Source of the DNA: Trueperaceae bacterium
GTDB lineage: Bacteria > Deinococcota > Deinococci > Deinococcales > Trueperaceae
Direction: 5' to 3'
Length of the DNA: 59,730 bases
Assembly: GCA_020354625.1 (NCBI GenBank)
Contig: CP070651.1
Coordinates: forward strand, 1,196,350 to 1,256,079
Made by a program: the position numbers and the translations under genes
In this document: positions 1 to 59,730 of the stretch, piece after piece
Layout: each line of letters opens with the position of its first letter
Numbering within the stretch: the stretch's first letter is position 1
Notes under the pieces: generated by a model
Told to the model about the DNA's origin: nothing
The model's input: only the letters and a program-made list of their open reading frames with translations
The model's database searches: none

Positions 1-130
1 GCCTGGGGACAATGTGGAGTTATCGGTGGAGTTGATCAAGCCGATAGCGATGGAAGAGGGATTGCGATTTGCGATTCGTGAGGGTGGTCGTACTGTCGGT
101 GCCGGGGTCGTCACGGCAGTAACGAAGTAG
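1..130 (+). CDS. tuf: Elongation factor Tu, 3' end only
   Basis: The window opens inside a reading frame (first full codon at base 2) that encodes the last 42 residues of EF-Tu, including [20 protein letters not shown] and the C-terminal segment [16 protein letters not shown], the end of domain 3. EF-Tu is the GTPase that delivers aminoacyl-tRNA to the ribosome. Only the tail is present, so the GTPase domain cannot be judged. It lies just upstream of rpmG-secE-nusG, the usual place for a tuf copy in Thermus and Deinococcus. Confidence 0.97.
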
Positions 131-214
131 CTTCGATTATAGATTCCATCACGTTCCGATCCCCATGCACTTCAGCTAGTGTAAGGGAGACGTGGGCGGA
201 AGTGCGTATAGGTC

Positions 215-223
215 TGCTATAGT
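215..223 (+). promoter_or_regulatory. Possible extended -10 promoter for rpmG
   Basis: TGCTATAGT (TGn plus hexamer TATAGT at 218-223) lies 21 bases before the rpmG start. No convincing -35 box is seen 17 bases upstream. No hairpin terminator is visible between tuf and this site, so rpmG may also be read from the tuf transcript. Confidence 0.35.
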
Positions 224-244
224 GTCTAGGTTGGGAGTCCGAGC

Positions 245-409
245 ATGGCGAGTGACGTAAGAATCAAACTGCTTCTCGAGTGCACCGAATGCAAGCGTCG
301 CAACTACGCGACGCACAAGAACCGGCGCAATACCCAAGCGAAACTCGAGCTTCGCAAATACTGCCCTAGCGATCGGAAGCACACGCTGCATAGAGAGGTG
401 AAGGTGTAG
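245..409 (+). CDS. rpmG: 50S ribosomal protein L33
   Basis: The 54-residue product matches bacterial L33 along its length (starts [16 protein letters not shown], ends HTLHREVKV), a small protein of the large subunit. A GGGAG Shine-Dalgarno lies 7 bases before the ATG. Zinc-binding L33 forms carry two CxxC pairs. Here Cys13 and Cys16 form the first pair, but the second is Cys40-Pro-Ser-Asp43, so one ligand is replaced by Asp. The gene sits 3 bases before secE, as in Thermus. It is shorter than the ORF lengths usually scanned for, but the identity is clear. Confidence 0.95.
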
Positions 410-412
410 GCT

Positions 413-601
413 GTGAGAGGCTTTTTGCAATACCTCAGAAACTCACGTGCGGAGCTTGGCCGGGTGACATGGCCGACCCGCAATGAGGTTTTTCAAGCCA
501 CTCAGGCCACGCTCGTTTTCGTTCTTTTGACGGTGCTCTTCTTGTTGATTGCCGATACGTCACTCGGAAATCTAATTCGGTTGCTCATCGAGGGCATTTG
601 A
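413..601 (+). CDS. secE: Preprotein translocase subunit SecE
   Basis: This 62-residue protein has the short single-span form of SecE: an amphipathic N-terminal helix with the family hallmark ELGRVTWPTRNEV (about residues 14-26), then one membrane segment (about residues 33-58). SecE clamps the SecY channel in the inner membrane. The start is GTG at 413, three bases after the rpmG stop, which indicates translational coupling. nusG follows 40 bases downstream, the standard secE-nusG order. Confidence 0.95.
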   Translation: MRGFLQYLRNSRAELGRVTWPTRNEVFQATQATLVFVLLTVLFLLIADTSLGNLIRLLIEGI

Positions 602-641
602 CCTCGACCAAATAGTGCAAACAAGGCGGTCATAAGGCTTT

Positions 642-1199
642 ATGAGTATTGAGTGGTATGCCATTCACACTTACGTTGGTCACGAAGAGAAGGTCAAAGA
701 AAATATCGTGACGCGAGCCCATTCACTCGGGATCGCGGATCGGATCTATCAGGTTGTCGTGCCGACCGAGGAGACGGTTGAGCATACGGGTGGCGGTCGC
801 AAGGAGGTTGTCAAGCGCAAACTCTTTCCCGGCTACATCTTCGTTCAGATGGACCTCGGAGACAACCCAGATGAGCCGAATGAGGCTTGGGAAGTCGTAC
901 GCTATACGCCGGGTGTTACGGGCTTTGTGGGCACTGCTACACGTGCCGTGCCATTGTCACGCGAAGAAGAGCAGAGGATGCTCGGCACGTTGGGTATTGT
1001 CGGTACAAAGGAGACCCCAAAAGTCAAGATCAGCTTCAGTGTCGGTGATATGGTCCAGGTGACGGCTGGCCCCTTTGCCGATTTCAATGGGGTGGTCTCT
1101 GAGCTCAATCCGGAACGGGGTAAGGTAAAGGTGTTGGTGTCGATATTTGGTCGCGAGACACCGGTCGAACTCGACTTCTCTCAAGTCGTGAAGAGTTGA
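642..1199 (+). CDS. nusG: Transcription elongation/antitermination factor NusG
   Basis: The 185-residue protein has an N-terminal NGN domain starting [19 protein letters not shown], with the conserved [11 protein letters not shown] strand, and a C-terminal KOW domain (about residues 128-185) containing [20 protein letters not shown]. NusG binds RNA polymerase across the clamp and links it to Rho or the ribosome. Length is typical, with no large insertion. It sits between secE and rplK, so it is probably co-transcribed with the ribosomal genes. Confidence 0.97.
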
Positions 1200-1218
1200 A
1201 GGTTCCTGAGCGGTTGCA

Positions 1219-1245
1219 CCCCGCTAGCCGATAGGCTAGAAGGGG
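1219..1245 (+). promoter_or_regulatory. Hairpin in the nusG-rplK leader
   Basis: CCCC (1219-1222) and CTAGCC (1224-1229) pair with GGCTAG (1234-1239) and GGGG (1242-1245) around a GATA tetraloop, 18 bases before the rplK start. No U tract follows, so it is not a classical terminator. The L11-L1 mRNA leader is where L1 autoregulates in many bacteria, but I do not recognise the L1 binding motif here, so that role is only a possibility. Confidence 0.45.
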
Positions 1246-1262
1246 GAGCTTGAGGAGGAAAA

Positions 1263-1703
1263 ATGGCAAAAAAGGTTATAGGGTTCGTTAAATTGCAGCT
1301 CCCTGCAGGTGGGGCAACGCCCGCGCCACCTGTCGGGCCGGCTCTGGGGCAGCACGGCGCGAACATCATGGGATTTGTGAAAGAGTATAACGCTGCAACC
1401 GCATCGCAAAGTGGCGCTGTGATTCCCGTAGAGATCACCATATACGCTGATCGCTCCTTTACATTTATTACCAAGACGCCACCGGCAAGCTACCTCATCA
1501 AAAAGGCAGCGGGCTTGGATAAGGGCTCAGGTGAGCCACATCGAGACAAGGTGGGGTCGATCGATTGGCAGCAGTGTATCGAGATCGGGAAGCAGAAGAT
1601 GGCTGATCTCAATGCCAACGATGAGGTGGCAGCCGCATCGATTATCGCCGGTACGGCGCGCTCGATGGGCGTTACGGTGGAAGGGAAGCCGAGCGATGCC
1701 TAG
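1263..1703 (+). CDS. rplK: 50S ribosomal protein L11
   Basis: The 146-residue protein is a full-length L11, which binds the GTPase-associated region of 23S rRNA. The N-terminal domain has [20 protein letters not shown] and [14 protein letters not shown]; the C-terminal RNA-binding domain has [20 protein letters not shown] and [16 protein letters not shown] strong GAGGAGG Shine-Dalgarno precedes the ATG. Its last 8 bases overlap the start of rplA, indicating coupled translation of L11 and L1. Confidence 0.98.
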
Positions 1704-2379
1704 GCGTGGAAAACGGTATCTGAACCTTCAAGAGAAGATCGAGCGTAGAAAGCTATACAGCGCTCCAGAAGCCGCGACCCTTGTCAAAGAGTTGGCGACG
1801 GCAAAGTTCGATGAGACGATCGAAGCCCACTTCCGTCTCGGTATCGATCCGAGGAAATCGGATCAGAACGTTCGTGGCACCGTTGCACTACCGCACGGTA
1901 CCGGTAGATCTGTTCGTGTGCTGGCCATAACGCAGGGCGATAAGGTTGGTGAGGCAGAGGCTGCCGGTGCCGATCACGTCGGTGGAGAAGAGATTATCCA
2001 GAAGATCCTCGGTGGGTGGTTGGAGTTCGATGCTGTCGTCGCTACACCAGACATGATGGCTGCGATTGGGCGTCAACTCGGTCGGGTTTTGGGTCCACGG
2101 GGCTTGTTGCCAAATCCAAAATCTGGGACGGTTGGTCAAAATATCGGCGATATCGTCGGTGAGCTCAAGGCGGGGAGGATCGAGTTCAGGGCTGATAAGA
2201 CGGGCGTTGTTCACGTCCCTATCGGTAAGGCGAGCTTCGATCCCGAAAGCCTGACCGAGAATCTTAGCACGTTGAAAGCTGCTTTGGAGGCTGCAAAGCC
2301 TGAGGCGGCCAAGGGCACTTATCTTCGCTCTCTCCATCTCACTTCCACGATGGGTCCGAGCGTACGAGTGGTGGTCTAA
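1696..2379 (+). CDS. rplA: 50S ribosomal protein L1
   Basis: The 227-residue product is very close to Thermus L1 (for example [55 protein letters not shown], and [10 protein letters not shown] near the end). It binds the mobile L1 stalk of 23S rRNA and is often a repressor of its own operon. The start is ATG 1696, inside the last codons of rplK: it gives the normal MPRRGKRY N-terminus, whereas an upstream extension in the same frame would lie in the L11 gene. Confidence 0.97.
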
Positions 2380-2429
2380 TCGTCGGCATCCCGGTGCGTA
2401 ACGGTGGTGCTGGACCTTGGCTCACCGAA

Positions 2430-2612
2430 GCACCTTCTGGCGTTGGAGACAGCAGGGGCTGGCCAGGCTTAAAGATCCTGCCGAGGCGTTCAGGGAGTCG
2501 GGGTCAACTCGTGAGATTGACGACAGCTTCCACGTTACGCTTTGCGGTTGTTTCGACAAGTTATAGAACGGCGGTAGGCATGATGCAGAATGTGACCCGT
2601 AGGTAACGAGGG
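2430..2612 (+). ncRNA. Ribosomal protein L10 leader RNA
   Basis: The 239-base rplA-rplJ gap contains the conserved core of the L10 leader: GGAGACAGCAGG (about 2444-2455), then CTTAAAGATCCTGCCGAGG (about 2468-2486). In this widespread cis-regulatory RNA the L10-L12 complex binds the leader and represses rplJL. The CAGG and CCTG segments can pair, forming the kink-turn-bearing helix expected of the family. The rplJ start lies about 130 bases beyond the core. Boundaries are approximate. Confidence 0.85.
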
Positions 2613-2618
2613 AACAGT

Positions 2619-3149
2619 ATGGGGAATCCAAGAAATGAGGCTTCGGTCGAGGCGCTACGCGAGATTCTGACGGGCACGACGACATTTTTTTTGGTCGACT
2701 ATCAGGGACTGTCGGTAGCGGATTTCAATACCCTCCGATCCAAAGTCCGAGAGGCGGGAGGGAAGATTCTTGTTGCGAAAAACACCTTGATCAACCTCGT
2801 GCTGAAGGAAAACGGGTTCGATGGATTCGATGAGGTGCTCAGAGGGCCGACGGCACTGGTTTTGGTGGATGATCCGATTGAGCCGGCCAAGGTGATGTCG
2901 GAGTTTGCCAAGGCTCACGCCAAGGACCTCCCTGTTTCCAAAGGAGCCCTGTTGGAGGGTGAACAACTTGGTGCCGAAGCCATCGAGCGCATTGCCAAGC
3001 TCCCTTCGCGCCCTCAGTTGCTCTCTGAGCTATTGGGTGTGCTCAAGTCACCACTACAACAGTTGGTCGGTGTCTTGGAGGGGCCGCAGCGGAATATGGT
3101 TTCGGTTGTTACCAACTATTCAGAAAAACTCAAAGAGGAGGATAATTAA
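2619..3149 (+). CDS. rplJ: 50S ribosomal protein L10
   Basis: The 176-residue L10 anchors L7/L12 dimers at the ribosomal stalk. It has the N-terminal rRNA-binding domain ([36 protein letters not shown]) and a C-terminal helix (about residues 140-176) that carries L12. Length is typical. A GAGGG Shine-Dalgarno precedes ATG 2619. Its TAA shares a base with the ATG of rplL, the tight coupling usual for these stoichiometrically linked proteins. Expression is probably controlled by the L10 leader just upstream. Confidence 0.97.
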
Positions 3150-3538
3150 TGGCTTTTGATAAAGATGCGATAGTGGAGCAGCTTAGCGGTCTAACCGTGC
3201 TCGAGCTGGTAGATTTGGTAGAAGCGCTCAAAGACAAGTGGGGTGTGGAAGCCGCGGCAGCCATGCCGATGGGTGCGATGATGATGCAAGCCGGCGCCGG
3301 TGCTGCTGCGGCTGAAGAGGTCGAGGAGAAGACCGAGTTCACAGTGACCATCAAGAGCCCGGGAGACAAGAAGCTGCAAGTGATCAAGGAAGTGAGGGCT
3401 ATTACCAGTCTCGGCTTGAAAGAGGCCAAAGAGCTGGTGGAGTCTGGTGGCGTGGTCAGGGAAGACATCGGTAAGGACGAAGCCGATGAAATCCGCGAAA
3501 AACTCGAAGCAGCAGGGGCAACCGTCGAAGTGAGCTAG
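3149..3538 (+). CDS. rplL: 50S ribosomal protein L7/L12
   Basis: The 129-residue protein shows the normal L12 layout: an N-terminal dimerisation helix pair ([20 protein letters not shown]), an Ala/Met-rich hinge (about residues 37-53), and the C-terminal factor-binding domain ending [20 protein letters not shown]. It recruits translational GTPases to the ribosome. It overlaps rplJ by one base. No terminator is visible directly after it; a long spacer separates it from rpoB. Confidence 0.98.
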
Positions 3539-3680
3539 GGGTATTGCGCACCGGATGCTTGGTGGTTTGGAGAGAGTGTGCCAAAGCCGTTACAAGAGTC
3601 GATTTGGTATAGGAGACTCGAAGCAGTTTTTGCTTTCGGGGCGAGCTTGATGGCGTATGGCTTGGTGGAAAGGCGGGTCA

Positions 3681-3709
3681 TTGACATCGGCATTCATTCG
3701 CCTTACCAG
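3681..3709 (+). promoter_or_regulatory. Likely rpoBC promoter
   Basis: TTGACA (3681-3686), a 17-base spacer and TACCAG (3704-3709) form a good vegetative promoter. The -10 is close to the TACCAT of the groES promoter in this window. It would give an rpoB 5' leader of about 395 bases. Confidence 0.55.
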
Positions 3710-3712
3710 TTG

Positions 3713-3734
3713 TGGTGTAAGCTAGCTTACTCCA
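3713..3734. promoter_or_regulatory. Palindrome downstream of the rpoBC -10 box
   Basis: GTAAGCTAGCTTAC (3717-3730) is a perfect 14-base palindrome, extended to 22 bases by TGG/CCA with one mismatch on each side. It lies at the predicted transcription start of the TTGACA promoter, a typical place for an operator. Confidence 0.45.
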
Positions 3735-3948
3735 ACCACCCCTATTTTAAGTTACACTGGTTGTTTGAGTTTTGTGGTGGCCCTTCGGTCTTACGACAAC
3801 GTTTGGGAGGGAATATGGCAAGGTGTGCATTGGGAATAAGCGGGGCGTGCACGTCTTATCAGCGAGCAGATTTCGATCCCGAAGCGGTACAGTACGTATT
3901 AGTCCCTTGTTGACACTCCTAACATATCGATGGAGAGGATTTTTGTTT

Positions 3949-3976
3949 GGAGAGGTGCGGGTTCTACCGTCCTCTC
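3949..3976 (+). promoter_or_regulatory. Hairpin in the rpoB leader
   Basis: GAGAGG (3950-3955) pairs with CCTCTC (3971-3976), with an inner CGG/CCG pair around a GTTCTA loop. A T-rich stretch follows about 12 bases later, not immediately, so it could be a weak attenuator or an mRNA-processing structure. Confidence 0.35.
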
Positions 3977-4111
3977 GAGGTCGTAGTTTTCTTTCTGAAG
4001 TAGTAGCAATTGAGGCGCCAGATATTCTCGTTTTGCCTAATGGTGCCGCCGGATGGTCTAGCTTTGGGTGAGACCCTGTCACAACGAAGTAACAGTTCAA
4101 AAGGGGTGAAG

Positions 4112-7100
4112 ATGCGCGAATTGACAACGTTTGGCAGCATCAAAGAGGTTATTGAGCTGCCAAATCTGACCAATATTCAGATCAAATCATACCAGACGTT
4201 TCTGCAGCGAGAACTCATCCCTTCCGAGCGCAGTAATATCGGTCTACAGGCTGCCTTTAAAGAAGTGTTTCCTATCGATGAGACTGAAAGAGGGCGCCAG
4301 ACCGGCCTCGTCCTCGATTTTCTGGAATACACGTTGGAGGAGCCGGCTCATAGTCCTGAGGAGTGTCGCGAAAAAGACCTGACCTATCATGCGGGTCTAT
4401 TTGCCAAGCTCCAACTGGTGCACAAAGATACGGGGCTAATCAAAGAAGATCAGGTCTTTCTTGGTGACCTCCCCATTATGACCGACGACGGCTCTTTCGT
4501 GATCAATGGGGCCGATCGCGTTATCGTCTCACAGATTCATAGATCACCCGGTGTCTATTTCACCAGTGCGTTCAAGGGTACGACCAAGAACCTGACGGCG
4601 AGTATTATTCCCATGCCGAAGCGGGGCCCTTGGATAGAACTTGAGTTTGATGGCAACGATGTCTTGTTGATGAAGGTAAACAAGCGTAAGTTCCCTTTTA
4701 GTCTTATCCTGCGTGTCTTGGGTTACGGCGATGAGGAAATCCGCAAGTTGTTTTACGGCCACGAACGACTCATCGAGCCCACTCTCGAAAGCGAGGAGGC
4801 CGCCGGCATCACTGCGGATGAAGCGTTATTGCGCCTCTTTACAGTCTTGCGCCCGGGAGATCCTCCAAAGGTCGATAAGGCTACGAGCTATCTCTTCGGC
4901 CTCCTGGCTGATCCAAGACGATACGATCTCGGGGATGCGGGGAGGTTCAAGATCAATAACAAGCTGGGCCTCGATCATAGCTCCAATACTCTGTTGGGGT
5001 TTGAAGAGGGTCAGTTTGTAGACTACGGTTTGATTCCGACAATTCAATATCTGGTCAAGCTCCAGGCGGGTGTAGAAAACTACGCCGAAGATGACATCGA
5101 TCACCTTGGGAACAGAAGAATCAGAACAGTTGGCGAGTTGGTTGCCGATCAAATTCGTGTCGGTTTGGGGCGTATGGCTCGGGGGGTGCGTGAGCGCATG
5201 TTGCTCGGTAATCCCGATGCGGCAACTCCTCAGAAGCTGGTCAACAACCGTCCAATCGTCGCCTCACTAAGGGAGTTCTTCGGTCGCAGCCAGCTTTCAC
5301 AGTTCAAGGACCAGGTCAATCCCTTGTCTGAATTGCGTCACAAGCGCCGTATCTCGGCGCTCGGGCCGGGAGGGCTTACCCGCGAGCGAGCCGGATTCGA
5401 TGTGCGTGATGTCCATCGTACGCACTATGGGCGCATCTGTCCTATCGAGACGCCTGAGGGTGCCAATATCGGCTTGATAACTTCGCTTGCCAGTTACGCA
5501 CGCGTTAACGATCTCGGGTTTATCGAGGCTCCCTACCGTCGAGTCAAGAACGGTAAGGTTACCACCGAAGTCGAATACATGACCGCCCACGAGGAAGATC
5601 GCTATATCATCGCCCAAGCAAACACCCCCCTAGACGAAGGCGGTGGTTTTTCCACGGATACGATCGTGGCCCGCAACTTAGGGGATCCGGTCTTTGTTGC
5701 GCCGGATAGAGTCGATTACATGGATGTCTCGCCCAAACAGATCGTCTCGGTGCCCACCTCGCTGATCCCCTTCTTGGAGCATGATGATGCCAATCGGGCA
5801 TTGATGGGCTCGAATATGCAGTCTCAGGCTGTGCCGCTTATCAAAGCCGAGGCTCCTTTTGTCGGGACGGGAGTGGAAGAGCGAGTATCGTTGGATTCTG
5901 GGACTGTGGTGATTGCCGAGCAGTCGGGGACCGTTACCTATGTCGATGCCAACAAGATCGTCATCGAGGGTGCAAAGGGCGTCGAGAAGGTGTATCAGCT
6001 GACTCGCTTCCAGCGTTCCAATCAGAACACCAATCTCGACCAACATCCCATTGTCGACATGGGTGAGCGTGTTGAAGCCGGACAGGTGATTGCCGACGGG
6101 CCGGCTTCACAGAAGGGTCGTCTGGCCCTCGGTCGAAACATCCTTATAGCCATCATGCCGTTCGATGGTTACAACTTTGAGGATGCCATCGTGCTCTCTG
6201 AGAATCTTGTGCGTAGTGATGTCTATACAAGCATGCACATCGAGAAGTACGAGAAAGAAGCCCGGGATACCAAGCTGGGGCCGGAAAAGATCACACGTGA
6301 TATCCCGGGGCTCTCCGAAGCAGCCTTGAGAGATCTTGATGAAGATGGTGTCGTCCGTATCGGTGCGGAGGTGAAACAGGGGGATATCCTCGTTGGGCAT
6401 ACCAGCTTCAAGGGCGAAAAAGATCCGACGCCTGAGGAGAGGTTGTTACGGAGCATCTTTGGTGAGAAGGCGCGTGAAGTGAAAGACACCTCGCTTCGGG
6501 TGCCGCCCGGTGACAGTGGCATCGTACTCCGTACCGTTCGCTTCCGGCGTGGAGATCCCGGTGTGGAACTCAAGCCCGGCGTTCAGGAAATGGTGCGGGT
6601 GTACGTTGCTCAGAAGCGTCGTCTGATTGAAGGGGATAAACTCGCAAACCGTCACGGTAATAAGGGGGTAGTAGCCAAGATCCTGCCACCGGAAGACATG
6701 CCTTATCTTGAAGATGGTACGCCTGTCGATCTGGTGTTCAATCCCTTGGGAGTGCCTTCGCGAATGAACCTGGGTCAAATCCTAGAAACGCATTTGGGCT
6801 TGGCTGCCCACAAGCACGGCGTGTCCTTTGTTACCCCCGTATTCGATGGCGCGAGCGAAGAAATAATCAAGGATTTGCTGGGAGAAGCTGCGACCAAGGA
6901 GATCGAAGAGAAGAAGAGTGTAGGATTTACTCCAGACAAACGTGATCTCGAAGTTATTCGCCGTGCCTCCAAGCTCGGGATTATCGAAACTGATCTGAGC
7001 GTCGACGACGCTGAACGCGCCTTGTCTCAAGCGGGCAAAGCGGTGCTTTATGACGGACGCACTGGTGAGGCCATCGATGCGCCGATCGTGGTAGGCATCA

Positions 7101-7486
7101 TGTACGTGATGAAGCTCTATCACATGGTCGAAGATAAGATGCACGCGCGGTCGACGGGCCCATACTCCTTGATCACGCAGCAACCCTTGGGTGGCAAGGC
7201 GCAATTTGGAGGCCAGCGTTTGGGTGAAATGGAGTGTTGGGCCTTGCAAGCGCACGGTGCGGCCTACACGCTTCAGGAGATGCTCACCATCAAATCGGAC
7301 GATATCGACGGGAGGAACGCCGCTTATGAAGCGGTGGTGAAGGGTAACGACGTGCTCGAGCCGACGATTCCCGAATCGTTCAAGGTGCTTGTCAAGGAGC
7401 TTCACTCGCTCGGGTTGGACGTAAAGGTGCTAGACGATGAAGACCGGGTGGTGACCATTTTCGATGAGTCTGGTCGTCACTGGTAG
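4112..7486 (+). CDS. rpoB: DNA-directed RNA polymerase subunit beta
   Basis: The 1124-residue beta subunit forms one pincer of RNA polymerase and the rifampicin pocket. ATG 4112 is chosen because it gives the family start (MRELTTFGSIKEVIELPNL) and has a GGGGTGAAG ribosome-binding site; the frame is open further upstream but that part is unlike RpoB. The rifampicin region reads SQLSQFKDQVNPLSELRHKR, followed by the conserved ISALGPGGLTRERAGFDVRD, as in Thermus, with the key Asp, His, Ser and Leu positions unaltered. The nucleic-acid and catalytic-Lys segments (GDKLANRHGNKGVVAKILP) and the C-terminal GGKAQFGGQRLGEMECWAL are intact. rpoC follows 37 bases downstream. Confidence 0.99.
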   Translation: MRELTTFGSIKEVIELPNLTNIQIKSYQTFLQRELIPSERSNIGLQAAFKEVFPIDETERGRQTGLVLDFLEYTLEEPAHSPEECREKDLTYHAGLFAKLQLVHKDTGLIKEDQVFLGDLPIMTDDGSFVINGADRVIVSQIHRSPGVYFTSAFKGTTKNLTASIIPMPKRGPWIELEFDGNDVLLMKVNKRKFPFSLILRVLGYGDEEIRKLFYGHERLIEPTLESEEAAGITADEALLRLFTVLRPGDPPKVDKATSYLFGLLADPRRYDLGDAGRFKINNKLGLDHSSNTLLGFEEGQFVDYGLIPTIQYLVKLQAGVENYAEDDIDHLGNRRIRTVGELVADQIRVGLGRMARGVRERMLLGNPDAATPQKLVNNRPIVASLREFFGRSQLSQFKDQVNPLSELRHKRRISALGPGGLTRERAGFDVRDVHRTHYGRICPIETPEGANIGLITSLASYARVNDLGFIEAPYRRVKNGKVTTEVEYMTAHEEDRYIIAQANTPLDEGGGFSTDTIVARNLGDPVFVAPDRVDYMDVSPKQIVSVPTSLIPFLEHDDANRALMGSNMQSQAVPLIKAEAPFVGTGVEERVSLDSGTVVIAEQSGTVTYVDANKIVIEGAKGVEKVYQLTRFQRSNQNTNLDQHPIVDMGERVEAGQVIADGPASQKGRLALGRNILIAIMPFDGYNFEDAIVLSENLVRSDVYTSMHIEKYEKEARDTKLGPEKITRDIPGLSEAALRDLDEDGVVRIGAEVKQGDILVGHTSFKGEKDPTPEERLLRSIFGEKAREVKDTSLRVPPGDSGIVLRTVRFRRGDPGVELKPGVQEMVRVYVAQKRRLIEGDKLANRHGNKGVVAKILPPEDMPYLEDGTPVDLVFNPLGVPSRMNLGQILETHLGLAAHKHGVSFVTPVFDGASEEIIKDLLGEAATKEIEEKKSVGFTPDKRDLEVIRRASKLGIIETDLSVDDAERALSQAGKAVLYDGRTGEAIDAPIVVGIMYVMKLYHMVEDKMHARSTGPYSLITQQPLGGKAQFGGQRLGEMECWALQAHGAAYTLQEMLTIKSDDIDGRNAAYEAVVKGNDVLEPTIPESFKVLVKELHSLGLDVKVLDDEDRVVTIFDESGRHW

Positions 7487-7523
7487 GTTTTGGCCAGGGT
7501 TGAAGGTTTTTTGAAGGGGAACT

Positions 7524-10500
7524 ATGAAAGACTTCAGGAATTTTTCCAGAGTCCAGATCCAAATTGCTTCGCCTGAGCGAATTCGGGGCTGGAGTTATGG
7601 TGAGATAACTAAGCCGGAAACAATCAATTACCGCACCCTAAAGCCAGAACGTGACGGCCTATTTGATGAGCGAGTGTTTGGGCCCGAAAAGGATTGGGAG
7701 TGTAGTTGTGGCAAGTATCGAGGGCAGCGGTTCGCAGGTAAAGTGTGCGAGCGATGCGGAGTCGAGGTTACAAAGGCCACGGTGAGGCGCTACCGGATGG
7801 GGCATATCGAACTCGCAACTCCGTGTGCTCACATCTGGTACGTCAAAGATATTCCTAGCAAGATCGGCTCTTTGCTCAATCTTTCTACTAGCCAGCTCGA
7901 GCAAGTGCTCTACTTTGCGAAATATATCGTCACCGATCCGATGGGTGCCATCAAAGATGGCAAACCTCTTCGAAGGGGTGACTTGCTCACGGATGATGAG
8001 TACCGTCAGCTCCGCTACGGATACCAAGAGACCTACACCGTGTCGCTGGGCGAAGACGCCGTTGTATCCGACGGTGAGGCGGTTGAGGTGGGTCAACAGC
8101 TTGCAAAAGGCGTCAAATCGAAACTGACTGGGGTGGCCCAGTATCGCTTCCCACGCAAGATCACCTTTGATTACCTCGAGTCAAGAGACAGCTCGTTGGT
8201 TCTTGCCAAGAATGCTTGGGTTGAAGACGAAACGTATACGGGCGGTCAGCCGATCGCTGAATTGTCGGCGGAGTTCAGTCTTACTGCTTTGAAAGAGGGA
8301 GTGGTAGAGTTTCTTCCGATCGGAAGCGACGGAGGCATTGTCAATATTCGTGATGTTGACGAAGACGAAGTCGTTGAGAGCCACTTCATTCCGAAGGGTA
8401 TGAGTGTCGCTGTTGGCGAAGGTGAGTTCATCGAAAAGGGCACCGAGCTTGCCAAAGGCGATGAAGGGGCTACCCTGAGCGTCCCGAGAGGGGCCTCGGT
8501 GATTGTGCAAGCCAGCAAAACCCAAAGAGACAGGGTTAATCTGACGCTTAGGGTCGAGTGGGCTCGTAGAGAAACCCACGACATCAATCCCACCATGCAT
8601 GTCCTCGTCGGTGATGGTGCGACGATCAAGGAGGGTGAAAAAGTCGTGGGGGCGATCGATGCGGCGCAGGAGATTGTCGCTGCAGCCGATGGAACAGTGC
8701 ACTTGTCAGAGCCTGCCAGCATTATCGTGTCTCGCGCAAAGATCTATCCATACGAAGACGAGCCGATTGTGGTAAATGGCGATCGGGTTGTACCAGGCGA
8801 TGAGTTGGCCGATGGGGGGCGAGTCAAGGCAGATATCTCTGGACGCGTCGAGATCGATCTTGTAAGGTGCCAGGTTCGGCTCATCGAATCGTACGACTTT
8901 GAGGCGAAAATGGGAGCGGAAGCGGTCAAAGAGCTACTCGACTCCCTCGACCTCGAAGTGCTCGAGGTCGAGCTCGAGGAAGAGATGCAGAGCCCAAGCC
9001 GCCATAAGCGTGCCAAGGCCAGGAAGCGCCTAGAGGTTGTTCGCAACTTCATCAAGTCGGGCAATGACCCGGGCTGGATGATTCTGGAGGCGGTTCCGAT
9101 CATGCCGCCGAATCTACGCCCCATGGTGCAGGTCGAAGGTGGACGCTTTGCAACCAGCGATCTGAACGATCTCTATCGCCGGCTCATCAATCGCAATAAT
9201 CGGCTCAAGAAGCTGATGCAGCAAGGTGCTCCTGAGATGATTGTTCGTAACGAGAAGCGTATGCTTCAGGAAGCCGTTGATGCCCTCATCGATAATGGTC
9301 GAAGGGGTTCTGCCGTGGTTCACCCGGGTAGCGATCGCCCCTTGCGTTCGTTGACCGATCTTTTGGGGGGAAAGCAGGGGCGTTTCCGTCAGAATCTGTT
9401 GGGGAAACGCGTAGATTACTCCGGTCGCTCTGTGATCGTCGTCGGACCACAGCTCAGTCTCCACCAGTGCGGCGTACCCAAGCGTATGGCCCTCGAGCTT
9501 TTCAAACCCTTTCTTTTCAAAAAACTTGAAGAGCGGGGCATTGTATCGAACATCAAGAGCGCACGCAAACTGCTTGAGCGTTACCGTGATGCGCGTGATG
9601 AAATATGGGATGCGCTCGAAGAGGTCATACAAGACAGAGTCGTGTTGTTGAACCGCGCCCCGACCCTGCATCGCCTGGGGATCCAAGGTTTCGAGCCGGT
9701 TTTGGTCGAGGGCCAGGCGATCCAATTGCATCCTCTCGTGTGCGAGGCCTTCAATGCCGATTTCGACGGCGATCAGATGGCTATCCACGTACCCCTGTCC
9801 GTATACGCACAAGCTGAGGCGCGACTTCAGATGCTTAGCTCGCACAACTTGCTGTCGCCTGCACACGGCAATCCGAATGTTCAGGCCAGTCGGGATATCA
9901 TCCTAGGTCTTTTTGTTCTTACACAGGTACATATGGGTCGCAAAGGTGTCGGGAAGAGCTTCAAGAGTGCCGACGCCGCTTTGGAGGCCCACGCACGTGG
10001 AAAGGTAGACCTAAACTCTCCGATCGAGGTGGCAGGCGTAAAGACGACGTTGGGCCGCTTGAAATACCGTTTTAGCAATGTCGATGAAGCGCTTCTCGCT
10101 GTCGATCGAAGCGAGATCGATATGCAAGATGTAGTCACCGTCAAAATTGATGGCCAGTTGGTAGAGACGAGCCCAGGCCGTATGTTCTTCTCACGTCTTG
10201 TGAAAGAGACCGTGGCGGAAGATGGGGCCGAGTTGCCGGCCTCCATGATTCGCTATGACATCGCTTATGAGAAGGGGGCTTTGCGCGATCTGGTGACCGA
10301 TTCGTTTAAGCTCTTGGGGATCGAGCGTACTGCCAAGCTCCTCGATGGGCTCAAGCGCTCTGGGTTTGCTCTTTCGACGACGAGCGGAATCACTATCGGT
10401 ATCGATGATGTGGCGATTCCGGAGAAAAAGAAAGAACTCCTGGCAGAGGCGCAGAACAAGCTCGAAAGGATCATGGCCGCCTATGATCGCGGTTTCGTGA

Positions 10501-12101
10501 ACGAAAAAGAGCGATACCAACAAGTGGTCAAGCTGTGGAACGATACGACAGAACAGGTCAAACAGGCGGTTTTCGATAACTTTGAGGAAAACATGCCGTT
10601 CAACCCGCTCTACGTCATGGCCCAATCTGGGGCGCGTGGTAATCCTCAGCAGATCCGACAACTCGCTGGGATGCGTGGGTTGATGGCTAAACCCTCAGGG
10701 GATACGATCGAGCTACCCATTCGGGCCAATTTCCGTGAAGGTCTTACGGTGTTGGAATATTTCATCTCTACACATGGAGCTCGAAAGGGGGGTGCTGATA
10801 CAGCGCTCCGCACGGCAGATTCGGGTTACCTGACGCGAAAACTTGTGGATGTGGCACACGAACTCGTGGTGCGGGAAGACGATTGCAACACAGCCGATGC
10901 CATTACCATACAGCTGTATACAAATGATGGGCGTTTGCGGCCAAAGAATCAGCTAGAAATGAGCCTATACGGTAGGCGCTTGGCCTATGACTTCGAGGTC
11001 GGGACGGTATCGATCGAAGCGGGCCGCTTTCTGCTCAAAGAAGAGATCGATCTCATCTACCCCCATTTCGCCTCTCATCCCGAGGTGAGAACCGTGGAGG
11101 TTCGCAGCCCACTGGTGTGCCAGACACGGGCGGGTGTTTGCCGGAAATGCTATGGCCTCGATATGTCGACGATGCGCGAAGTTTCGCTTGGTGAGGCGGT
11201 GGGCGTCATCGCAGCGGAGTCGATCGGTGAGCCTGGTACGCAGCTTACGATGCGCACGTTCCACACCGGTGGCGTTGCGACAGGGGGTGACATTACCCAA
11301 GGCCTACCCCGTGTAATCGAGCTGGTGGAGGCCCGTAAACCGAAGCTGAGGGCGGTCATTTCTGATCTCGATGGGATTGTCTCTCTCGAAGAAGATGAAG
11401 AGCGGTATCGTCTAACCATCACGAGTGAGGATGGAGAGTTTAGCAAGACGTATCGCATTGATCGTAATATCCGCCTCCTGGTCAAGGATGGTGATAAGGT
11501 CGAGGCCGGTGATCAGCTTACGCGTGGTGCAATCAACCCTCACGATCTGTTGGAGTCTCGAGGGCCAGATGCCGTACAGCAGTATCTAGTCGATGAGATC
11601 CAGCGCGTTTATCGTGGTCAGGGGGTTAGCGTTCACGATAAGCATATCGAGGTTATCGTGCGGCAGATGCTCAAGTACGTGGAGATTCTCGATGCGGGAG
11701 AGAGTACGTTCCTCGAAGGCCAGACCATTGAGAAGTTCGATGTCGAGGAAGTCAACGACCGACTGATCGATGAAGATAAGGAACCGGCGAGCTGGAAGCC
11801 TGTGCTACTCGGTATTACCAAGGCTAGCCTCTCGACAAAGTCGTGGCTGTCTGCTGCAAGCTTCCAACATACGACTCATGTGCTTACAGAAGCAGCGGTG
11901 AGTGGCAAGGCAGATGATCTCGTAGGCCTTAAAGAAAATGTCATTCTCGGACGATTGATTCCTGCAGGAACGGGACTTGAGATCATTCGAAATACGCGGG
12001 TTGCTGATCAGCGTACCTTAGAGCGCGAAGAGGAAGCTGCGACCGTAACCAGTGTGCCGGCGAGAGTAGCGGGAGAGGGAGAGAAACGTCCTGAAGCCTG
12101 A
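7524..12101 (+). CDS. rpoC: DNA-directed RNA polymerase subunit beta'
   Basis: The 1525-residue beta' subunit carries the active site. The first zinc site is Cys60, Cys62, Cys75 and Cys78. The catalytic [13 protein letters not shown] motif lies at about residues 743-755, nearly the Thermus numbering. The second zinc site uses a Cys near CNTADAI and the cluster [11 protein letters not shown]. Residues about 155-450 are a lineage-specific insertion with repeated beta-barrel-like hybrid motifs, the feature that marks Thermus/Deinococcus RpoC. An AAGGGG ribosome-binding site precedes the ATG. A hairpin 38 bases after the stop probably ends the rpoBC operon. Confidence 0.99.
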
Positions 12102-12138
12102 GTACTAACAGCTTTAGCTTTGGGTGCAATATGGGTGG

Positions 12139-12175
12139 GAACGCCCCTCAGTCCTTTCCTGGCTGTGGGGCGTTC
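12139..12175 (+). terminator. Probable rpoBC terminator hairpin
   Basis: GAACGCCCC (12139-12147) pairs perfectly with GGGGCGTTC (12167-12175) over a 19-base loop. There is no T tract, so termination may be factor-assisted. Confidence 0.6.
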
Positions 12176-12207
12176 GATTCGGTATATGTAGTGATATGCT
12201 CACATGT

Positions 12208-12609
12208 GTGATCGTGGCGATCGATCCAGGTCATAACATTGGCATCGCCTACGTGAACCGTGAGGGCCTGCTCCTCGAGAGGTTTGTGGTGACGCTCGAA
12301 CTACTCGACACTTTTGAGTTTCCCGGGGAGAGTGAGATCGTTGTGGGAGATGGTACTGGAAGCCTTCACGTTCAAAAGAGACTGAGAGAGCGTAACCTGA
12401 GTTTTGTGGTGTGCAGTGAGGAAGGGACGAGCCTGAAAGCAAAAGAGCTCTACTTCGACCATCACCCTCCCCGAGGACTCATGCGCTTCCTTCCGAAGGG
12501 AATGCGGATTCCCCCAAGAAACGTAGACGATTTTGCAGCATATGCTTTAGCGCTAAGATATCTCAACGATACTGCTGAGGCCAAAATAAGGCATCGCCAA
12601 CATGGATAG
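12208..12609 (+). CDS. RNase H-fold protein, YqgF/RuvX-like
   Basis: The product of about 133 residues begins with the RNase H/resolvase signature VIVAIDPGHNIGIAYV (first catalytic Asp), has an internal acidic strand EIVVGDGTGS, then SEEGTSLKAKELYF with a conserved Glu, and ends with PPRNVDDFAAYALALRYL, which supplies a late Asp. This pattern (Asp-Glu-Asp, RLLP..PP..DD) recalls the YqgF-like pre-16S rRNA nuclease family of Cyanobacteria and Deinococcota. Start choice: GTG 12208 has a TATGCT box 7 bases upstream, the leaderless layout seen elsewhere here; ATG 12196 is the alternative. Its end overlaps the next gene by 8 bases. Function is by homology only. Confidence 0.7.
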   Translation: MIVAIDPGHNIGIAYVNREGLLLERFVVTLELLDTFEFPGESEIVVGDGTGSLHVQKRLRERNLSFVVCSEEGTSLKAKELYFDHHPPRGLMRFLPKGMRIPPRNVDDFAAYALALRYLNDTAEAKIRHRQHG

Positions 12610-14467
12610 CAAGGAAGTTTGTACGCGTTGGAAGGGTCGTGTATATTTCATCGTACGCTTCAGCAAGATCATTTCGATCTCGTGCACTCTCTTTGTCGCT
12701 TTCGCAGTAGCACAAGCTGCTCCCCCCAAAGTCGCCTTGGTGCTCGGGGGGGGGACGGCGCGTGGCTTGGTGCATATAGGGGTTATAAAGGCTCTTGTCG
12801 AGGAGGGTGTACCCATCGATCTCGTCGTTGGGACCTCGATGGGTGCGGTTGTTGGTGGCTTGTATGCGGCAGGTCTCAGTATCGATGTCATCGACGCCGC
12901 CTTCGATGTCATCGATGCCAACGAGCTGGTTGACTTGCAGTTTCCGCCCCACGGTGGTCTCTTCGATGCCACGACGTTCGAGCTACTGATAGATGAATTA
13001 GTGCAAGGAATGGCAATCGAGGTCACCACACTACCCTTTGCCGCTGTCGCCACGCCGTTTGAAACGAACGAGGCAACGCTCCTTACCGCGGGTAATCTGG
13101 CTCGAGCCATCCACGCTTCGCTGGCTGTCCCCGTGCTATTTGCACCCGTTGAGATCGAAGGCGCATTCTACTACGACGGGGGTCTTACCGCTTCAGTGGC
13201 TGCCGGATTGGCGAGAGAGCTTGGGGCGGATGTGGTCATCGCTGTATCGGTCTCTCGTATCTTTGAAAGCGATCCCTTCGACCTCATTAACAATGCTGCA
13301 AACGTCTTATCGGCCCTTCTTGCCAAGTCCAATATCGAGCAGAAGTCAAAGGCCGACGTACTCATCGAGTTAGGGTTGGGTGATACATCCTATTTTGCGT
13401 TCGATCGCCGACGAGAAATGGTCGATATCGGTTACCAGGAGATGATTCTTGTGCTCCCTTCTATTATCGATCTGCTCAATAAAAATGGCGTGAATTTGCG
13501 AAGGGGAGGCGATCCTAACGTCGATCATCCTCTCAATACCGGGTGGCAAGAACGTTTCATCCAAGGACAGCGTCGGGCGGCTATGCGTGCTCGTTCCCTC
13601 TCTGTCACCTTCGATGTCGACCTCGGTCCCGGAAACTATCGTAGTGCTCGTTCCCCCTACACTACTACACCCTACACGGTTGCTCGCCTAGGTGCAGATG
13701 TCAGCGGAGGTCAGCTCGGTAACTTGAGTTTGGGAATGTCGGGCGGTGCGGGTATTCGTTCGGAAGTGACCACCCTCTCCTTCCGATTGGGGTACCGCCT
13801 CGACGCTGTTACGACGATCGTTTCGGAGCTGTCAAAGGGGATTGAAGACCCTTGGACCCTATCCTTGGCCATTGCATATAGTCCGTTCGAGCCCGTCGGG
13901 TTGCGATCCGAAACCACTTTTGAGGTAGGGTTACAAGATCAACATTATTCGGTACAAGAGGTGGTAGAGGGCATCGGATTCAGAAGTGCAGTCGGTCTTG
14001 CCGCTGGGGATGGCGTGCGGGGTACGTTTGAGCTTCTGAGCAGTATGGAGTTCGATTCCCTCCTGTTGCGGTTCCGGGGTTTTGCGGGTGGTCTCTTTTC
14101 CGAAGCCGACGTAAGGAACCAGTTCGGTTTTGGAAGACCGGTGATGATGCGAGGTGTGCCCTTAACTCCGGCTTCGCATGTGTTGATTGGAAATATGGAA
14201 GTCGGATGGCAAGCTGCCACGAGCTCAATTTTAGCAGAGGTCATTTCTATCCGACCCCGTGGGTGGGGTTTTATCGACGTCGGATACGGACCCCCTACAT
14301 TCAATGTGCCGATAGCTGGCCTCGGTATCGGAACCGGAGTCTCGGGAACTCTATTCGGCTTCGAACCGTTTGACATCGAGTTCGATGTCGGTTATGGCTT
14401 ATCGACAGGGGTTGTTACGTTTACTGTCCGCAGCGATGTTTGGCCGGAGGCATACCGGTTTAAGTAG
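12602..14467 (+). CDS. Patatin-like phospholipase fused to an outer-membrane beta-barrel
   Basis: The 621-residue protein starts with an uncleaved-looking basic stretch and a signal peptide (hydrophobic about residues 22-40, ending AQAA). The patatin domain follows: oxyanion loop GGGTARG (49-55), nucleophile elbow GTSMG with Ser79, and the catalytic Asp192 in YYDGG. From about residue 325 to the end the sequence alternates polar and hydrophobic residues as in 12-16 beta-strands, contains RPVMMRGVP resembling the Omp85 RG motif, and ends VWPEAYRFK. This resembles the PlpD/type Vd layout, but I see no clear POTRA domain between the two parts. It likely acts as a lipid hydrolase at or beyond the outer membrane. 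A run of nine G lies in the oxyanion-loop codons. Confidence 0.85.
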   Translation: MDSKEVCTRWKGRVYFIVRFSKIISISCTLFVAFAVAQAAPPKVALVLGGGTARGLVHIGVIKALVEEGVPIDLVVGTSMGAVVGGLYAAGLSIDVIDAAFDVIDANELVDLQFPPHGGLFDATTFELLIDELVQGMAIEVTTLPFAAVATPFETNEATLLTAGNLARAIHASLAVPVLFAPVEIEGAFYYDGGLTASVAAGLARELGADVVIAVSVSRIFESDPFDLINNAANVLSALLAKSNIEQKSKADVLIELGLGDTSYFAFDRRREMVDIGYQEMILVLPSIIDLLNKNGVNLRRGGDPNVDHPLNTGWQERFIQGQRRAAMRARSLSVTFDVDLGPGNYRSARSPYTTTPYTVARLGADVSGGQLGNLSLGMSGGAGIRSEVTTLSFRLGYRLDAVTTIVSELSKGIEDPWTLSLAIAYSPFEPVGLRSETTFEVGLQDQHYSVQEVVEGIGFRSAVGLAAGDGVRGTFELLSSMEFDSLLLRFRGFAGGLFSEADVRNQFGFGRPVMMRGVPLTPASHVLIGNMEVGWQAATSSILAEVISIRPRGWGFIDVGYGPPTFNVPIAGLGIGTGVSGTLFGFEPFDIEFDVGYGLSTGVVTFTVRSDVWPEAYRFK

Positions 14468-14502
14468 CTTCCTGCCCACCTGTGGCGTAGCCATTGGCAA
14501 GT

Positions 14503-15009
14503 TCAGTTCAGCTCGTCGTCTTCGCCGGCATCCATGAGGATTCGGGCTTCATTGATGGGAACGCCTAAAACAGCGCTGATCTCACCGGCGAGCAAGCGAA
14601 GGGCGCGCCGATACGCCTGCCGATCCAAATCGGGAAGTCCACGCTCGAGGTCCCAACGGCGTAATTCGCTCGCGAGCGTTGCGATCTGATAAGGATCGCC
14701 GCTAGTGAGGATGTCGGTAACCCGTCGGTGTCGGGCCGCCCACTGTTTGGGGAGGTTGATACGGCCATTGCTTAGCCGTTCAAGGACGTTTGTGACTTCC
14801 TCTTGGGTGAGGGCTGGGCGTAAGCCGGCTTCCTGTGGTGCGTTGACAGGAACGTAGGCGCGCGATGTGCCGTTTGGGAAGTCCACCTGGTAATATCGAA
14901 GATCTGCCCCAGCTATTCGCTTGATGGTCGTTCCTGAAACGATGCCGACTCCATATGGAGGCAGCACCACTTGGTCGCCATTCTTGAAGCTTTTCGGTGA
15001 GTCTTTCAA
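14503..15009 (-). CDS. carD: CarD-family transcription regulator (Thermus CarD orthologue)
   Basis: The 168-residue protein closely follows Thermus CarD: N-terminal polymerase-interacting Tudor-like domain (GDQVVLPPYGVGIVSG, YYQVDFPNGTSRAYVPVN) and an all-helical DNA-binding domain with LPKQWAARHRR, whose Trp wedges the upstream edge of the promoter bubble, then RGLPDLDRQAYRRALRLLAG. CarD binds RpoB and stabilises open complexes. The start is a TTG at 15009 with a GAGGG-type ribosome-binding site; no better in-frame start exists before the conserved domain. It is monocistronic and convergent with the patatin gene. A second, divergent CarD lies at 41724-42215. Confidence 0.93.
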   Translation of the reverse strand: MKDSPKSFKNGDQVVLPPYGVGIVSGTTIKRIAGADLRYYQVDFPNGTSRAYVPVNAPQEAGLRPALTQEEVTNVLERLSNGRINLPKQWAARHRRVTDILTSGDPYQIATLASELRRWDLERGLPDLDRQAYRRALRLLAGEISAVLGVPINEARILMDAGEDDELN

Positions 15010-15041
15010 CGCCCTCGCTCCCTTCGCGTCTCGGAAAACGA

Positions 15042-15070
15042 CCCCTCATCACAAAGCGGCGTGATAGGGG
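15042..15070 (-). promoter_or_regulatory. Hairpin in the carD leader
   Basis: CCCCT and ATCAC (15042-15052, one bulged C) pair with GTGAT and AGGGG (15061-15070). It lies 33 bases before the carD start on the minus strand and could influence leader stability. No promoter could be placed with confidence. Confidence 0.3.
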
Positions 15071-15221
15071 CCGGAACCTCACTATGTAGGGTGATTCTTT
15101 TGGCGTGCTTTCTGGGCCGGTTTTGATGGGCAAACAAGCACGCTCACATCAATTATTGTACCAAAGATTCTCCTATTCTGCACGTGTATCGCTTACGCGA
15201 ATTGCAAGGGTTTCCCTGGGT

Positions 15222-16118
15222 TTAGGTCACTTCGTGGGAGTCACGTTCCACTTGGTTGGATCGTGCAACCAGTACGATCCCCGAAAGAAGGACCAAGGCA
15301 CCGACCACCGTGAGGCCTAAAGGTAGTTCGCGAAAAAGGGCAAACGCCAGAATAGAGGCCCCGATCGGTTCAAAGAGGGTCGTTGTGGCGACGAAAGTGG
15401 GGTCTAGATACTTGATTGTGTAGTTGATACCGGTGTGCCCGATCAGTTGAGGTACCAAGGCGAGCATCCCGATCCATAGATAGGTCGACATACCGTACTC
15501 GACATAGCTGATGTCAAACAAGGCCGGTAGTGGGAGCAAGAACAGAGCTGCGACACCGTACGCGATGCCGACATAGGCGTTGAGATGGAGGCCGAGTCGC
15601 TGAACGGTCCGTCCGAGAAGAAAATAGCCTGCAATAAATAGGGCTCCACAGAGGGCGAGAGCATCGCCCAAGAGCGGATCGCTCCCTTCGGATAAGTCGC
15701 CAAAGCCGATAATAGATCCTCCGGCAACGGCTAAGAGGATGCCAAACAGTACGGCCAGGGTGGGAGATCTGCCAAAAAAAAACCAGCTGAATAGCGCTAC
15801 CCACAACGGATGTGTGTTGACCAATGTCACACTGGCCGTGACACTCGTATAAGACAGAGAGGTAATCCAGGTCGCAAAGTGTGCTCCTAAAAAGACCCCG
15901 GCGAGAACCGCCAACAAGAAAGTCTTTCGAGATAGCGGCGTGTGTCTTAAGCTACGCACCGAAGCAGGGAGGAGGATCAAGCTCGCCAAGACCATCCTGT
16001 AAGCCGCGATCACCACGCCGGGTGCCTCTGCGAGGCGGACGAAGATCGCTGCGAGGCTGACTGCGAAAAGTGCGACGATGAGTACACCGTACACGCGGTG
16101 GGCCGGCGGGTCGGTCAT
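15222..16118 (-). CDS. EamA/DMT-family transporter
   Basis: The protein of about 298 residues has ten hydrophobic segments in two repeated halves, as in the EamA (DUF6) drug/metabolite transporter superfamily: for example VIAAYRMVLASLILLP after helix 1-2, and the second-half LDPTFVATTTLFEPIGASIL. Such carriers usually export metabolites or amino acids across the inner membrane; the substrate cannot be told from sequence. ATG 16118 is preferred because TACGAT lies 7 bases before it; an in-frame ATG three codons upstream overlaps that box. A run of nine T encodes WFFFG near mid-protein. Confidence 0.85.
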   Translation of the reverse strand: MTDPPAHRVYGVLIVALFAVSLAAIFVRLAEAPGVVIAAYRMVLASLILLPASVRSLRHTPLSRKTFLLAVLAGVFLGAHFATWITSLSYTSVTASVTLVNTHPLWVALFSWFFFGRSPTLAVLFGILLAVAGGSIIGFGDLSEGSDPLLGDALALCGALFIAGYFLLGRTVQRLGLHLNAYVGIAYGVAALFLLPLPALFDISYVEYGMSTYLWIGMLALVPQLIGHTGINYTIKYLDPTFVATTTLFEPIGASILAFALFRELPLGLTVVGALVLLSGIVLVARSNQVERDSHEVT

Positions 16119-16170
16119 GTCGGCCATCGTACCGCAAGTTTGTGTCGACGCGCTCTTGTGTCGAAAAATT

Positions 16171-16539
16171 TCAAGAAATCCGTCTTACTTTGATGCTGGT
16201 CCGAACGCGCAAGATAAAGAAGATCCAGCCGATCAGCTGTAGAACTCCTCCTACAGGAGTGATCATGCCGAGCCACTCTCGGTCTGTCAGGATGAGGAGA
16301 TAGAGGCTGCCAGAGAAAAGAAGCGTTCCACCAAATAGAAACCAGACGGCCCATACAACTTTCGATCCAAAAGTTGCGATAGCGAGCAGTGCGAGCCCAT
16401 GATACATTTGGTAGCGCACCGCAGTTTCATAGGTCTCAAGACGTTCAATCGACAAGGTCTCGCTTAGAGCGTGGGTTCCGAAGGCACCAAATACGACGCC
16501 CGAACCTGCGAGTATGGCGCCGAGTTGCGCTGTGATCAT
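16171..16539 (-). CDS. DUF423 small membrane protein
   Basis: The 122-residue protein has four membrane segments and the DUF423 (YgdD-like) signature: LAGSGVVFGAFGTHALSETL at the N-terminus and YETAVRYQMYHGLALLAI before the second helix, then GMITPVGGVLQLIGWIFF. The molecular role of this family is unknown. Its ATG overlaps the stop of a 13-codon frame (ATGA), so translation may be coupled to that short peptide. Confidence 0.88.
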   Translation of the reverse strand: MITAQLGAILAGSGVVFGAFGTHALSETLSIERLETYETAVRYQMYHGLALLAIATFGSKVVWAVWFLFGGTLLFSGSLYLLILTDREWLGMITPVGGVLQLIGWIFFILRVRTSIKVRRIS

Positions 16540-16577
16540 CGTTTCAATCCTCGGGCTTTCTTTGGGTCGAGTGCCAT
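16536..16577 (-). CDS. Possible 13-residue upstream peptide coupled to DUF423
   Basis: ATG 16577 opens a frame encoding MALDPKKARGLKR, stopped by a TGA that overlaps the DUF423 ATG. An AAGGA sequence lies 3 bases before this ATG and an AAGGAG further upstream, a better ribosome-binding context than DUF423 itself has. It may be a coupling leader peptide. No homologue is recognised, and it may be chance. Confidence 0.35.
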   Translation of the reverse strand: MALDPKKARGLKR

Positions 16578-16745
16578 GGTTCCTTATTCTCCTTACCAGG
16601 GGTGACCGTCACGCTCGTATCGACAGGGTGTATGCAGAGGCCGAGGCCACGCATCGAAAGGCTTAGGCAGATCTTATGGGGGGAGCTACACAAAGGATGA
16701 CATTACACCCGCCGGTATCGATCAGCCGTAGAGATCATACCTGGT

Positions 16746-17411
16746 TTACTCGGGTACAAGTTGGCCATCGCGTAGCTTGAGTACGATATCTGATCTCTCG
16801 GCGATACCGAGATCGTGCGTGACGACGATTACGCTGCGTCCCTCGTTTGTGACTTCGCGTAGGGCTGCCAGGACGGTGGCTCCGTTGGCGGTATCGAGGT
16901 TGCCGGTCGGCTCGTCGGCGAATACGATGTCGGGATCGTTGGCGAGGGCTCTAGCGAGAGCTACGCGCTGTCTTTCTCCTCCTGAGAGTTTGAGCGGCAG
17001 GTGGTGACGACGGTGCCTGAGCCCAAATCTCTTCAATAGGAGATCTGTCTTCATCTTGCGTTCGTTCACTGGCATACCTGTCAATCCCATCGGGAACGAG
17101 ATATTTTGCTCTGCCGTAAGGACTGTAACAAGGTTGAAGGCCTGGAAGACGAAGCCGAAGCGTCGCAGGCGTATGCCTGCCCGCGCAGATTCGGTGAGTT
17201 GGCTGATGGCCTGACCACCTAGCCGTACCTCGCCACAGGTGGGGGTATCGATGCTGGCTAGTAGGTGTAAAAGGCTGGACTTGCCCGATCCTGAGGGGCC
17301 CATAATGGCGTAGAAGCAACCAGGCCGGAAGTCGAAAGTGAAGTCGCGGAGGGCGACGACTTCTCCCGATGGTGTCTGATAGATCTTGTGAAGATTCCGT
17401 GCTTCAAGCAC
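16746..17411 (-). CDS. ABC transporter ATP-binding protein, LolD/MacB type
   Basis: The nucleotide-binding subunit of about 221 residues has Walker A GPSGSGKSS, the signature LSGGERQRVALARAL, Walker B DIVFADEPTGNLD and a switch His in VIVVTHD. The family drives FtsX-fold permeases that handle lipoproteins, peptides or drugs in the envelope. GTG 17411 is chosen because it begins the conserved LEARNLHKIYQTPSGEVVAL; the longer frame runs through the glycine-repeat end of the upstream gene and is not credible. Its likely partner is the permease at 19334-20488, from which it is separated by a DUF2207 gene on the same strand. Confidence 0.9.
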   Translation of the reverse strand: MLEARNLHKIYQTPSGEVVALRDFTFDFRPGCFYAIMGPSGSGKSSLLHLLASIDTPTCGEVRLGGQAISQLTESARAGIRLRRFGFVFQAFNLVTVLTAEQNISFPMGLTGMPVNERKMKTDLLLKRFGLRHRRHHLPLKLSGGERQRVALARALANDPDIVFADEPTGNLDTANGATVLAALREVTNEGRSVIVVTHDLGIAERSDIVLKLRDGQLVPE

Positions 17412-17481
17412 TAAAGTATATTTTAAGCCGAGATCTGGGAGTACGCTAGCAGCACTGCTGGAAATCGAGCGTGATCCTACG

Positions 17482-19305
17482 TCAGCGTCCACCTGAGCTG
17501 CCACCACCACCACCACCACCACCACCACTGCTCGAGCCTCCCGATGAGGCTGAAGCCGAGGCTGCTGATAGGGCGCTACTAAGGGATGCGATGGAACTTG
17601 AAAGAGCAGCAAGATCAGCTGTTCGGTCGGCACCCAGCCACGACGCTTGGCGGGTCAGCGTTCGTTCGTCGATTCCGGCTAATGGAGCGGCTCTCTTGAG
17701 ATTTTGTAAGAAGCGCTTGGCCACACCCAAAGCTGCAGCGTAGCAGTAGTAGCGATCCCAGAGCTTGAAGAAATCATCGGGCGCATCCTTCATACGTGTA
17801 TAGTCTGTCAAGGTTCGTTTAAACCCTTGCCAACCGTAGATTTCAGGGGCAATCTCTTCGCGCCAAGACGGTAGCGTGATCGAAGAGGCGATCAGAAGCG
17901 CTGCGCAGGCGGCTGCGGCTATAATGAGCTCCACTCTGGCGATGTCTGTGGTCAGGGCGATGCCAATTCCGCACAGTGTGATGCCGAGAATGCTCAGGGC
18001 AGCCCACTTCATGGTGGCACGCCTGCTCTCTTGTGATATAAGCGGTCCTCCTAAACGTTGCTCAATCCAGTTTCTCGGTTTTGTACCCCAGTGCCTCAGG
18101 AAGCTTGCTGCGAACCGTTGCGAGTACTTTCTTAGCTCTCTGAATTCCAAGTGTGACGGGTCACCTCTGTGGCTGGCTGCGGCACTCTTGAGATAGTTGA
18201 GGACATCGCGCTCAAATTCTTCGAGGCCGGCTTCACTCCTTTCCAAATCGAGGAGCATTTCGAATCGGTTGCCCTTGCTCGCGAACTCACCATACCCACG
18301 CCTTGCCAGATCCATGATGGTGGCGTGGAAAGCGGGTCCCATGCTATTTGCCTGAAAGGTTTGCATGCTAAGAGCGGTCACTGCAGCAGGGGGGATATTG
18401 CTGGGTGGTTCGAAGGGGTACTTCATTTGAGGGAGATTGGGCTCCCTGCCGTAGCGTTGATAGGCACGGTATATTCCAGTAGCCAAGATGAGGAAGACGA
18501 TAAGGCCGAACAGACCCCAGCCAGGGTGCCGTCGCAAGGTACTTAGCGAGCGTTGACGCATCTCGAGACCTGCAATTCTCGCTTCGTCCTCCAGAAGTCG
18601 CAGGTAACCGGCTTCGGTGCCTCGGATTGAAAAGAGAGCGGGGTCCATGAGGTAACGTATTTCGACACCGTCACCGCTTGGAATTTGATCGAAGGATACC
18701 TTTAGAATAGAACGCTGCTCTGAGAGATCGACGGTCGGCTCTTCGGGGTTGGTGAACCGGTGGACGTAAGCGTCAAACGGCTCTGGCATCGGTCCAGGTG
18801 AGTTCACGGTGAGGCTGTACCCTTTAATGGGTGGATGATCTTGCTCGAGGACGATCCAGTACCACTGCACAACATCGCTAAAGAAGTCGACACTTCCAGT
18901 GAGACGATAGTGGAAACGAACGCGCCGTTCGCTCACGCGTTGAGTATTTCGTACCACCAACTCGGTCCCACCGCTGCAAGCTTGGGTCAACGCGCTGGCC
19001 GGAGGTCCAGGGCTTACAGCGCCGCTACCCTCGAGTAGGATCACACTCTGTTGAGGGGTCAGCTCGAGGCAGATAAAGGCCTCGCCAAAATCTTCATCGG
19101 TCCATAGGGTGCGTAAGTCGTCAACGATAACGTCGCCATTCGCAAGGATCTGCACACGTTGCTCGATATCACGCCACTCGTACCTCTGGCCTTCTGTGAA
19201 GCTAGGGAGTTGGCAGAGCAGAAGCGCAGTAGCAATAAGTCCGAGCCGGATCGCGTAACGATCTCGCAGTACACGTAGTGGGTCACCCTTGTATGGACTG
19301 AACAT
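17482..19305 (-). CDS. DUF2207 membrane protein
   Basis: The protein of about 607 residues has an N-terminal signal/anchor (about 20-37), an extracytoplasmic DUF2207 domain (about 38-240; YEWRDIEQRVQILANGDVIV, FHYRLTGSVDFFSDVVQWYW), a membrane segment near 275-290 (LFGLIVFLILATGIY), a cytoplasmic region, two further membrane helices (about 455-495), and a C-terminal Gly/Ser tail. The family's function is unknown. ATG 19305 has an AGGTGA Shine-Dalgarno; an earlier start would overlap the permease. It sits between the permease and the ATPase of an ABC system, in the same orientation with gaps of 28 and 70 bases, so co-expression is likely. Confidence 0.88.
   Translation of the reverse strand: MFSPYKGDPLRVLRDRYAIRLGLIATALLLCQLPSFTEGQRYEWRDIEQRVQILANGDVIVDDLRTLWTDEDFGEAFICLELTPQQSVILLEGSGAVSPGPPASALTQACSGGTELVVRNTQRVSERRVRFHYRLTGSVDFFSDVVQWYWIVLEQDHPPIKGYSLTVNSPGPMPEPFDAYVHRFTNPEEPTVDLSEQRSILKVSFDQIPSGDGVEIRYLMDPALFSIRGTEAGYLRLLEDEARIAGLEMRQRSLSTLRRHPGWGLFGLIVFLILATGIYRAYQRYGREPNLPQMKYPFEPPSNIPPAAVTALSMQTFQANSMGPAFHATIMDLARRGYGEFASKGNRFEMLLDLERSEAGLEEFERDVLNYLKSAAASHRGDPSHLEFRELRKYSQRFAASFLRHWGTKPRNWIEQRLGGPLISQESRRATMKWAALSILGITLCGIGIALTTDIARVELIIAAAACAALLIASSITLPSWREEIAPEIYGWQGFKRTLTDYTRMKDAPDDFFKLWDRYYCYAAALGVAKRFLQNLKRAAPLAGIDERTLTRQASWLGADRTADLAALSSSIASLSSALSAASASASSGGSSSGGGGGGGGGSSGGR
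17501..17528 (-). repeat. Trinucleotide repeat encoding a Gly9 tract
   Basis: Nine CCA units on the plus strand encode nine consecutive Gly near the C-terminus of the DUF2207 protein. Such tracts change length easily by replication slippage; glycine-rich tails are a known feature of DUF2207 proteins. Confidence 0.9.
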
Positions 19306-19333
19306 ATGTTTCACCTGCGTTAATCTGAGAACG

Positions 19334-20488
19334 TTACTCGTGTGCAAGGGACCTGGCTATGGAGATCCGTGCGGCCCTTGTCGCTGGCAGCAATCCTGAG
19401 AAGATTCCGACGAAGAGAGCAACGATTACCGCAAAAAGGACGAGTCGTAGCGTCAGTGAAGCTACTTCGAGCCCGATGCTGTCTAAGCTCAGAGCATTGA
19501 CAATGGCAATTCCCAAGCGCCCCAAAGCCACACCCGCACCGGCACCAACCGTACTGAGCAGAATAGATTCGAAGAGTACCAGTCCAAATAGGAAGAATGG
19601 CGCTGCACCGATGGCACGAACAACGCCGAATTCTCGAGTGCGCTCAAAGACGCTCATCAGCATGGTATTGGCTACGGCGATGGCTCCGACGATCAGCGCT
19701 ATGGCGCTGATACCGAGTCGAACGACATCCGAGATTCGTATTCCCTGTTCGATAACCCCCAGAACATCTGCTCGGGTCTGGAAGCCGAGTTCTGGGAAGT
19801 CGGTACGAAGCCTCTGTGCGACTTCGTTGGCCGATCCGGGTTCACGTAGGTCTAGGGCAAAAAAGCTGACCCGGTCGCTGATTCCAATCGCTCTTTGCAG
19901 CGTCTCGAGCGGTACGATGATGGCGTTATCGACGAGTCCTCCGGCCGACGAAGCGATACCGGCGACGGTGTAGCTGGTTTGTGGATTGAGCCGAAGGTTG
20001 TCTCCAACTTCAAGCCGATTCCGTTCTGCTGCACGACTACCTATGATAGCGACATTGGAAGAACCCTCATCAGCTGTAAACGTTCGTCCTGCAACGATTC
20101 GGAAGTCGATGTATATTTCGCTTAGGTCGGTATCGAGCGGTATCCCCTGAAAGAGAAAACTTTGACCGGGGTTGAGACCACCTCGGAAGTAAAAGAGCAG
20201 GGGGATCGCTTTGGTAATCGCGTAGGCATCGGCTTCAGCTTCAATCTCTTGAAGGTAGGATAACGGTAGTTCGGGTAGGGCTGTGAGGGAAGTGGTGTCG
20301 AAGGGCCCGTAGCTAACCTGGAGTTCGGGGCCTACACTCCCAATTTCATTCCGCCAAATACGCCTCAATCCCTCCCCAAGCGAGAGAAATATAACAGTAG
20401 AAGCGACAGCGACTGCTATCCCCAGCACCGTGAGCGTTGATCGTAACGGACGAAGCCGTAAGGAGTTCAACCCTAAGAGCCAAATCAT
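19334..20488 (-). CDS. ABC transporter permease, FtsX/MacB fold
   Basis: The 384-residue protein has an N-terminal membrane helix (LRSTLTVLGIAVAVASTVIF), a large periplasmic MacB-type domain (about 45-250) and three C-terminal helices with the FtsX signature (NTMLMSVFERTREFGVVRAIG). It is the expected membrane partner of the ATPase at 16746-17411. The start overlaps the rodZ stop by 4 bases. Single FtsX-fold permeases act as homodimers; the substrate is unknown, but envelope lipids, peptides or lipoproteins are typical. Confidence 0.9.
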   Translation of the reverse strand: MIWLLGLNSLRLRPLRSTLTVLGIAVAVASTVIFLSLGEGLRRIWRNEIGSVGPELQVSYGPFDTTSLTALPELPLSYLQEIEAEADAYAITKAIPLLFYFRGGLNPGQSFLFQGIPLDTDLSEIYIDFRIVAGRTFTADEGSSNVAIIGSRAAERNRLEVGDNLRLNPQTSYTVAGIASSAGGLVDNAIIVPLETLQRAIGISDRVSFFALDLREPGSANEVAQRLRTDFPELGFQTRADVLGVIEQGIRISDVVRLGISAIALIVGAIAVANTMLMSVFERTREFGVVRAIGAAPFFLFGLVLFESILLSTVGAGAGVALGRLGIAIVNALSLDSIGLEVASLTLRLVLFAVIVALFVGIFSGLLPATRAARISIARSLAHE

Positions 20489-21630
20489 TCACTCGGAAAA
20501 GCGCGGCCGACCACGGCTCCTGGCGATCCGAGCGTACCTAGATCCTTGCCACTCACCGATATCTTCACGCCCGAAGCGTTCCCGACGTGGAGATAGACGG
20601 GCAGGCTAAACTCGTACGTATCACCTGGATTCACCGTTGCGTACACGAGGCGCTCCCCCACGTTGCGAGCGGTGCTCTGATAGACTTCTAACCAGGTGGT
20701 CTCAATAATATTCAATGCGATATTGCCTTCGGCCGCGATAACGGTGTTTGTAGACGTTCCATCACCCGTTGCTTCCAAACCGAGTGGTGTGAGCGAGATA
20801 TCGAGCAGACGGTCTTCTGTCAGGTCGTAGGTAGCTTCATGTGGCTCATAACCCTCGAGCGAGATGCGGATTACTCGGTTCGGCCTGGCTGTGACTGGGG
20901 CGCCACTGATGGGAGTGGTTCCTGGTAGTGGGAACTCGTCGATGGTGACTTCGGCTCCAGGAGGTTCTGTCGTGATGGAGAAGCGAATCGTTTGAAGATC
21001 GGAACCGAGCTCTAGGGGAGATGTGGACCCATCTTGAAGCGTGGTCGCATCTGCTGCGCCAGATAGAGGTCCTGCCACAGGGTCTGTCGTGATCGCATCT
21101 GACAGTGTAGTATCCTCCTCAACTTGCTCAACGGGAGGGGTGGTGGTTACACGGCGAGGATTGAAAAACAGGGTATTGAATCCCCATAAGGCGAGAACGA
21201 TCAACAAGATGGCGAGTCCGATCGAGGGGAGGAGGGTTCGCAGCGGCAGACTGAGTCGGCGGATTGGTGGTGGCGGGTCCGATTCAGTCGGTGGGGGTGG
21301 TGGTAAGACCTCTTCAGGTTGCTCGACCACTTCACGGTATCGCTCTTCAGTGTAGGTGGCGATAAGTGCATTGTGGTCCAAACCGATCGCCTGGGCGTAG
21401 AGTCGGACGAAGTTGCGGGTATAGACATCCTCTGGCAGTTCGTCGTAGTGACCATCCTCGAGCGCTTTTAGATACTCCTTGCGTACGTTGGTTACCTCTG
21501 CGACGTCGGTAAGCTCAAGACCCTTGGCTGCCCTCGTCTCTCGCAAAATATAGCCGAGCCGGTTGGGAGGCGTACCATCCCGTTCGCTCTTTACCTGGCG
21601 GAGGTTATCTGTCTGATGATAATCGCTCAT
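20485..21630 (-). CDS. RodZ-like HTH membrane protein with a PEGA domain
   Basis: The 381-residue protein has a cytoplasmic helix-turn-helix of the RodZ type (about residues 25-90; LGYILRETRAAKGLELTDVA, YTRNFVRLYAQAIGLD), a Pro-rich linker, one membrane helix (about 132-150), then an outside PEGA domain (about 215-285, with PPGAEVTIDEFPLPGTTP) and a C-terminal DUF4115-like beta domain (about 305-375). RodZ links MreB to the cell wall elongation machinery. The PEGA insertion is not part of canonical RodZ. It overlaps psuG by 26 bases and the permease by 4, so translation is coupled. Confidence 0.85.
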   Translation of the reverse strand: MSDYHQTDNLRQVKSERDGTPPNRLGYILRETRAAKGLELTDVAEVTNVRKEYLKALEDGHYDELPEDVYTRNFVRLYAQAIGLDHNALIATYTEERYREVVEQPEEVLPPPPPTESDPPPPIRRLSLPLRTLLPSIGLAILLIVLALWGFNTLFFNPRRVTTTPPVEQVEEDTTLSDAITTDPVAGPLSGAADATTLQDGSTSPLELGSDLQTIRFSITTEPPGAEVTIDEFPLPGTTPISGAPVTARPNRVIRISLEGYEPHEATYDLTEDRLLDISLTPLGLEATGDGTSTNTVIAAEGNIALNIIETTWLEVYQSTARNVGERLVYATVNPGDTYEFSLPVYLHVGNASGVKISVSGKDLGTLGSPGAVVGRAFPSE

Positions 21631-22549
21631 AAGAAACTCCCACGGGGTCCAGGTCTCGTTTAGTTAATCGTTGTAGTGACGTTGCGACTCTAGCAGCGAG
21701 TCGGGCATTTTCTCTGAGTAGGCGCAAGTTGACTTCCAGGGTATGTCCTTGTGAAATTTCGGCTAAGGCATTCAGGAGAATGGGAGTCGTATCCTTTCCT
21801 CTTAAATTCTCTGTTTCGGTAACCTTCAGAGTTTCGTCGAGATATTCCTTAAACTCTTCGTGAGTAAGTCCCTGTGAGACGGGTTTGCACACGAGCATTG
21901 CGCTCTTGAATCTCAACTCTGTGTGATGCAAAAAGGCCCGGGCAATATCTTCCGGATTCTCACATCGAGCTGGAGCACGAAATGGTGTCTCGGGGACATA
22001 GAACCCCGCAAGGTAGTCAGATCTGTAGGCTAATATCGGAACGCCTAATGATTCGAGGCGTTCTAGGGTGGCAGAAACATCGAGAATACTTTTCGGTCCG
22101 GCGCAGATGGTGATGACTCGATAGCGTGCCAGGGCGTGCAGGTCTGCCGATTCATCGTACGGATGATCGTGTACCCCCCCGATGCCACCAGTGGCAAAGA
22201 CAGATATTCCGGCCATCGTTGCCGCGTGAAGGGTGCTTGCTACCGTGGTACCCGCGTCTTCTCCATTCGCAAGCAGGGTTGCTAGGTTCCACAAGGATGC
22301 CTTACCGACATTGTTCATGGCCAAGTACTCGAGTTCGTGTGAGTCCAACCCAACCACAAGTTTGCCTGAAAGCACGGCCACAGTAGCCGGGACCGCCCCA
22401 CCATTTCTGATCTCTTGCTCGAGCGAGACCGCGAGCTCAAGGTTGGCCGGCTGGGGTAGTCCGTGGGTGATCGCCGTCGACTCTAGGGCGACTACGGGCC
22501 TGCCTTGGCGCAGCGCGTCTTGGATATGGGGGGCGATGCGTAAACTCAC
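21605..22549 (-). CDS. psuG: Pseudouridine-5'-phosphate glycosidase
   Basis: The 314-residue protein is a full-length PsuG/IndA family member (VVALESTAITHGLPQPANLE, FATGGIGGVHDHPYDESADL, GPKSILDVSATLERLESLGV). It reversibly cleaves pseudouridine 5'-phosphate to uracil and ribose 5-phosphate in the cytoplasm. The start is GTG 22549, six bases after a TATCAT box. The partner pseudouridine kinase is usually a PfkB protein; one PfkB kinase exists at 39741-40685, but it is not adjacent. psuG heads a minus-strand run with rodZ and the ABC genes. Confidence 0.95.
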   Translation of the reverse strand: MSLRIAPHIQDALRQGRPVVALESTAITHGLPQPANLELAVSLEQEIRNGGAVPATVAVLSGKLVVGLDSHELEYLAMNNVGKASLWNLATLLANGEDAGTTVASTLHAATMAGISVFATGGIGGVHDHPYDESADLHALARYRVITICAGPKSILDVSATLERLESLGVPILAYRSDYLAGFYVPETPFRAPARCENPEDIARAFLHHTELRFKSAMLVCKPVSQGLTHEEFKEYLDETLKVTETENLRGKDTTPILLNALAEISQGHTLEVNLRLLRENARLAARVATSLQRLTKRDLDPVGVSYERLSSDR

Positions 22550-22555
22550 AGGGCC

Positions 22556-22561
22556 ATGATA
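22556..22561 (-). promoter_or_regulatory. Leaderless -10 box of psuG
   Basis: TATCAT on the minus strand, six bases before the GTG start. Transcription would begin at or next to the start codon. Confidence 0.5.
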
Positions 22562-22676
22562 CCGTAACTGAACGGTCCTACACCAAGGGGTCGAAACGTT
22601 AGTGTGATTGGCGGTACCTGTTGGAGTGTTGAAGGGGTTGGCTAACTGGGATTGCCTATACAGATCACCTCTGTGC

Positions 22677-22682
22677 TACACT
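22677..22682 (+). promoter_or_regulatory. Leaderless -10 box of the FUN14 gene
   Basis: TACACT lies six bases before GTG 22689. Confidence 0.5.
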
Positions 22683-22688
22683 CCCGCC

Positions 22689-23018
22689 GTGGAGATGCCG
22701 ACGATCGAAGTCATCGCCCCCTATTTGGAACAGGTCAGTTTCGGGGCACTAGCCGGTTTTGCGGCAGGGTATGCCTTGAAGAAACTCGGGAAATTGGTCG
22801 CGGTGGCGTTGGGTCTCCTTTTTATCTTTATTCAGCTTCTTGCCTACTACGGATTTGTGACGATCAATTGGATTGAGGTTCAAAGGCGCATCGATCCTCT
22901 ATTGGAGTCTCAGTCGTTGGGCCGGGCATGGGGATGGGTCGTCGCTGTGTTGACTCATAACGTGACGTTCGCAGCCGCTTTTGTCCCTGGTTTTTTGCTG
23001 GGATTGCGGCGTGGGTAG
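22689..23018 (+). CDS. FUN14-domain membrane protein
   Basis: The small protein of about 109 residues has three hydrophobic segments and the FUN14 pattern: an early VSFGALAGFAAGYALKKLGK with Gly-x3-Gly packing, IQLLAYYGFVTINWIEVQRR in the middle, and a terminal VPGFLLGLRRG. Bacterial FUN14 proteins are of unknown function. GTG 22689 is chosen because TACACT lies six bases upstream; ATG 22695, two codons later, is nearly equivalent. It is divergent from psuG. Confidence 0.8.
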   Translation: MEMPTIEVIAPYLEQVSFGALAGFAAGYALKKLGKLVAVALGLLFIFIQLLAYYGFVTINWIEVQRRIDPLLESQSLGRAWGWVVAVLTHNVTFAAAFVPGFLLGLRRG

Positions 23019-23190
23019 AACCCCGTTCCAAAAGAGCGCTCACTGGCTTTTGCCCAGAACCGATCTTTCTGGTACCAACAAAGTTGGCCCTCTTCCCAAC
23101 GAGTCGATGGAAATGCTACTATGACACCTTGGTCTCTGGATAAGGCCGAACCTCGCCGTGTAAAATATGAGTCTTTGAGGCTCAAGCTAC

Positions 23191-23219
23191 TTGACAATAC
23201 TGTACCGGTAGCCTACCAT
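23191..23219 (+). promoter_or_regulatory. groESL promoter
   Basis: TTGACA (23191-23196), a 17-base spacer and TACCAT (23214-23219) form a strong vegetative promoter. The expected start site falls at the edge of the CIRCE element just downstream. Confidence 0.85.
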
Positions 23220-23227
23220 ATGAGAGG

Positions 23228-23254
23228 CTAGCACTCTCCTAAGGTGAGTGCTAA
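23228..23254. promoter_or_regulatory. CIRCE operator (HrcA binding site)
   Basis: CTAGCACTC, nine bases, GAGTGCTAA: the CIRCE inverted repeat with one mismatch from TTAGCACTC-N9-GAGTGCTAA. It overlaps the predicted groESL transcription start. HrcA is known to repress chaperonin genes through this site and to release it on heat stress; hrcA is not in the window. Confidence 0.95.
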
Positions 23255-23289
23255 AATTTGTGTTAGGAGAGTTCGAAACGGAGGAATGA

Positions 23290-23598
23290 ATGACTACCCC
23301 TGAAACAGCTCTGAAGCTCAAACCGCTAGGCGATAAGGTAATCGTCGAAGTGATTGATGAACCGCAGACCACTGCTGGCGGTATCGTCTTGCCAGACTCC
23401 GCCAAGGAGAAGAGCCAGCGCGGCAAAGTGTTGGCTGTGGGGAGCGGTAAGTTGCTCGATAATGGTGAGCGTGTACCTTTGGAAATCAAGGAAGGCGATA
23501 CCATCGTTTTCGCCAAGTATGGCGGCACCGAGGTCAACTTAGAAGGCAAAGAGCTTATGATTCTTAGCGAGCGTGATGTCCACGCCGTTGTCGAGTAA
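23290..23598 (+). CDS. groES: Co-chaperonin GroES
   Basis: The 102-residue protein has the GroES fold signature [20 protein letters not shown], the mobile loop [20 protein letters not shown] and the C-terminal [15 protein letters not shown]. It caps the GroEL ring as a heptamer. A GGAGG Shine-Dalgarno precedes the ATG. It is the first gene of a two-gene operon controlled by the CIRCE element; groEL begins 10 bases later. Confidence 0.98.
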
Positions 23599-25251
<1,653 letters not shown>

Positions 25252-25316
25252 CCTCTACCTGGCTTTGAGGCATGAATTACGCCTCAATGTCGAGTGGTGT
25301 ATAGTCACTAGTCACT

Positions 25317-25350
25317 AGTAAGAGGGCAGCCTAAGGGCTGCCCTCTTACT
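25317..25350 (+). terminator. groESL terminator
   Basis: A perfect 15-base stem (AGTAAGAGGGCAGCC with its complement) closes a TAAG loop; it is followed by a T-containing stretch. A smaller hairpin (TTGAGGC/GCCTCAA, 25265-25287) lies between it and the groEL stop. Confidence 0.85.
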
Positions 25351-25564
25351 GTCTGTTTGGAAAAAGAGTGGAGGGGTCAGTGCGAGTCGTTTCGCTTAAA
25401 GCAGGTATCATCTGGTCATAGACAAAGTCAGTGGGTGAAATACCATCCTGTAGCCCGTTTCTTGGATGATACCTGCTTACATAATTTTGGCAACCGCTTT
25501 AAACCGGCTTTCAGTGCGCTTGTCACGCTAACTGCAGCGCTTTTACTTAACCTCGCTCTGCTCG
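25351..25564. ncRNA. Structured intergenic region, possible RNA gene
   Basis: Between the groEL and gpmI terminators lies a region without a supported protein gene. It holds a perfect 14-base inverted repeat, AAGCAGGTATCATC (25399-25412) and GATGATACCTGCTT (25465-25478), closing a loop of about 52 bases. The region is flanked by hairpins on both sides. An open frame (25357-25569) crosses it and ends in a hydrophobic stretch, but it starts at TTG without a ribosome-binding site. A stable non-coding RNA or a degenerate mobile fragment are both possible. Confidence 0.35.
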
Positions 25565-25591
25565 GGTGATCTTGGCACTGCCGAGATCACC
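25565..25591. terminator. gpmI terminator hairpin
   Basis: GGTGATCTTGGC (25565-25576) and GCCGAGATCACC (25580-25591) pair over a three-base loop, with one G-T pair. It lies 10 bases past the gpmI stop on the minus strand and could act in both directions. No strong T tract. Confidence 0.65.
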
Positions 25592-25601
25592 GAAAGACGG
25601 T

Positions 25602-27137
25602 TTAGGTCTCAACTAGGAGAGATTGCCCTGTCATCTCAGTCGGTTGTCGTAGGTCGAGCAGTTCGAGCACGGTAGGGGCTACGTCACCTAATATGCCACC
25701 TGGACGTAGGCTGACCGGTTTCGGTGCACCGACGACAATGCAGGGAACGGGGTTGGTCGTGTGCGCTGTGTGTGGACCTCCATCCGGTGCGATCATGACC
25801 TCGGCGTTGCCATGATCTGCAATAACGAGCACGGCTCCTCCCTTCTTCAAGATGGCTTCAGTGATGAGTCCCATACCTCGGTCGGTCGCTTCACAAGCTT
25901 CAATCGCCGCCTCTAGTTTGCCTGTATGACCGACCATATCGGGGTTGGCGAAATTGACCAAAATAAAATCGTCATCCTCCTCTGAGATTCGCTTGAGCGT
26001 TTCAGAGGTGAGTTCAGGTGCGCTCATCGCCGGTTGGAGATCGTAAGTGGCTACCTTGGGGGAGGGGATCAAGCGCCGTGTTTCCCCAGGGAAGGCTTGC
26101 TCCCGTTTTGCATTGAAAAAGTAGGTGACGTGGGCGTATTTTTCAGTCTCGGCTGTGTGGTATTGCTTGAGTGATTCGTTGCTCAAAACCTCAGCCAACG
26201 ACTTGTCGATCGCTGGCAGTTCAAAGGCGAATCTCGCATCGAGTGCTTGGTCATATTGCATAAGTGAACATATTTCAACTTGTGGGATCGAGCAGCGCGT
26301 AAATTCTGTCCAGGAACGGTCGCCGAAAAAAGCGTAGGTGAGTTGTCTAGCTCGATCCGCTCGAAAGTTGAAAAAGATGACTGCGTCGCCGTCCTCAACG
26401 GTACCGACGGCATTACCGTTCATCTGTACCACTGTCGGTTGAATAAACTCATCGCTCTCGCCCCGCTCGTAGGCGAGGTGAACGGCTTCTAGACCAGAGG
26501 TGGCTTTTATCTGTGATTTGCCACACACAATGGCGTCATAGGCGCGTTGGGTGCGTTCCCAACGTTTGTCGCGGTCCATGGCAAAGTAGCGACCACAGAC
26601 CGAAGCGATATGGATATTGTGATTGAGGTCGTCGATCTTTTCCTGGAGGTCATGGAGAATACCGAGTCCGCTATCAGGCGCGGTATCTCTCCCATCGGTG
26701 AAGGCGTGGATGTAGACTGCTTTGGCGCCTTTTTCAACGCACAACTTCAATAGGGCATAGAGGTGATTGAGGCTGCTATGGACACCACCTTGGCTGACGA
26801 GGCCCAATAGATGAATGGCGCGGTTTTGAGCGGCATCTATCGTGGTGTTGAGAGCGGGATTATCGTAGAACGCTCCCGAATCGATCTGATCTTGTAAGTA
26901 GGTCAAGCTTTGAAGCACCACGCGACCGGAACCGATGTTGAGGTGCCCTACTTCGCTGTTGCCGATCTGTCCTTCTGGGAGCCCGACTGCGCGCCCAGAG
27001 GCCTTCAAGGTGGTGTGTGGATAGTGTTGCCAGTAGTAGTTGAAGTGAGGTGTTTGGGCCAACCTCACAGCATTTCCCGGACCTTCGGGCGCACACCCGA
27101 ACCCATCTAGAACGATAAGAGCAACGGGTCTTGTCAT
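25602..27137 (-). CDS. gpmI: 2,3-bisphosphoglycerate-independent phosphoglycerate mutase
   Basis: The 511-residue enzyme interconverts 2- and 3-phosphoglycerate in glycolysis using two Mn2+ ions. It has the alkaline-phosphatase-like metal motifs VALIVLDGFG at the start, GNSEVGHLNIGSGRVV with the phosphorylated Ser, NFANPDMVGHTG and ADHGNAE near the end. ATG 27137 is chosen: GGAG lies 6 bases upstream, and the codon overlaps the dciA stop as ATGA. It is therefore co-translated with dciA and recF. Confidence 0.98.
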   Translation of the reverse strand: MTRPVALIVLDGFGCAPEGPGNAVRLAQTPHFNYYWQHYPHTTLKASGRAVGLPEGQIGNSEVGHLNIGSGRVVLQSLTYLQDQIDSGAFYDNPALNTTIDAAQNRAIHLLGLVSQGGVHSSLNHLYALLKLCVEKGAKAVYIHAFTDGRDTAPDSGLGILHDLQEKIDDLNHNIHIASVCGRYFAMDRDKRWERTQRAYDAIVCGKSQIKATSGLEAVHLAYERGESDEFIQPTVVQMNGNAVGTVEDGDAVIFFNFRADRARQLTYAFFGDRSWTEFTRCSIPQVEICSLMQYDQALDARFAFELPAIDKSLAEVLSNESLKQYHTAETEKYAHVTYFFNAKREQAFPGETRRLIPSPKVATYDLQPAMSAPELTSETLKRISEEDDDFILVNFANPDMVGHTGKLEAAIEACEATDRGMGLITEAILKKGGAVLVIADHGNAEVMIAPDGGPHTAHTTNPVPCIVVGAPKPVSLRPGGILGDVAPTVLELLDLRQPTEMTGQSLLVET

Positions 27138-27979
27138 GGTGAACTCCAATACCCGAGCGCTCTCGCTACGGGTTTATCCAACAGTTCGTAGTCATCTTCG
27201 ACGATCTCATCTACGCCTTTACTCAAAACGAGGCTAAGAAAACATCTTGCTGCACGCTCTAGCTGCGGTCGTACACCCTGGTCTGCCAGCGCTTGTGGTA
27301 AGAGCTCGAGCAAGGTGTTTCCGAGAGAAGTTTTGGCTAGATGGAGCGAGACGAGACGTTCTTCATCACTGAGAAGAGGTGTGGATTCTTGCGGTGAGAC
27401 GGTAAGTATGTGTGCAGCGCGCTGGACCTTCGGGTCGTTTGCGTAGCGTCGGCAGGTCGGGCACATCTCTGGCATATCGCTGAGAGTGCCGCAGAGAGTG
27501 CACACAACCCAACCATCTGCACGTTTCCGGGCACGGTAGGCCAGCATCGATTTGGCCGCTTGCATGGTGACTCCGGCGAGCTCTTCAGGTAGGTCGAGTT
27601 GCCCCAACCTTCGGGCTAGCTCGGACAGGGCCTTGCCATCAACCTGGGTAGTCGGTTTTGGAGGAGATGGAACCTCTTTTTGGGTCCGGCCTACCCGAAA
27701 TCGAATATCCTTGATCTCTCTGACTTTGAATCTGGCGCGGTAGACGTCGATAAACTTATCGCGTTGCAGTGTCAGGTACATAGAAGTCTCGCTATCTGGT
27801 ACTTCTACCCATAAAACGCCTTCTCGGAGCGACTTTGCCTGACTGAACTTCGTCACTTCTGTGCCCACTACCTGAGGCCAGAGCAATACTGCCTCTGCAC
27901 GTTTCATCCCCCGTTTCATCCCAGCTCGCTTGAAGACTTCTGCAAGGGCGTCTGATACGTGGAGCGCTTTATTCGGCAT
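27134..27979 (-). CDS. DciA-like (DUF721) protein with a zinc ribbon
   Basis: The 281-residue protein opens with a DUF721/DciA domain (about residues 5-95; ALAEVFKRAGMKRGMKRAEA, LLWPQVVGTEVTKFSQAKSL, LWVEVPDSETSMYLTLQRDK), the domain of the replicative helicase operator DciA. It then continues with a linker, a helical part and a four-Cys zinc ribbon (Cys160, Cys163, Cys173, Cys176), and a C-terminal helical region. Canonical DciA is shorter and lacks the ribbon. It is directly downstream of recF with an 11-base overlap, matching the known recF-DUF721 linkage. ATG 27979 has a GGAGAG ribosome-binding site. Confidence 0.8.
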   Translation of the reverse strand: MPNKALHVSDALAEVFKRAGMKRGMKRAEAVLLWPQVVGTEVTKFSQAKSLREGVLWVEVPDSETSMYLTLQRDKFIDVYRARFKVREIKDIRFRVGRTQKEVPSPPKPTTQVDGKALSELARRLGQLDLPEELAGVTMQAAKSMLAYRARKRADGWVVCTLCGTLSDMPEMCPTCRRYANDPKVQRAAHILTVSPQESTPLLSDEERLVSLHLAKTSLGNTLLELLPQALADQGVRPQLERAARCFLSLVLSKGVDEIVEDDYELLDKPVARALGYWSSP

Positions 27980-29009
27980 AGATCTCTCCGCCTGCAATGT
28001 GCAAGAGCGTATCGTGCTGTGGTGTCGCCTCCGTGCCACTTACCACAGCTTGAGGGGTGTTTGAAGCAAGCTCGAGCAGGTAGGTTCTTCGGGTACTATC
28101 GAGTTCTGCTGAGAAGTCGTCGAGAAGGAGAACGGGGGCTTCGTCATGTTTTTCGAGCAGTAGCTGGTATTCGGCTACCCGTAACGCCAAAGCGCTTGTG
28201 CGCGCTTCTCCGCGTGAGCCGTAGAGCTGAACGCTCTTGGCATCGAGTTCCAGCCTTAAGTCGTCGCGGTGGGGGCCCACCACGGTCGTTCCGCGCGCTT
28301 TTTCTTCGTCGCGGCTCGCTTCCCATGCTGATCGCAGCCCGTGCGATTGTGTTTGTAAGGTGACGTTGAGCGATTTTCCATCACCCGCAAGGTGGCGGTA
28401 CGTCTGGTTTGAGAGTTCCGAGATGCGTTGGACTGCTCTCTGTCGCATAGAGGTGATTTCAGTACCTAGCTCGAGGAATCTCTCGGTCCAAGCGGTCAGA
28501 GTGTGCGTGTCGAATACGGTCTTCAGCAGTGCATTACGCTGCTCAACAACGCGATGATATTCACGTAACATCAGGTTGTAGCGAAACGATAATTTGGAGA
28601 GAACCGAGTCTAGGTACGCACGTCGTCCACTGGGGGGGCCTTGGATCATGATCGTGTCTTGGGGCGTAATCAGTACTGCGGCGCTGACTCGCGCGATGTC
28701 GGCTGCTCGGACCGATTGCCCGTCGAGTCGAAGTGTTTTCTTGCCTGCACTCAACCCGATCTCGATGGAGCTCAACCCCTCTTCGTGCTCGAGTCTAATA
28801 CCGACAAACCCCTCGGATTCTCCAAGCCTGAGCAAATCGACGATACGTCCCCCAGGAAGTTCGCCGGTGCAACCGAGATAGGCAGCCTCCAAAAGATTGG
28901 ATTTACCAGACGCGTTGCAACCGACGAGCGCTGTGATACCCGGCTTGAAGGAGAGCTGAGGGGTTTCGAGATTGCGAAAGTTGAGCTGAGATAGAGAGCG
29001 GAGTTGCAC
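27969..29009 (-). CDS. recF: DNA replication and repair protein RecF
   Basis: The protein of about 346 residues is an SMC-like ATPase: Walker A ALVGCNASGKSNLLEA, the ITPQDTIMIQGPPSGRRAYL region, the signature segment VVGPHRDDLRLELD and Walker B APVLLLDDFSAELD. RecF loads RecA at gaps together with RecO and RecR. GTG 29009 is preferred to the TTG one codon upstream because TACACT lies exactly six bases before it. It heads the recF-dciA-gpmI run. Confidence 0.96.
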   Translation of the reverse strand: MQLRSLSQLNFRNLETPQLSFKPGITALVGCNASGKSNLLEAAYLGCTGELPGGRIVDLLRLGESEGFVGIRLEHEEGLSSIEIGLSAGKKTLRLDGQSVRAADIARVSAAVLITPQDTIMIQGPPSGRRAYLDSVLSKLSFRYNLMLREYHRVVEQRNALLKTVFDTHTLTAWTERFLELGTEITSMRQRAVQRISELSNQTYRHLAGDGKSLNVTLQTQSHGLRSAWEASRDEEKARGTTVVGPHRDDLRLELDAKSVQLYGSRGEARTSALALRVAEYQLLLEKHDEAPVLLLDDFSAELDSTRRTYLLELASNTPQAVVSGTEATPQHDTLLHIAGGEIYAE

Positions 29010-29015
29010 CAAATC

Positions 29016-29042
29016 AGTGTAACCTCAAAGCTATAGAGCTTT
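29016..29042 (-). promoter_or_regulatory. recF promoter with overlapping inverted repeat
   Basis: The -10 box TACACT (29016-29021 on the minus strand) lies six bases before the recF GTG. Just upstream, AAAGCT (29027-29032) and AGCTTT (29037-29042) form an inverted repeat in the -10/-35 spacer, a possible operator. Confidence 0.45.
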
Positions 29043-29274
29043 AGGTGGAACCATGAACATTGCTCCATCTGGAGACGGTTCCCGCCAAAATCGAGAGTAC
29101 TCCCGTGGTTGGACAATACCTTTTGGTTGAGGATGCAACCCGCAGAGTTCCGAGACGATAGAGCGTCACCTCCGGGTGCTCTTCTGCAGTACAGAACAGA
29201 TATGAAATGCTCGTTCGGGCCGGTGCTCGATGAGTGCCTACGTGTCTCTTTCTCGGAACCATTCTGAATGATGG

Positions 29275-29280
29275 TAGAGT
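29275..29280 (+). promoter_or_regulatory. Leaderless -10 box of sufS
   Basis: TAGAGT, preceded by TGG, lies six bases before the sufS ATG. No -35 box is clear. The rest of the recF-sufS gap (29043-29274) shows nothing else I can identify. Confidence 0.5.
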
Positions 29281-29286
29281 GATGCC

Positions 29287-30522
29287 ATGAGGCATATCGA
29301 TCCCAATGAACTCCGTAAGGACTTTCCTATCCTCGATCGTACCGTTCACGGCAATCCCCTCATCTACTTTGATAACGCAGCCTCATCACAAAAACCGAGG
29401 CAGGTCGTCGAGGCCATGGTCGATTACTACTACAACCATCATGCCAACGTTCATCGAGGCGCACATACGCTCTCTGTTGAAGCAACCGAGTTGTATGAGC
29501 AGGCGAGGAAGAAGGTTGCCCGTTTCCTCAATGCCCCCACTGAGCGATCGGTGGTCTTTACCCGCAACACAACCGAAGCCATGAATCTCGTCGTTCACTC
29601 GTGGGGACGAGAGCATCTACGTAGTGGTGATGAGATCATCGTCAGCGTAGCAGAGCACCACGCAAACTTAGTCCCCTGGCACCTACAAGCCGAATCGCTG
29701 GGAATTACCATCAAAACTGTTGGGCTCACCGATCAGTACCGCCTCGATCTCGACGGGCTCGAGCAGGCGATCACCGATCGTACCCGACTGATTTCGATTT
29801 GGCATATGAACAATGTTCTCGGAGCTATCAACCCGATCCGGAAGATTGCCGACCTCGCGCACGCCGCAGGGGCGTTACTTTTGGTAGATGGTGCACAGGC
29901 TGCGCCCCATGTAAAGGTCGATGTCCAAGCACTCGATGTCGACTTCTACACCCTTTCTGGTCATAAGATGTGTGGACCGACTGGTGCAGGTGCTCTATGG
30001 GCACGAGCGGACGTTCTGGCCGGTATGCCGCCTTTTTTGGGTGGCGGGGAGATGATCGGCAAGGTGTATCTCGATCACAGCACCTACGCGGATATTCCCT
30101 TTCGGTTCGAAGCAGGTACCCCCAACATTGCCGAAGTTATCGGTCTCGGTGCGGCCGTCGATTACTTAGAGGCGATCGGGCTCGAGGCGATCTTCGAGCA
30201 TGACCAGCAGCTCACGCGTTACGCGCTAGAGAAGCTCAAGCCGCTCGATGGTATCATGCTATACGGCCCAGAGGGGGATGATCGTGGTGGCATTATCGCT
30301 TTCAACATCGACGGAATCCACCCACACGACGTAGCCTCTGTGCTCGATGAAGCGGGTATCGCGGTGCGAGCAGGCCAACACTGTGCCCAACCTCTCATGC
30401 GCAGTCTGAACGTTCCGGCGACGGCTCGCGCAAGCTTTTATCTCTACAATACCTTCGAAGAGATAGACCGCTTTGTCGATGTTCTCGTGAGAACCCGCGA
30501 CTATTTTGCGGCGCATGTCTGA
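29287..30522 (+). CDS. sufS: Cysteine desulfurase SufS
   Basis: The 411-residue PLP enzyme takes sulfur from cysteine as a protein persulfide for Fe-S assembly. It has group II motifs: NAASSQKPRQVVEAM, HRGAHTLS, TRNTTEAMNLVVHSWG, the PLP Lys in LSGHKMCGPTGAGALWA, and the catalytic Cys in RAGQHCAQPLM. It ends just before sufU (11-base gap). The scaffold genes sufBCD are not in the window. Confidence 0.97.
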   Translation: MRHIDPNELRKDFPILDRTVHGNPLIYFDNAASSQKPRQVVEAMVDYYYNHHANVHRGAHTLSVEATELYEQARKKVARFLNAPTERSVVFTRNTTEAMNLVVHSWGREHLRSGDEIIVSVAEHHANLVPWHLQAESLGITIKTVGLTDQYRLDLDGLEQAITDRTRLISIWHMNNVLGAINPIRKIADLAHAAGALLLVDGAQAAPHVKVDVQALDVDFYTLSGHKMCGPTGAGALWARADVLAGMPPFLGGGEMIGKVYLDHSTYADIPFRFEAGTPNIAEVIGLGAAVDYLEAIGLEAIFEHDQQLTRYALEKLKPLDGIMLYGPEGDDRGGIIAFNIDGIHPHDVASVLDEAGIAVRAGQHCAQPLMRSLNVPATARASFYLYNTFEEIDRFVDVLVRTRDYFAAHV

Positions 30523-30533
30523 GGTCTTGTCAC

Positions 30534-30965
30534 ATGTCGATCTTGGAAAGCCTTTACAAAGAGATCATTCTGGATCACTATAGATCCCCTCGTAATCGTG
30601 GCAAGCTCGCTTCAGCCACCATTCAGTTGGAGGGGCTGAACCCATCTTGTGGCGATGAACTAGAACTCTATTTGGATCTCGAAAAAGAGACCATAGTCGA
30701 TGTGAAATTTACGGGCGAGGGATGTGCGATCAGTCAGGCGAGTGCCAGCATGATGACCGAAGTGATCAAAGGCAAGTCTCGGGAGGATGCACTCGAGCTC
30801 AGCCGTAAGTTTAAAGCAATGATTCAAGGGGAAGGCGTCAGCGAGGAGCTCGGAGATCTTACCTTGTTGCAAGGGATATCCAAGCTCCATGCGCGCGTAA
30901 AGTGTGCAACGCTCGCTTGGATCACGTTAGACCAGGCCCTCGCAAAAGACGAGAGCGAAAGCTAG
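30534..30965 (+). CDS. sufU: SufU sulfurtransferase
   Basis: The 143-residue protein is a zinc-dependent SufU: Cys in NPSCGDELEL, GEGCAISQASASMM and VKCATLAWITLDQAL, the ligands of the zinc site, with the SufU-specific insertion between the second and third (about residues 75-110). It accepts the persulfide from SufS. It starts 11 bases after sufS and ends 11 bases before the convergent divIVA. Confidence 0.96.
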   Translation: MSILESLYKEIILDHYRSPRNRGKLASATIQLEGLNPSCGDELELYLDLEKETIVDVKFTGEGCAISQASASMMTEVIKGKSREDALELSRKFKAMIQGEGVSEELGDLTLLQGISKLHARVKCATLAWITLDQALAKDESES

Positions 30966-30976
30966 CAGACTGCAGT

Positions 30977-31447
30977 CTATGGTGCCTTCTTGACCGGAAC
31001 TTTCGCCGGTAGGTTGTCGAGACTCCGTTCGTAGGCGTGTAACATCCCTCGAAACTGTTCGCGAAAGAGGCGGTTCTGCCGCTCAAGGTTGGCAAGCTCC
31101 GAGCGTGCCTCTTTGAGCTTCGCTTCGGCATCGCGAATGATATCCTCTTTGAGCCGGTCTGCTTCTTTGAGGATGAGGTTCGCCTCACGTTTAGCGCTCT
31201 CTTTGACCTCGTTGCCGATTCTTTCCGCAGCAATTACGGCACGTTTGAGATCCATTTCCGTCGTCTGAAGATCTTCGATGCGAAGTTCTCGCTTTTGAAG
31301 TTCCTCTCGTATACTCTGGATTTCTCGGAGGAGTTCTTGTCGCTCGTTGGCGATCCGTTCCAGAAAACTGCGAACCTGCTTCTTGTTAAAGCCGTTTACC
31401 GAGGTCGCAAACTCCATATGCTGAATATCGAGGGGGCTGAGTTTCAT
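30977..31447 (-). CDS. DivIVA-family cell division/polarity protein
   Basis: The 156-residue protein begins with the DivIVA membrane-targeting domain (LSPLDIQHMEFATSVNGFNKK, QVRSFLERIANERQELL) and continues as a long coiled coil (about residues 25-140) rich in Glu, Lys and Arg heptads. DivIVA proteins recognise curved membranes at poles and septa. An AGAGG ribosome-binding site precedes ATG 31447. The gene lies 36 bases downstream of the PLP-homeostasis gene, the usual yggS-divIVA association of the division gene neighbourhood. Confidence 0.9.
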   Translation of the reverse strand: MKLSPLDIQHMEFATSVNGFNKKQVRSFLERIANERQELLREIQSIREELQKRELRIEDLQTTEMDLKRAVIAAERIGNEVKESAKREANLILKEADRLKEDIIRDAEAKLKEARSELANLERQNRLFREQFRGMLHAYERSLDNLPAKVPVKKAP

Positions 31448-31483
31448 CTTTGCCTCTAACTCCTCTTCGTCACTATCTGGTCT

Positions 31484-32119
31484 TTACGTGAAGAGGGCAG
31501 AACCAACTCTGACGATGGTCGCGCCTTCCTCGATAGCAACTTCAAAATCGCCGCTCATGCCTATCGACAACTCCTTCAATCCAAGCTTATCACGCAGGTT
31601 GCGCAGTATCTTGAAGAATTTCCGAGCATCTTCGGGGTCTTCCGAGTAGGGGGCGATGGCCATCAGGCCCTGAACGGTTACATGCCTGAGCTTTTGAGCA
31701 TAAGTGACGAGGGCTTCGGCCTCGGTGAGGGCTGTGCCTTGTTTGGAGAGTTCACCAGCGACGTTTACTTCGACCAATGTTTGAAAGATGTGCCCCTGAC
31801 GGGCTCCAAACTGCTCGAGTGCGTCGGCCAAACGAGTCGAATTGAGGGAGTGGATGAGAAAGAAGCCCTCGCAATACTTCACTTTGTTACGTTGTAGATT
31901 CCCGATGAAATGCCACTCTACGCCGTCAAGTCCAGAGGCTTTTTCGCGCCACTCCTGAATTCGGTTTTCCCCGAGAACGTGATGATGATGTCGGAGAATA
32001 CTTTGAGTGATTTCCGCGATCGATTTGCCCTTGGTCACAGCTACGAGCTTGACGTCTTTGGAATTCCTGCCACTTCGCAAGCAGGCCGCTTCTATACGTG
32101 TGACAACATCTTCAAACAC
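31484..32119 (-). CDS. Pyridoxal phosphate homeostasis protein (YggS/PLPHP)
   Basis: The 211-residue protein is a fold-type III PLP-binding protein without known catalysis: PLP Lys in VKLVAVTKGKSI, HHHHVLGENRIQEW, GVEWHFIGNLQRNKVK, and the phosphate-binding SIGMSGDFEVAIEEGATIVRVGSALF at the end. It buffers PLP in the cytoplasm. The start is GTG 32119, judged by alignment with the family; no clear ribosome-binding site or leaderless -10 box is placed correctly. It is upstream of divIVA and divergent from bamA. Confidence 0.93.
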   Translation of the reverse strand: MFEDVVTRIEAACLRSGRNSKDVKLVAVTKGKSIAEITQSILRHHHHVLGENRIQEWREKASGLDGVEWHFIGNLQRNKVKYCEGFFLIHSLNSTRLADALEQFGARQGHIFQTLVEVNVAGELSKQGTALTEAEALVTYAQKLRHVTVQGLMAIAPYSEDPEDARKFFKILRNLRDKLGLKELSIGMSGDFEVAIEEGATIVRVGSALFT

Positions 32120-32205
32120 AGAACCGTATCAACATAGCGCTAAAAGGAGAAGGGTCTGCTTTAAGCATGGAAGCATCATACACGACTTTCTCACCTGAAC
32201 TCAGT

Positions 32206-32211
32206 TAGACT
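32206..32211 (+). promoter_or_regulatory. Leaderless -10 box of bamA
   Basis: TAGACT lies five bases before the bamA ATG; no ribosome-binding site is present between them. Confidence 0.45.
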
Positions 32212-32216
32212 ACGCC

Positions 32217-34841
32217 ATGCCTTACCGCCGCTATCTCGCCTTGCTGTGCCTCTACTTAGGATTTTGGTCTTTTGCGCAACCGAGCAGCTTGCAGGGAACT
32301 GTGGCCGAAGTTCGTGTCGAGGGAACCGAAAACTTTGCCGATCTGGTCCGTGTGATTGTCAGTATTCGTCCCGGTACTCCTTTAGATGGCCTCGATCTCG
32401 AGGCTGAGCGGAATCGTGTCCTTTCTCTCGGTACCTTTGCTGAAGTTTCGCTAAGTCTTGAGGATCGGGGATCGGGCACGGTTCTGGTGATCGATATCGA
32501 AGAGAACCCACCGATTGCCGAGCTGCGTTTTGAGGGTGCACAATCATTTTCTGCACCCCAGCTCGCTGATGCGCTCAACCGAGAGAATCTGTTGGCTGCC
32601 GGACGTGTGCTGAATACGGTTAGGGCAGAGGATGCCATTCAAACGATCCAACAGCTCTACCGGGGGAGAGGTTTTCCCTTCGATGTAGCCGTCACACTTG
32701 CGGTGGAGGAGGTTTCTGAGGTCGGTGCCCCCCTCCAAGTTGCTCTTATCTACACCGTTCAGGAGGAGGAACCGCTCGATGAGGTACGGTTCGATGTATC
32801 TTCGATTCTCGACGAAGAGACGCTGAGCAGCATCTTCAAGCCGCTGCTTGGCGATCCCGGCAGTTTCGATCTCAGAGCCTATCAGACGGCCGTGGATACC
32901 GTGGCGGAGCGGTATCGGGAGCTCGGTTACCGTGAAAGCGGCGTCGATCTGACAGAAAGTGAGTTACGAGAAGGGATCCTGACCGTTCGTTTCAGGGAGC
33001 TTCGGATCATCAGCATCGATACCACAGCTATCGGCGTTGACCCGAGGGATCTCAGTCTGGCGCCGGGTGACCTCTTCAACGTCGATATTCTTCTAGAAGA
33101 CGTTCGCCGTCTTGCCATGGGGCGTTCGAGCGATGTACGATTGGTCCCCCGCGTCACCCGCCGTGGAGAGGTGCAGGTAACGTTCGAGCTGGGTGCTCCT
33201 GCAACGGCAGGTCCAATCGATGAGATACGTCTCGAAGGCAATACTGTGATTTCCACAGAGGAACTGCTGGACCTTTTGGGACTCGGAGTCGGAGATACCT
33301 TCAGCTCAACGTTGGCAAGCGAGGATTTTGCGAGGATACGCGGCCGGTACTTCGATAGGGGGTATTTGATCGTCAACCGGCCCGACTTCGCATACCGAGA
33401 GGGAACCTATCTGCAGCGCATTACCGAGCTAAAGATAGCGGGTTATCGAATCAGGTATGAGGGTGAGCCCGATCAGACGCAAGAGTTCGTCATCACCCGC
33501 TACCTGCCTAGGCCCGGATCGGTTTATAACATCGATGAGATTCGAAGTGGTCTTCTCGAGCTTGCCCGTCTGAATGTGATCGAGCCCTTGTCAGCACCAC
33601 CGCTCGCCACCGATAGTCCCGACCAAGTGCTTGTCGAGGTGGTTGTGCGCGATACAGAGACGGGACTCTTCTCACCCGCAGCCCAATATGCGACCGATTC
33701 CGGGTTCTCGGCCTCGGTCGGTTACAGCGAGCGTAACTTTTTGGGACGTGCCCATAGTGTCGGCGTTCAGCTTACTGGAGAATCGACCGATGTCGGCCTC
33801 ATGTTTGGAGGCGACTTCAGCTATACAATCCCCTGGCTCTATCTCGATGAGTTCGATTTCAGGGAAGTACCGACCACCATCTCTGCTGCGGTCTTTAGCC
33901 AGGTTAGCAGCAATCAGACGCTCACTGCCGATGGAAATAGCCGCGTGTCGTTTCCAGGTTTTGAGGGAAGCGAAGTCTTTGTGGGAGAGTTCGCCGTCCG
34001 TGAAACCGGGGCCAGAATCTCTTTCGCGCGCCCCGTTTATCGTGATACCAGCTTGCGGTTTAGCGCTCGAGGTAGCGTGAGCGAACATAAACTCGAGCCG
34101 CCTTCTGTCGAGTGCGATGTCGAGGAGGGACAGATAGTCAACGCCGATGTTTGCTCTTTGCCTAGATCCGAAGCCTTGCAATATCTTCCACAAGGGGGTT
34201 TCTCTAGCTTCATCAGCACGACGGTGAGTTTTGACAATCGCGATAACCCCAGCTTCCCTCGAGAGGGTATAGCCGCCCGTACACTTGCCGGTTTGGGGCT
34301 CGGATCCGATGCGCGAACGGAGGGTGGAGAGCAGCAGAACTATGTCTTTCAGCAGGTCGAGTTTGGCATCAGAACCTATGCTACTCTCGAGGAGTTAGTG
34401 CCTGCCATTCAAGATCCCAATCACGTCTTTGCCGTAAAGTTGGATGCCGGTCATCAGTTTGGTAATGAGCATCCCGTCACAAAATTCTTCCGTGTTGGGA
34501 AGACGCCGAACGAAGCGACGGCCATTCGAGGATATCAGATCGATGACTTCAACCTTTCGAAGACGTTTTTCACCGGTTCGGTCGAGTACCGGTACGACCT
34601 CGGTCTGAGCACGGCGGCCACTCAGACGGTCATCGGAATCTTGTTTGTCGATCTCGGTTGGGCTTCGAGCGTTCCCGGTTTTTCAGACAACGGTGCTCCA
34701 TTGTTTGCTGGTGCCGGTGTCGGCGTTCAGATCAACCTCGGTTTTGGAGGCGTCTTGTTGCCAGCTTTGAGGTTCGATTACGGTTTTAGCGAGAGAAACC
34801 CGAGTGGCGAGTTTCGCTTTAGGATCGGGCCGGTGTTCTAA
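32217..34841 (+). CDS. bamA: Outer-membrane assembly factor BamA/Omp85
   Basis: The 874-residue protein inserts beta-barrels into the outer membrane. It has a signal peptide (about residues 1-21, LALLCLYLGFWSFAQ), several POTRA domains (about 25-490; repeats such as VAEVRVEGTENFADLVRVIV and IDEIRLEGNTVISTEELLDL), and a C-terminal 16-strand barrel (about 500-874). The barrel has the hallmark RGY at Arg771 (TAIRGYQIDD) and ends in an aromatic FRIGPVF. The length is close to Thermus Omp85. Its presence confirms a diderm envelope. It is flanked downstream by hairpins. Confidence 0.95.
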   Translation: MPYRRYLALLCLYLGFWSFAQPSSLQGTVAEVRVEGTENFADLVRVIVSIRPGTPLDGLDLEAERNRVLSLGTFAEVSLSLEDRGSGTVLVIDIEENPPIAELRFEGAQSFSAPQLADALNRENLLAAGRVLNTVRAEDAIQTIQQLYRGRGFPFDVAVTLAVEEVSEVGAPLQVALIYTVQEEEPLDEVRFDVSSILDEETLSSIFKPLLGDPGSFDLRAYQTAVDTVAERYRELGYRESGVDLTESELREGILTVRFRELRIISIDTTAIGVDPRDLSLAPGDLFNVDILLEDVRRLAMGRSSDVRLVPRVTRRGEVQVTFELGAPATAGPIDEIRLEGNTVISTEELLDLLGLGVGDTFSSTLASEDFARIRGRYFDRGYLIVNRPDFAYREGTYLQRITELKIAGYRIRYEGEPDQTQEFVITRYLPRPGSVYNIDEIRSGLLELARLNVIEPLSAPPLATDSPDQVLVEVVVRDTETGLFSPAAQYATDSGFSASVGYSERNFLGRAHSVGVQLTGESTDVGLMFGGDFSYTIPWLYLDEFDFREVPTTISAAVFSQVSSNQTLTADGNSRVSFPGFEGSEVFVGEFAVRETGARISFARPVYRDTSLRFSARGSVSEHKLEPPSVECDVEEGQIVNADVCSLPRSEALQYLPQGGFSSFISTTVSFDNRDNPSFPREGIAARTLAGLGLGSDARTEGGEQQNYVFQQVEFGIRTYATLEELVPAIQDPNHVFAVKLDAGHQFGNEHPVTKFFRVGKTPNEATAIRGYQIDDFNLSKTFFTGSVEYRYDLGLSTAATQTVIGILFVDLGWASSVPGFSDNGAPLFAGAGVGVQINLGFGGVLLPALRFDYGFSERNPSGEFRFRIGPVF

Positions 34842-34886
34842 GCATTGCTTCTCGGCACGCTTCAGAAGAAGGGTTCCAAGATCTTA

Positions 34887-34920
34887 CTAAGGACCTCCAA
34901 CATAACTTGGATGTGCTTAG
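34887..34920. repeat. Hairpin carrying a repeated 14-mer
   Basis: CTAAG (34887-34891) pairs with CTTAG (34916-34920), with further pairs inside and two mismatches, around a CATAAC loop. TAAGGACCTCCAAC (34888-34901) recurs exactly at 59486-59499, with further similarity downstream of both copies. Confidence 0.5.
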
Positions 34921-35082
34921 TTTTGTGGATGAGGAGCGAATAAACCTGTGGGGCTTATACAATGAGAATCGAGTCTTTGATGTGCTCTGTTTGAACCTGC
35001 GCAGCAAGAGTAAAAAGCAGTATGGAGCAAGAGTGTCCAGATTCGGATTCTGCAATCAGCAGGGTTGACTACTCACTCGATC

Positions 35083-35114
35083 CGATAGCACGGGATTCTC
35101 TAAGGATGCTATCG
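35083..35114. terminator. Terminator-like hairpin between bamA and ychF
   Basis: CGATAGCA (35083-35090) pairs with TGCTATCG (35107-35114). It lies 16 bases past the ychF stop and could serve both convergent genes. No T tract. Confidence 0.45.
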
Positions 35115-35129
35115 TCCACAGTGCTGCAA

Positions 35130-36215
35130 CTAGACACTGAATAAGAACTGAATGACGTCGCCGTCCTTTACAACGTAGTCTTTGCCTTCGGTGCGGACCC
35201 AACCGTGTGTTTTTGCTCGGCTTATGCTGCCGGCCTCGACCGCTTTGTCCCACTCGATGACCTCGGCGCGGATGAAGCCCCTCTCAAAATCGGTGTGAAT
35301 TTTACCGGCGGCGGCGGGTGCTTTCGTCCCAGACGTTACCGTCCACGCGTGGATTTCCTTCGTGTTACCGCTAAAAAACGTCAGCAGGTCGAGTAAAGCG
35401 TAGCTCTTGTTGATAAGACGGGTAAGGCCCGTGGTTTCGATCCCTAGATCGCCGAGGAATTCCTGAGCGTCCGATTCGCTGAGCTCAGTCAATTCCTGTT
35501 CGATCTTTGCCGATATGACCACGACTTCGGCGCCTTCATCGGCAGCGACCTTGTGTACCTCTGCAAGATAGGGGTTGTCTTGGGTAAGATCGGCCTCTGA
35601 CACGTTACAGATATAGATGACGGGTTTTGCAGTGAGCAGTGGGAATTCCTGTGGGAGTGCGACCTGACTATTGCGTGCGGGGATCCCTGCGGAGAGCTCA
35701 TCGATCACCGTCTCACACTGCTCGACCAGATCGGCGTCGACTTTACTGGCTTTTGCGCTTCGGCGAAGACGCTCGAGCCGCTTCTCGAGCGTGCCGATGT
35801 CTGCGAGTGCAAGTTCGGTATGAATCGTCGCAATGTCGTTTATAGGATCGACACGACCTGTTACGTGTACGATATCCGGGTCTTCAAAGCAACGAACCAC
35901 ATGTGCAACGGCTGATACTTCCCGGATGTGGGCCAAGAATTGGTTTCCGAGGCCTTCTCCCCGGCTAGCGCCCTTGACGAGGCCGGCGATATCGATGAAC
36001 TCGATGGTGGTGGGTGTCGACTTCGGTATTCGTTCTCCTCTGCTGTATACGGGTAGCAGCGCTTCGAGGCGCGGGTCCGGTACGGCTACCACACCGATGT
36101 TTTTGTCGATGGTGGCGAAGGGGTAGTTTGCTACCTCGGCGTGCGCCTTGGTAAGGGCGTTGAAGATAGTGCTCTTTCCGACGTTCGGTAGGCCGATGAT
36201 TCCGATTTCAAGCAT
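35130..36215 (-). CDS. ychF: Redox-regulated ATPase/GTPase YchF (OLA1 family)
   Basis: The 361-residue P-loop protein has G1 LEIGIIGLPNVGKSTIFNAL, the variant G4 region expected of ATP-preferring YchF, a coiled coil (about residues 125-200) and the C-terminal TGS domain (FFSGNTKEIHAWTVTSGTKA, IRAEVIEWDKAVEAGSISRA, YVVKDGDVIQFLFSV). It associates with ribosomes. ATG 36215 gives the canonical MLEIGIIG start; an upstream in-frame start adds residues unlike the family. It is divergent from hom. Confidence 0.96.
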   Translation of the reverse strand: MLEIGIIGLPNVGKSTIFNALTKAHAEVANYPFATIDKNIGVVAVPDPRLEALLPVYSRGERIPKSTPTTIEFIDIAGLVKGASRGEGLGNQFLAHIREVSAVAHVVRCFEDPDIVHVTGRVDPINDIATIHTELALADIGTLEKRLERLRRSAKASKVDADLVEQCETVIDELSAGIPARNSQVALPQEFPLLTAKPVIYICNVSEADLTQDNPYLAEVHKVAADEGAEVVVISAKIEQELTELSESDAQEFLGDLGIETTGLTRLINKSYALLDLLTFFSGNTKEIHAWTVTSGTKAPAAAGKIHTDFERGFIRAEVIEWDKAVEAGSISRAKTHGWVRTEGKDYVVKDGDVIQFLFSV

Positions 36216-36314
36216 GAGAATTCCGTTTGTCCCGTGCACGTAATGGTGAAGCAAGACTGCCGGGTCACGGCTATCCTGGCAGCGAAAACGCAGTATAGCA
36301 GGCTACGAGCATGG

Positions 36315-36320
36315 TATTCT
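36315..36320 (+). promoter_or_regulatory. Leaderless -10 box of hom
   Basis: TATTCT preceded by TGG lies seven bases before the hom ATG; no ribosome-binding site is present. Confidence 0.5.
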
Positions 36321-36327
36321 CGCTTGC

Positions 36328-37362
36328 ATGACAGAGCGCAATACGATAGGCCCCAGACGTGTGGGATTGCTAGGTGTGGGTACGGTGGGTACCGCGCTCG
36401 TAAACTTGCTGGGTGAACGGCAGGATGTGCCGGCGACCATCAGTAAGGCGTTGGTCAGAGATCTCGAGAAACCGAGATCGATTGTGCATCCAGAAAGGCT
36501 TCTTACGACCGACGCAGCAGAGGTTCTTGAGAACGCAGACATCCTGGTTGAGTTGATGGGTGGTGTCTCGTTGGCTGGGGATCTCATGCTTGAGGCTTTG
36601 GAGGCAGGGAAACGGGTCGTGACTGCCAACAAAGCAGTATTGGCCGAACGCTGGGAGTCCTTTGAGGACTATCTAAAGGCTGGACTCCTTTACTATGAGG
36701 CAGCGGTCATGGCCGGCACACCTGTGATCGGGCCTCTTACAGATGCACTTCGTGGGTCAAAACCCCTTGAGCTTCACGGAATTCTCAACGGCACTTGTAC
36801 CTATATTCTCAGCAAGTTGGAGGAGGGGAGTCCCTACCAGGAAGCGCTCGCAGAGGCGCAACGTCTCGGTTATGCCGAAGCAGATCCGACTCTGGACGTT
36901 GAGGGTTTCGATGCGGCTCATAAGCTCACGATTCTGGCGCGTTTGTCGTTCGACCCAAGCTTGTCCTGGGAGAAGGTTAAAGCGAAGACGCACGGTATCT
37001 CCCATTTGACGCCGGCGATTGTGAAAGAAGCGATGGAGGATGGTGGTAGGGTTCGTCTCTTGGGCAGTGTCTATCCATCAGAAGGTGAGTGGCGGGTCGA
37101 GGTTCGCCCAGTCTACTTGCCGGCATCTCATCCCTTGGCAGCCTCGGAAGGTACGCGCAACGCTGTTCTCTTCCGCGGTGATGCTGTGGGTGAGGTGTTC
37201 ATTTCAGGGGCCGGGGCCGGGGCCGAGCCGACAGCTAGCGCTGTTCTCGCTGACGTGCTGAATGCCGTTGAGAGCCGTCCTGGGCCTCGGGTATTGTCTC
37301 GGGCCTTTAAACCTCCTTTGGACTATCGGCCTGACGATCTAGGTGAACTCAAGCGGGAATGA
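36328..37362 (+). CDS. hom: Homoserine dehydrogenase
   Basis: The 344-residue enzyme reduces aspartate semialdehyde to homoserine. It has the nucleotide-binding VGLLGVGTVGTALVNLLGE, the VVTANKAVLAERW segment, and the catalytic domain GILNGTCTYILSKLEEG with EADPTLDVEGFDAAHKLTIL (catalytic Lys). It ends without the ACT domain found in longer forms, as in the short Thermus enzyme, so allosteric threonine control through ACT is not expected. Its TGA overlaps the thrC start by 4 bases (ATGA). Confidence 0.97.
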   Translation: MTERNTIGPRRVGLLGVGTVGTALVNLLGERQDVPATISKALVRDLEKPRSIVHPERLLTTDAAEVLENADILVELMGGVSLAGDLMLEALEAGKRVVTANKAVLAERWESFEDYLKAGLLYYEAAVMAGTPVIGPLTDALRGSKPLELHGILNGTCTYILSKLEEGSPYQEALAEAQRLGYAEADPTLDVEGFDAAHKLTILARLSFDPSLSWEKVKAKTHGISHLTPAIVKEAMEDGGRVRLLGSVYPSEGEWRVEVRPVYLPASHPLAASEGTRNAVLFRGDAVGEVFISGAGAGAEPTASAVLADVLNAVESRPGPRVLSRAFKPPLDYRPDDLGELKRE

Positions 37363-38669
37363 CAGGTCCTTCCTTTCGCAGTACGCGTAGTCCGGATCAA
37401 ATGGGCGTTCCGTTTCGAGAGGCTCTGTTACGGGGGTTGGCGCCAGATGGAGGGCTCTATTATCCCGATTCCATTCCGCAGCTCGAGCCCTCTTGGGAGC
37501 ACGAGAGCCGTTTCGAAGCTCTTGCATCTCAGGTACTGCATCTTTGGTTGGCCGAGGCTATGCCCGAGCGAAAGCTGGTGGAGAGGGTCGAGGAGGCTCT
37601 CCATTTCCCGGTACCGCTTGTCGATCTACCGGGTGATTGCTATCTGCTCGAGCTCTTTCATGGCCCTACGCTCTCTTTCAAGGACTTCGGTGCCCGAGTA
37701 ATGGCCCGACTGATGAGTTACTTTTTGGAGCAGCTTCACAGTCACCGTACCATCTTGGTAGCTACCTCGGGTGACACAGGGAGTGCTGTCGCAGACGGTT
37801 TTTCGGGACAAGAGAACATCGATGTGGTTTTACTCTATCCCCAGGGGATGGTGAGTCGTGTACAAGAGCGTCAGTTGATCGTGGCTCGCCCAGGGGTACG
37901 GGCTTTCGCAGTTGATGGCACTTTCGACGATTGTCAGCGCTTGGTCAAGAACGTTCTCGCTGATCGGGATCTTTTTCACCTCGGTCTCTCGAGCGCCAAT
38001 TCGATCAACATCGGTCGCTTGTTGCCCCAAACGCTCTACTATCTATGGGGGGCGCGTGTAGCTGCGATGAGAGAGGTATCCTCTCTAAACGTCTGTGTGC
38101 CGTGTGGGAACTTGGGGAATCTAACGGGAGGGGTCTTAGCCAGTCTGATGGGTCTTCCGATCAAGCGCTTTCTCGCGGCACACAACGCCAACGACTACTT
38201 TCCCAAGTATCTGCACGGTCGAGTTGCGCCGTTCGCGTTTGAATCGACGGTTGCTACCTTATCGAACGCCATGGATGTCGGCTCACCCAGTAATTTCGAG
38301 CGGCTTTACACGTTGCTCAAAGACCGGATGCGTGATGAAATGTGGGGGGTGAGCGTAGACGACGATGCTACGTTGGGGCGAATCAAGCAGACCTATGAGG
38401 AAGCTGGCGTGATCGTCTGTCCCCATACAGCGGTAGGGCTCGAAGCGGTTGCGCGCTATAGGCAGGAGACCGGGGATATGACCCCGACAATGGTCCTTGC
38501 GACAGCCCATCCCGCCAAATTTCCAGAGGTGATCCAGCAGGCCCTCCATCGTGAGCCACCACGCAGTGAGGTCCTGGATGCCCTTTGGTCTCTGCCCACT
38601 TCGGTTGAGTCATTGGAGCCGAAGCCGAAGGCGTTGCAGAAGATCCTTGAACAAGGCATACCTCTATAA
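37359..38669 (+). CDS. thrC: Threonine synthase
   Basis: The 436-residue PLP enzyme makes threonine from phosphohomoserine. It has the PLP Lys in HGPTLSFKDFGARVMAR, a phosphate-binding ATSGDTGSAVADGF and CGNLGNLTGG, and the N-terminal extension RSPDQMGVPFREALLRGLAPDGGLYYP of the longer (E. coli/yeast-like) class. It is translationally coupled to hom. Homoserine kinase (thrB) is not in the window. Its end overlaps the convergent S41 gene by 6 bases. Confidence 0.97.
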   Translation: MTGPSFRSTRSPDQMGVPFREALLRGLAPDGGLYYPDSIPQLEPSWEHESRFEALASQVLHLWLAEAMPERKLVERVEEALHFPVPLVDLPGDCYLLELFHGPTLSFKDFGARVMARLMSYFLEQLHSHRTILVATSGDTGSAVADGFSGQENIDVVLLYPQGMVSRVQERQLIVARPGVRAFAVDGTFDDCQRLVKNVLADRDLFHLGLSSANSINIGRLLPQTLYYLWGARVAAMREVSSLNVCVPCGNLGNLTGGVLASLMGLPIKRFLAAHNANDYFPKYLHGRVAPFAFESTVATLSNAMDVGSPSNFERLYTLLKDRMRDEMWGVSVDDDATLGRIKQTYEEAGVIVCPHTAVGLEAVARYRQETGDMTPTMVLATAHPAKFPEVIQQALHREPPRSEVLDALWSLPTSVESLEPKPKALQKILEQGIPL

Positions 38670-39599
38670 CTTGCTTTTTAGTAGTGTCAGAGCAGCTTTC
38701 AAAGATTGATCGGAGGACGTGACGATGTCGGGAATGACGCCTCGTCCTTCCCATGTGGGACCACCGATCGGTGCCAAGACCCCGGTGGCGATCCACGCCT
38801 GAGAGCCATCGCGCAAACAGAAGGGGAGAACAGCCTCTACGTTACCTGCACTCGTTTCGCCGATAATAGTCGCCCTACTACGTTGCTGCAAGGCACCTGC
38901 TAGACCTTCGGCCGCACTATTGACCTGCTTGTCTATGAGGATTGCTAGGGGGAGATTCGTCTCTACCTGTCCGACAGCAGGATAGGGGAGTGGGAGTGTC
39001 CAGCGCGTTAAAGTTCGCCAGAGAAACCCCTGGGTAAATATTCCGGCAACTCGCATCATCTCGACAAGACGTCCTCCCGGATTCCCTCGGAGATCGAGAA
39101 TGAGAGCGGCAGCTTCTGCCCTTACGAGTGTGGCCACTGCACCCCTTGCATTCGCTGCAACGCCTGGTGTCGCCAAGTCCGGGAGTTTCAGGTAGCCGAT
39201 ATTTCCTGCCAACATTTCGAAGTGCACATTGCCTAATGTTCCTTTAGTGGCTTGCGAAAATACACCTAAACAGGGCAAATCTCCGTAACTGGACCGGATC
39301 TCTTCGACTTTGCCTGGGGGCACGAAAACCGAGTGGTTGTCGCCTAATTCTGCGTACATCTCCTCGAGGATTCGGTAGAAATTCTCGTCGTCTTTGGAAG
39401 ACAGCGCTCGCGGTTCGTACTCCTCGCGTATGTTATTCCAGTCGATACCTCGGACCGAAAGATCCCAGTATCGTTCGCTTACAAGTCGCCAAGCTACATC
39501 GAAACGGTCGGCGTACGACATCGACCCGGTTTGTGCGTGACTGGTGGTGAATAGCGCTGTGCAGACCAGCACGAAGATAAGGCAAGCGATGCGGTTCAT
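38664..39599 (-). CDS. S41-family peptidase, secreted
   Basis: The 311-residue protein has a signal peptide (about residues 1-22, ending TSHAQ), a helical N-terminal part with ELGDNHSVFVPP, and the S41 catalytic core: LILDLRGNPGG and VNSAAEGLAGAL with the probable nucleophile Ser228. The later IIGETSAGNVEA resembles the IRBP/Tricorn-type branch; the Lys of the CtpA branch is absent. No PDZ domain is clear. ATG 39599 fits the signal peptide and lies seven bases after TACACT; earlier in-frame starts add unlikely sequence. The substrate is unknown. Confidence 0.88.
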   Translation of the reverse strand: MNRIACLIFVLVCTALFTTSHAQTGSMSYADRFDVAWRLVSERYWDLSVRGIDWNNIREEYEPRALSSKDDENFYRILEEMYAELGDNHSVFVPPGKVEEIRSSYGDLPCLGVFSQATKGTLGNVHFEMLAGNIGYLKLPDLATPGVAANARGAVATLVRAEAAALILDLRGNPGGRLVEMMRVAGIFTQGFLWRTLTRWTLPLPYPAVGQVETNLPLAILIDKQVNSAAEGLAGALQQRSRATIIGETSAGNVEAVLPFCLRDGSQAWIATGVLAPIGGPTWEGRGVIPDIVTSSDQSLKAALTLLKSKL

Positions 39600-39606
39600 A
39601 GAGTGT

Positions 39607-39612
39607 AGTGTA
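39607..39612 (-). promoter_or_regulatory. Leaderless -10 box of the S41 peptidase gene
   Basis: TACACT on the minus strand, seven bases before the ATG. The 128 bases up to the pfkB stop hold nothing else that I recognise. Confidence 0.45.
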
Positions 39613-39740
39613 ACCAACACTGAAGACGATCCGAGCGAGCTTTTTACGTCGAGAGCGGACACGAAAGGACCGTCTTGTGAGGTCGTAGCAGTCTTCATTT
39701 TGGGGTGTCCTCGATGCGATGCGATTAGAGCAAGTGGGTC

Positions 39741-40685
39741 TTACGATTCCACTTTGGTCATCTCAGCAGCATAGTCCTCTATCATATCGGCGTCGATAAC
39801 AATGCTTTGAGCGCCCACACGTGTTGTGTTGAGTGCTCCTGCAACGTTGCCGAGACGAGCTGCATAGAGGAGATCGTAGCCTTTCATGATCCCATGGGCA
39901 AAAGCTGCGGTGTAATAGTCACCAGCACCGGTGGTGTCCACGACGCCATCGATGTCGTACGCTTCAACCAACTCGGTTAGCTCTGGGGTGATTACGATTG
40001 AGCCCATCTCACCGACCTTGACTACCAAACGTTCGACGCCGTGCTGCTTGAGTCCTGAAACCGCATCCGAGATAGAGAATTCACCTGTCAGTGTGTAGAG
40101 TTCTTTCTCATTCATGAGTAAGTAGTCAACCTCGCGTACGAGCGAGATGAGGCGATCCTGTAGGGCGTTGACTGCTCCCGTACCTAGATCGACAAAGGTG
40201 GTCAGGCCGAACCCTTTTGCGTACTCAAGGGCACGAACTGCATACTCTCGTTGACGTCCACCTATAAGGCTGTACGCACTCATAACGAGCGCATCACACG
40301 ATTGAACCTGAGTTGGGCTTAGACCTGCGGAATCGAGATGGCGACTCGCGCCTGCGGCGCTGATCATCGTGCGTTGGGTGTCGGGAGTAATGAGCAGGGT
40401 GACACTGCTCGTCTGCATATGTGTATCGGTCTGGATCAAGCTGAGGTCTACACCCTCCTCGCGAACATATTTGAGCGCGAGTTCCGAAAAGGGACCCGTT
40501 CCGACGCGGGTCGCTACCGAGACCGAATGACCGAGACGTGCGAGGGCTGTGGCGATCGTTCCGCCTGCGCCGCCGGGCTCCATGACTGCCCGGAGAGCAG
40601 TGACTTCCCCGCCCGCCTCGGGGAGCTCATGTACAAAATACATCTGATCGACGGTGACATCACCGACAACAAAAAACTTGGACAT
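39741..40685 (-). CDS. PfkB-family carbohydrate/nucleoside kinase
   Basis: The 314-residue kinase has both PfkB signatures: the N-terminal EPGGAGGTIATALARLGHSV and the C-terminal DTTGAGDYYTAAFAHGI with the catalytic Asp. Start MSKFFVVGDVTVDQMYFV is typical, and an AGGAGAGGG ribosome-binding site precedes it. Substrates in the family include sugars, adenosine and pseudouridine; the sequence does not decide. Because psuG is present in the window, a pseudouridine kinase role is possible but is not supported by adjacency. It follows rsmA on the same strand after 66 bases. Confidence 0.88.
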   Translation of the reverse strand: MSKFFVVGDVTVDQMYFVHELPEAGGEVTALRAVMEPGGAGGTIATALARLGHSVSVATRVGTGPFSELALKYVREEGVDLSLIQTDTHMQTSSVTLLITPDTQRTMISAAGASRHLDSAGLSPTQVQSCDALVMSAYSLIGGRQREYAVRALEYAKGFGLTTFVDLGTGAVNALQDRLISLVREVDYLLMNEKELYTLTGEFSISDAVSGLKQHGVERLVVKVGEMGSIVITPELTELVEAYDIDGVVDTTGAGDYYTAAFAHGIMKGYDLLYAARLGNVAGALNTTRVGAQSIVIDADMIEDYAAEMTKVES

Positions 40686-40724
40686 CCACCCTCTCCTGAA
40701 TAGAAGGTTGAGTTTGTACTCAGC

Positions 40725-40746
40725 GTTTAGCTTAAACTAGTATACT
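40725..40746 (-). promoter_or_regulatory. Possible pfkB promoter with inverted repeat
   Basis: On the minus strand TATACT (40739-40744, within the palindrome AGTATACT) is a good -10 box, about 53 bases before the pfkB start. Immediately downstream GTTTA-GCT-TAAAC (40725-40737) is an inverted repeat at the expected transcription start. No clear -35 box. Confidence 0.4.
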
Positions 40747-40751
40747 TGATT

Positions 40752-41600
40752 TTACATTCCAGATAGAACTTTAAAATGCAATAGAGTCCAAAGCTCTCGA
40801 AATGTACTTAGTTCCAATGCTTCTGCGCGCACATTCCGATCTAACCCGAGCTTGCTCAGAGCTTTGAGAACAGTCTCTTTGTTATAGCCTGCCAATTGCA
40901 GGTTTTTGTACAAGGTCTTCCGGCGGTGCCGAAAACTGGACCCGATGAGCCTAAAGAGGCCCGGTTCCGGTCGCGCTTCGGGGTTTATATCGATCCTTAC
41001 AATACTGCTGGTGACTTGAGGTGCGGGAAGGAAACTGCTGCGACTGACGTGGCGCACGATTCTGGCCCGACCAAAATGTGTACAGAGCAGCGTTAGCCTC
41101 CCATACGGTTTTTCACTGGGTTGTGCTGTTAGGCGTTCAGCGACTTCCCGCTGGATCAAGAAGACAAGCCGCTTGAATTTACACGATTGTAAGGAGCGAA
41201 CGATGAGCGTTGAAGCGATGTTATAGGGAAGATTTGCAACCAGCAGACTCCTCTTGGGAAGTCCGGAGAAGTCGTAATCCATGGCGTCGCCGTGAATGAG
41301 TTCAACATTGGAAAGATCAGCCAAAGTCTCCTTTAAGACCTCGATGAGCCGGGCATCGACTTCGATGGCGATGATAGATTTGGCGTGAACTGCCATGGCT
41401 CGTGTCAATACGCCCAGACCGGGTCCTATCTCGAGGACGATATCTTTGGAGGTTGCCTCAGCCGTCGCTACGATCGTCTCGAGGGTATTGGAATCGATTA
41501 AGAAGTTTTGTCCCAAGCCTTTGTTTGCGCGGATACCGTGTCTTTGTAATAGGGCGCGTACGGCGGAGGGATGTGAAAGAGGATGAGGTTTCAAAGCCAT
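40752..41600 (-). CDS. rsmA: 16S rRNA dimethyladenosine transferase RsmA (KsgA)
   Basis: The protein of about 282 residues dimethylates two adjacent adenosines near the 3' end of 16S rRNA. It has the SAM-binding motifs RANKGLGQNFLIDSNTLETI, VLEIGPGLGVLTRAM, VELIHGDAMDYDF and the catalytic VANLPYNIAST (NLPY). ATG 41600 gives an N-terminus like Thermus KsgA (HPSAVRALLQRHG). A TTG at 41636 in the same frame is an alternative start; neither has a strong ribosome-binding site. Confidence 0.95.
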   Translation of the reverse strand: MALKPHPLSHPSAVRALLQRHGIRANKGLGQNFLIDSNTLETIVATAEATSKDIVLEIGPGLGVLTRAMAVHAKSIIAIEVDARLIEVLKETLADLSNVELIHGDAMDYDFSGLPKRSLLVANLPYNIASTLIVRSLQSCKFKRLVFLIQREVAERLTAQPSEKPYGRLTLLCTHFGRARIVRHVSRSSFLPAPQVTSSIVRIDINPEARPEPGLFRLIGSSFRHRRKTLYKNLQLAGYNKETVLKALSKLGLDRNVRAEALELSTFRELWTLLHFKVLSGM

Positions 41601-41723
41601 TTCAAAGGCAACTGTCGAGGTTATGCCCAAAAGCAATCTTGCGACCTGAACGAGGCCTGTTCATCCGCTTATTGAGATCGATTCGCTTCATTCGACGGGC
41701 GTGCTTAGCTGGATACGGAAGCC

Positions 41724-42215
41724 TCAGTCGATATTCTCTGTGATCACGTTTTCAAGCTGCTCCGTGGCTTCTTGTAAACTGGTTCCTTGGACAACTGCAA
41801 GCTCACTGATGAGCATGGTCTTGGCGTTTTCGAGCACATCTCGTTCGGTGGCTGCCAATCCCTTTTCGAGATCGCGTTGCGAAAGGACACCGATAAGGCG
41901 AGCTAAATCGTAGGTGCTTCCGCTGGCTAAGATCTCTTGTTCGGCCCGATAACGCGGTGGCCATTGATTGGGGAGCGATAGATCGGCTTTGGCAACTGCT
42001 TGGAAGACGTGTGAGATCTCGGCATTACTCACCGTGTGTCGCAGCCCAACCTCTTGACCTTTCCGAAGAGGTACCAGCACTTCCATGTCTCCACGGATGA
42101 ACACAATCTTCAAGTAATCCTGGGTTTCGCCCAAGACTTCACGGGTTGTTTTCTCTTTGACCACACCTGCGCCCTGAGATGGATAGACGACCTGATCGCC
42201 AACTTCAAAAGTCAC
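41724..42215 (-). CDS. Second CarD/CdnL-family regulator
   Basis: The 163-residue protein has the CarD polymerase-interacting domain (FEVGDQVVYPSQGAGVVKEK, LKIVFIRGDMEVLVPLRKGQ) and the helical DNA-binding domain with the wedge Trp in LSLPNQWPPRYRAEQEIL, then LSQRDLEKGLAATERDVLEN. It is more like CdnL of other bacteria than Thermus CarD, which is the protein at 14503-15009. GTG 42215 has a GGGAGG Shine-Dalgarno 5 bases away. It lies between rsmA and uvrB on the same strand. Confidence 0.92.
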   Translation of the reverse strand: MTFEVGDQVVYPSQGAGVVKEKTTREVLGETQDYLKIVFIRGDMEVLVPLRKGQEVGLRHTVSNAEISHVFQAVAKADLSLPNQWPPRYRAEQEILASGSTYDLARLIGVLSQRDLEKGLAATERDVLENAKTMLISELAVVQGTSLQEATEQLENVITENID

Positions 42216-42279
42216 GCGTGCCTCCCGGCGCTATAGCGTACCATACACCACTTGCCCTCGGCGTCTCGCTCCTAGAACA

Positions 42280-44307
42280 TCATTTCCGAGAACCGGTTTT
42301 AACTTTTTGAGTTGGAATAGTCGTCATCATGACGTCTTTCCCTTGTAAGCGGGCTTCGAGCTCACGAACTCGGTCACGGATGGCAGCAGCGCGTTCGAAA
42401 TCGAGCGCCTCCGAGGCCTCCCACATTTCGGTTTCCAAGAGGGCTAGTTCCTGTTTCACGTCATCCAAGACCAATTCTCGTTCCCAAGGAGCGAGTTGTT
42501 GGTGTTCTACCTCTTCGTCTTCGCCACGAATGACGTCGTGAATGCGCTTGCGGATGCTTTCAGGGGTAATTCTATGTTGCTCATTATAGGTGAGCTGCTT
42601 TTCACGCCGCCTTGAGGTTTCCTCGATGGCTGCCTGCATGGCATCGCTGACAACGTCGGCATAGAGAAAGACTACGCCGTTTACATTTCTAGCTGCCCTA
42701 CCGATCGTTTGGATTAAGCTCTTCTCACTTCGTAAGAACCCGGTCTTATCTGCATCGAGAATGGCAACAAGGGATACTTCGGGGAGGTCGAGCCCTTCCC
42801 GGAGCAAGTTGATTCCGACGAGGACGTCGAAATGCCCTAGCCGCAGGTCGCGGATGATGACCTGTCGTTCCAAGGCGTCGATCTCACTATGCATGTAGCG
42901 TACACGTACCCCTTGTTGTGCAAGGAACTCCGTCAAGTCTTCAGACATTTTCTTTGTGAGTGTGGTGACCAACACGCGCTCATCGCGCGAGGCCTTCTCG
43001 CGCACGGCAAAGAGCAGATCGTCGATTTGGCCTCGACTCGGTTTAACCGTGATTTCTGGATCGATGAGGCCTGTGGGCCGAATGATCTGCTCGATAACGT
43101 GATCGCTCAGGTCCAACTCTTGGTTGGCGGGGGTTGCCGAGACAAAGACGACCTGGCCAACCATGTTGAAAAACTCTTCTTCTCGGAGGGGTCGGTTGTC
43201 GAGGGCTGCAGGTAGTCGAAAGCCGTAATCGACAAGCGTCTGCTTCCGTGATCGGTCGCCGTTATACATGCCTCGAAGCTGAGGTAGCATGACATGGCTT
43301 TCGTCCAAAAACACCAGGAAGTCATCGGGGAAGTAATCGAGTAACGTGTGAGGTGGTTCGCCCGGTTGTCGCCCGTCAAGGTACCTTGAGTAGTTTTCGA
43401 TTCCACTGCAATAGCCCAGAGTGCGCAGCATCTCGAGATCGTAGAGAGTTCGCTCTTTCAGACGTTGTTTTTCAATGAGCTTACCGGTGTTTTCAAAGAA
43501 GGTCAGGCGTCGTTCTAGATCATCTCGTATTTCATCTATGGCTGGTTCGAGTTTTTCATATGGCGTCACGTAATGTTTTGCAGGGAATACGGTGGCGCTC
43601 TGAAGCTCCGTCAACTCGTTTCCCGTGAGCGGATCGACCATGATCAACCGGTCGATCTCATCGCCCCATAGTTCGATGCGGAGTGGCGTCTCTTCGTAGG
43701 CTGCCCAGACCTCTATAACATCGCCTTTGGCTCTGAACCGGCCAGCTGCGAGTTCGATATCGTTTCGCTCGTACTGCTGGGTGATAAGTCTGCCGAGGAT
43801 CTCATCTCGGGGTAGTTCGGAACCGACGGAAAGGATCAGGTTGAGATTCTGGTACTCTTCTGGTGAACCGAGACCATATATGGCGCTTACAGACGCGACG
43901 ACAATGACATCACGGCGTGTTAGCAAGCTTCGGGTTGTCGAGTGCCTGAGGCGCTCGAGCTCCATATTGATATTGGCATCCTTTTCGATGAAGAGGTCGC
44001 GCGCGGGTACATACGCCTCGGGTTGATAGTAATCGTAGTAGCTAATAAAGAACTCGACGGCAGCTTCCGGGAAAAAGTCACGAAACTCAGCAGCAAGCTG
44101 GGCGGTAAGGATCTTGTTGGGAGCGAGGATGAGGGCTGGACGTTGTTCTGCTTCGATGACCTTTGCCATGGTAAAGGTTTTGCCTGTGCCTGTGCCACCG
44201 AGTAGTGTCTGGTACCGTAACCCGTCCCTAAGGCCGTCGACGATGGCGTTGATGGCTTCGGGCTGATCGCCCTTGGGTGTGAAAGGGGATTCGACTTTTA
44301 GCGGCAT
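42280..44307 (-). CDS. uvrB: Excinuclease ABC subunit B
   Basis: The 675-residue helicase-like subunit loads damage and recruits UvrC. It has Walker [16 protein letters not shown], the beta-hairpin [20 protein letters not shown], motif [12 protein letters not shown], motif [11 protein letters not shown], and a C-terminal UVR domain ([13 protein letters not shown]). The start ATG is preceded at 6 bases by TAAACT (44314-44319), with no Shine-Dalgarno, so the mRNA is probably leaderless. It is divergent from osmC. uvrA is not in the window. Confidence 0.98.
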
Positions 44308-44313
44308 CGCTCT

Positions 44314-44319
44314 AGTTTA
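44314..44319 (-). promoter_or_regulatory. Leaderless -10 box of uvrB
   Basis: TAAACT on the minus strand, six bases before the uvrB ATG. Confidence 0.5.
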
Positions 44320-44363
44320 CTGGCTACCGGGGGAGGAGAGGGTTTATAAAGTGACGTGGGTAG

Positions 44364-44394
44364 TTGCTGTTGTGTCGAGGGTGTACGTGTACAC
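44364..44394 (+). promoter_or_regulatory. osmC promoter with palindromic element
   Basis: TTGCTG (44364-44369) and TGTACA (44388-44393) are spaced by 18 bases. The -10 lies inside GTGTAC-GT-GTACAC (44381-44394), an inverted repeat that could bind a redox repressor. The transcript would have a short leader with the AAAGGAGGG ribosome-binding site. Confidence 0.45.
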
Positions 44395-44434
44395 TTGTGA
44401 TGAAACTTCTTGTGCGTATGGAAAGGAGGGCATC

Positions 44435-44854
44435 ATGCCTGTACGTGTGGCGAATGCGAGTTGGGAAGGGGATCTCAAAAGAGGTAGTGGGTCGATGAGG
44501 CTCGGTAGCGGGGGTTTTGAGGGACCGTATTCACACGGTACCCGTTTCGGCGAGGAGCCGGGTACCAATCCTGAAGAGCTTATCGGTGCGGCGCACGCGG
44601 GTTGCTTTTCTATGTTTCTATCCTCTCTCCTCAGCAATGCTGGTTATCCCCCGACGCGTATCGAAACCGAGGCCAAGGTGCACTTAGGGGAAGGTCCTGC
44701 CATCAATCTGATCGAGCTCCACACAGAGGCAGATGTTCCGGGAGTCAGTCAGGAAACCTTTGAAGAACTCGCTGAGCAGGCGAAAAAGAGATGTCCTGTC
44801 TCAAAGGCTCTGGCTTCTGTCGAAATCGAGTTGAAAGCAATCTTGGTGGGTTGA
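44435..44854 (+). CDS. OsmC/Ohr-family peroxide-detoxifying protein
   Basis: The 139-residue protein belongs to the OsmC branch: start VRVANASWEGDLKRGSGSMR, NPEELIGAAHAGCFSMFLSS with the first reactive Cys, and KKRCPVSKALASVEIE with the second. The two Cys reduce organic hydroperoxides at the dimer interface. ATG 44435 has an excellent AAAGGAGGG Shine-Dalgarno; the longer in-frame upstream sequence crosses the promoter. It is divergent from uvrB. Confidence 0.94.
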   Translation: MPVRVANASWEGDLKRGSGSMRLGSGGFEGPYSHGTRFGEEPGTNPEELIGAAHAGCFSMFLSSLLSNAGYPPTRIETEAKVHLGEGPAINLIELHTEADVPGVSQETFEELAEQAKKRCPVSKALASVEIELKAILVG

Positions 44855-44875
44855 TCGGCGTCTATTGCGACGAAC

Positions 44876-44910
44876 GCTGTCTTGGTCAGACTTTGCCTGA
44901 CCAAGACAGC
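44876..44910 (+). terminator. osmC terminator
   Basis: A perfect 14-base stem (GCTGTCTTGGTCAG and its complement) closes a 7-base loop 21 bases after the osmC stop. No T tract follows. Confidence 0.7.
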
Positions 44911-44947
44911 ATGTAGAGTTCAATAGAAGGTGGTGGGTACCGTTTGA

Positions 44948-44969
44948 CTCATGAGCGGGATCTCATGAG
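44948..44969. repeat. Pair of CTCATGAG palindromes
   Basis: Two perfect copies of the palindrome CTCATGAG are separated by six bases (CGGGAT). The arrangement can fold as a hairpin or bind a dimeric protein. It lies between convergent osmC and the ABC exporter. The rest of the 295-base gap shows only an imperfect hairpin near 44979-45007 and a related CGGGATTTCATGCGAT at 45058-45073. Confidence 0.5.
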
Positions 44970-45149
44970 ATTCCTTCTCGTTTGGTCCGGTTGTACCGAC
45001 TAAAACGAACGGCGCGGCAAACAAAGGAGAAGGTGACCGGAACCCGATTGATCAACGGGATTTCATGCGATAAGAAGCAGACGGTGTGTCCCGTAGGTGA
45101 GATGGGTGCGCGCCGTGACTGCTGAGGGCAACGAAAAGCAGGCTCGTTC

Positions 45150-46961
45150 TCAGCGCAAGGCATTGCGCTCATACTGCTTCTCATACAGATCGCGGTAGAG
45201 GCCACCTGCTTGGATCAAGCTCTGATGAGTGCCTTGTTCCACAATACTGCCCCGATCGAGTACCAAGATGCGGTGGGCAGTAAGAATCGTACTCAATCTA
45301 TGAGCGATGACAAAGGTGGTTCTGCCTTTCATCAACCGTTCAAGAGCTGCTTGTACAAGGGTTTCTGATTCACTGTCGAGGGAACTTGTCGCTTCGTCGA
45401 GGATGAGAATCGTCGGATCCTTGAGGATCGCCCGGGCGATCGCGATTCGCTGTCTTTGTCCACCCGAAAGTTTCACCCCTCTTTCTCCGACCAGAGTGTC
45501 GTACCCACTGGAAAAATTCCTTATGAATTCGTCGGCATTGGCTGCTATCGCTGCCTCGACAAGCTCTGTTCGGCTCGCTCCAGGCCGCCCATAGAGGATA
45601 TTCGCGCCAACGCTTCCAGAGAAGAGGTGGGTTTCTTGTGGGACGATGCCGATCGTGGCTCTAAGGTCGTGGAGACGGAGCCGTCTTAGGTCGATCTCAC
45701 CGAGCAGGATGCGCCCTGCTTCGGGATCGAAAAATCTCGGAATGAGGGAGACCAACGTACTCTTTCCAGCGCCGCTTGGGCCGACTAGGGCAATCATTTC
45801 CCCCGGTTTTACCTCGAGATCGATCTCTCTTAGGACCTCTTCGCCATTTCGGTCACCGTACTTGAACGAGACTCCTTCAAACCTGATTCGCTCTCTTTCG
45901 TGCGGTAGGTCCACAGGCGTGTCAGGCTCGGGTAGGTCTGTTACGGTGTCCAGCAATTCGAAGATTCTTCTCGACGCCCCCAACGCTTCCTGGAGCTGGC
46001 TATAGAGGCCCGTAAAGGTACCGATCGAACCGGCGACGAAGATGGTAAGGAGGAGAAACGCGATAAGATCGCCTGGAGGGAGCTGGCCGGTAAGCACGAG
46101 TCTCCCCCCGACCCAGAGCACCACGCCGATACCGGCAAACATCGCCATAATCGTGCTGGGGATAAAGAGGGCACGCACCATGGCTCTTCGCCTGGCCAAA
46201 AGGTAGGAATTATCGATTAGAGTGGCATAACGTTTTCTCTCTACCTGCTCAGCGGTAAACGACTTGACGACACGGATACCGACGATCGCTTCTTCCGCAC
46301 TTGCGTTTGCATCTGCGACCTGGTCTTGAAAGCGAGTACTGATCTCCCGAAGTCGGCGCCCGAAGTAGGCTGCTGCGATAATAACGGCAGGGATGATCGA
46401 CAGCATGACAAACGTTAGTCTGAAATTCAAAAAGAACAAGAAGAATATGCCTCCGATGAGGGTGATCAATTGGTTGATGAATTGTGCCAGGGCTTGAGAC
46501 ACAGCACCTTGTACGGTTGTGATGTCAGACGTGAGGCGCGAGGTGATCTCACCTGTTCGGCGGTTTTCGAAAAAGAGTAAAGAGAGATCGAGTAAGTGAC
46601 TGTAGAGTATCTTTCGAAGATCCGCTACCACTCCCTCACCGACAAGACTCAAGTTGTAGACTCGAAGGTAGTTGAACAGTCCTTGCGTGAGAAAAAGCCC
46701 AGCCATGATCACAGCGATTCTGTTCAGATCCTCTATGCTTGGGGTTCGGTCGCCGACTTGGAATGCCGTGTTGAACAGGTCTCGTACGATGAGGGGGAAA
46801 AGGAGGCCTAGGGAACCGGCAACGGCCACGGCAGCGATACCCGTTAGAAGCCGCCAGCGATACGGACGGGTGAAGTAGTAGAGGCGGCGCAAGCGCGCGA
46901 GGTCGTGCTCTACGCGTGAATAGGCCTTGTGCTCTGTCGGGGGGTGCTGGCGGCGAAACAC
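45150..46961 (-). CDS. ABC exporter, membrane and ATPase domains fused
   Basis: The half-transporter of about 603 residues has six N-terminal membrane helices with the type IV exporter segment FFENRRTGEITSRLTSDITT, and a C-terminal nucleotide-binding domain: Walker A LVGPSGAGKSTLVSLIPRF, signature LSGGQRQRIAIARAIL, Walker B ILILDEATSSLD, and the switch His in VIAHRLSTI. It resembles MsbA/BmrA/LmrA-type homodimeric exporters of lipids and drugs. The start is uncertain: GTG 46961 is proposed because the helices begin some 35 residues later; TTG codons further in are possible. It is divergent from aacS and has no ABC partner nearby. Confidence 0.88.
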   Translation of the reverse strand: MFRRQHPPTEHKAYSRVEHDLARLRRLYYFTRPYRWRLLTGIAAVAVAGSLGLLFPLIVRDLFNTAFQVGDRTPSIEDLNRIAVIMAGLFLTQGLFNYLRVYNLSLVGEGVVADLRKILYSHLLDLSLLFFENRRTGEITSRLTSDITTVQGAVSQALAQFINQLITLIGGIFFLFFLNFRLTFVMLSIIPAVIIAAAYFGRRLREISTRFQDQVADANASAEEAIVGIRVVKSFTAEQVERKRYATLIDNSYLLARRRAMVRALFIPSTIMAMFAGIGVVLWVGGRLVLTGQLPPGDLIAFLLLTIFVAGSIGTFTGLYSQLQEALGASRRIFELLDTVTDLPEPDTPVDLPHERERIRFEGVSFKYGDRNGEEVLREIDLEVKPGEMIALVGPSGAGKSTLVSLIPRFFDPEAGRILLGEIDLRRLRLHDLRATIGIVPQETHLFSGSVGANILYGRPGASRTELVEAAIAANADEFIRNFSSGYDTLVGERGVKLSGGQRQRIAIARAILKDPTILILDEATSSLDSESETLVQAALERLMKGRTTFVIAHRLSTILTAHRILVLDRGSIVEQGTHQSLIQAGGLYRDLYEKQYERNALR

Positions 46962-47113
46962 ACCGCAGTCTAATCGTTTCTCTCTGTTCGGAGTGTCTTT
47001 TTGTTGAGCTTTCAGATAGATCGGGGAGTCCTGTACGATTGAGCAGGTGGTGTCGCGAAACGGTTTCTTTTGGCGGTACACTGCTTCCAGACGGATGTTG
47101 CTGGGAGTATATG

Positions 47114-49075
47114 ATGAGTCAACGGCTTTGGACACCTTCGACGCAGCGTGTAGAAACTGCCAACCTGACCGCATTCAAGAACGTAGTCGAGGCGCAAACC
47201 GGACGCACTTTCACCGACTACAGAGCGTTGCATGACTGGTCGGTCGAGGATATCGGGACCTTCTGGTCGACCTATGCGACGTATGCCTGTCTCCCTTTCA
47301 AGACTACGGCTGCTGAGATCGTCAGCGAAGATCCGATGCCCTACACCCACTGGTTTGAAGGGGCTACCCTCAATTATGCGGAGGCCCTTCTCTATCCTCC
47401 TGATCTCTCGGATGACCAACAGCCAGCCATCTTGGCGGTAACCGAAAGTGGACATCAGACGGTCCTCAGTTACAGCGCACTCCGTCGTGAGGTGGCTCGT
47501 GCTCAGTCCGCTCTCAGGCGCTCAGGGTTCACCCGAGGAGATCGTGTTGCTGTTTACGCTGCAAACATTCCCGAAACCGTCATCTTGTTGCTCGCGTGTG
47601 CCAGTATAGGCGTCATCTTCTCGAGTTGTTCACCGGACTTCGGTTTCGATGCAGCTAGAGCGCGCTTCGAGCAGATCGAGCCCAAAATGCTCTTTGCATC
47701 TGGTGCATACTGGTATCAAGGGAGGCGGTTCGATACCTTGCCGACCTTGGAGCGCCTTAGGCAACACCTGAAGAGTCTCGAATGCACCGTGTTACTTCCC
47801 TATCCTGGCGAGGAGCCTGCGAGTTCGAGTTCCTCTTTCACAGGTTGGTCGGAATGGATGGATGAAGGGGAGATTGGGGATCCCGTCTTCTCGATGCTGC
47901 CGTTCGATCACCCTCTGTATATCCTCTACTCGTCAGGGACCACCGGTTTGCCGAAGCCGCTGGTGCATCGGGCAGGTGGTGCGTTGATCAAGCATCATGT
48001 CGAGCACCATGTGCACAGCGATATACGTGCTGGAGATAGAGTCCTTTACTTCACAACCTGCGGTTGGATCATGTGGAATTGGCTCGTTTCGGTTCTGGCG
48101 CAGAGCGCAACCATCGTTCTTTACGAAGGCTCACCGTCTTACCCAACACTCGAAACGCTTTGGCATCTTGCGGAGCGTTTAGACCTCTCGTTTTTTGGTA
48201 CGAGTGCCCGTTATATTCACACACTTATAGCTCAAGAGCTCTCACCGCAGGCGTTTGTGGATCTCTCATCGTTGCGTACGTTGGCATCGACGGGGTCACC
48301 CCTTTCGCCCCAGGGATTCCAATTCGTCTTTGATCACATCAAGCGGGATCTGCATTTGGCGAGTATTTCAGGTGGCACCGATATCGTTGGCTGTTTTGTT
48401 GCAGGCGTCCCGACCGAGCCGGTGTACGAAGGTGAGATTCAAGGTTCTGTATTAGGTGCAGATGTTGCTGCTTTCGATATTCGTGGTGAGAAGGTGATTG
48501 GGGAAGCAGGAGAACTCGTCTGTCTTCAACCGTTGCCTTCAATGCCGATCATGTTTTGGGGTGACCGCGATTTCGACCGGTATCATAGCGCTTACTTCGA
48601 TACCTACCCTGACGTGTGGCGTCATGGCGATCTGGTTGAGATCAACGAACGTGGTGGAGTCGTGATCTATGGACGCAGTGATGCCACCCTCAACCCGGGT
48701 GGGGTACGGATCGGCACATCCGAAATCTATCGCCCTCTCGAATCATTTGTTGAGGTGGTGGAGTCTGTCGCTATCGGCAAAAAATTAGGTGGCGATGAGG
48801 AAATCTGGCTCTTTGTGGTGTTGCGGGAGGGGGAGGTCTTGACACAGGAGCTCAGGGTACGTATCGAACGGGAAATCCGCACACAGGAGAGCCCCCGCCA
48901 TGTTCCCAAAAGAGTTGTACAGGTCATCGATCTTCCTCGTACCAGAAGTGGGAAATTGATGGAAATAGCCGTTTCACGGGTTGCAAACGGCCTACCGATT
49001 CCTAATCGGGAGGTGATTGAGAATCCTGAGTCGATCGCGGATATTGAAAGAACGATAGCTGCTATGGATCGGTAG
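47114..49075 (+). CDS. Acetoacetyl-CoA synthetase
   Basis: The 653-residue ANL-family enzyme activates acetoacetate with ATP and CoA. It has the AacS N-terminal region (residues about 1-70 with LWTPS and HDWSVEDIGTFWSTYA), the family SSCSPDFGFDAARARFEQI, the P-loop ILYSSGTTGLPKPLVHR, TTCGWIMWNWLVSVLA, and the C-terminal acetyl-acceptor Lys in RTRSGKLMEIAVSR. ATG 47114 is preferred over the ATG immediately before it for spacing to the GGGAG Shine-Dalgarno. It allows use of acetoacetate or polyhydroxybutyrate-derived carbon. It overlaps xpt by 14 bases at the 3' end. Confidence 0.92.
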   Translation: MSQRLWTPSTQRVETANLTAFKNVVEAQTGRTFTDYRALHDWSVEDIGTFWSTYATYACLPFKTTAAEIVSEDPMPYTHWFEGATLNYAEALLYPPDLSDDQQPAILAVTESGHQTVLSYSALRREVARAQSALRRSGFTRGDRVAVYAANIPETVILLLACASIGVIFSSCSPDFGFDAARARFEQIEPKMLFASGAYWYQGRRFDTLPTLERLRQHLKSLECTVLLPYPGEEPASSSSSFTGWSEWMDEGEIGDPVFSMLPFDHPLYILYSSGTTGLPKPLVHRAGGALIKHHVEHHVHSDIRAGDRVLYFTTCGWIMWNWLVSVLAQSATIVLYEGSPSYPTLETLWHLAERLDLSFFGTSARYIHTLIAQELSPQAFVDLSSLRTLASTGSPLSPQGFQFVFDHIKRDLHLASISGGTDIVGCFVAGVPTEPVYEGEIQGSVLGADVAAFDIRGEKVIGEAGELVCLQPLPSMPIMFWGDRDFDRYHSAYFDTYPDVWRHGDLVEINERGGVVIYGRSDATLNPGGVRIGTSEIYRPLESFVEVVESVAIGKKLGGDEEIWLFVVLREGEVLTQELRVRIEREIRTQESPRHVPKRVVQVIDLPRTRSGKLMEIAVSRVANGLPIPNREVIENPESIADIERTIAAMDR

Positions 49076-49652
49076 AGGTTACAGTAATCGTTTCTCGGTC
49101 CATCGACTCGATGATAGCCAACGACACGATGGGTATGCCTAGAGGTTCGAGTCGGGCTCTCCCTCCCTCAAAACTCTTTTCGATGACACAGCCGATACCG
49201 AGCAGATCTGCGCCGCTCTGTTGAATGATCCGAACAAGAGCCTCGAGTGTCTTTCCTGTAGCGAGAAAATCATCGATTAGAAGTACCCTATCCTTGGGGG
49301 AAAGGAACTCGGGTGAGATCAAAAGGCGTGTGACACCACCTTTGGTGTGACTTGGGGCTTCAGCTTCAAAATATCCGTCGGGCATGGTGATGGGACGTTT
49401 TTTGCGTGCGTATGTGATGGGAACCTGACACGTGAGCCCCACAGCGAAAGCGGGCGCAATACCACTCACCTCGGCGGTCACGATTTTGGTGACGCCGTGA
49501 ACTCCCATCGCTGTGAATCTTTGCTTGAAAGCCTCTCCCATAGCCAACGTGAGGTCTGGGTCGAGCTGGTGATTCAGAAAACTATCGACCTTGAGGATTC
49601 CACCCCCGAGATACTGGCCTTCGTTTCGAATTCGATCGATGAGGGCTTGCAT
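49062..49652 (-). CDS. xpt: Xanthine phosphoribosyltransferase
   Basis: The 196-residue purine salvage enzyme converts xanthine and PRPP to XMP. It starts with the typical MQALIDRIRNEGQYLGGGIL, KVDSFLNHQLDP, and carries the PRPP-binding motif VLLIDDFLATGKTLEALVRI. In Bacillus the gene is under a purine riboswitch; I find no such aptamer here, but a palindrome touches the promoter (49690-49699). It is convergent with and overlaps aacS, and its -10 box TAGAAT is 8 bases before the ATG. Confidence 0.96.
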   Translation of the reverse strand: MQALIDRIRNEGQYLGGGILKVDSFLNHQLDPDLTLAMGEAFKQRFTAMGVHGVTKIVTAEVSGIAPAFAVGLTCQVPITYARKKRPITMPDGYFEAEAPSHTKGGVTRLLISPEFLSPKDRVLLIDDFLATGKTLEALVRIIQQSGADLLGIGCVIEKSFEGGRARLEPLGIPIVSLAIIESMDRETITVTSTDP

Positions 49653-49660
49653 ACTCCACT

Positions 49661-49699
49661 ATTCTACAGCGATAGCTCTGCCATCCCAACGAACGTTCG
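49661..49699 (-). promoter_or_regulatory. xpt promoter and adjoining palindrome
   Basis: On the minus strand TTGGGA (49684-49689), a 17-base spacer and TAGAAT (49661-49666). Immediately upstream of the -35, CGAACGTTCG (49690-49699) is a perfect 10-base palindrome. This placement suggests an activator or repressor site. Confidence 0.5.
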
Positions 49700-49747
49700 C
49701 GTTCCCGGCCTGTTTGGCATTCGTAGCTCAGTACGTGATCCGCGTTG

Positions 49748-50683
49748 CTAGCGTCCCGCTACGCGTAACGCTTCCAACATGGCCTCCCCCATATCTGTCG
49801 GTGTAGGTGCCACCACGACGCCAGCGTGCCTAAGGGCAGAGATCTTGTCGGTGGCAGTTCCTTGGCCTCCTGAGATGATGGCGCCAGCATGCCCCATGCG
49901 TTTTCCCGGCGGGGCCGTCGCCCCAGCAATGAAGGCCGCTACTGGCTTGGTCATATTCTTTTCGATCCATGAGGCCGCTTCTTCTTCAGCCGTCCCCCCG
50001 ATTTCACCGATCAAGATGACACCATCGGTGTCGGGATCTTGTTCGAAGAGTTCGAGTACATCCACAAAATCCGTGCCGTTGACGGGATCGCCACCGATGC
50101 CGACCGCAGTGGTCTGTCCGAGACCGTTTTGGGTGAGTTGATAAACCGCTTCGTAGGTGAGCGTTCCCGAACGGCTGACGACCCCGATACGCCCTCCCTG
50201 GTGGATATAGCCCGGCATGATACCGATCTTGCACTGGTGGGGAGTAATCACACCTGGGCAGTTCGGTCCGATCAGGCGAGTGGATTTCCCTTCGAGGTAG
50301 CGTTTGACCTTCACCATATCCATGATGGGAATGCCCTCGGTGATAGCTACGATGAGTTCGACACCGGCATCGGCGCTTTCCAAGATTGCGTCGGCGGCAA
50401 ATGGAGCCGGAACATAGATGACCGAGGCGTTGGCTTCTGTTTTGGCAACGGCTTCTTTCACGGTCGGGAAGATCGGAACGCGCACGCTGTAATTCTGGGG
50501 AGCGTCAGGCAGGCCGCTGGAATCTGTTTTACCCTCGAAGTGTTCGGCCTCGCCACCTCTGGTTGGATGTACCGCGGCGACGACTTGGGTGCCGTAGGCG
50601 ATCGCTTTGTCGGTATGAAATTTGCCGGTACCCCCGATACCCTGCACGATCACTCTCGTACTATTGTCCACCAGGATGCTCAT
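49748..50683 (-). CDS. sucD: Succinyl-CoA synthetase alpha subunit
   Basis: The 311-residue subunit of the TCA-cycle enzyme that couples succinyl-CoA hydrolysis to nucleotide triphosphate formation. It has the CoA-binding Rossmann part ([40 protein letters not shown]) and the phospho-His loop with [20 protein letters not shown]. Its ATG overlaps the sucC stop by 4 bases, the usual sucC-sucD coupling. Confidence 0.97.
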
Positions 50684-51903
50684 GCTGACAACTCCACGAT
50701 TTTCCGGGCCCCATCTTTCATATTGCCGGCATTGATGACATTTAAGCCGGAGTCTTCGATAATCTGTTTGCCGAGTTCAACGTTTGTACCTTCGAGTCTG
50801 ACTACGAGTGGCACCTCTAAGCCGACCTCTCGTACCGCTGCAACGACACCACTCGCAATGGTATCGCAGCGCATGATACCGCCAAAGATGTTGATGAATA
50901 TCCCCTTCACGTTTGGATCCTGTGTGATGATCTTGAATGCCGCGGTAACGTTTTCGGCAGTGGCACCCCCCCCTACATCCAAGAAATTGGCAGGTTCCCC
51001 TCCGACGTGCTTGATGATATCCATGGTCGACATCGCCAGTCCTGCACCGTTGACCAAGCAACCGATGCTCCCTTCGAGTTTTATGAAGCTGAGCCCATAC
51101 TCACTGGCCTCGATTTCGGCCGGGTCTTCTTCGGTCATATCTCGCATCGCCTGAATGTCTTTGTGACGATAAAGAGCATTGTTATCGAAGCTCATTTTGC
51201 CGTCTAGGGCGAGGACTTCACCCTCCTTAGTCACGACCAAGGGATTGATCTCAACCAAGTCTGTATCGAGTCTTTCGGCTGCGGCGGCGAGAGAGAGCAT
51301 GAAACGCTTGGCGTTTTTGTAGGCCATTTCTTTGAGGCCGAGGTTGTAAGCTAGCGCGTGTGCCTGGAAATGGGCCATACCGATGGCTGGGTCGATTGTG
51401 GCGCGTAGGATCTTTTCGGGGTTGCGGGCGGCAACTTCCTCAATCTCCGTCCCCCCTTCGGTCGATGCCATGACGATGTTTCTCCCTTGGGCTCGATCGA
51501 GAACGACCGAGAGGTAGAGCTCACGGTCGATGTCGATCCCTTGTTCTAGATAGAGTTTGTTTACGATTTTCCCTTGGGCACCCGTTTGCACGGTAACGAG
51601 TGTCGAGCCGAGCATCATTTCAGCGAGTTGCCGCACGCGTCTCTCAACCGCTGGAATCCCACCTTCCAAGCCGTTGAGAACGACACTGACACCGCCGAGG
51701 TCGGGGTGCTCCTTGAATCGACCTTTCCCCCGGCCTCCCGCGTGGATTTGCGATTTGAGTACAACGACCCGATTGCCAGTAGATTCGATGAGCGGACCTA
51801 CAGCCTCTACCGCACTTTCCACGCTATGAACGACACGACCCTCGGGTACAGGAATCCCGTACTTCTTCATGAGCTCTTTTGCTTGGTATTCGTGGATTTT
51901 CAA
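50680..51903 (-). CDS. sucC: Succinyl-CoA synthetase beta subunit
   Basis: The 407-residue ATP-grasp subunit begins [20 protein letters not shown] and carries [37 protein letters not shown] and [20 protein letters not shown]. It binds the nucleotide and succinate. The start is TTG 51903 with a strong GGAGG Shine-Dalgarno 6 bases upstream. It is followed by sucD with a 4-base overlap. The spacer upstream contains small tandem repeats. Confidence 0.97.
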
Positions 51904-52292
51904 GGTGGACCTCCGGTTTCAAGATCAAACGCTTTAGCCTATCGTGACAAAGGCGCTGGTGCTAGGGGTATGGACTGATCAGTTTGCTCAGCGAAGGTAT
52001 CAATACCTATCAATACCTGGAGTATGTCCTCTTTCGTACGAAAATGCCTCCAGTGTGTGCGATTTACTCAGAGTATTGTGAGGATAAGTATCAGTTGCTT
52101 TGAAATGTGGTTCACGCCGATGCCAGCTTTCTGATGAAATAGCTGCATCGTCGCTCAATGCCACCGCGTTGTCAGTCGTAGACAAGGTGCAATCAGGTGC
52201 AATCTGTGGTGGAGGCCCGCCGCACCAATGGCAGCACAAGATGTGGTAGATCGCAATGTCGTGTTCAGGTGTGCTCGAGTACACTCTGAAGT
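51904..52292. other. sucC-moaB divergent spacer
   Basis: These 389 bases hold no supported gene. They contain two short exact tandem repeats: TATCAATACC twice (51998-52017, the first preceded by GG so that GGTAT-CA-ATACC is also an inverted repeat), and AGGTGCAATC twice (52185-52204). The moaB -10 box TACACT is at 52280-52285. The sucC promoter is not clear. Confidence 0.5.
52280..52285 (+). promoter_or_regulatory. Leaderless -10 box of moaB
   Basis: TACACT lies seven bases before the ATG. Confidence 0.5.
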
Positions 52293-52793
52293 ATGATTCG
52301 CACCGCCATTCTTACCGTGAGCGACGCCGACCCGCGGGCTGAGCAGGTAGAGCTATCAGTGAAGGAGATTCGCTCTCTTTTAGCCAAAGGCCCCTTTACC
52401 GAGGTCGACTATCAGCAGGTTTTAGTGGAGCAAGCCATCATACGCTCCAAACTTCGTCTTTGGGCCGATGGTGATGAAGTCGACTTGATTCTCACCATTG
52501 GCGGTACGGGGCTTGGACAGCGCGAAAGAACGCCGGAAGCGACGCTTCAAGTGATCGAACGCCCCGTTCCTGGAATCGCCGATCTTATCCGACTGTCTGG
52601 CTTGAAGAGAGGGCCTGAAGCAGTTCTCTCACGCGCGGTAGCAGGTGTGCGGAGACAGACCCTTATTGTGAATCTGCCTGGAAGTGCCGAAGCGGCGCGG
52701 GAATCTCTTAAAGCCATATTCAGAATCCTTCCCGAAGCGATAGATACGATTGTCGGCGAGAGAAGGAGTGCTCTGGAGGCTTGGCCATCTTGA
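52293..52793 (+). CDS. MoaB/MogA-family molybdopterin adenylyltransferase
   Basis: The 166-residue protein has the MoCF domain: IRTAILTVSDADPR at the start, DLILTIGGTGLGQRERTPEA, SRAVAGVRRQTLIVNLPGSA and IDTIVGERRS. Such proteins adenylylate or handle molybdopterin during molybdenum cofactor synthesis. MoaB and MogA cannot be told apart here. No other moa genes lie in the window. Confidence 0.9.
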   Translation: MIRTAILTVSDADPRAEQVELSVKEIRSLLAKGPFTEVDYQQVLVEQAIIRSKLRLWADGDEVDLILTIGGTGLGQRERTPEATLQVIERPVPGIADLIRLSGLKRGPEAVLSRAVAGVRRQTLIVNLPGSAEAARESLKAIFRILPEAIDTIVGERRSALEAWPS

Positions 52794-52894
52794 TCTAGCT
52801 CTCCAAGAACCGGCCTCAAGAAGCTGTGCTTCGGTCTCGTTGTGCTTGACTCTTCTGTTCTCACCAACTATAGATCACGTTTCGATAACTGGGC

Positions 52895-52900
52895 TAGCAT
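52895..52900 (+). promoter_or_regulatory. Leaderless -10 box of the DUF456 gene
   Basis: TAGCAT lies six bases before ATG 52907, and distinguishes this ATG from two out-of-frame ATGs just upstream. Confidence 0.45.
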
Positions 52901-52906
52901 GGATGG

Positions 52907-53392
52907 ATGGACCTCTTGGCCTTGTTACTCTTCGGCGGGTTTTATCTGCTTGCGTTAGTCGGTCTGATTGCACCTCTGTTGCCCGGTGTTCCGATTGCCG
53001 CATTCGGTGCCATTTTGGCAGCTTGGATAACCGATTTTGAAGATCTCAACGTCAGAGTTCTCGGGTTGGTGGTTTTTTTGGCTGCGCTCGCTCAGCTAAT
53101 CGACTTGGCGGGCAGTTATCTCGGAGCAAAGGTCTATGGCGCGAGCCGTCTAGGTCTTTGGGGGGGCGTGGTCGGTTCATTGGCGGGTCTCTTATTCTTT
53201 CCACCCTTCGGATTGCTTATCGGTGCTCTTGTGGGAGCGGTTGTGGCAGAACTTCTCGTTGGAAGATCACCTCTAGAAGCCGTGCGCGCAGGGTTCGGCT
53301 CGTTGGTGGGTACGTTAGGGGGGGGGGTTGCAAAAATTCTGATTCTGGTCGCTATCGGTGTGATAGTGTTTCCTCGCCTATTCACTTTTTGA
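52907..53392 (+). CDS. DUF456 membrane protein
   Basis: The 161-residue protein has four to five membrane segments and matches the DUF456 pattern: LVGLIAPLLPGVPIAAFGAI, LIDLAGSYLGAKVYGASRLG, GLWGGVVGSLAGLLFFPPFG and the C-terminal KILILVAIGVIVFPRLFTF. The family's function is unknown. The gene contains a run of ten G (53328-53337) inside codons for Gly-Gly-Gly, the longest homopolymer I noticed in the window. Confidence 0.85.
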   Translation: MDLLALLLFGGFYLLALVGLIAPLLPGVPIAAFGAILAAWITDFEDLNVRVLGLVVFLAALAQLIDLAGSYLGAKVYGASRLGLWGGVVGSLAGLLFFPPFGLLIGALVGAVVAELLVGRSPLEAVRAGFGSLVGTLGGGVAKILILVAIGVIVFPRLFTF

Positions 53393-53493
53393 GAATAGGA
53401 CTCCCTTTTCGTTCGCTGCGGGGGGCTGAACTCGCCTTGAACGGCGGACCCTGGTAAGCTCTTGCAAGGAAGTGATGGTGAAGTGAGGTTTAT

Positions 53494-54408
53494 ATGGATC
53501 CCATAATGATTCAGATTGGACCCATCGCAGTTCGCTGGTACGGTTTCTTGATCGCCAGCGGGGTGTTGGTTGGAGCCTTGTGGGCGATGCGCTTCGCTGA
53601 GGCTCGAGGTCTCGATCCAGATAGATTGCTCGATATGGCACCCTATCTGGTTGTCGCCGGCATCATCGGAGCCCGTCTTGTCTATGTGTTGACGAGCCCG
53701 ACTGCTTTCTTTGGCTCTGGTGGTAATATTGCCGATGCGTTTAAAATCTGGCAAGGGGGAGTCAGTTTTCACGGTTCTGTCCTCGGAATCTTACTCGCCA
53801 TCTGGATCTATGGTCGTATCAACAAATTGAACATGTGGGCCTATCTCGATCTCATGACGCCGTTGGCAGCTCTCGGTATCGTCGGTGGGCGCATCGGGAA
53901 CTTCATGAATGGGACCGATACCGGAGGGCGGCTTACTGAGTGGCCGATCGGTTTTACTTGGCCCGAGGTTGGGACCGAGACGCTAGGTGCATTTGGAAGA
54001 GTGATCTTCGGAGATCCCCTCTGGCGTTTCGGGCCTCCTATTTGCAGCGCGCTCCCTGCAGGTGAGCCGTGTACCGTGCACCTCGCGCCGCTCTATGGAG
54101 TACTCATAGGAATCGGGCTGGTATTCATCACGGTTTGGGCTTTGCGGCGTAGCGTTGCTCCTGGATTCGCCTTTTGGCAGTTCGTGCTCTGGTATTCGAT
54201 TTTGCGTAGTGCGTTTGAGGAACCCTTTCGCGACAACCCGCTCTTTTGGCAGGTCTATCTGAACGATAGCGGTGGTATAGGCTTTTTTACACTCACCCAG
54301 ATTGCGAGTATTCCTATCATTTTGATTGCTCTCTACTTGCTTTTGGTCATCGACCCCGATAAGGAGGAAAAGCGCGAGCGTATCAGTTTACGAGCGAGGG
54401 GGCGGTAG
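53494..54408 (+). CDS. lgt: Prolipoprotein diacylglyceryl transferase
   Basis: The 304-residue inner-membrane enzyme attaches diacylglycerol to lipoprotein Cys. It has seven membrane segments, the WYGFLIASGVLVG start, GGVSFHGSVLG with the catalytic His, the signature GRIGNFMNGTDTGG and a C-terminal FEEPFRDNP region with an Arg. The usual HPSQLYE near mid-protein is VHLAPLYGV here. ATG 53494 has a GAGG Shine-Dalgarno. The shortened glmU starts two bases after its stop, so they are coupled. Confidence 0.92.
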   Translation: MDPIMIQIGPIAVRWYGFLIASGVLVGALWAMRFAEARGLDPDRLLDMAPYLVVAGIIGARLVYVLTSPTAFFGSGGNIADAFKIWQGGVSFHGSVLGILLAIWIYGRINKLNMWAYLDLMTPLAALGIVGGRIGNFMNGTDTGGRLTEWPIGFTWPEVGTETLGAFGRVIFGDPLWRFGPPICSALPAGEPCTVHLAPLYGVLIGIGLVFITVWALRRSVAPGFAFWQFVLWYSILRSAFEEPFRDNPLFWQVYLNDSGGIGFFTLTQIASIPIILIALYLLLVIDPDKEEKRERISLRARGR

Positions 54409-54409
54409 G

Positions 54410-55372
54410 GTGTCTCTGGCCGTGGTTATTCTGGCGGCTGGTCGAGGGGAGCGCATGAAATCACGACGCCCCAAGGTACTACACCGTGCTGCCGGTCGAT
54501 CTCTTCTCGCACATGTGATTCGAGCTGTGATGCCGCTGGAGCCAGACCTCACAGTTGTGGTGGTCGGTTTTGGCGCGGAGCAGGTGCGAAGCGAGTTTCA
54601 AGCAGACGACTTGACATTTGTTCAACAGGCAGAGCAGTTGGGCACAGGCCATGCCTTAAGAATGACTGAGGAGGTAGTGACTCCAACCTTGGGAACCTTG
54701 TTGGTGCTCAACGGTGATGGCCCGTTGCTTTCATCTGTAACGCTTGAACGCCTCGTTGAGTCTCAGCGTGGACGTGACGGTATGACGCTGCTCACCTGCG
54801 AGGTCAAGGAACCAAAAGGGTATGGTCGGGTTGTGCGCAGCCGGAGTGGGGCTGTAGCCAGGATCGTAGAAGAAAAAGATGCGACGGAGAAAGAGCGTGG
54901 GATTCGTGAAATCAATCCCGGTATCTACGCTTTCGACCAGACTGTTTTTTCGAAGGTGCATCGGTTGACCAATGCTAATGCTGCAGGTGAGTACTACATT
55001 ACCGATTTGGTCGATTGCTACCTTAGGTCCGGTTCTGAGGTCCGGGCGATCAGCGTTGCCGATGAGCAGCAAGTACTCGGTGTCAACGATCGTAAGCACC
55101 TAGCTCTTGCCGAGCGTATTCTTGGTGATAGGGTGCGTGATAGATGGCTTTCGGAGGGGGTGACGATGGTGAGTCCAGAGCAGACCTTTATCGATGAAAC
55201 GGTGCAGTTGGACTACGATATCGTCCTGGAACCTGGTGTGGTCTTGAAGGGGGAGACCAGAATCGGAGCGGGAGCCTGCGTTGGAGCCTATTGCCACCTT
55301 ACAGACTGTGTGGTGGACCCTGGTGTGGTGGTGCCACCTCACACGGTGAAGGAGAGTGCTGTCTTATCCTGA
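54410..55372 (+). CDS. GlmU-like UTP:GlcNAc-1-P uridylyltransferase, short form
   Basis: The 320-residue protein has a complete pyrophosphorylase domain: VVILAAGRGERMKSRRPKVL, EQLGTGHAL, LVLNGDGPLL, EEKDATEKERGIREINPGIY and GVNDRKHLALAERIL. It then has only about three turns of left-handed beta-helix (TVQLDYDIVLEPGVVLKGE to CHLTDCVVDPG) before the stop. Bifunctional GlmU is about 450 residues, so the acetyltransferase part with its catalytic His and CoA-binding loop is absent. No beta-helix coding follows in another frame, so this is not a simple frameshift. GTG 54410 is the start, one base after the lgt stop codon. Confidence 0.88.
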   Translation: MSLAVVILAAGRGERMKSRRPKVLHRAAGRSLLAHVIRAVMPLEPDLTVVVVGFGAEQVRSEFQADDLTFVQQAEQLGTGHALRMTEEVVTPTLGTLLVLNGDGPLLSSVTLERLVESQRGRDGMTLLTCEVKEPKGYGRVVRSRSGAVARIVEEKDATEKERGIREINPGIYAFDQTVFSKVHRLTNANAAGEYYITDLVDCYLRSGSEVRAISVADEQQVLGVNDRKHLALAERILGDRVRDRWLSEGVTMVSPEQTFIDETVQLDYDIVLEPGVVLKGETRIGAGACVGAYCHLTDCVVDPGVVVPPHTVKESAVLS

Positions 55373-55499
55373 GACTCCTCTCGGAGTTCTTTCGAGTTTG
55401 GATCTCACGGTCTATACACGAGTGGAGATACAATCGCAACGGTCGTTTACCCATGAAATCCTACAGACGGGGTGATACAGTGCAAGGTGGGTGTAACTG

Positions 55500-56651
55500 A
55501 TGACGTTGCTTAATAAACCACCGGCTGCATTAATCCTGGAAGATGGTACGGTCTATTACGGCTATGCCTTCGGGTATGTTGGGACGACTGTTGGCGAGGT
55601 TGTTTTCAACACCGCCATTACGGGATATCAAGAGATTCTGACCGATCCTAGTTATCACGGTCAAATCGTTACCATGACCTATCCTCATATCGGTAATTAC
55701 GGTGTGAGTGTTTATGATATGGAGTCCAACAAACCCTTTGCGCGGGGCTTCATCGTTCGTGAGTTTAGCCGAGTAGCGAGCAACTACCGGAGTAATCAGG
55801 GGCTCCAAAGTTTCATGGAGCAACACAAGATCGTCGGAATCGAGGGTATCGATACGAGGGCTTTGACTCGACGTTTGCGTACCGGTGGTGTTGTGAAGGG
55901 AGTAATCTTTCACGGGCGTGTCGATAAGGCCTTGCAAGAGGCTCTTTCGCAGAAGGCCCGGAATCATGAGGACATCGACGGCCGGGATATGACCCCTGAA
56001 GTGACGACATCGCTCCCGTATGCTCGTCCGACCTTTAGAAACAGCCCTCGCGTGGTTCTGATCGACTTCGGGATCAAACACTCGATCGTTTACAAGCTCG
56101 AGCAGGCCGGTGCTGAAGTCATCGTCGTTCCTGCCCAGACGACACCTGCGCAGATCATGGCTCTGAACCCGTTTGGCTTGGTTCTCTCAAACGGGCCAGG
56201 TGATCCTGGGGGGCCGCAATATGCTCATGACACCGTTTGGCAACTTTTGGGGTTGTTGCCAACCTATGGGATCTGTATGGGACATCAACTCCTAGGTCTT
56301 GCCGTCGGTGGCAGGACGTATAAGCTCAAGCACGGGCACCACGGTGCCAACACACCGGTTAAGAACCTGGTGACCGGAGAAGTGGAAATCACCAGCCAGA
56401 ATCATAACTATGCTGTAGATGTCGATTCTATTCCTGGTCACCAATTCGAGGCTACACACATCAACTTGAACGACGGCACACTCGAGGGTATGGCTCATCT
56501 ACGCTATCCAGTGTTTAGCGTCCAGTATCACCCCGAGGCCAGTCCAGGCCCCCACGACGCAAGTTATCTGTTTAAACGCTTTATAGAGGAAGTCAATGCG
56601 TTTGAGGGGGCACGAGCCATACCGGCTGTGCAGGGTGTTTCGCGACTGTAA
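55500..56651 (+). CDS. carA: Carbamoyl-phosphate synthase small subunit
   Basis: The 383-residue glutaminase subunit has the N-terminal domain ([40 protein letters not shown]) and the class I glutamine amidotransferase domain: nucleophile Cys at about residue 259 in [15 protein letters not shown], and the His/Glu pair in [15 protein letters not shown]. It hands ammonia to CarB for pyrimidine and arginine synthesis. carB does not follow; the next genes are on the other strand. An AAGGTGG ribosome-binding site lies 9 bases before the ATG. Confidence 0.97.
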
Positions 56652-56721
56652 CAGCACACTCGTTCTTTGCCTGCTGTCGCTTGACGCGAAGACCGAGGAG
56701 CGATACAGGGTCGAGATGTGT

Positions 56722-57150
56722 TCAATTCAGATTCTTGATCGGATCGGTCTTGCTCTTGCGGTGCCTGATAATGAGGTATCCAGCTAGGCCGAGCGGGCCT
56801 GAAAAAAGCGTGACCAGTAGAAATACGCTCGCCGAGATGCCCCAATATTTTGCGTCCCTAAAGATCCATACGCCGACGAATAGATCGAGGGTGAGGTAGT
56901 GCACCCAACCGGCTAAAAAGCCCAGCTCGCTGTTGAATCCCGCTCTCAGAGCCTGAAACGAGAAGCCCAAGGGTTGGGTTGTCGTGAGGATCTGGCTGAT
57001 AAGCAGCACTGCGTAGATGCCCCCGAGCACGATGTAGGGCCAGTTGGAGAGGACGATTCGTTGCGTAAAACGTGCACGAGGGAATAAGATCATACTCGCC
57101 CAGATAGGGAGTGGGAGAATCGTAAAGAAGTTGAAAAACGTCTCAGCCAT
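56722..57150 (-). CDS. ABA4-like (DUF4281) membrane protein
   Basis: The 142-residue protein has four membrane helices and matches the ABA4-like family, named after a plant protein needed for neoxanthin synthesis: FNFFTILPLPIWASMILFPR at the start, LAGWVHYLTLDLFVGVWIFR in the middle, and FSGPLGLAGYLIIRH at the end. A carotenoid-related role in bacteria is unproven. TAAACT (57156-57161) lies five bases before the ATG on the minus strand, so a leaderless transcript is likely. Confidence 0.8.
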   Translation of the reverse strand: MAETFFNFFTILPLPIWASMILFPRARFTQRIVLSNWPYIVLGGIYAVLLISQILTTTQPLGFSFQALRAGFNSELGFLAGWVHYLTLDLFVGVWIFRDAKYWGISASVFLLVTLFSGPLGLAGYLIIRHRKSKTDPIKNLN

Positions 57151-57155
57151 GGCCT

Positions 57156-57161
57156 AGTTTA
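57156..57161 (-). promoter_or_regulatory. Leaderless -10 box of the ABA4-like gene
   Basis: TAAACT on the minus strand, five bases before the ATG. Confidence 0.45.
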
Positions 57162-57241
57162 GCCTGCCATGGGGGCGGGCCTGTATCCCAATAGCCTTAC
57201 GAAAAGGGATTTTGCGATCGATATGGAAACTCGTAGAGGAC

Positions 57242-57688
57242 TCAAAAATGCTCGGTATCCAACCATAGTGTGACGGGTCCCTCGTTGAGTAGTTCGATCT
57301 CCATAAGAGCACCAAACCTCCCTTGTGAGACGTCCAGGCCACTCTTTTTGAGGTTGTCGATAAAGGCCAGGTAGAGTTCCTCCGCACTCTCCGGTTTTGC
57401 AGCGTTTGTGAAGCTGGGACGGTTTCCACCACGGACATCACCATAGAGCGTAAATTGACTCACAACCAGCAAGCTTCCCCCAGCATCATCGACGCTGAGA
57501 TTCATCTTCCCGGCCTGATCGCTAAAGATACGCAGTTTTCTGGTTTTGGCGGCCAGTTTTGCAGCGGTTTCCGTCGTGTCTTGGTGCGTGACACCGAGGA
57601 GGATCAGAAGGCCTTTTTCAATCGCTCCAACCTGCTCGCCTTCGACTCGTACCCTCGCCCAGGCCACGCGTTGGATCAGTGCGCGCAT
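57242..57688 (-). CDS. dtd: D-aminoacyl-tRNA deacylase
   Basis: The 148-residue enzyme hydrolyses D-amino acids from tRNA. It has MRALIQRVAWARVRVEGEQV at the start, the active-site SQFTLYGDVRGGNRPSF, and the cis Gly-Pro motif NEGPVTLWLDT near the end (usually NDGPVT). ATG 57688 fits the family; a TTG three codons earlier is a possible alternative. A TATCGT sequence lies 8 bases before the ATG. Confidence 0.96.
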   Translation of the reverse strand: MRALIQRVAWARVRVEGEQVGAIEKGLLILLGVTHQDTTETAAKLAAKTRKLRIFSDQAGKMNLSVDDAGGSLLVVSQFTLYGDVRGGNRPSFTNAAKPESAEELYLAFIDNLKKSGLDVSQGRFGALMEIELLNEGPVTLWLDTEHF

Positions 57689-57722
57689 CGCCGCCAACGA
57701 TAGATTTTGTGCTTAACAGGCT

Positions 57723-58337
57723 TCAAAAGAGGTTTCCTTGCTGGGCCGTGTCGATTACGAGTTGACCGGATTTGGGTTTCAGGGCGGAGAGGGCCGACTT
57801 GAGTTCTTTCATATCCTGCCACATCTGCCATTTTGGGCTACCTTGCTCCCGGCTGGGATTTCTGAGCAGATAGGCTGGGTGAAAGAGTGGAAAAATGTCG
57901 ATGCCGTGCCAACGGTACCACTGACCGTGGGTCTTGGTGATGCCCTCGCGGGTCTGAAGAAAATATTGGGTGGGGACGTTTCCTAACGGGGCGATGATTT
58001 GAGGGCGGATGAGCCGGATCTGTTCAAGTAGAACGCCCTCGCTAACCGCAATCTCTTCGGGTTTCGGGTTCCTGTTTCCGGGGGGGCGGAATTTGACGAT
58101 GTTGGTAATGTAAACGTCAAATCTGTCGATCGAGACGCTCTCTAAGATCCGGTCGAGCAATTGGCCTGCCCTGCCTACAAAAGGGCGTCCGGAAAGATCC
58201 TCTTCTTCGCCAGGAGCCTCGCCAATCAGCATCAGATCGGCGTCGGCATTGCCTTCGCCAAAAACGAGGTTATCGCTGAGCTCGTGGAGTACATCGGGTT
58301 TCTGTTTTGCTTGCTGCTCCAGTTGCTCTAAAGTCAC
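57723..58337 (-). CDS. Family-4 uracil-DNA glycosylase without iron-sulfur cysteines
   Basis: The 204-residue protein aligns end to end with Thermus UDG of family 4 (205 residues), which removes uracil from DNA. It has motif 1 GEAPGEEED (39-47), RPFVGRAGQLLDRIL, IVKFRPPGNRNPKPEEIA and motif HPAYLLRNPSR (153-163). In Thermus four Cys hold a 4Fe-4S cluster; here the positions read Lys13, Val16, Phe83 and Ser99, and the whole protein has no Cys. GTG 58337 has a GAGGAG Shine-Dalgarno and gives the family start MTLEQL; the frame is open upstream but unlike UDG. It is followed by dtd on the same strand. Confidence 0.93.
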   Translation of the reverse strand: MTLEQLEQQAKQKPDVLHELSDNLVFGEGNADADLMLIGEAPGEEEDLSGRPFVGRAGQLLDRILESVSIDRFDVYITNIVKFRPPGNRNPKPEEIAVSEGVLLEQIRLIRPQIIAPLGNVPTQYFLQTREGITKTHGQWYRWHGIDIFPLFHPAYLLRNPSREQGSPKWQMWQDMKELKSALSALKPKSGQLVIDTAQQGNLF

Positions 58338-58484
58338 CAATTTTCTCCTCAAAACATCACTAAGGGGCTTGAGTCGGTGACTGGTCTCTTCCGTCGTTGG
58401 AGAAATGCGAGCGTAGAGATTCCGCCAGACACCTCCAACGGTCATAATCGATGGTGGAGTGCCCTCACTCGAAAGAGCGATCCT

Positions 58485-58853
58485 TTATCCGAGCGGTGGC
58501 CGGCTACTACGAATCTCCCGCCAGATTTTCCGCTCCAGACCGATCATAAGAAAGAAGTTCTCGAGAGCATTTTCTTGTCCCTTGATGTCGGTGTGCATCT
58601 CTTGGGAGGTACCCGTCACGAACGGAAGCTCTTGGTAGCGACGCAGTGCCTCTTTGGCGACATCGCTCGGGCTTTGCGTCTCGGCAACTTCCGATAGGTA
58701 AGCATAGATGTGACGCCTTGCCTCTGCATGCTTTCGAAAAGCTTCAGGGTTGTCTGTCTCAGAGGAACGTAGAAGATCTTGTCTGGCGATGCGCCGGTAA
58801 TGCTTCAGTCCTCTTATGATCTCCTCCGAACTGAGAACAACCTTGACCTCCAT
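58485..58853 (-). CDS. Unrecognised protein, helical, 122 residues
   Basis: I do not recognise this family. The protein begins MEVKVVLSSEEIIRGLKHYR and is largely helical and charged, with a His/Arg-rich middle (AFRKHAEARRHIYAYLSEVA) and a hydrophobic C-terminal helix (ALENFFLMIGLERKIWREI). It has no signal peptide, membrane segment or Cys. ATG 58853 has an AAGGAG Shine-Dalgarno 5 bases away, which supports expression; an upstream in-frame start is less likely. It is upstream of the uracil-DNA glycosylase gene on the same strand after a 147-base gap, in which I see only a weak CTCCA/TGGAG pairing. Confidence 0.65.
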   Translation of the reverse strand: MEVKVVLSSEEIIRGLKHYRRIARQDLLRSSETDNPEAFRKHAEARRHIYAYLSEVAETQSPSDVAKEALRRYQELPFVTGTSQEMHTDIKGQENALENFFLMIGLERKIWREIRSSRPPLG

Positions 58854-59044
58854 AATGTCTCCTTTCTTCTTTCGACCGTGACCCTCCACAGGTAGGATCC
58901 GGTTCACGGGCCGATGCTCCCTCGTATGTGCGAGTGTACAACGATTGAGGTGCCTATTTTTCGTAAGCGATCGGTACTGGGCTTAGAGATCCAGCACGCT
59001 TCTGGTGCGTTTGCGTGTACAATCCCTGCCACGTTGGCTTTCCC
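58854..59044 (-). other. Spacer between zinc-ribbon and helical-protein genes
   Basis: This short spacer contains two minus-strand copies of TTGTACAC (near 58936 and 59017), each followed by C-rich sequence; the first includes a TACACT box about 75 bases before the helical-protein start, a possible promoter with a leader. Confidence 0.3.
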
Positions 59045-59272
59045 TCAAGCCTTCAACTTTTTGACGGGTACGGGTAGGTCTTTGCCGCAGCGATGTTCGA
59101 GCAGGTCACCGTGATAGCGTTGCAAGGCGCTGACCTCCTCCCAATCACTCCGGAATGCACACGCGAGGCACTCGAGTTCACTGAAACCCTCACGGTAGTG
59201 ATAAGTGACGGTTGTGGTGGCTCCACAGCGAGGACAAGGCTCCTCGTCGAAGCTCCCTTCGGCGTCGTACAT
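59045..59272 (-). CDS. Small zinc-ribbon protein
   Basis: The 75-residue protein has a four-Cys zinc ribbon: CPRCG (Cys13, Cys16) and ECLAC (Cys35, Cys38), framing VTYHYREGFSELE. An acidic N-terminus and a basic C-terminal tail (VPVKKLKA) follow no recognised family. It may bind nucleic acid or act as a protein adaptor. The start ATG lies seven bases after TACAAT, and a 12-base palindrome adjoins that box. It precedes the helical-protein gene on the same strand. Confidence 0.75.
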   Translation of the reverse strand: MYDAEGSFDEEPCPRCGATTTVTYHYREGFSELECLACAFRSDWEEVSALQRYHGDLLEHRCGKDLPVPVKKLKA

Positions 59273-59279
59273 GCCTTCT

Positions 59280-59308
59280 ATTGTAACCCGATCGGGTGCT
59301 CTTCATAA
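59280..59308 (-). promoter_or_regulatory. Zinc-ribbon gene promoter with operator-like palindrome
   Basis: On the minus strand: TTATGA (59303-59308), 17 bases, TACAAT (59280-59285), then 7 bases and the ATG. ACCCGATCGGGT (59286-59297) is a perfect 12-base palindrome filling the spacer directly upstream of the -10 box. Confidence 0.55.
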
Positions 59309-59730
59309 GGGGATTTAGTGACTTTTCTATGTGGTAGTGACCGAGATAGTGTGCATGCGGGTGAAGACGGGATGATCTCCGGGTTTGGCTCTGAGGCTCT
59401 TTTCCTATTCAAAACGAGAGCGGTTGATGCTGAGCCCTCGAAATGCTCAGTCGATCGAGATGCTGTTTTGGCGACCATGTATCCTTAAGGACCTCCAACT
59501 TAAGTTTGGGGCAATGCCTCAAACGTAAGGCTACAGAAGCGAGGTTGGGTCAGCGGAGCGCCGAGCTTGCGTCCCGCGGCCGCCCGCGGTCCAATTCTGC
59601 AAACATAACTTACGTCGTTTGCTACCTGAATAGGACCCCCGAGTGGAGCAAGTTGAAGGCTGCGATTTTGAGGTTTACCCGCGTCCTGAGCGACAAAAAC
59701 GTCTTGACCTGTGCTGCATGAAGGGTCATT
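59298..59730. other. Terminal stretch without a supported gene
   Basis: No reading frame here has a recognisable domain. It contains the second copy of TAAGGACCTCCAAC (59486-59499), a strong hairpin (59499-59529), and a GC-rich patch with two CCGCGG sites (59576-59591) whose composition differs from its surroundings. The window ends without entering a gene that I can identify. Confidence 0.5.
59499..59529. repeat. Strong hairpin next to the second 14-mer copy
   Basis: CTTA-A-GTTTGGGGC (59499-59512) pairs with GCCTCAAAC-G-TAAG (59516-59529) over an AAT loop, with one mismatch and one G-T pair. No T tract follows. Confidence 0.5.

Follow-up and report, generated by a model that had tools for sequence, protein, structure and literature searches.

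Our analysis suggests that the family-4 uracil-DNA glycosylase (UDG) of the Trueperaceae is a vertically inherited Deinococcota enzyme that very probably lost its [4Fe-4S] cluster in the ancestor of the family and is still at work. The protein studied is encoded in a 59,730-nucleotide stretch of DNA (here, the window) from a 4.29-Mb genome in a single contig. Its closest named relatives by UDG protein are Truepera and other Trueperaceae (65 to 77% identity), and the genome is therefore assigned to the Trueperaceae, Deinococcota. The relevant features of the window are as follows.

57723 to 58337, minus strand: family-4 UDG (UDGa) gene, GTG start, 204 amino acids, no Cys.
58345 to 58350, minus strand: likely Shine-Dalgarno sequence GAGGAG, 7 nt 5' of the GTG start, read from the sequence.
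58287 to 58307, minus strand: residues 11 to 17, the former N-terminal ligand loop by alignment, CxxC in relatives and QKPDV here.
58275 to 58277, minus strand: Ser21, Arg in clustered relatives by alignment.
58209 to 58223, minus strand: motif A GEAPG, residues 39 to 43.
58041 to 58091, minus strand: residues 83 to 99, a loop that is pinned by the cluster in relatives; Phe83 and Ser99 replace the third and fourth ligands, and Asn88 lies within it.
57849 to 57881, minus strand: motif B HPAYLLRNPSR, residues 153 to 163, with the catalytic His153.
58485 to 58850, minus strand: conserved upstream neighbor of unassigned function, which also adjoins clustered UDGs.
57242 to 57697, minus strand: dtd (D-aminoacyl-tRNA deacylase), the downstream neighbor.

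The GTG codon at 58337, which the original prediction took as the start, is right, judging from the spacing of the GAGGAG sequence and from the relatives. Because two of these (G015 and G002) show a stop codon one codon ahead of the same V-T-L start, an alternative 240-amino-acid open reading frame from an upstream ATG, whose 36 additional residues are unmatched in relatives, is unlikely. The 204-residue translation contains no Cys at all, as had been claimed.

The protein passes the TIGR00758 (family-4 UDG) profile with 181.9 bits against a cutoff of 125.3. Its AlphaFold model, made from an alignment of 49 sequences, has a pLDDT of 92.6 and a pTM of 0.91, with confidence dipping in the C-terminal tail and in the former ligand loop (residues 11 to 20), which averages 74. 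The nearest solved relative is TthUDGa of Thermus thermophilus (PDB 1ui0/1ui1), which belongs to the same family and phylum and is 59% identical over the aligned part; the predicted fold superimposes on 1ui0 with TM scores of 0.91/0.96 and a root mean square deviation of 1.1 Å. Motif A GEAPG and the His-Pro motif B HPAYLLR are present together with the TthUDGa pocket residues. What sets the two proteins apart is the four-Cys [4Fe-4S] cluster of TthUDGa, an N-terminal loop that is one residue shorter in the window protein, and Ser in place of Arg at position 21. Typical family-4 UDGs carry a [4Fe-4S] cluster on four Cys residues, of which the window protein has none; by its sequence and descent it is thus a cluster-free variant of family 4 and an atypical member. 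The family-4 identity originally proposed is borne out by profile, fold, tree, and synteny, and the protein lies outside any separately named cluster-free UDG family; placement inside such a family had been listed with the proposal as contrary evidence.

Assignment to other groups of the superfamily was rejected. UdgX has a similar fold, but it is characterized by motif A GEQPG, a KRRIH loop, and a retained cluster (PMC10359453). The window protein has GEAPG, lacks the KRRIH loop, and scores 126.3 bits with the NCBIfam UdgX profile TIGR03914, under the cutoff of 189.95. A family-5 UDGb would have a GLAPG-type motif A, which contains no Glu, and a family-5 motif B; motif A of the window protein is GEAPG, and the family-5 gene of this genome is a separate one (L002, GLAPGAHG). 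BdiUng of Bradyrhizobium, another member of the superfamily, has a family-4-like fold, but its motif A is GQDPA and a classical motif B is lacking, whereas GEAPG and HPAYLLR are found here.

The four ligand positions were examined by alignment. Phe83 and Ser99 align unambiguously to the third and fourth ligands. For the N-terminal pair, MAFFT places Gln12 and Asp15 opposite the first two Cys residues, whereas a raw count gives Lys13 and Val16; there is no ligand either way. Of the four replacements named in the original prediction, Phe83 and Ser99 therefore stand, as does the absence of ligands, while Lys13 and Val16 hold by the raw count and not by MAFFT. Across the Trueperaceae, the four positions are occupied by Q/E/K/A, D/P/A/E, F/Y/R/H, and S/G, respectively. 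The N-terminal pair is replaced differently in different members, position 83 is Phe in 18, Tyr in 9, Arg in 5, and His in 1, and 32 of the 33 sequences carry Ser at position 99.

The loss of all four cluster ligands, first claimed for the single protein, is a fixed trait of the family that recurs in other phyla. We searched 39 Trueperaceae genomes and found a family-4 gene in 34, every one of which lacks all four ligands. The other five are drafts of one genus (72 to 89% complete), two further genomes of which have the gene. Among homologues from other Deinococcota families, all four Cys residues are present in 68 of 69 (16/16 and 52/53). The sole exception (L242, from the near-complete genome G091) is a Thermus-like family-4 UDG split over two frames by a frameshift or a sequencing error. 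The contrast (all four ligands absent in 34/34, present in 68/69) is far beyond chance.

The locus is shared with clustered relatives. The upstream neighbor and dtd border the UDG gene in most Trueperaceae loci; in the other families, the clustered UDG is bordered by the upstream neighbor in f2 to f5 and by dtd in f2 and f5. Because these conserved neighbors mark the same locus, the cluster appears to have been lost in place. A careful UDG tree, built without the ligand columns, places the Deinococcota UDGs in a single clade (support, 100/99), and the ligand-poor Balneolota and Alphaproteobacteria sequences sit apart from each other and from the Trueperaceae in a broader tree. Horizontal transfer from another ligand-poor group is ruled out by tree and synteny. 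Monophyly of the Trueperaceae is recovered in 48% of bootstrap trees of this short protein and is not rejected (p-AU, 0.47). Given this weak support, two losses are possible, although a single loss at the base of the Trueperaceae is the simplest reading. One fast-evolving cluster-free UDG (L113, genome G024; 50% identity) occupies the same locus in a genome whose genus-mates carry normal copies.

Besides the four ligands, the sharpest differences between the Trueperaceae and their sister families are at position 21 (Ser in the former, Arg in 16/16 sisters) and position 102 (Trp in the sisters). All 74 clustered family-4 sequences carry Arg at position 21; in each ligand-poor lineage it is replaced, by Ser in the Trueperaceae, Gly or Asn in Balneolota, and Ala in Alphaproteobacteria. 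This Arg may give support to the cluster or to its loop. The two are not strictly linked, since UdgX has a cluster without this Arg, and co-loss in about three independent lineages is too few for statistics. Nine Balneolota sequences (L053, L058, L062, L064, L066, L068, and L071 to L073) have neither the ligands (His83 and Ser99 are found instead) nor Arg21, and represent a separate loss. Four sequences from Alphaproteobacteria and one phage (L069 and L187 to L189) have at most two scattered Cys residues, Trp at the third ligand position, and no Arg21; most of the alphaproteobacterial proteins combine Trp83 with Pro82. As in the Trueperaceae, the catalytic motifs are retained in these groups. 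The extent of loss in both was judged from few sequences.

The catalytic residues are intact. The pocket and catalytic residues of TthUDGa are E41, E47, F54, N80, N89, and H155 (PMC5387724); their window equivalents, E40, E46, F53, N79, N88, and H153, are each invariant in the Trueperaceae, in agreement with the intact catalytic motifs originally noted. The ratio dN/dS is 0.03 to 0.11 for close pairs by two methods (several saturated pairs gave no estimate), which points to strong purifying selection. Because a single other UDG-superfamily gene, that of the family-5 UDGb, exists in the genome, the window protein is probably its main uracil glycosylase. In family-4 UDGs the cluster has been described as stabilizing a loop and the protein, with no role in catalysis, and Cys-to-Ser mutants of the Pyrococcus furiosus and Archaeoglobus fulgidus enzymes keep about 60% of their activity (PMC5295032). 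Since such mutants lose just about 40% (PMC5295032), an active UDG without a cluster is plausible; the cluster may have been lost with compensating packing. By comparison with TthUDGa, Asn79 and Phe53 would hold the uracil, Asn88 would position the water, and His153 would stabilize the leaving uracil. In place of the cluster, ordinary packing by Phe/Tyr83, Ser99, and the shorter, Pro-containing N-terminal loop would hold loop 83-99 and the N-terminal arm, and Arg21 would have become dispensable once the cluster was gone. A broader proposal, in which the Trueperaceae pin the DNA-contacting loop without metal, residue 21 changed from Arg to Ser in correlation with this, and Balneolota and Alphaproteobacteria each underwent such a co-loss independently, has in our view an even chance of being correct.

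Several other readings of the missing ligands can be weighed against this evidence. An error of sequencing or assembly in the four ligand codons, a concern already attached to the original prediction, has a negligible probability, as 34 separate genomes concur and do so with differing replacement residues. That variety also bears on the idea that the protein binds another metal or cluster through non-Cys ligands. His, Asp, and Glu can in principle bind metals, and Asp or Glu occurs in the N-terminal loop of some members, but the four positions show no conserved ligand set across the Trueperaceae, which makes this reading very improbable. It is somewhat less remote, yet still improbable, that the protein no longer excises uracil and instead binds DNA or acts on another base. 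The cofactor that stabilizes a DNA-contacting loop is gone, and residue 137 (57927 to 57929), which is always Arg in clustered family-4 UDGs, is His in the window protein; 11 of 33 Trueperaceae have His at this position. Against such a change of role stand the invariant pocket and catalytic residues, the strong purifying selection, and the genome itself, in which no family-1 UDG was found that could serve as a substitute.

The loss might also be adaptive under stress from oxygen, radiation, or iron, in that an enzyme with no oxidizable cluster would stay active where Fe-S enzymes fail. Truepera is radiation resistant; the trait is fixed across the family that includes it, and the ligands are absent in at least two more lineages. 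Nevertheless, MutY (cluster motif CIPKRPVCSECPLTSRC), endonuclease III (cluster motif CNARTPQCSTCRLSTLC), and the family-5 UDGb of the same genome all keep their four cluster Cys residues, so that this genome does not avoid clusters in DNA repair enzymes, and their general loss from such enzymes can be rejected. (PF10576, a 17-position model of the EndoIII/MutY cluster, missed G000; the motifs are evident by eye.) Aerobic sister families within Deinococcota also have clustered family-4 UDGs. The adaptation to oxygen or iron stress suggested at the outset is therefore unsupported, and we consider adaptive loss unlikely; neutral loss with compensated stability is an equally good fit.

There is debate over the [4Fe-4S] clusters in DNA glycosylases, which may be structural staples or may act through DNA as redox sensors. 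Within this phylum, orthologues at the same locus either have or lack the cluster but share fold and pocket, which amounts to a natural experiment on the need for it, and the co-lost Arg is a candidate residue for coupling the cluster to the protein. If the cluster-free enzymes are as active as the clustered ones, the family-4 cluster would be a replaceable structural staple, unneeded for a redox or charge-transport search for damage by this family. Another DNA glycosylase family with some cluster-free members is MutY, to go by the citation of Trasvina-Arenas 2016 in PMC5295032; MutY has an HhH fold, unlike UDG, and the copy in this genome retains the cluster motif. We found no description of cluster-free family-4 UDGs in the literature searched, in which subscription journals were poorly covered, and the observation is probably new. 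For annotation, family-4 membership should not imply an iron-sulfur protein.

The product of 58485 to 58850, which is conserved and matches nothing in Pfam, NCBIfam, or PHROG, has its gene immediately upstream of that for the UDG throughout Deinococcota, including Thermus-like genomes, and is a possible functional partner of the UDG. Two Trueperaceae (genomes G005 and G004) have an additional UdgX-like protein that retains Cys residues (L122 and L123, respectively). Besides the normal gene set, genome G017 encodes a Cys-free degenerate UDG-like protein with motif A GHSAS (L124), and a protein from another family (L125) resembles it but has Cys.
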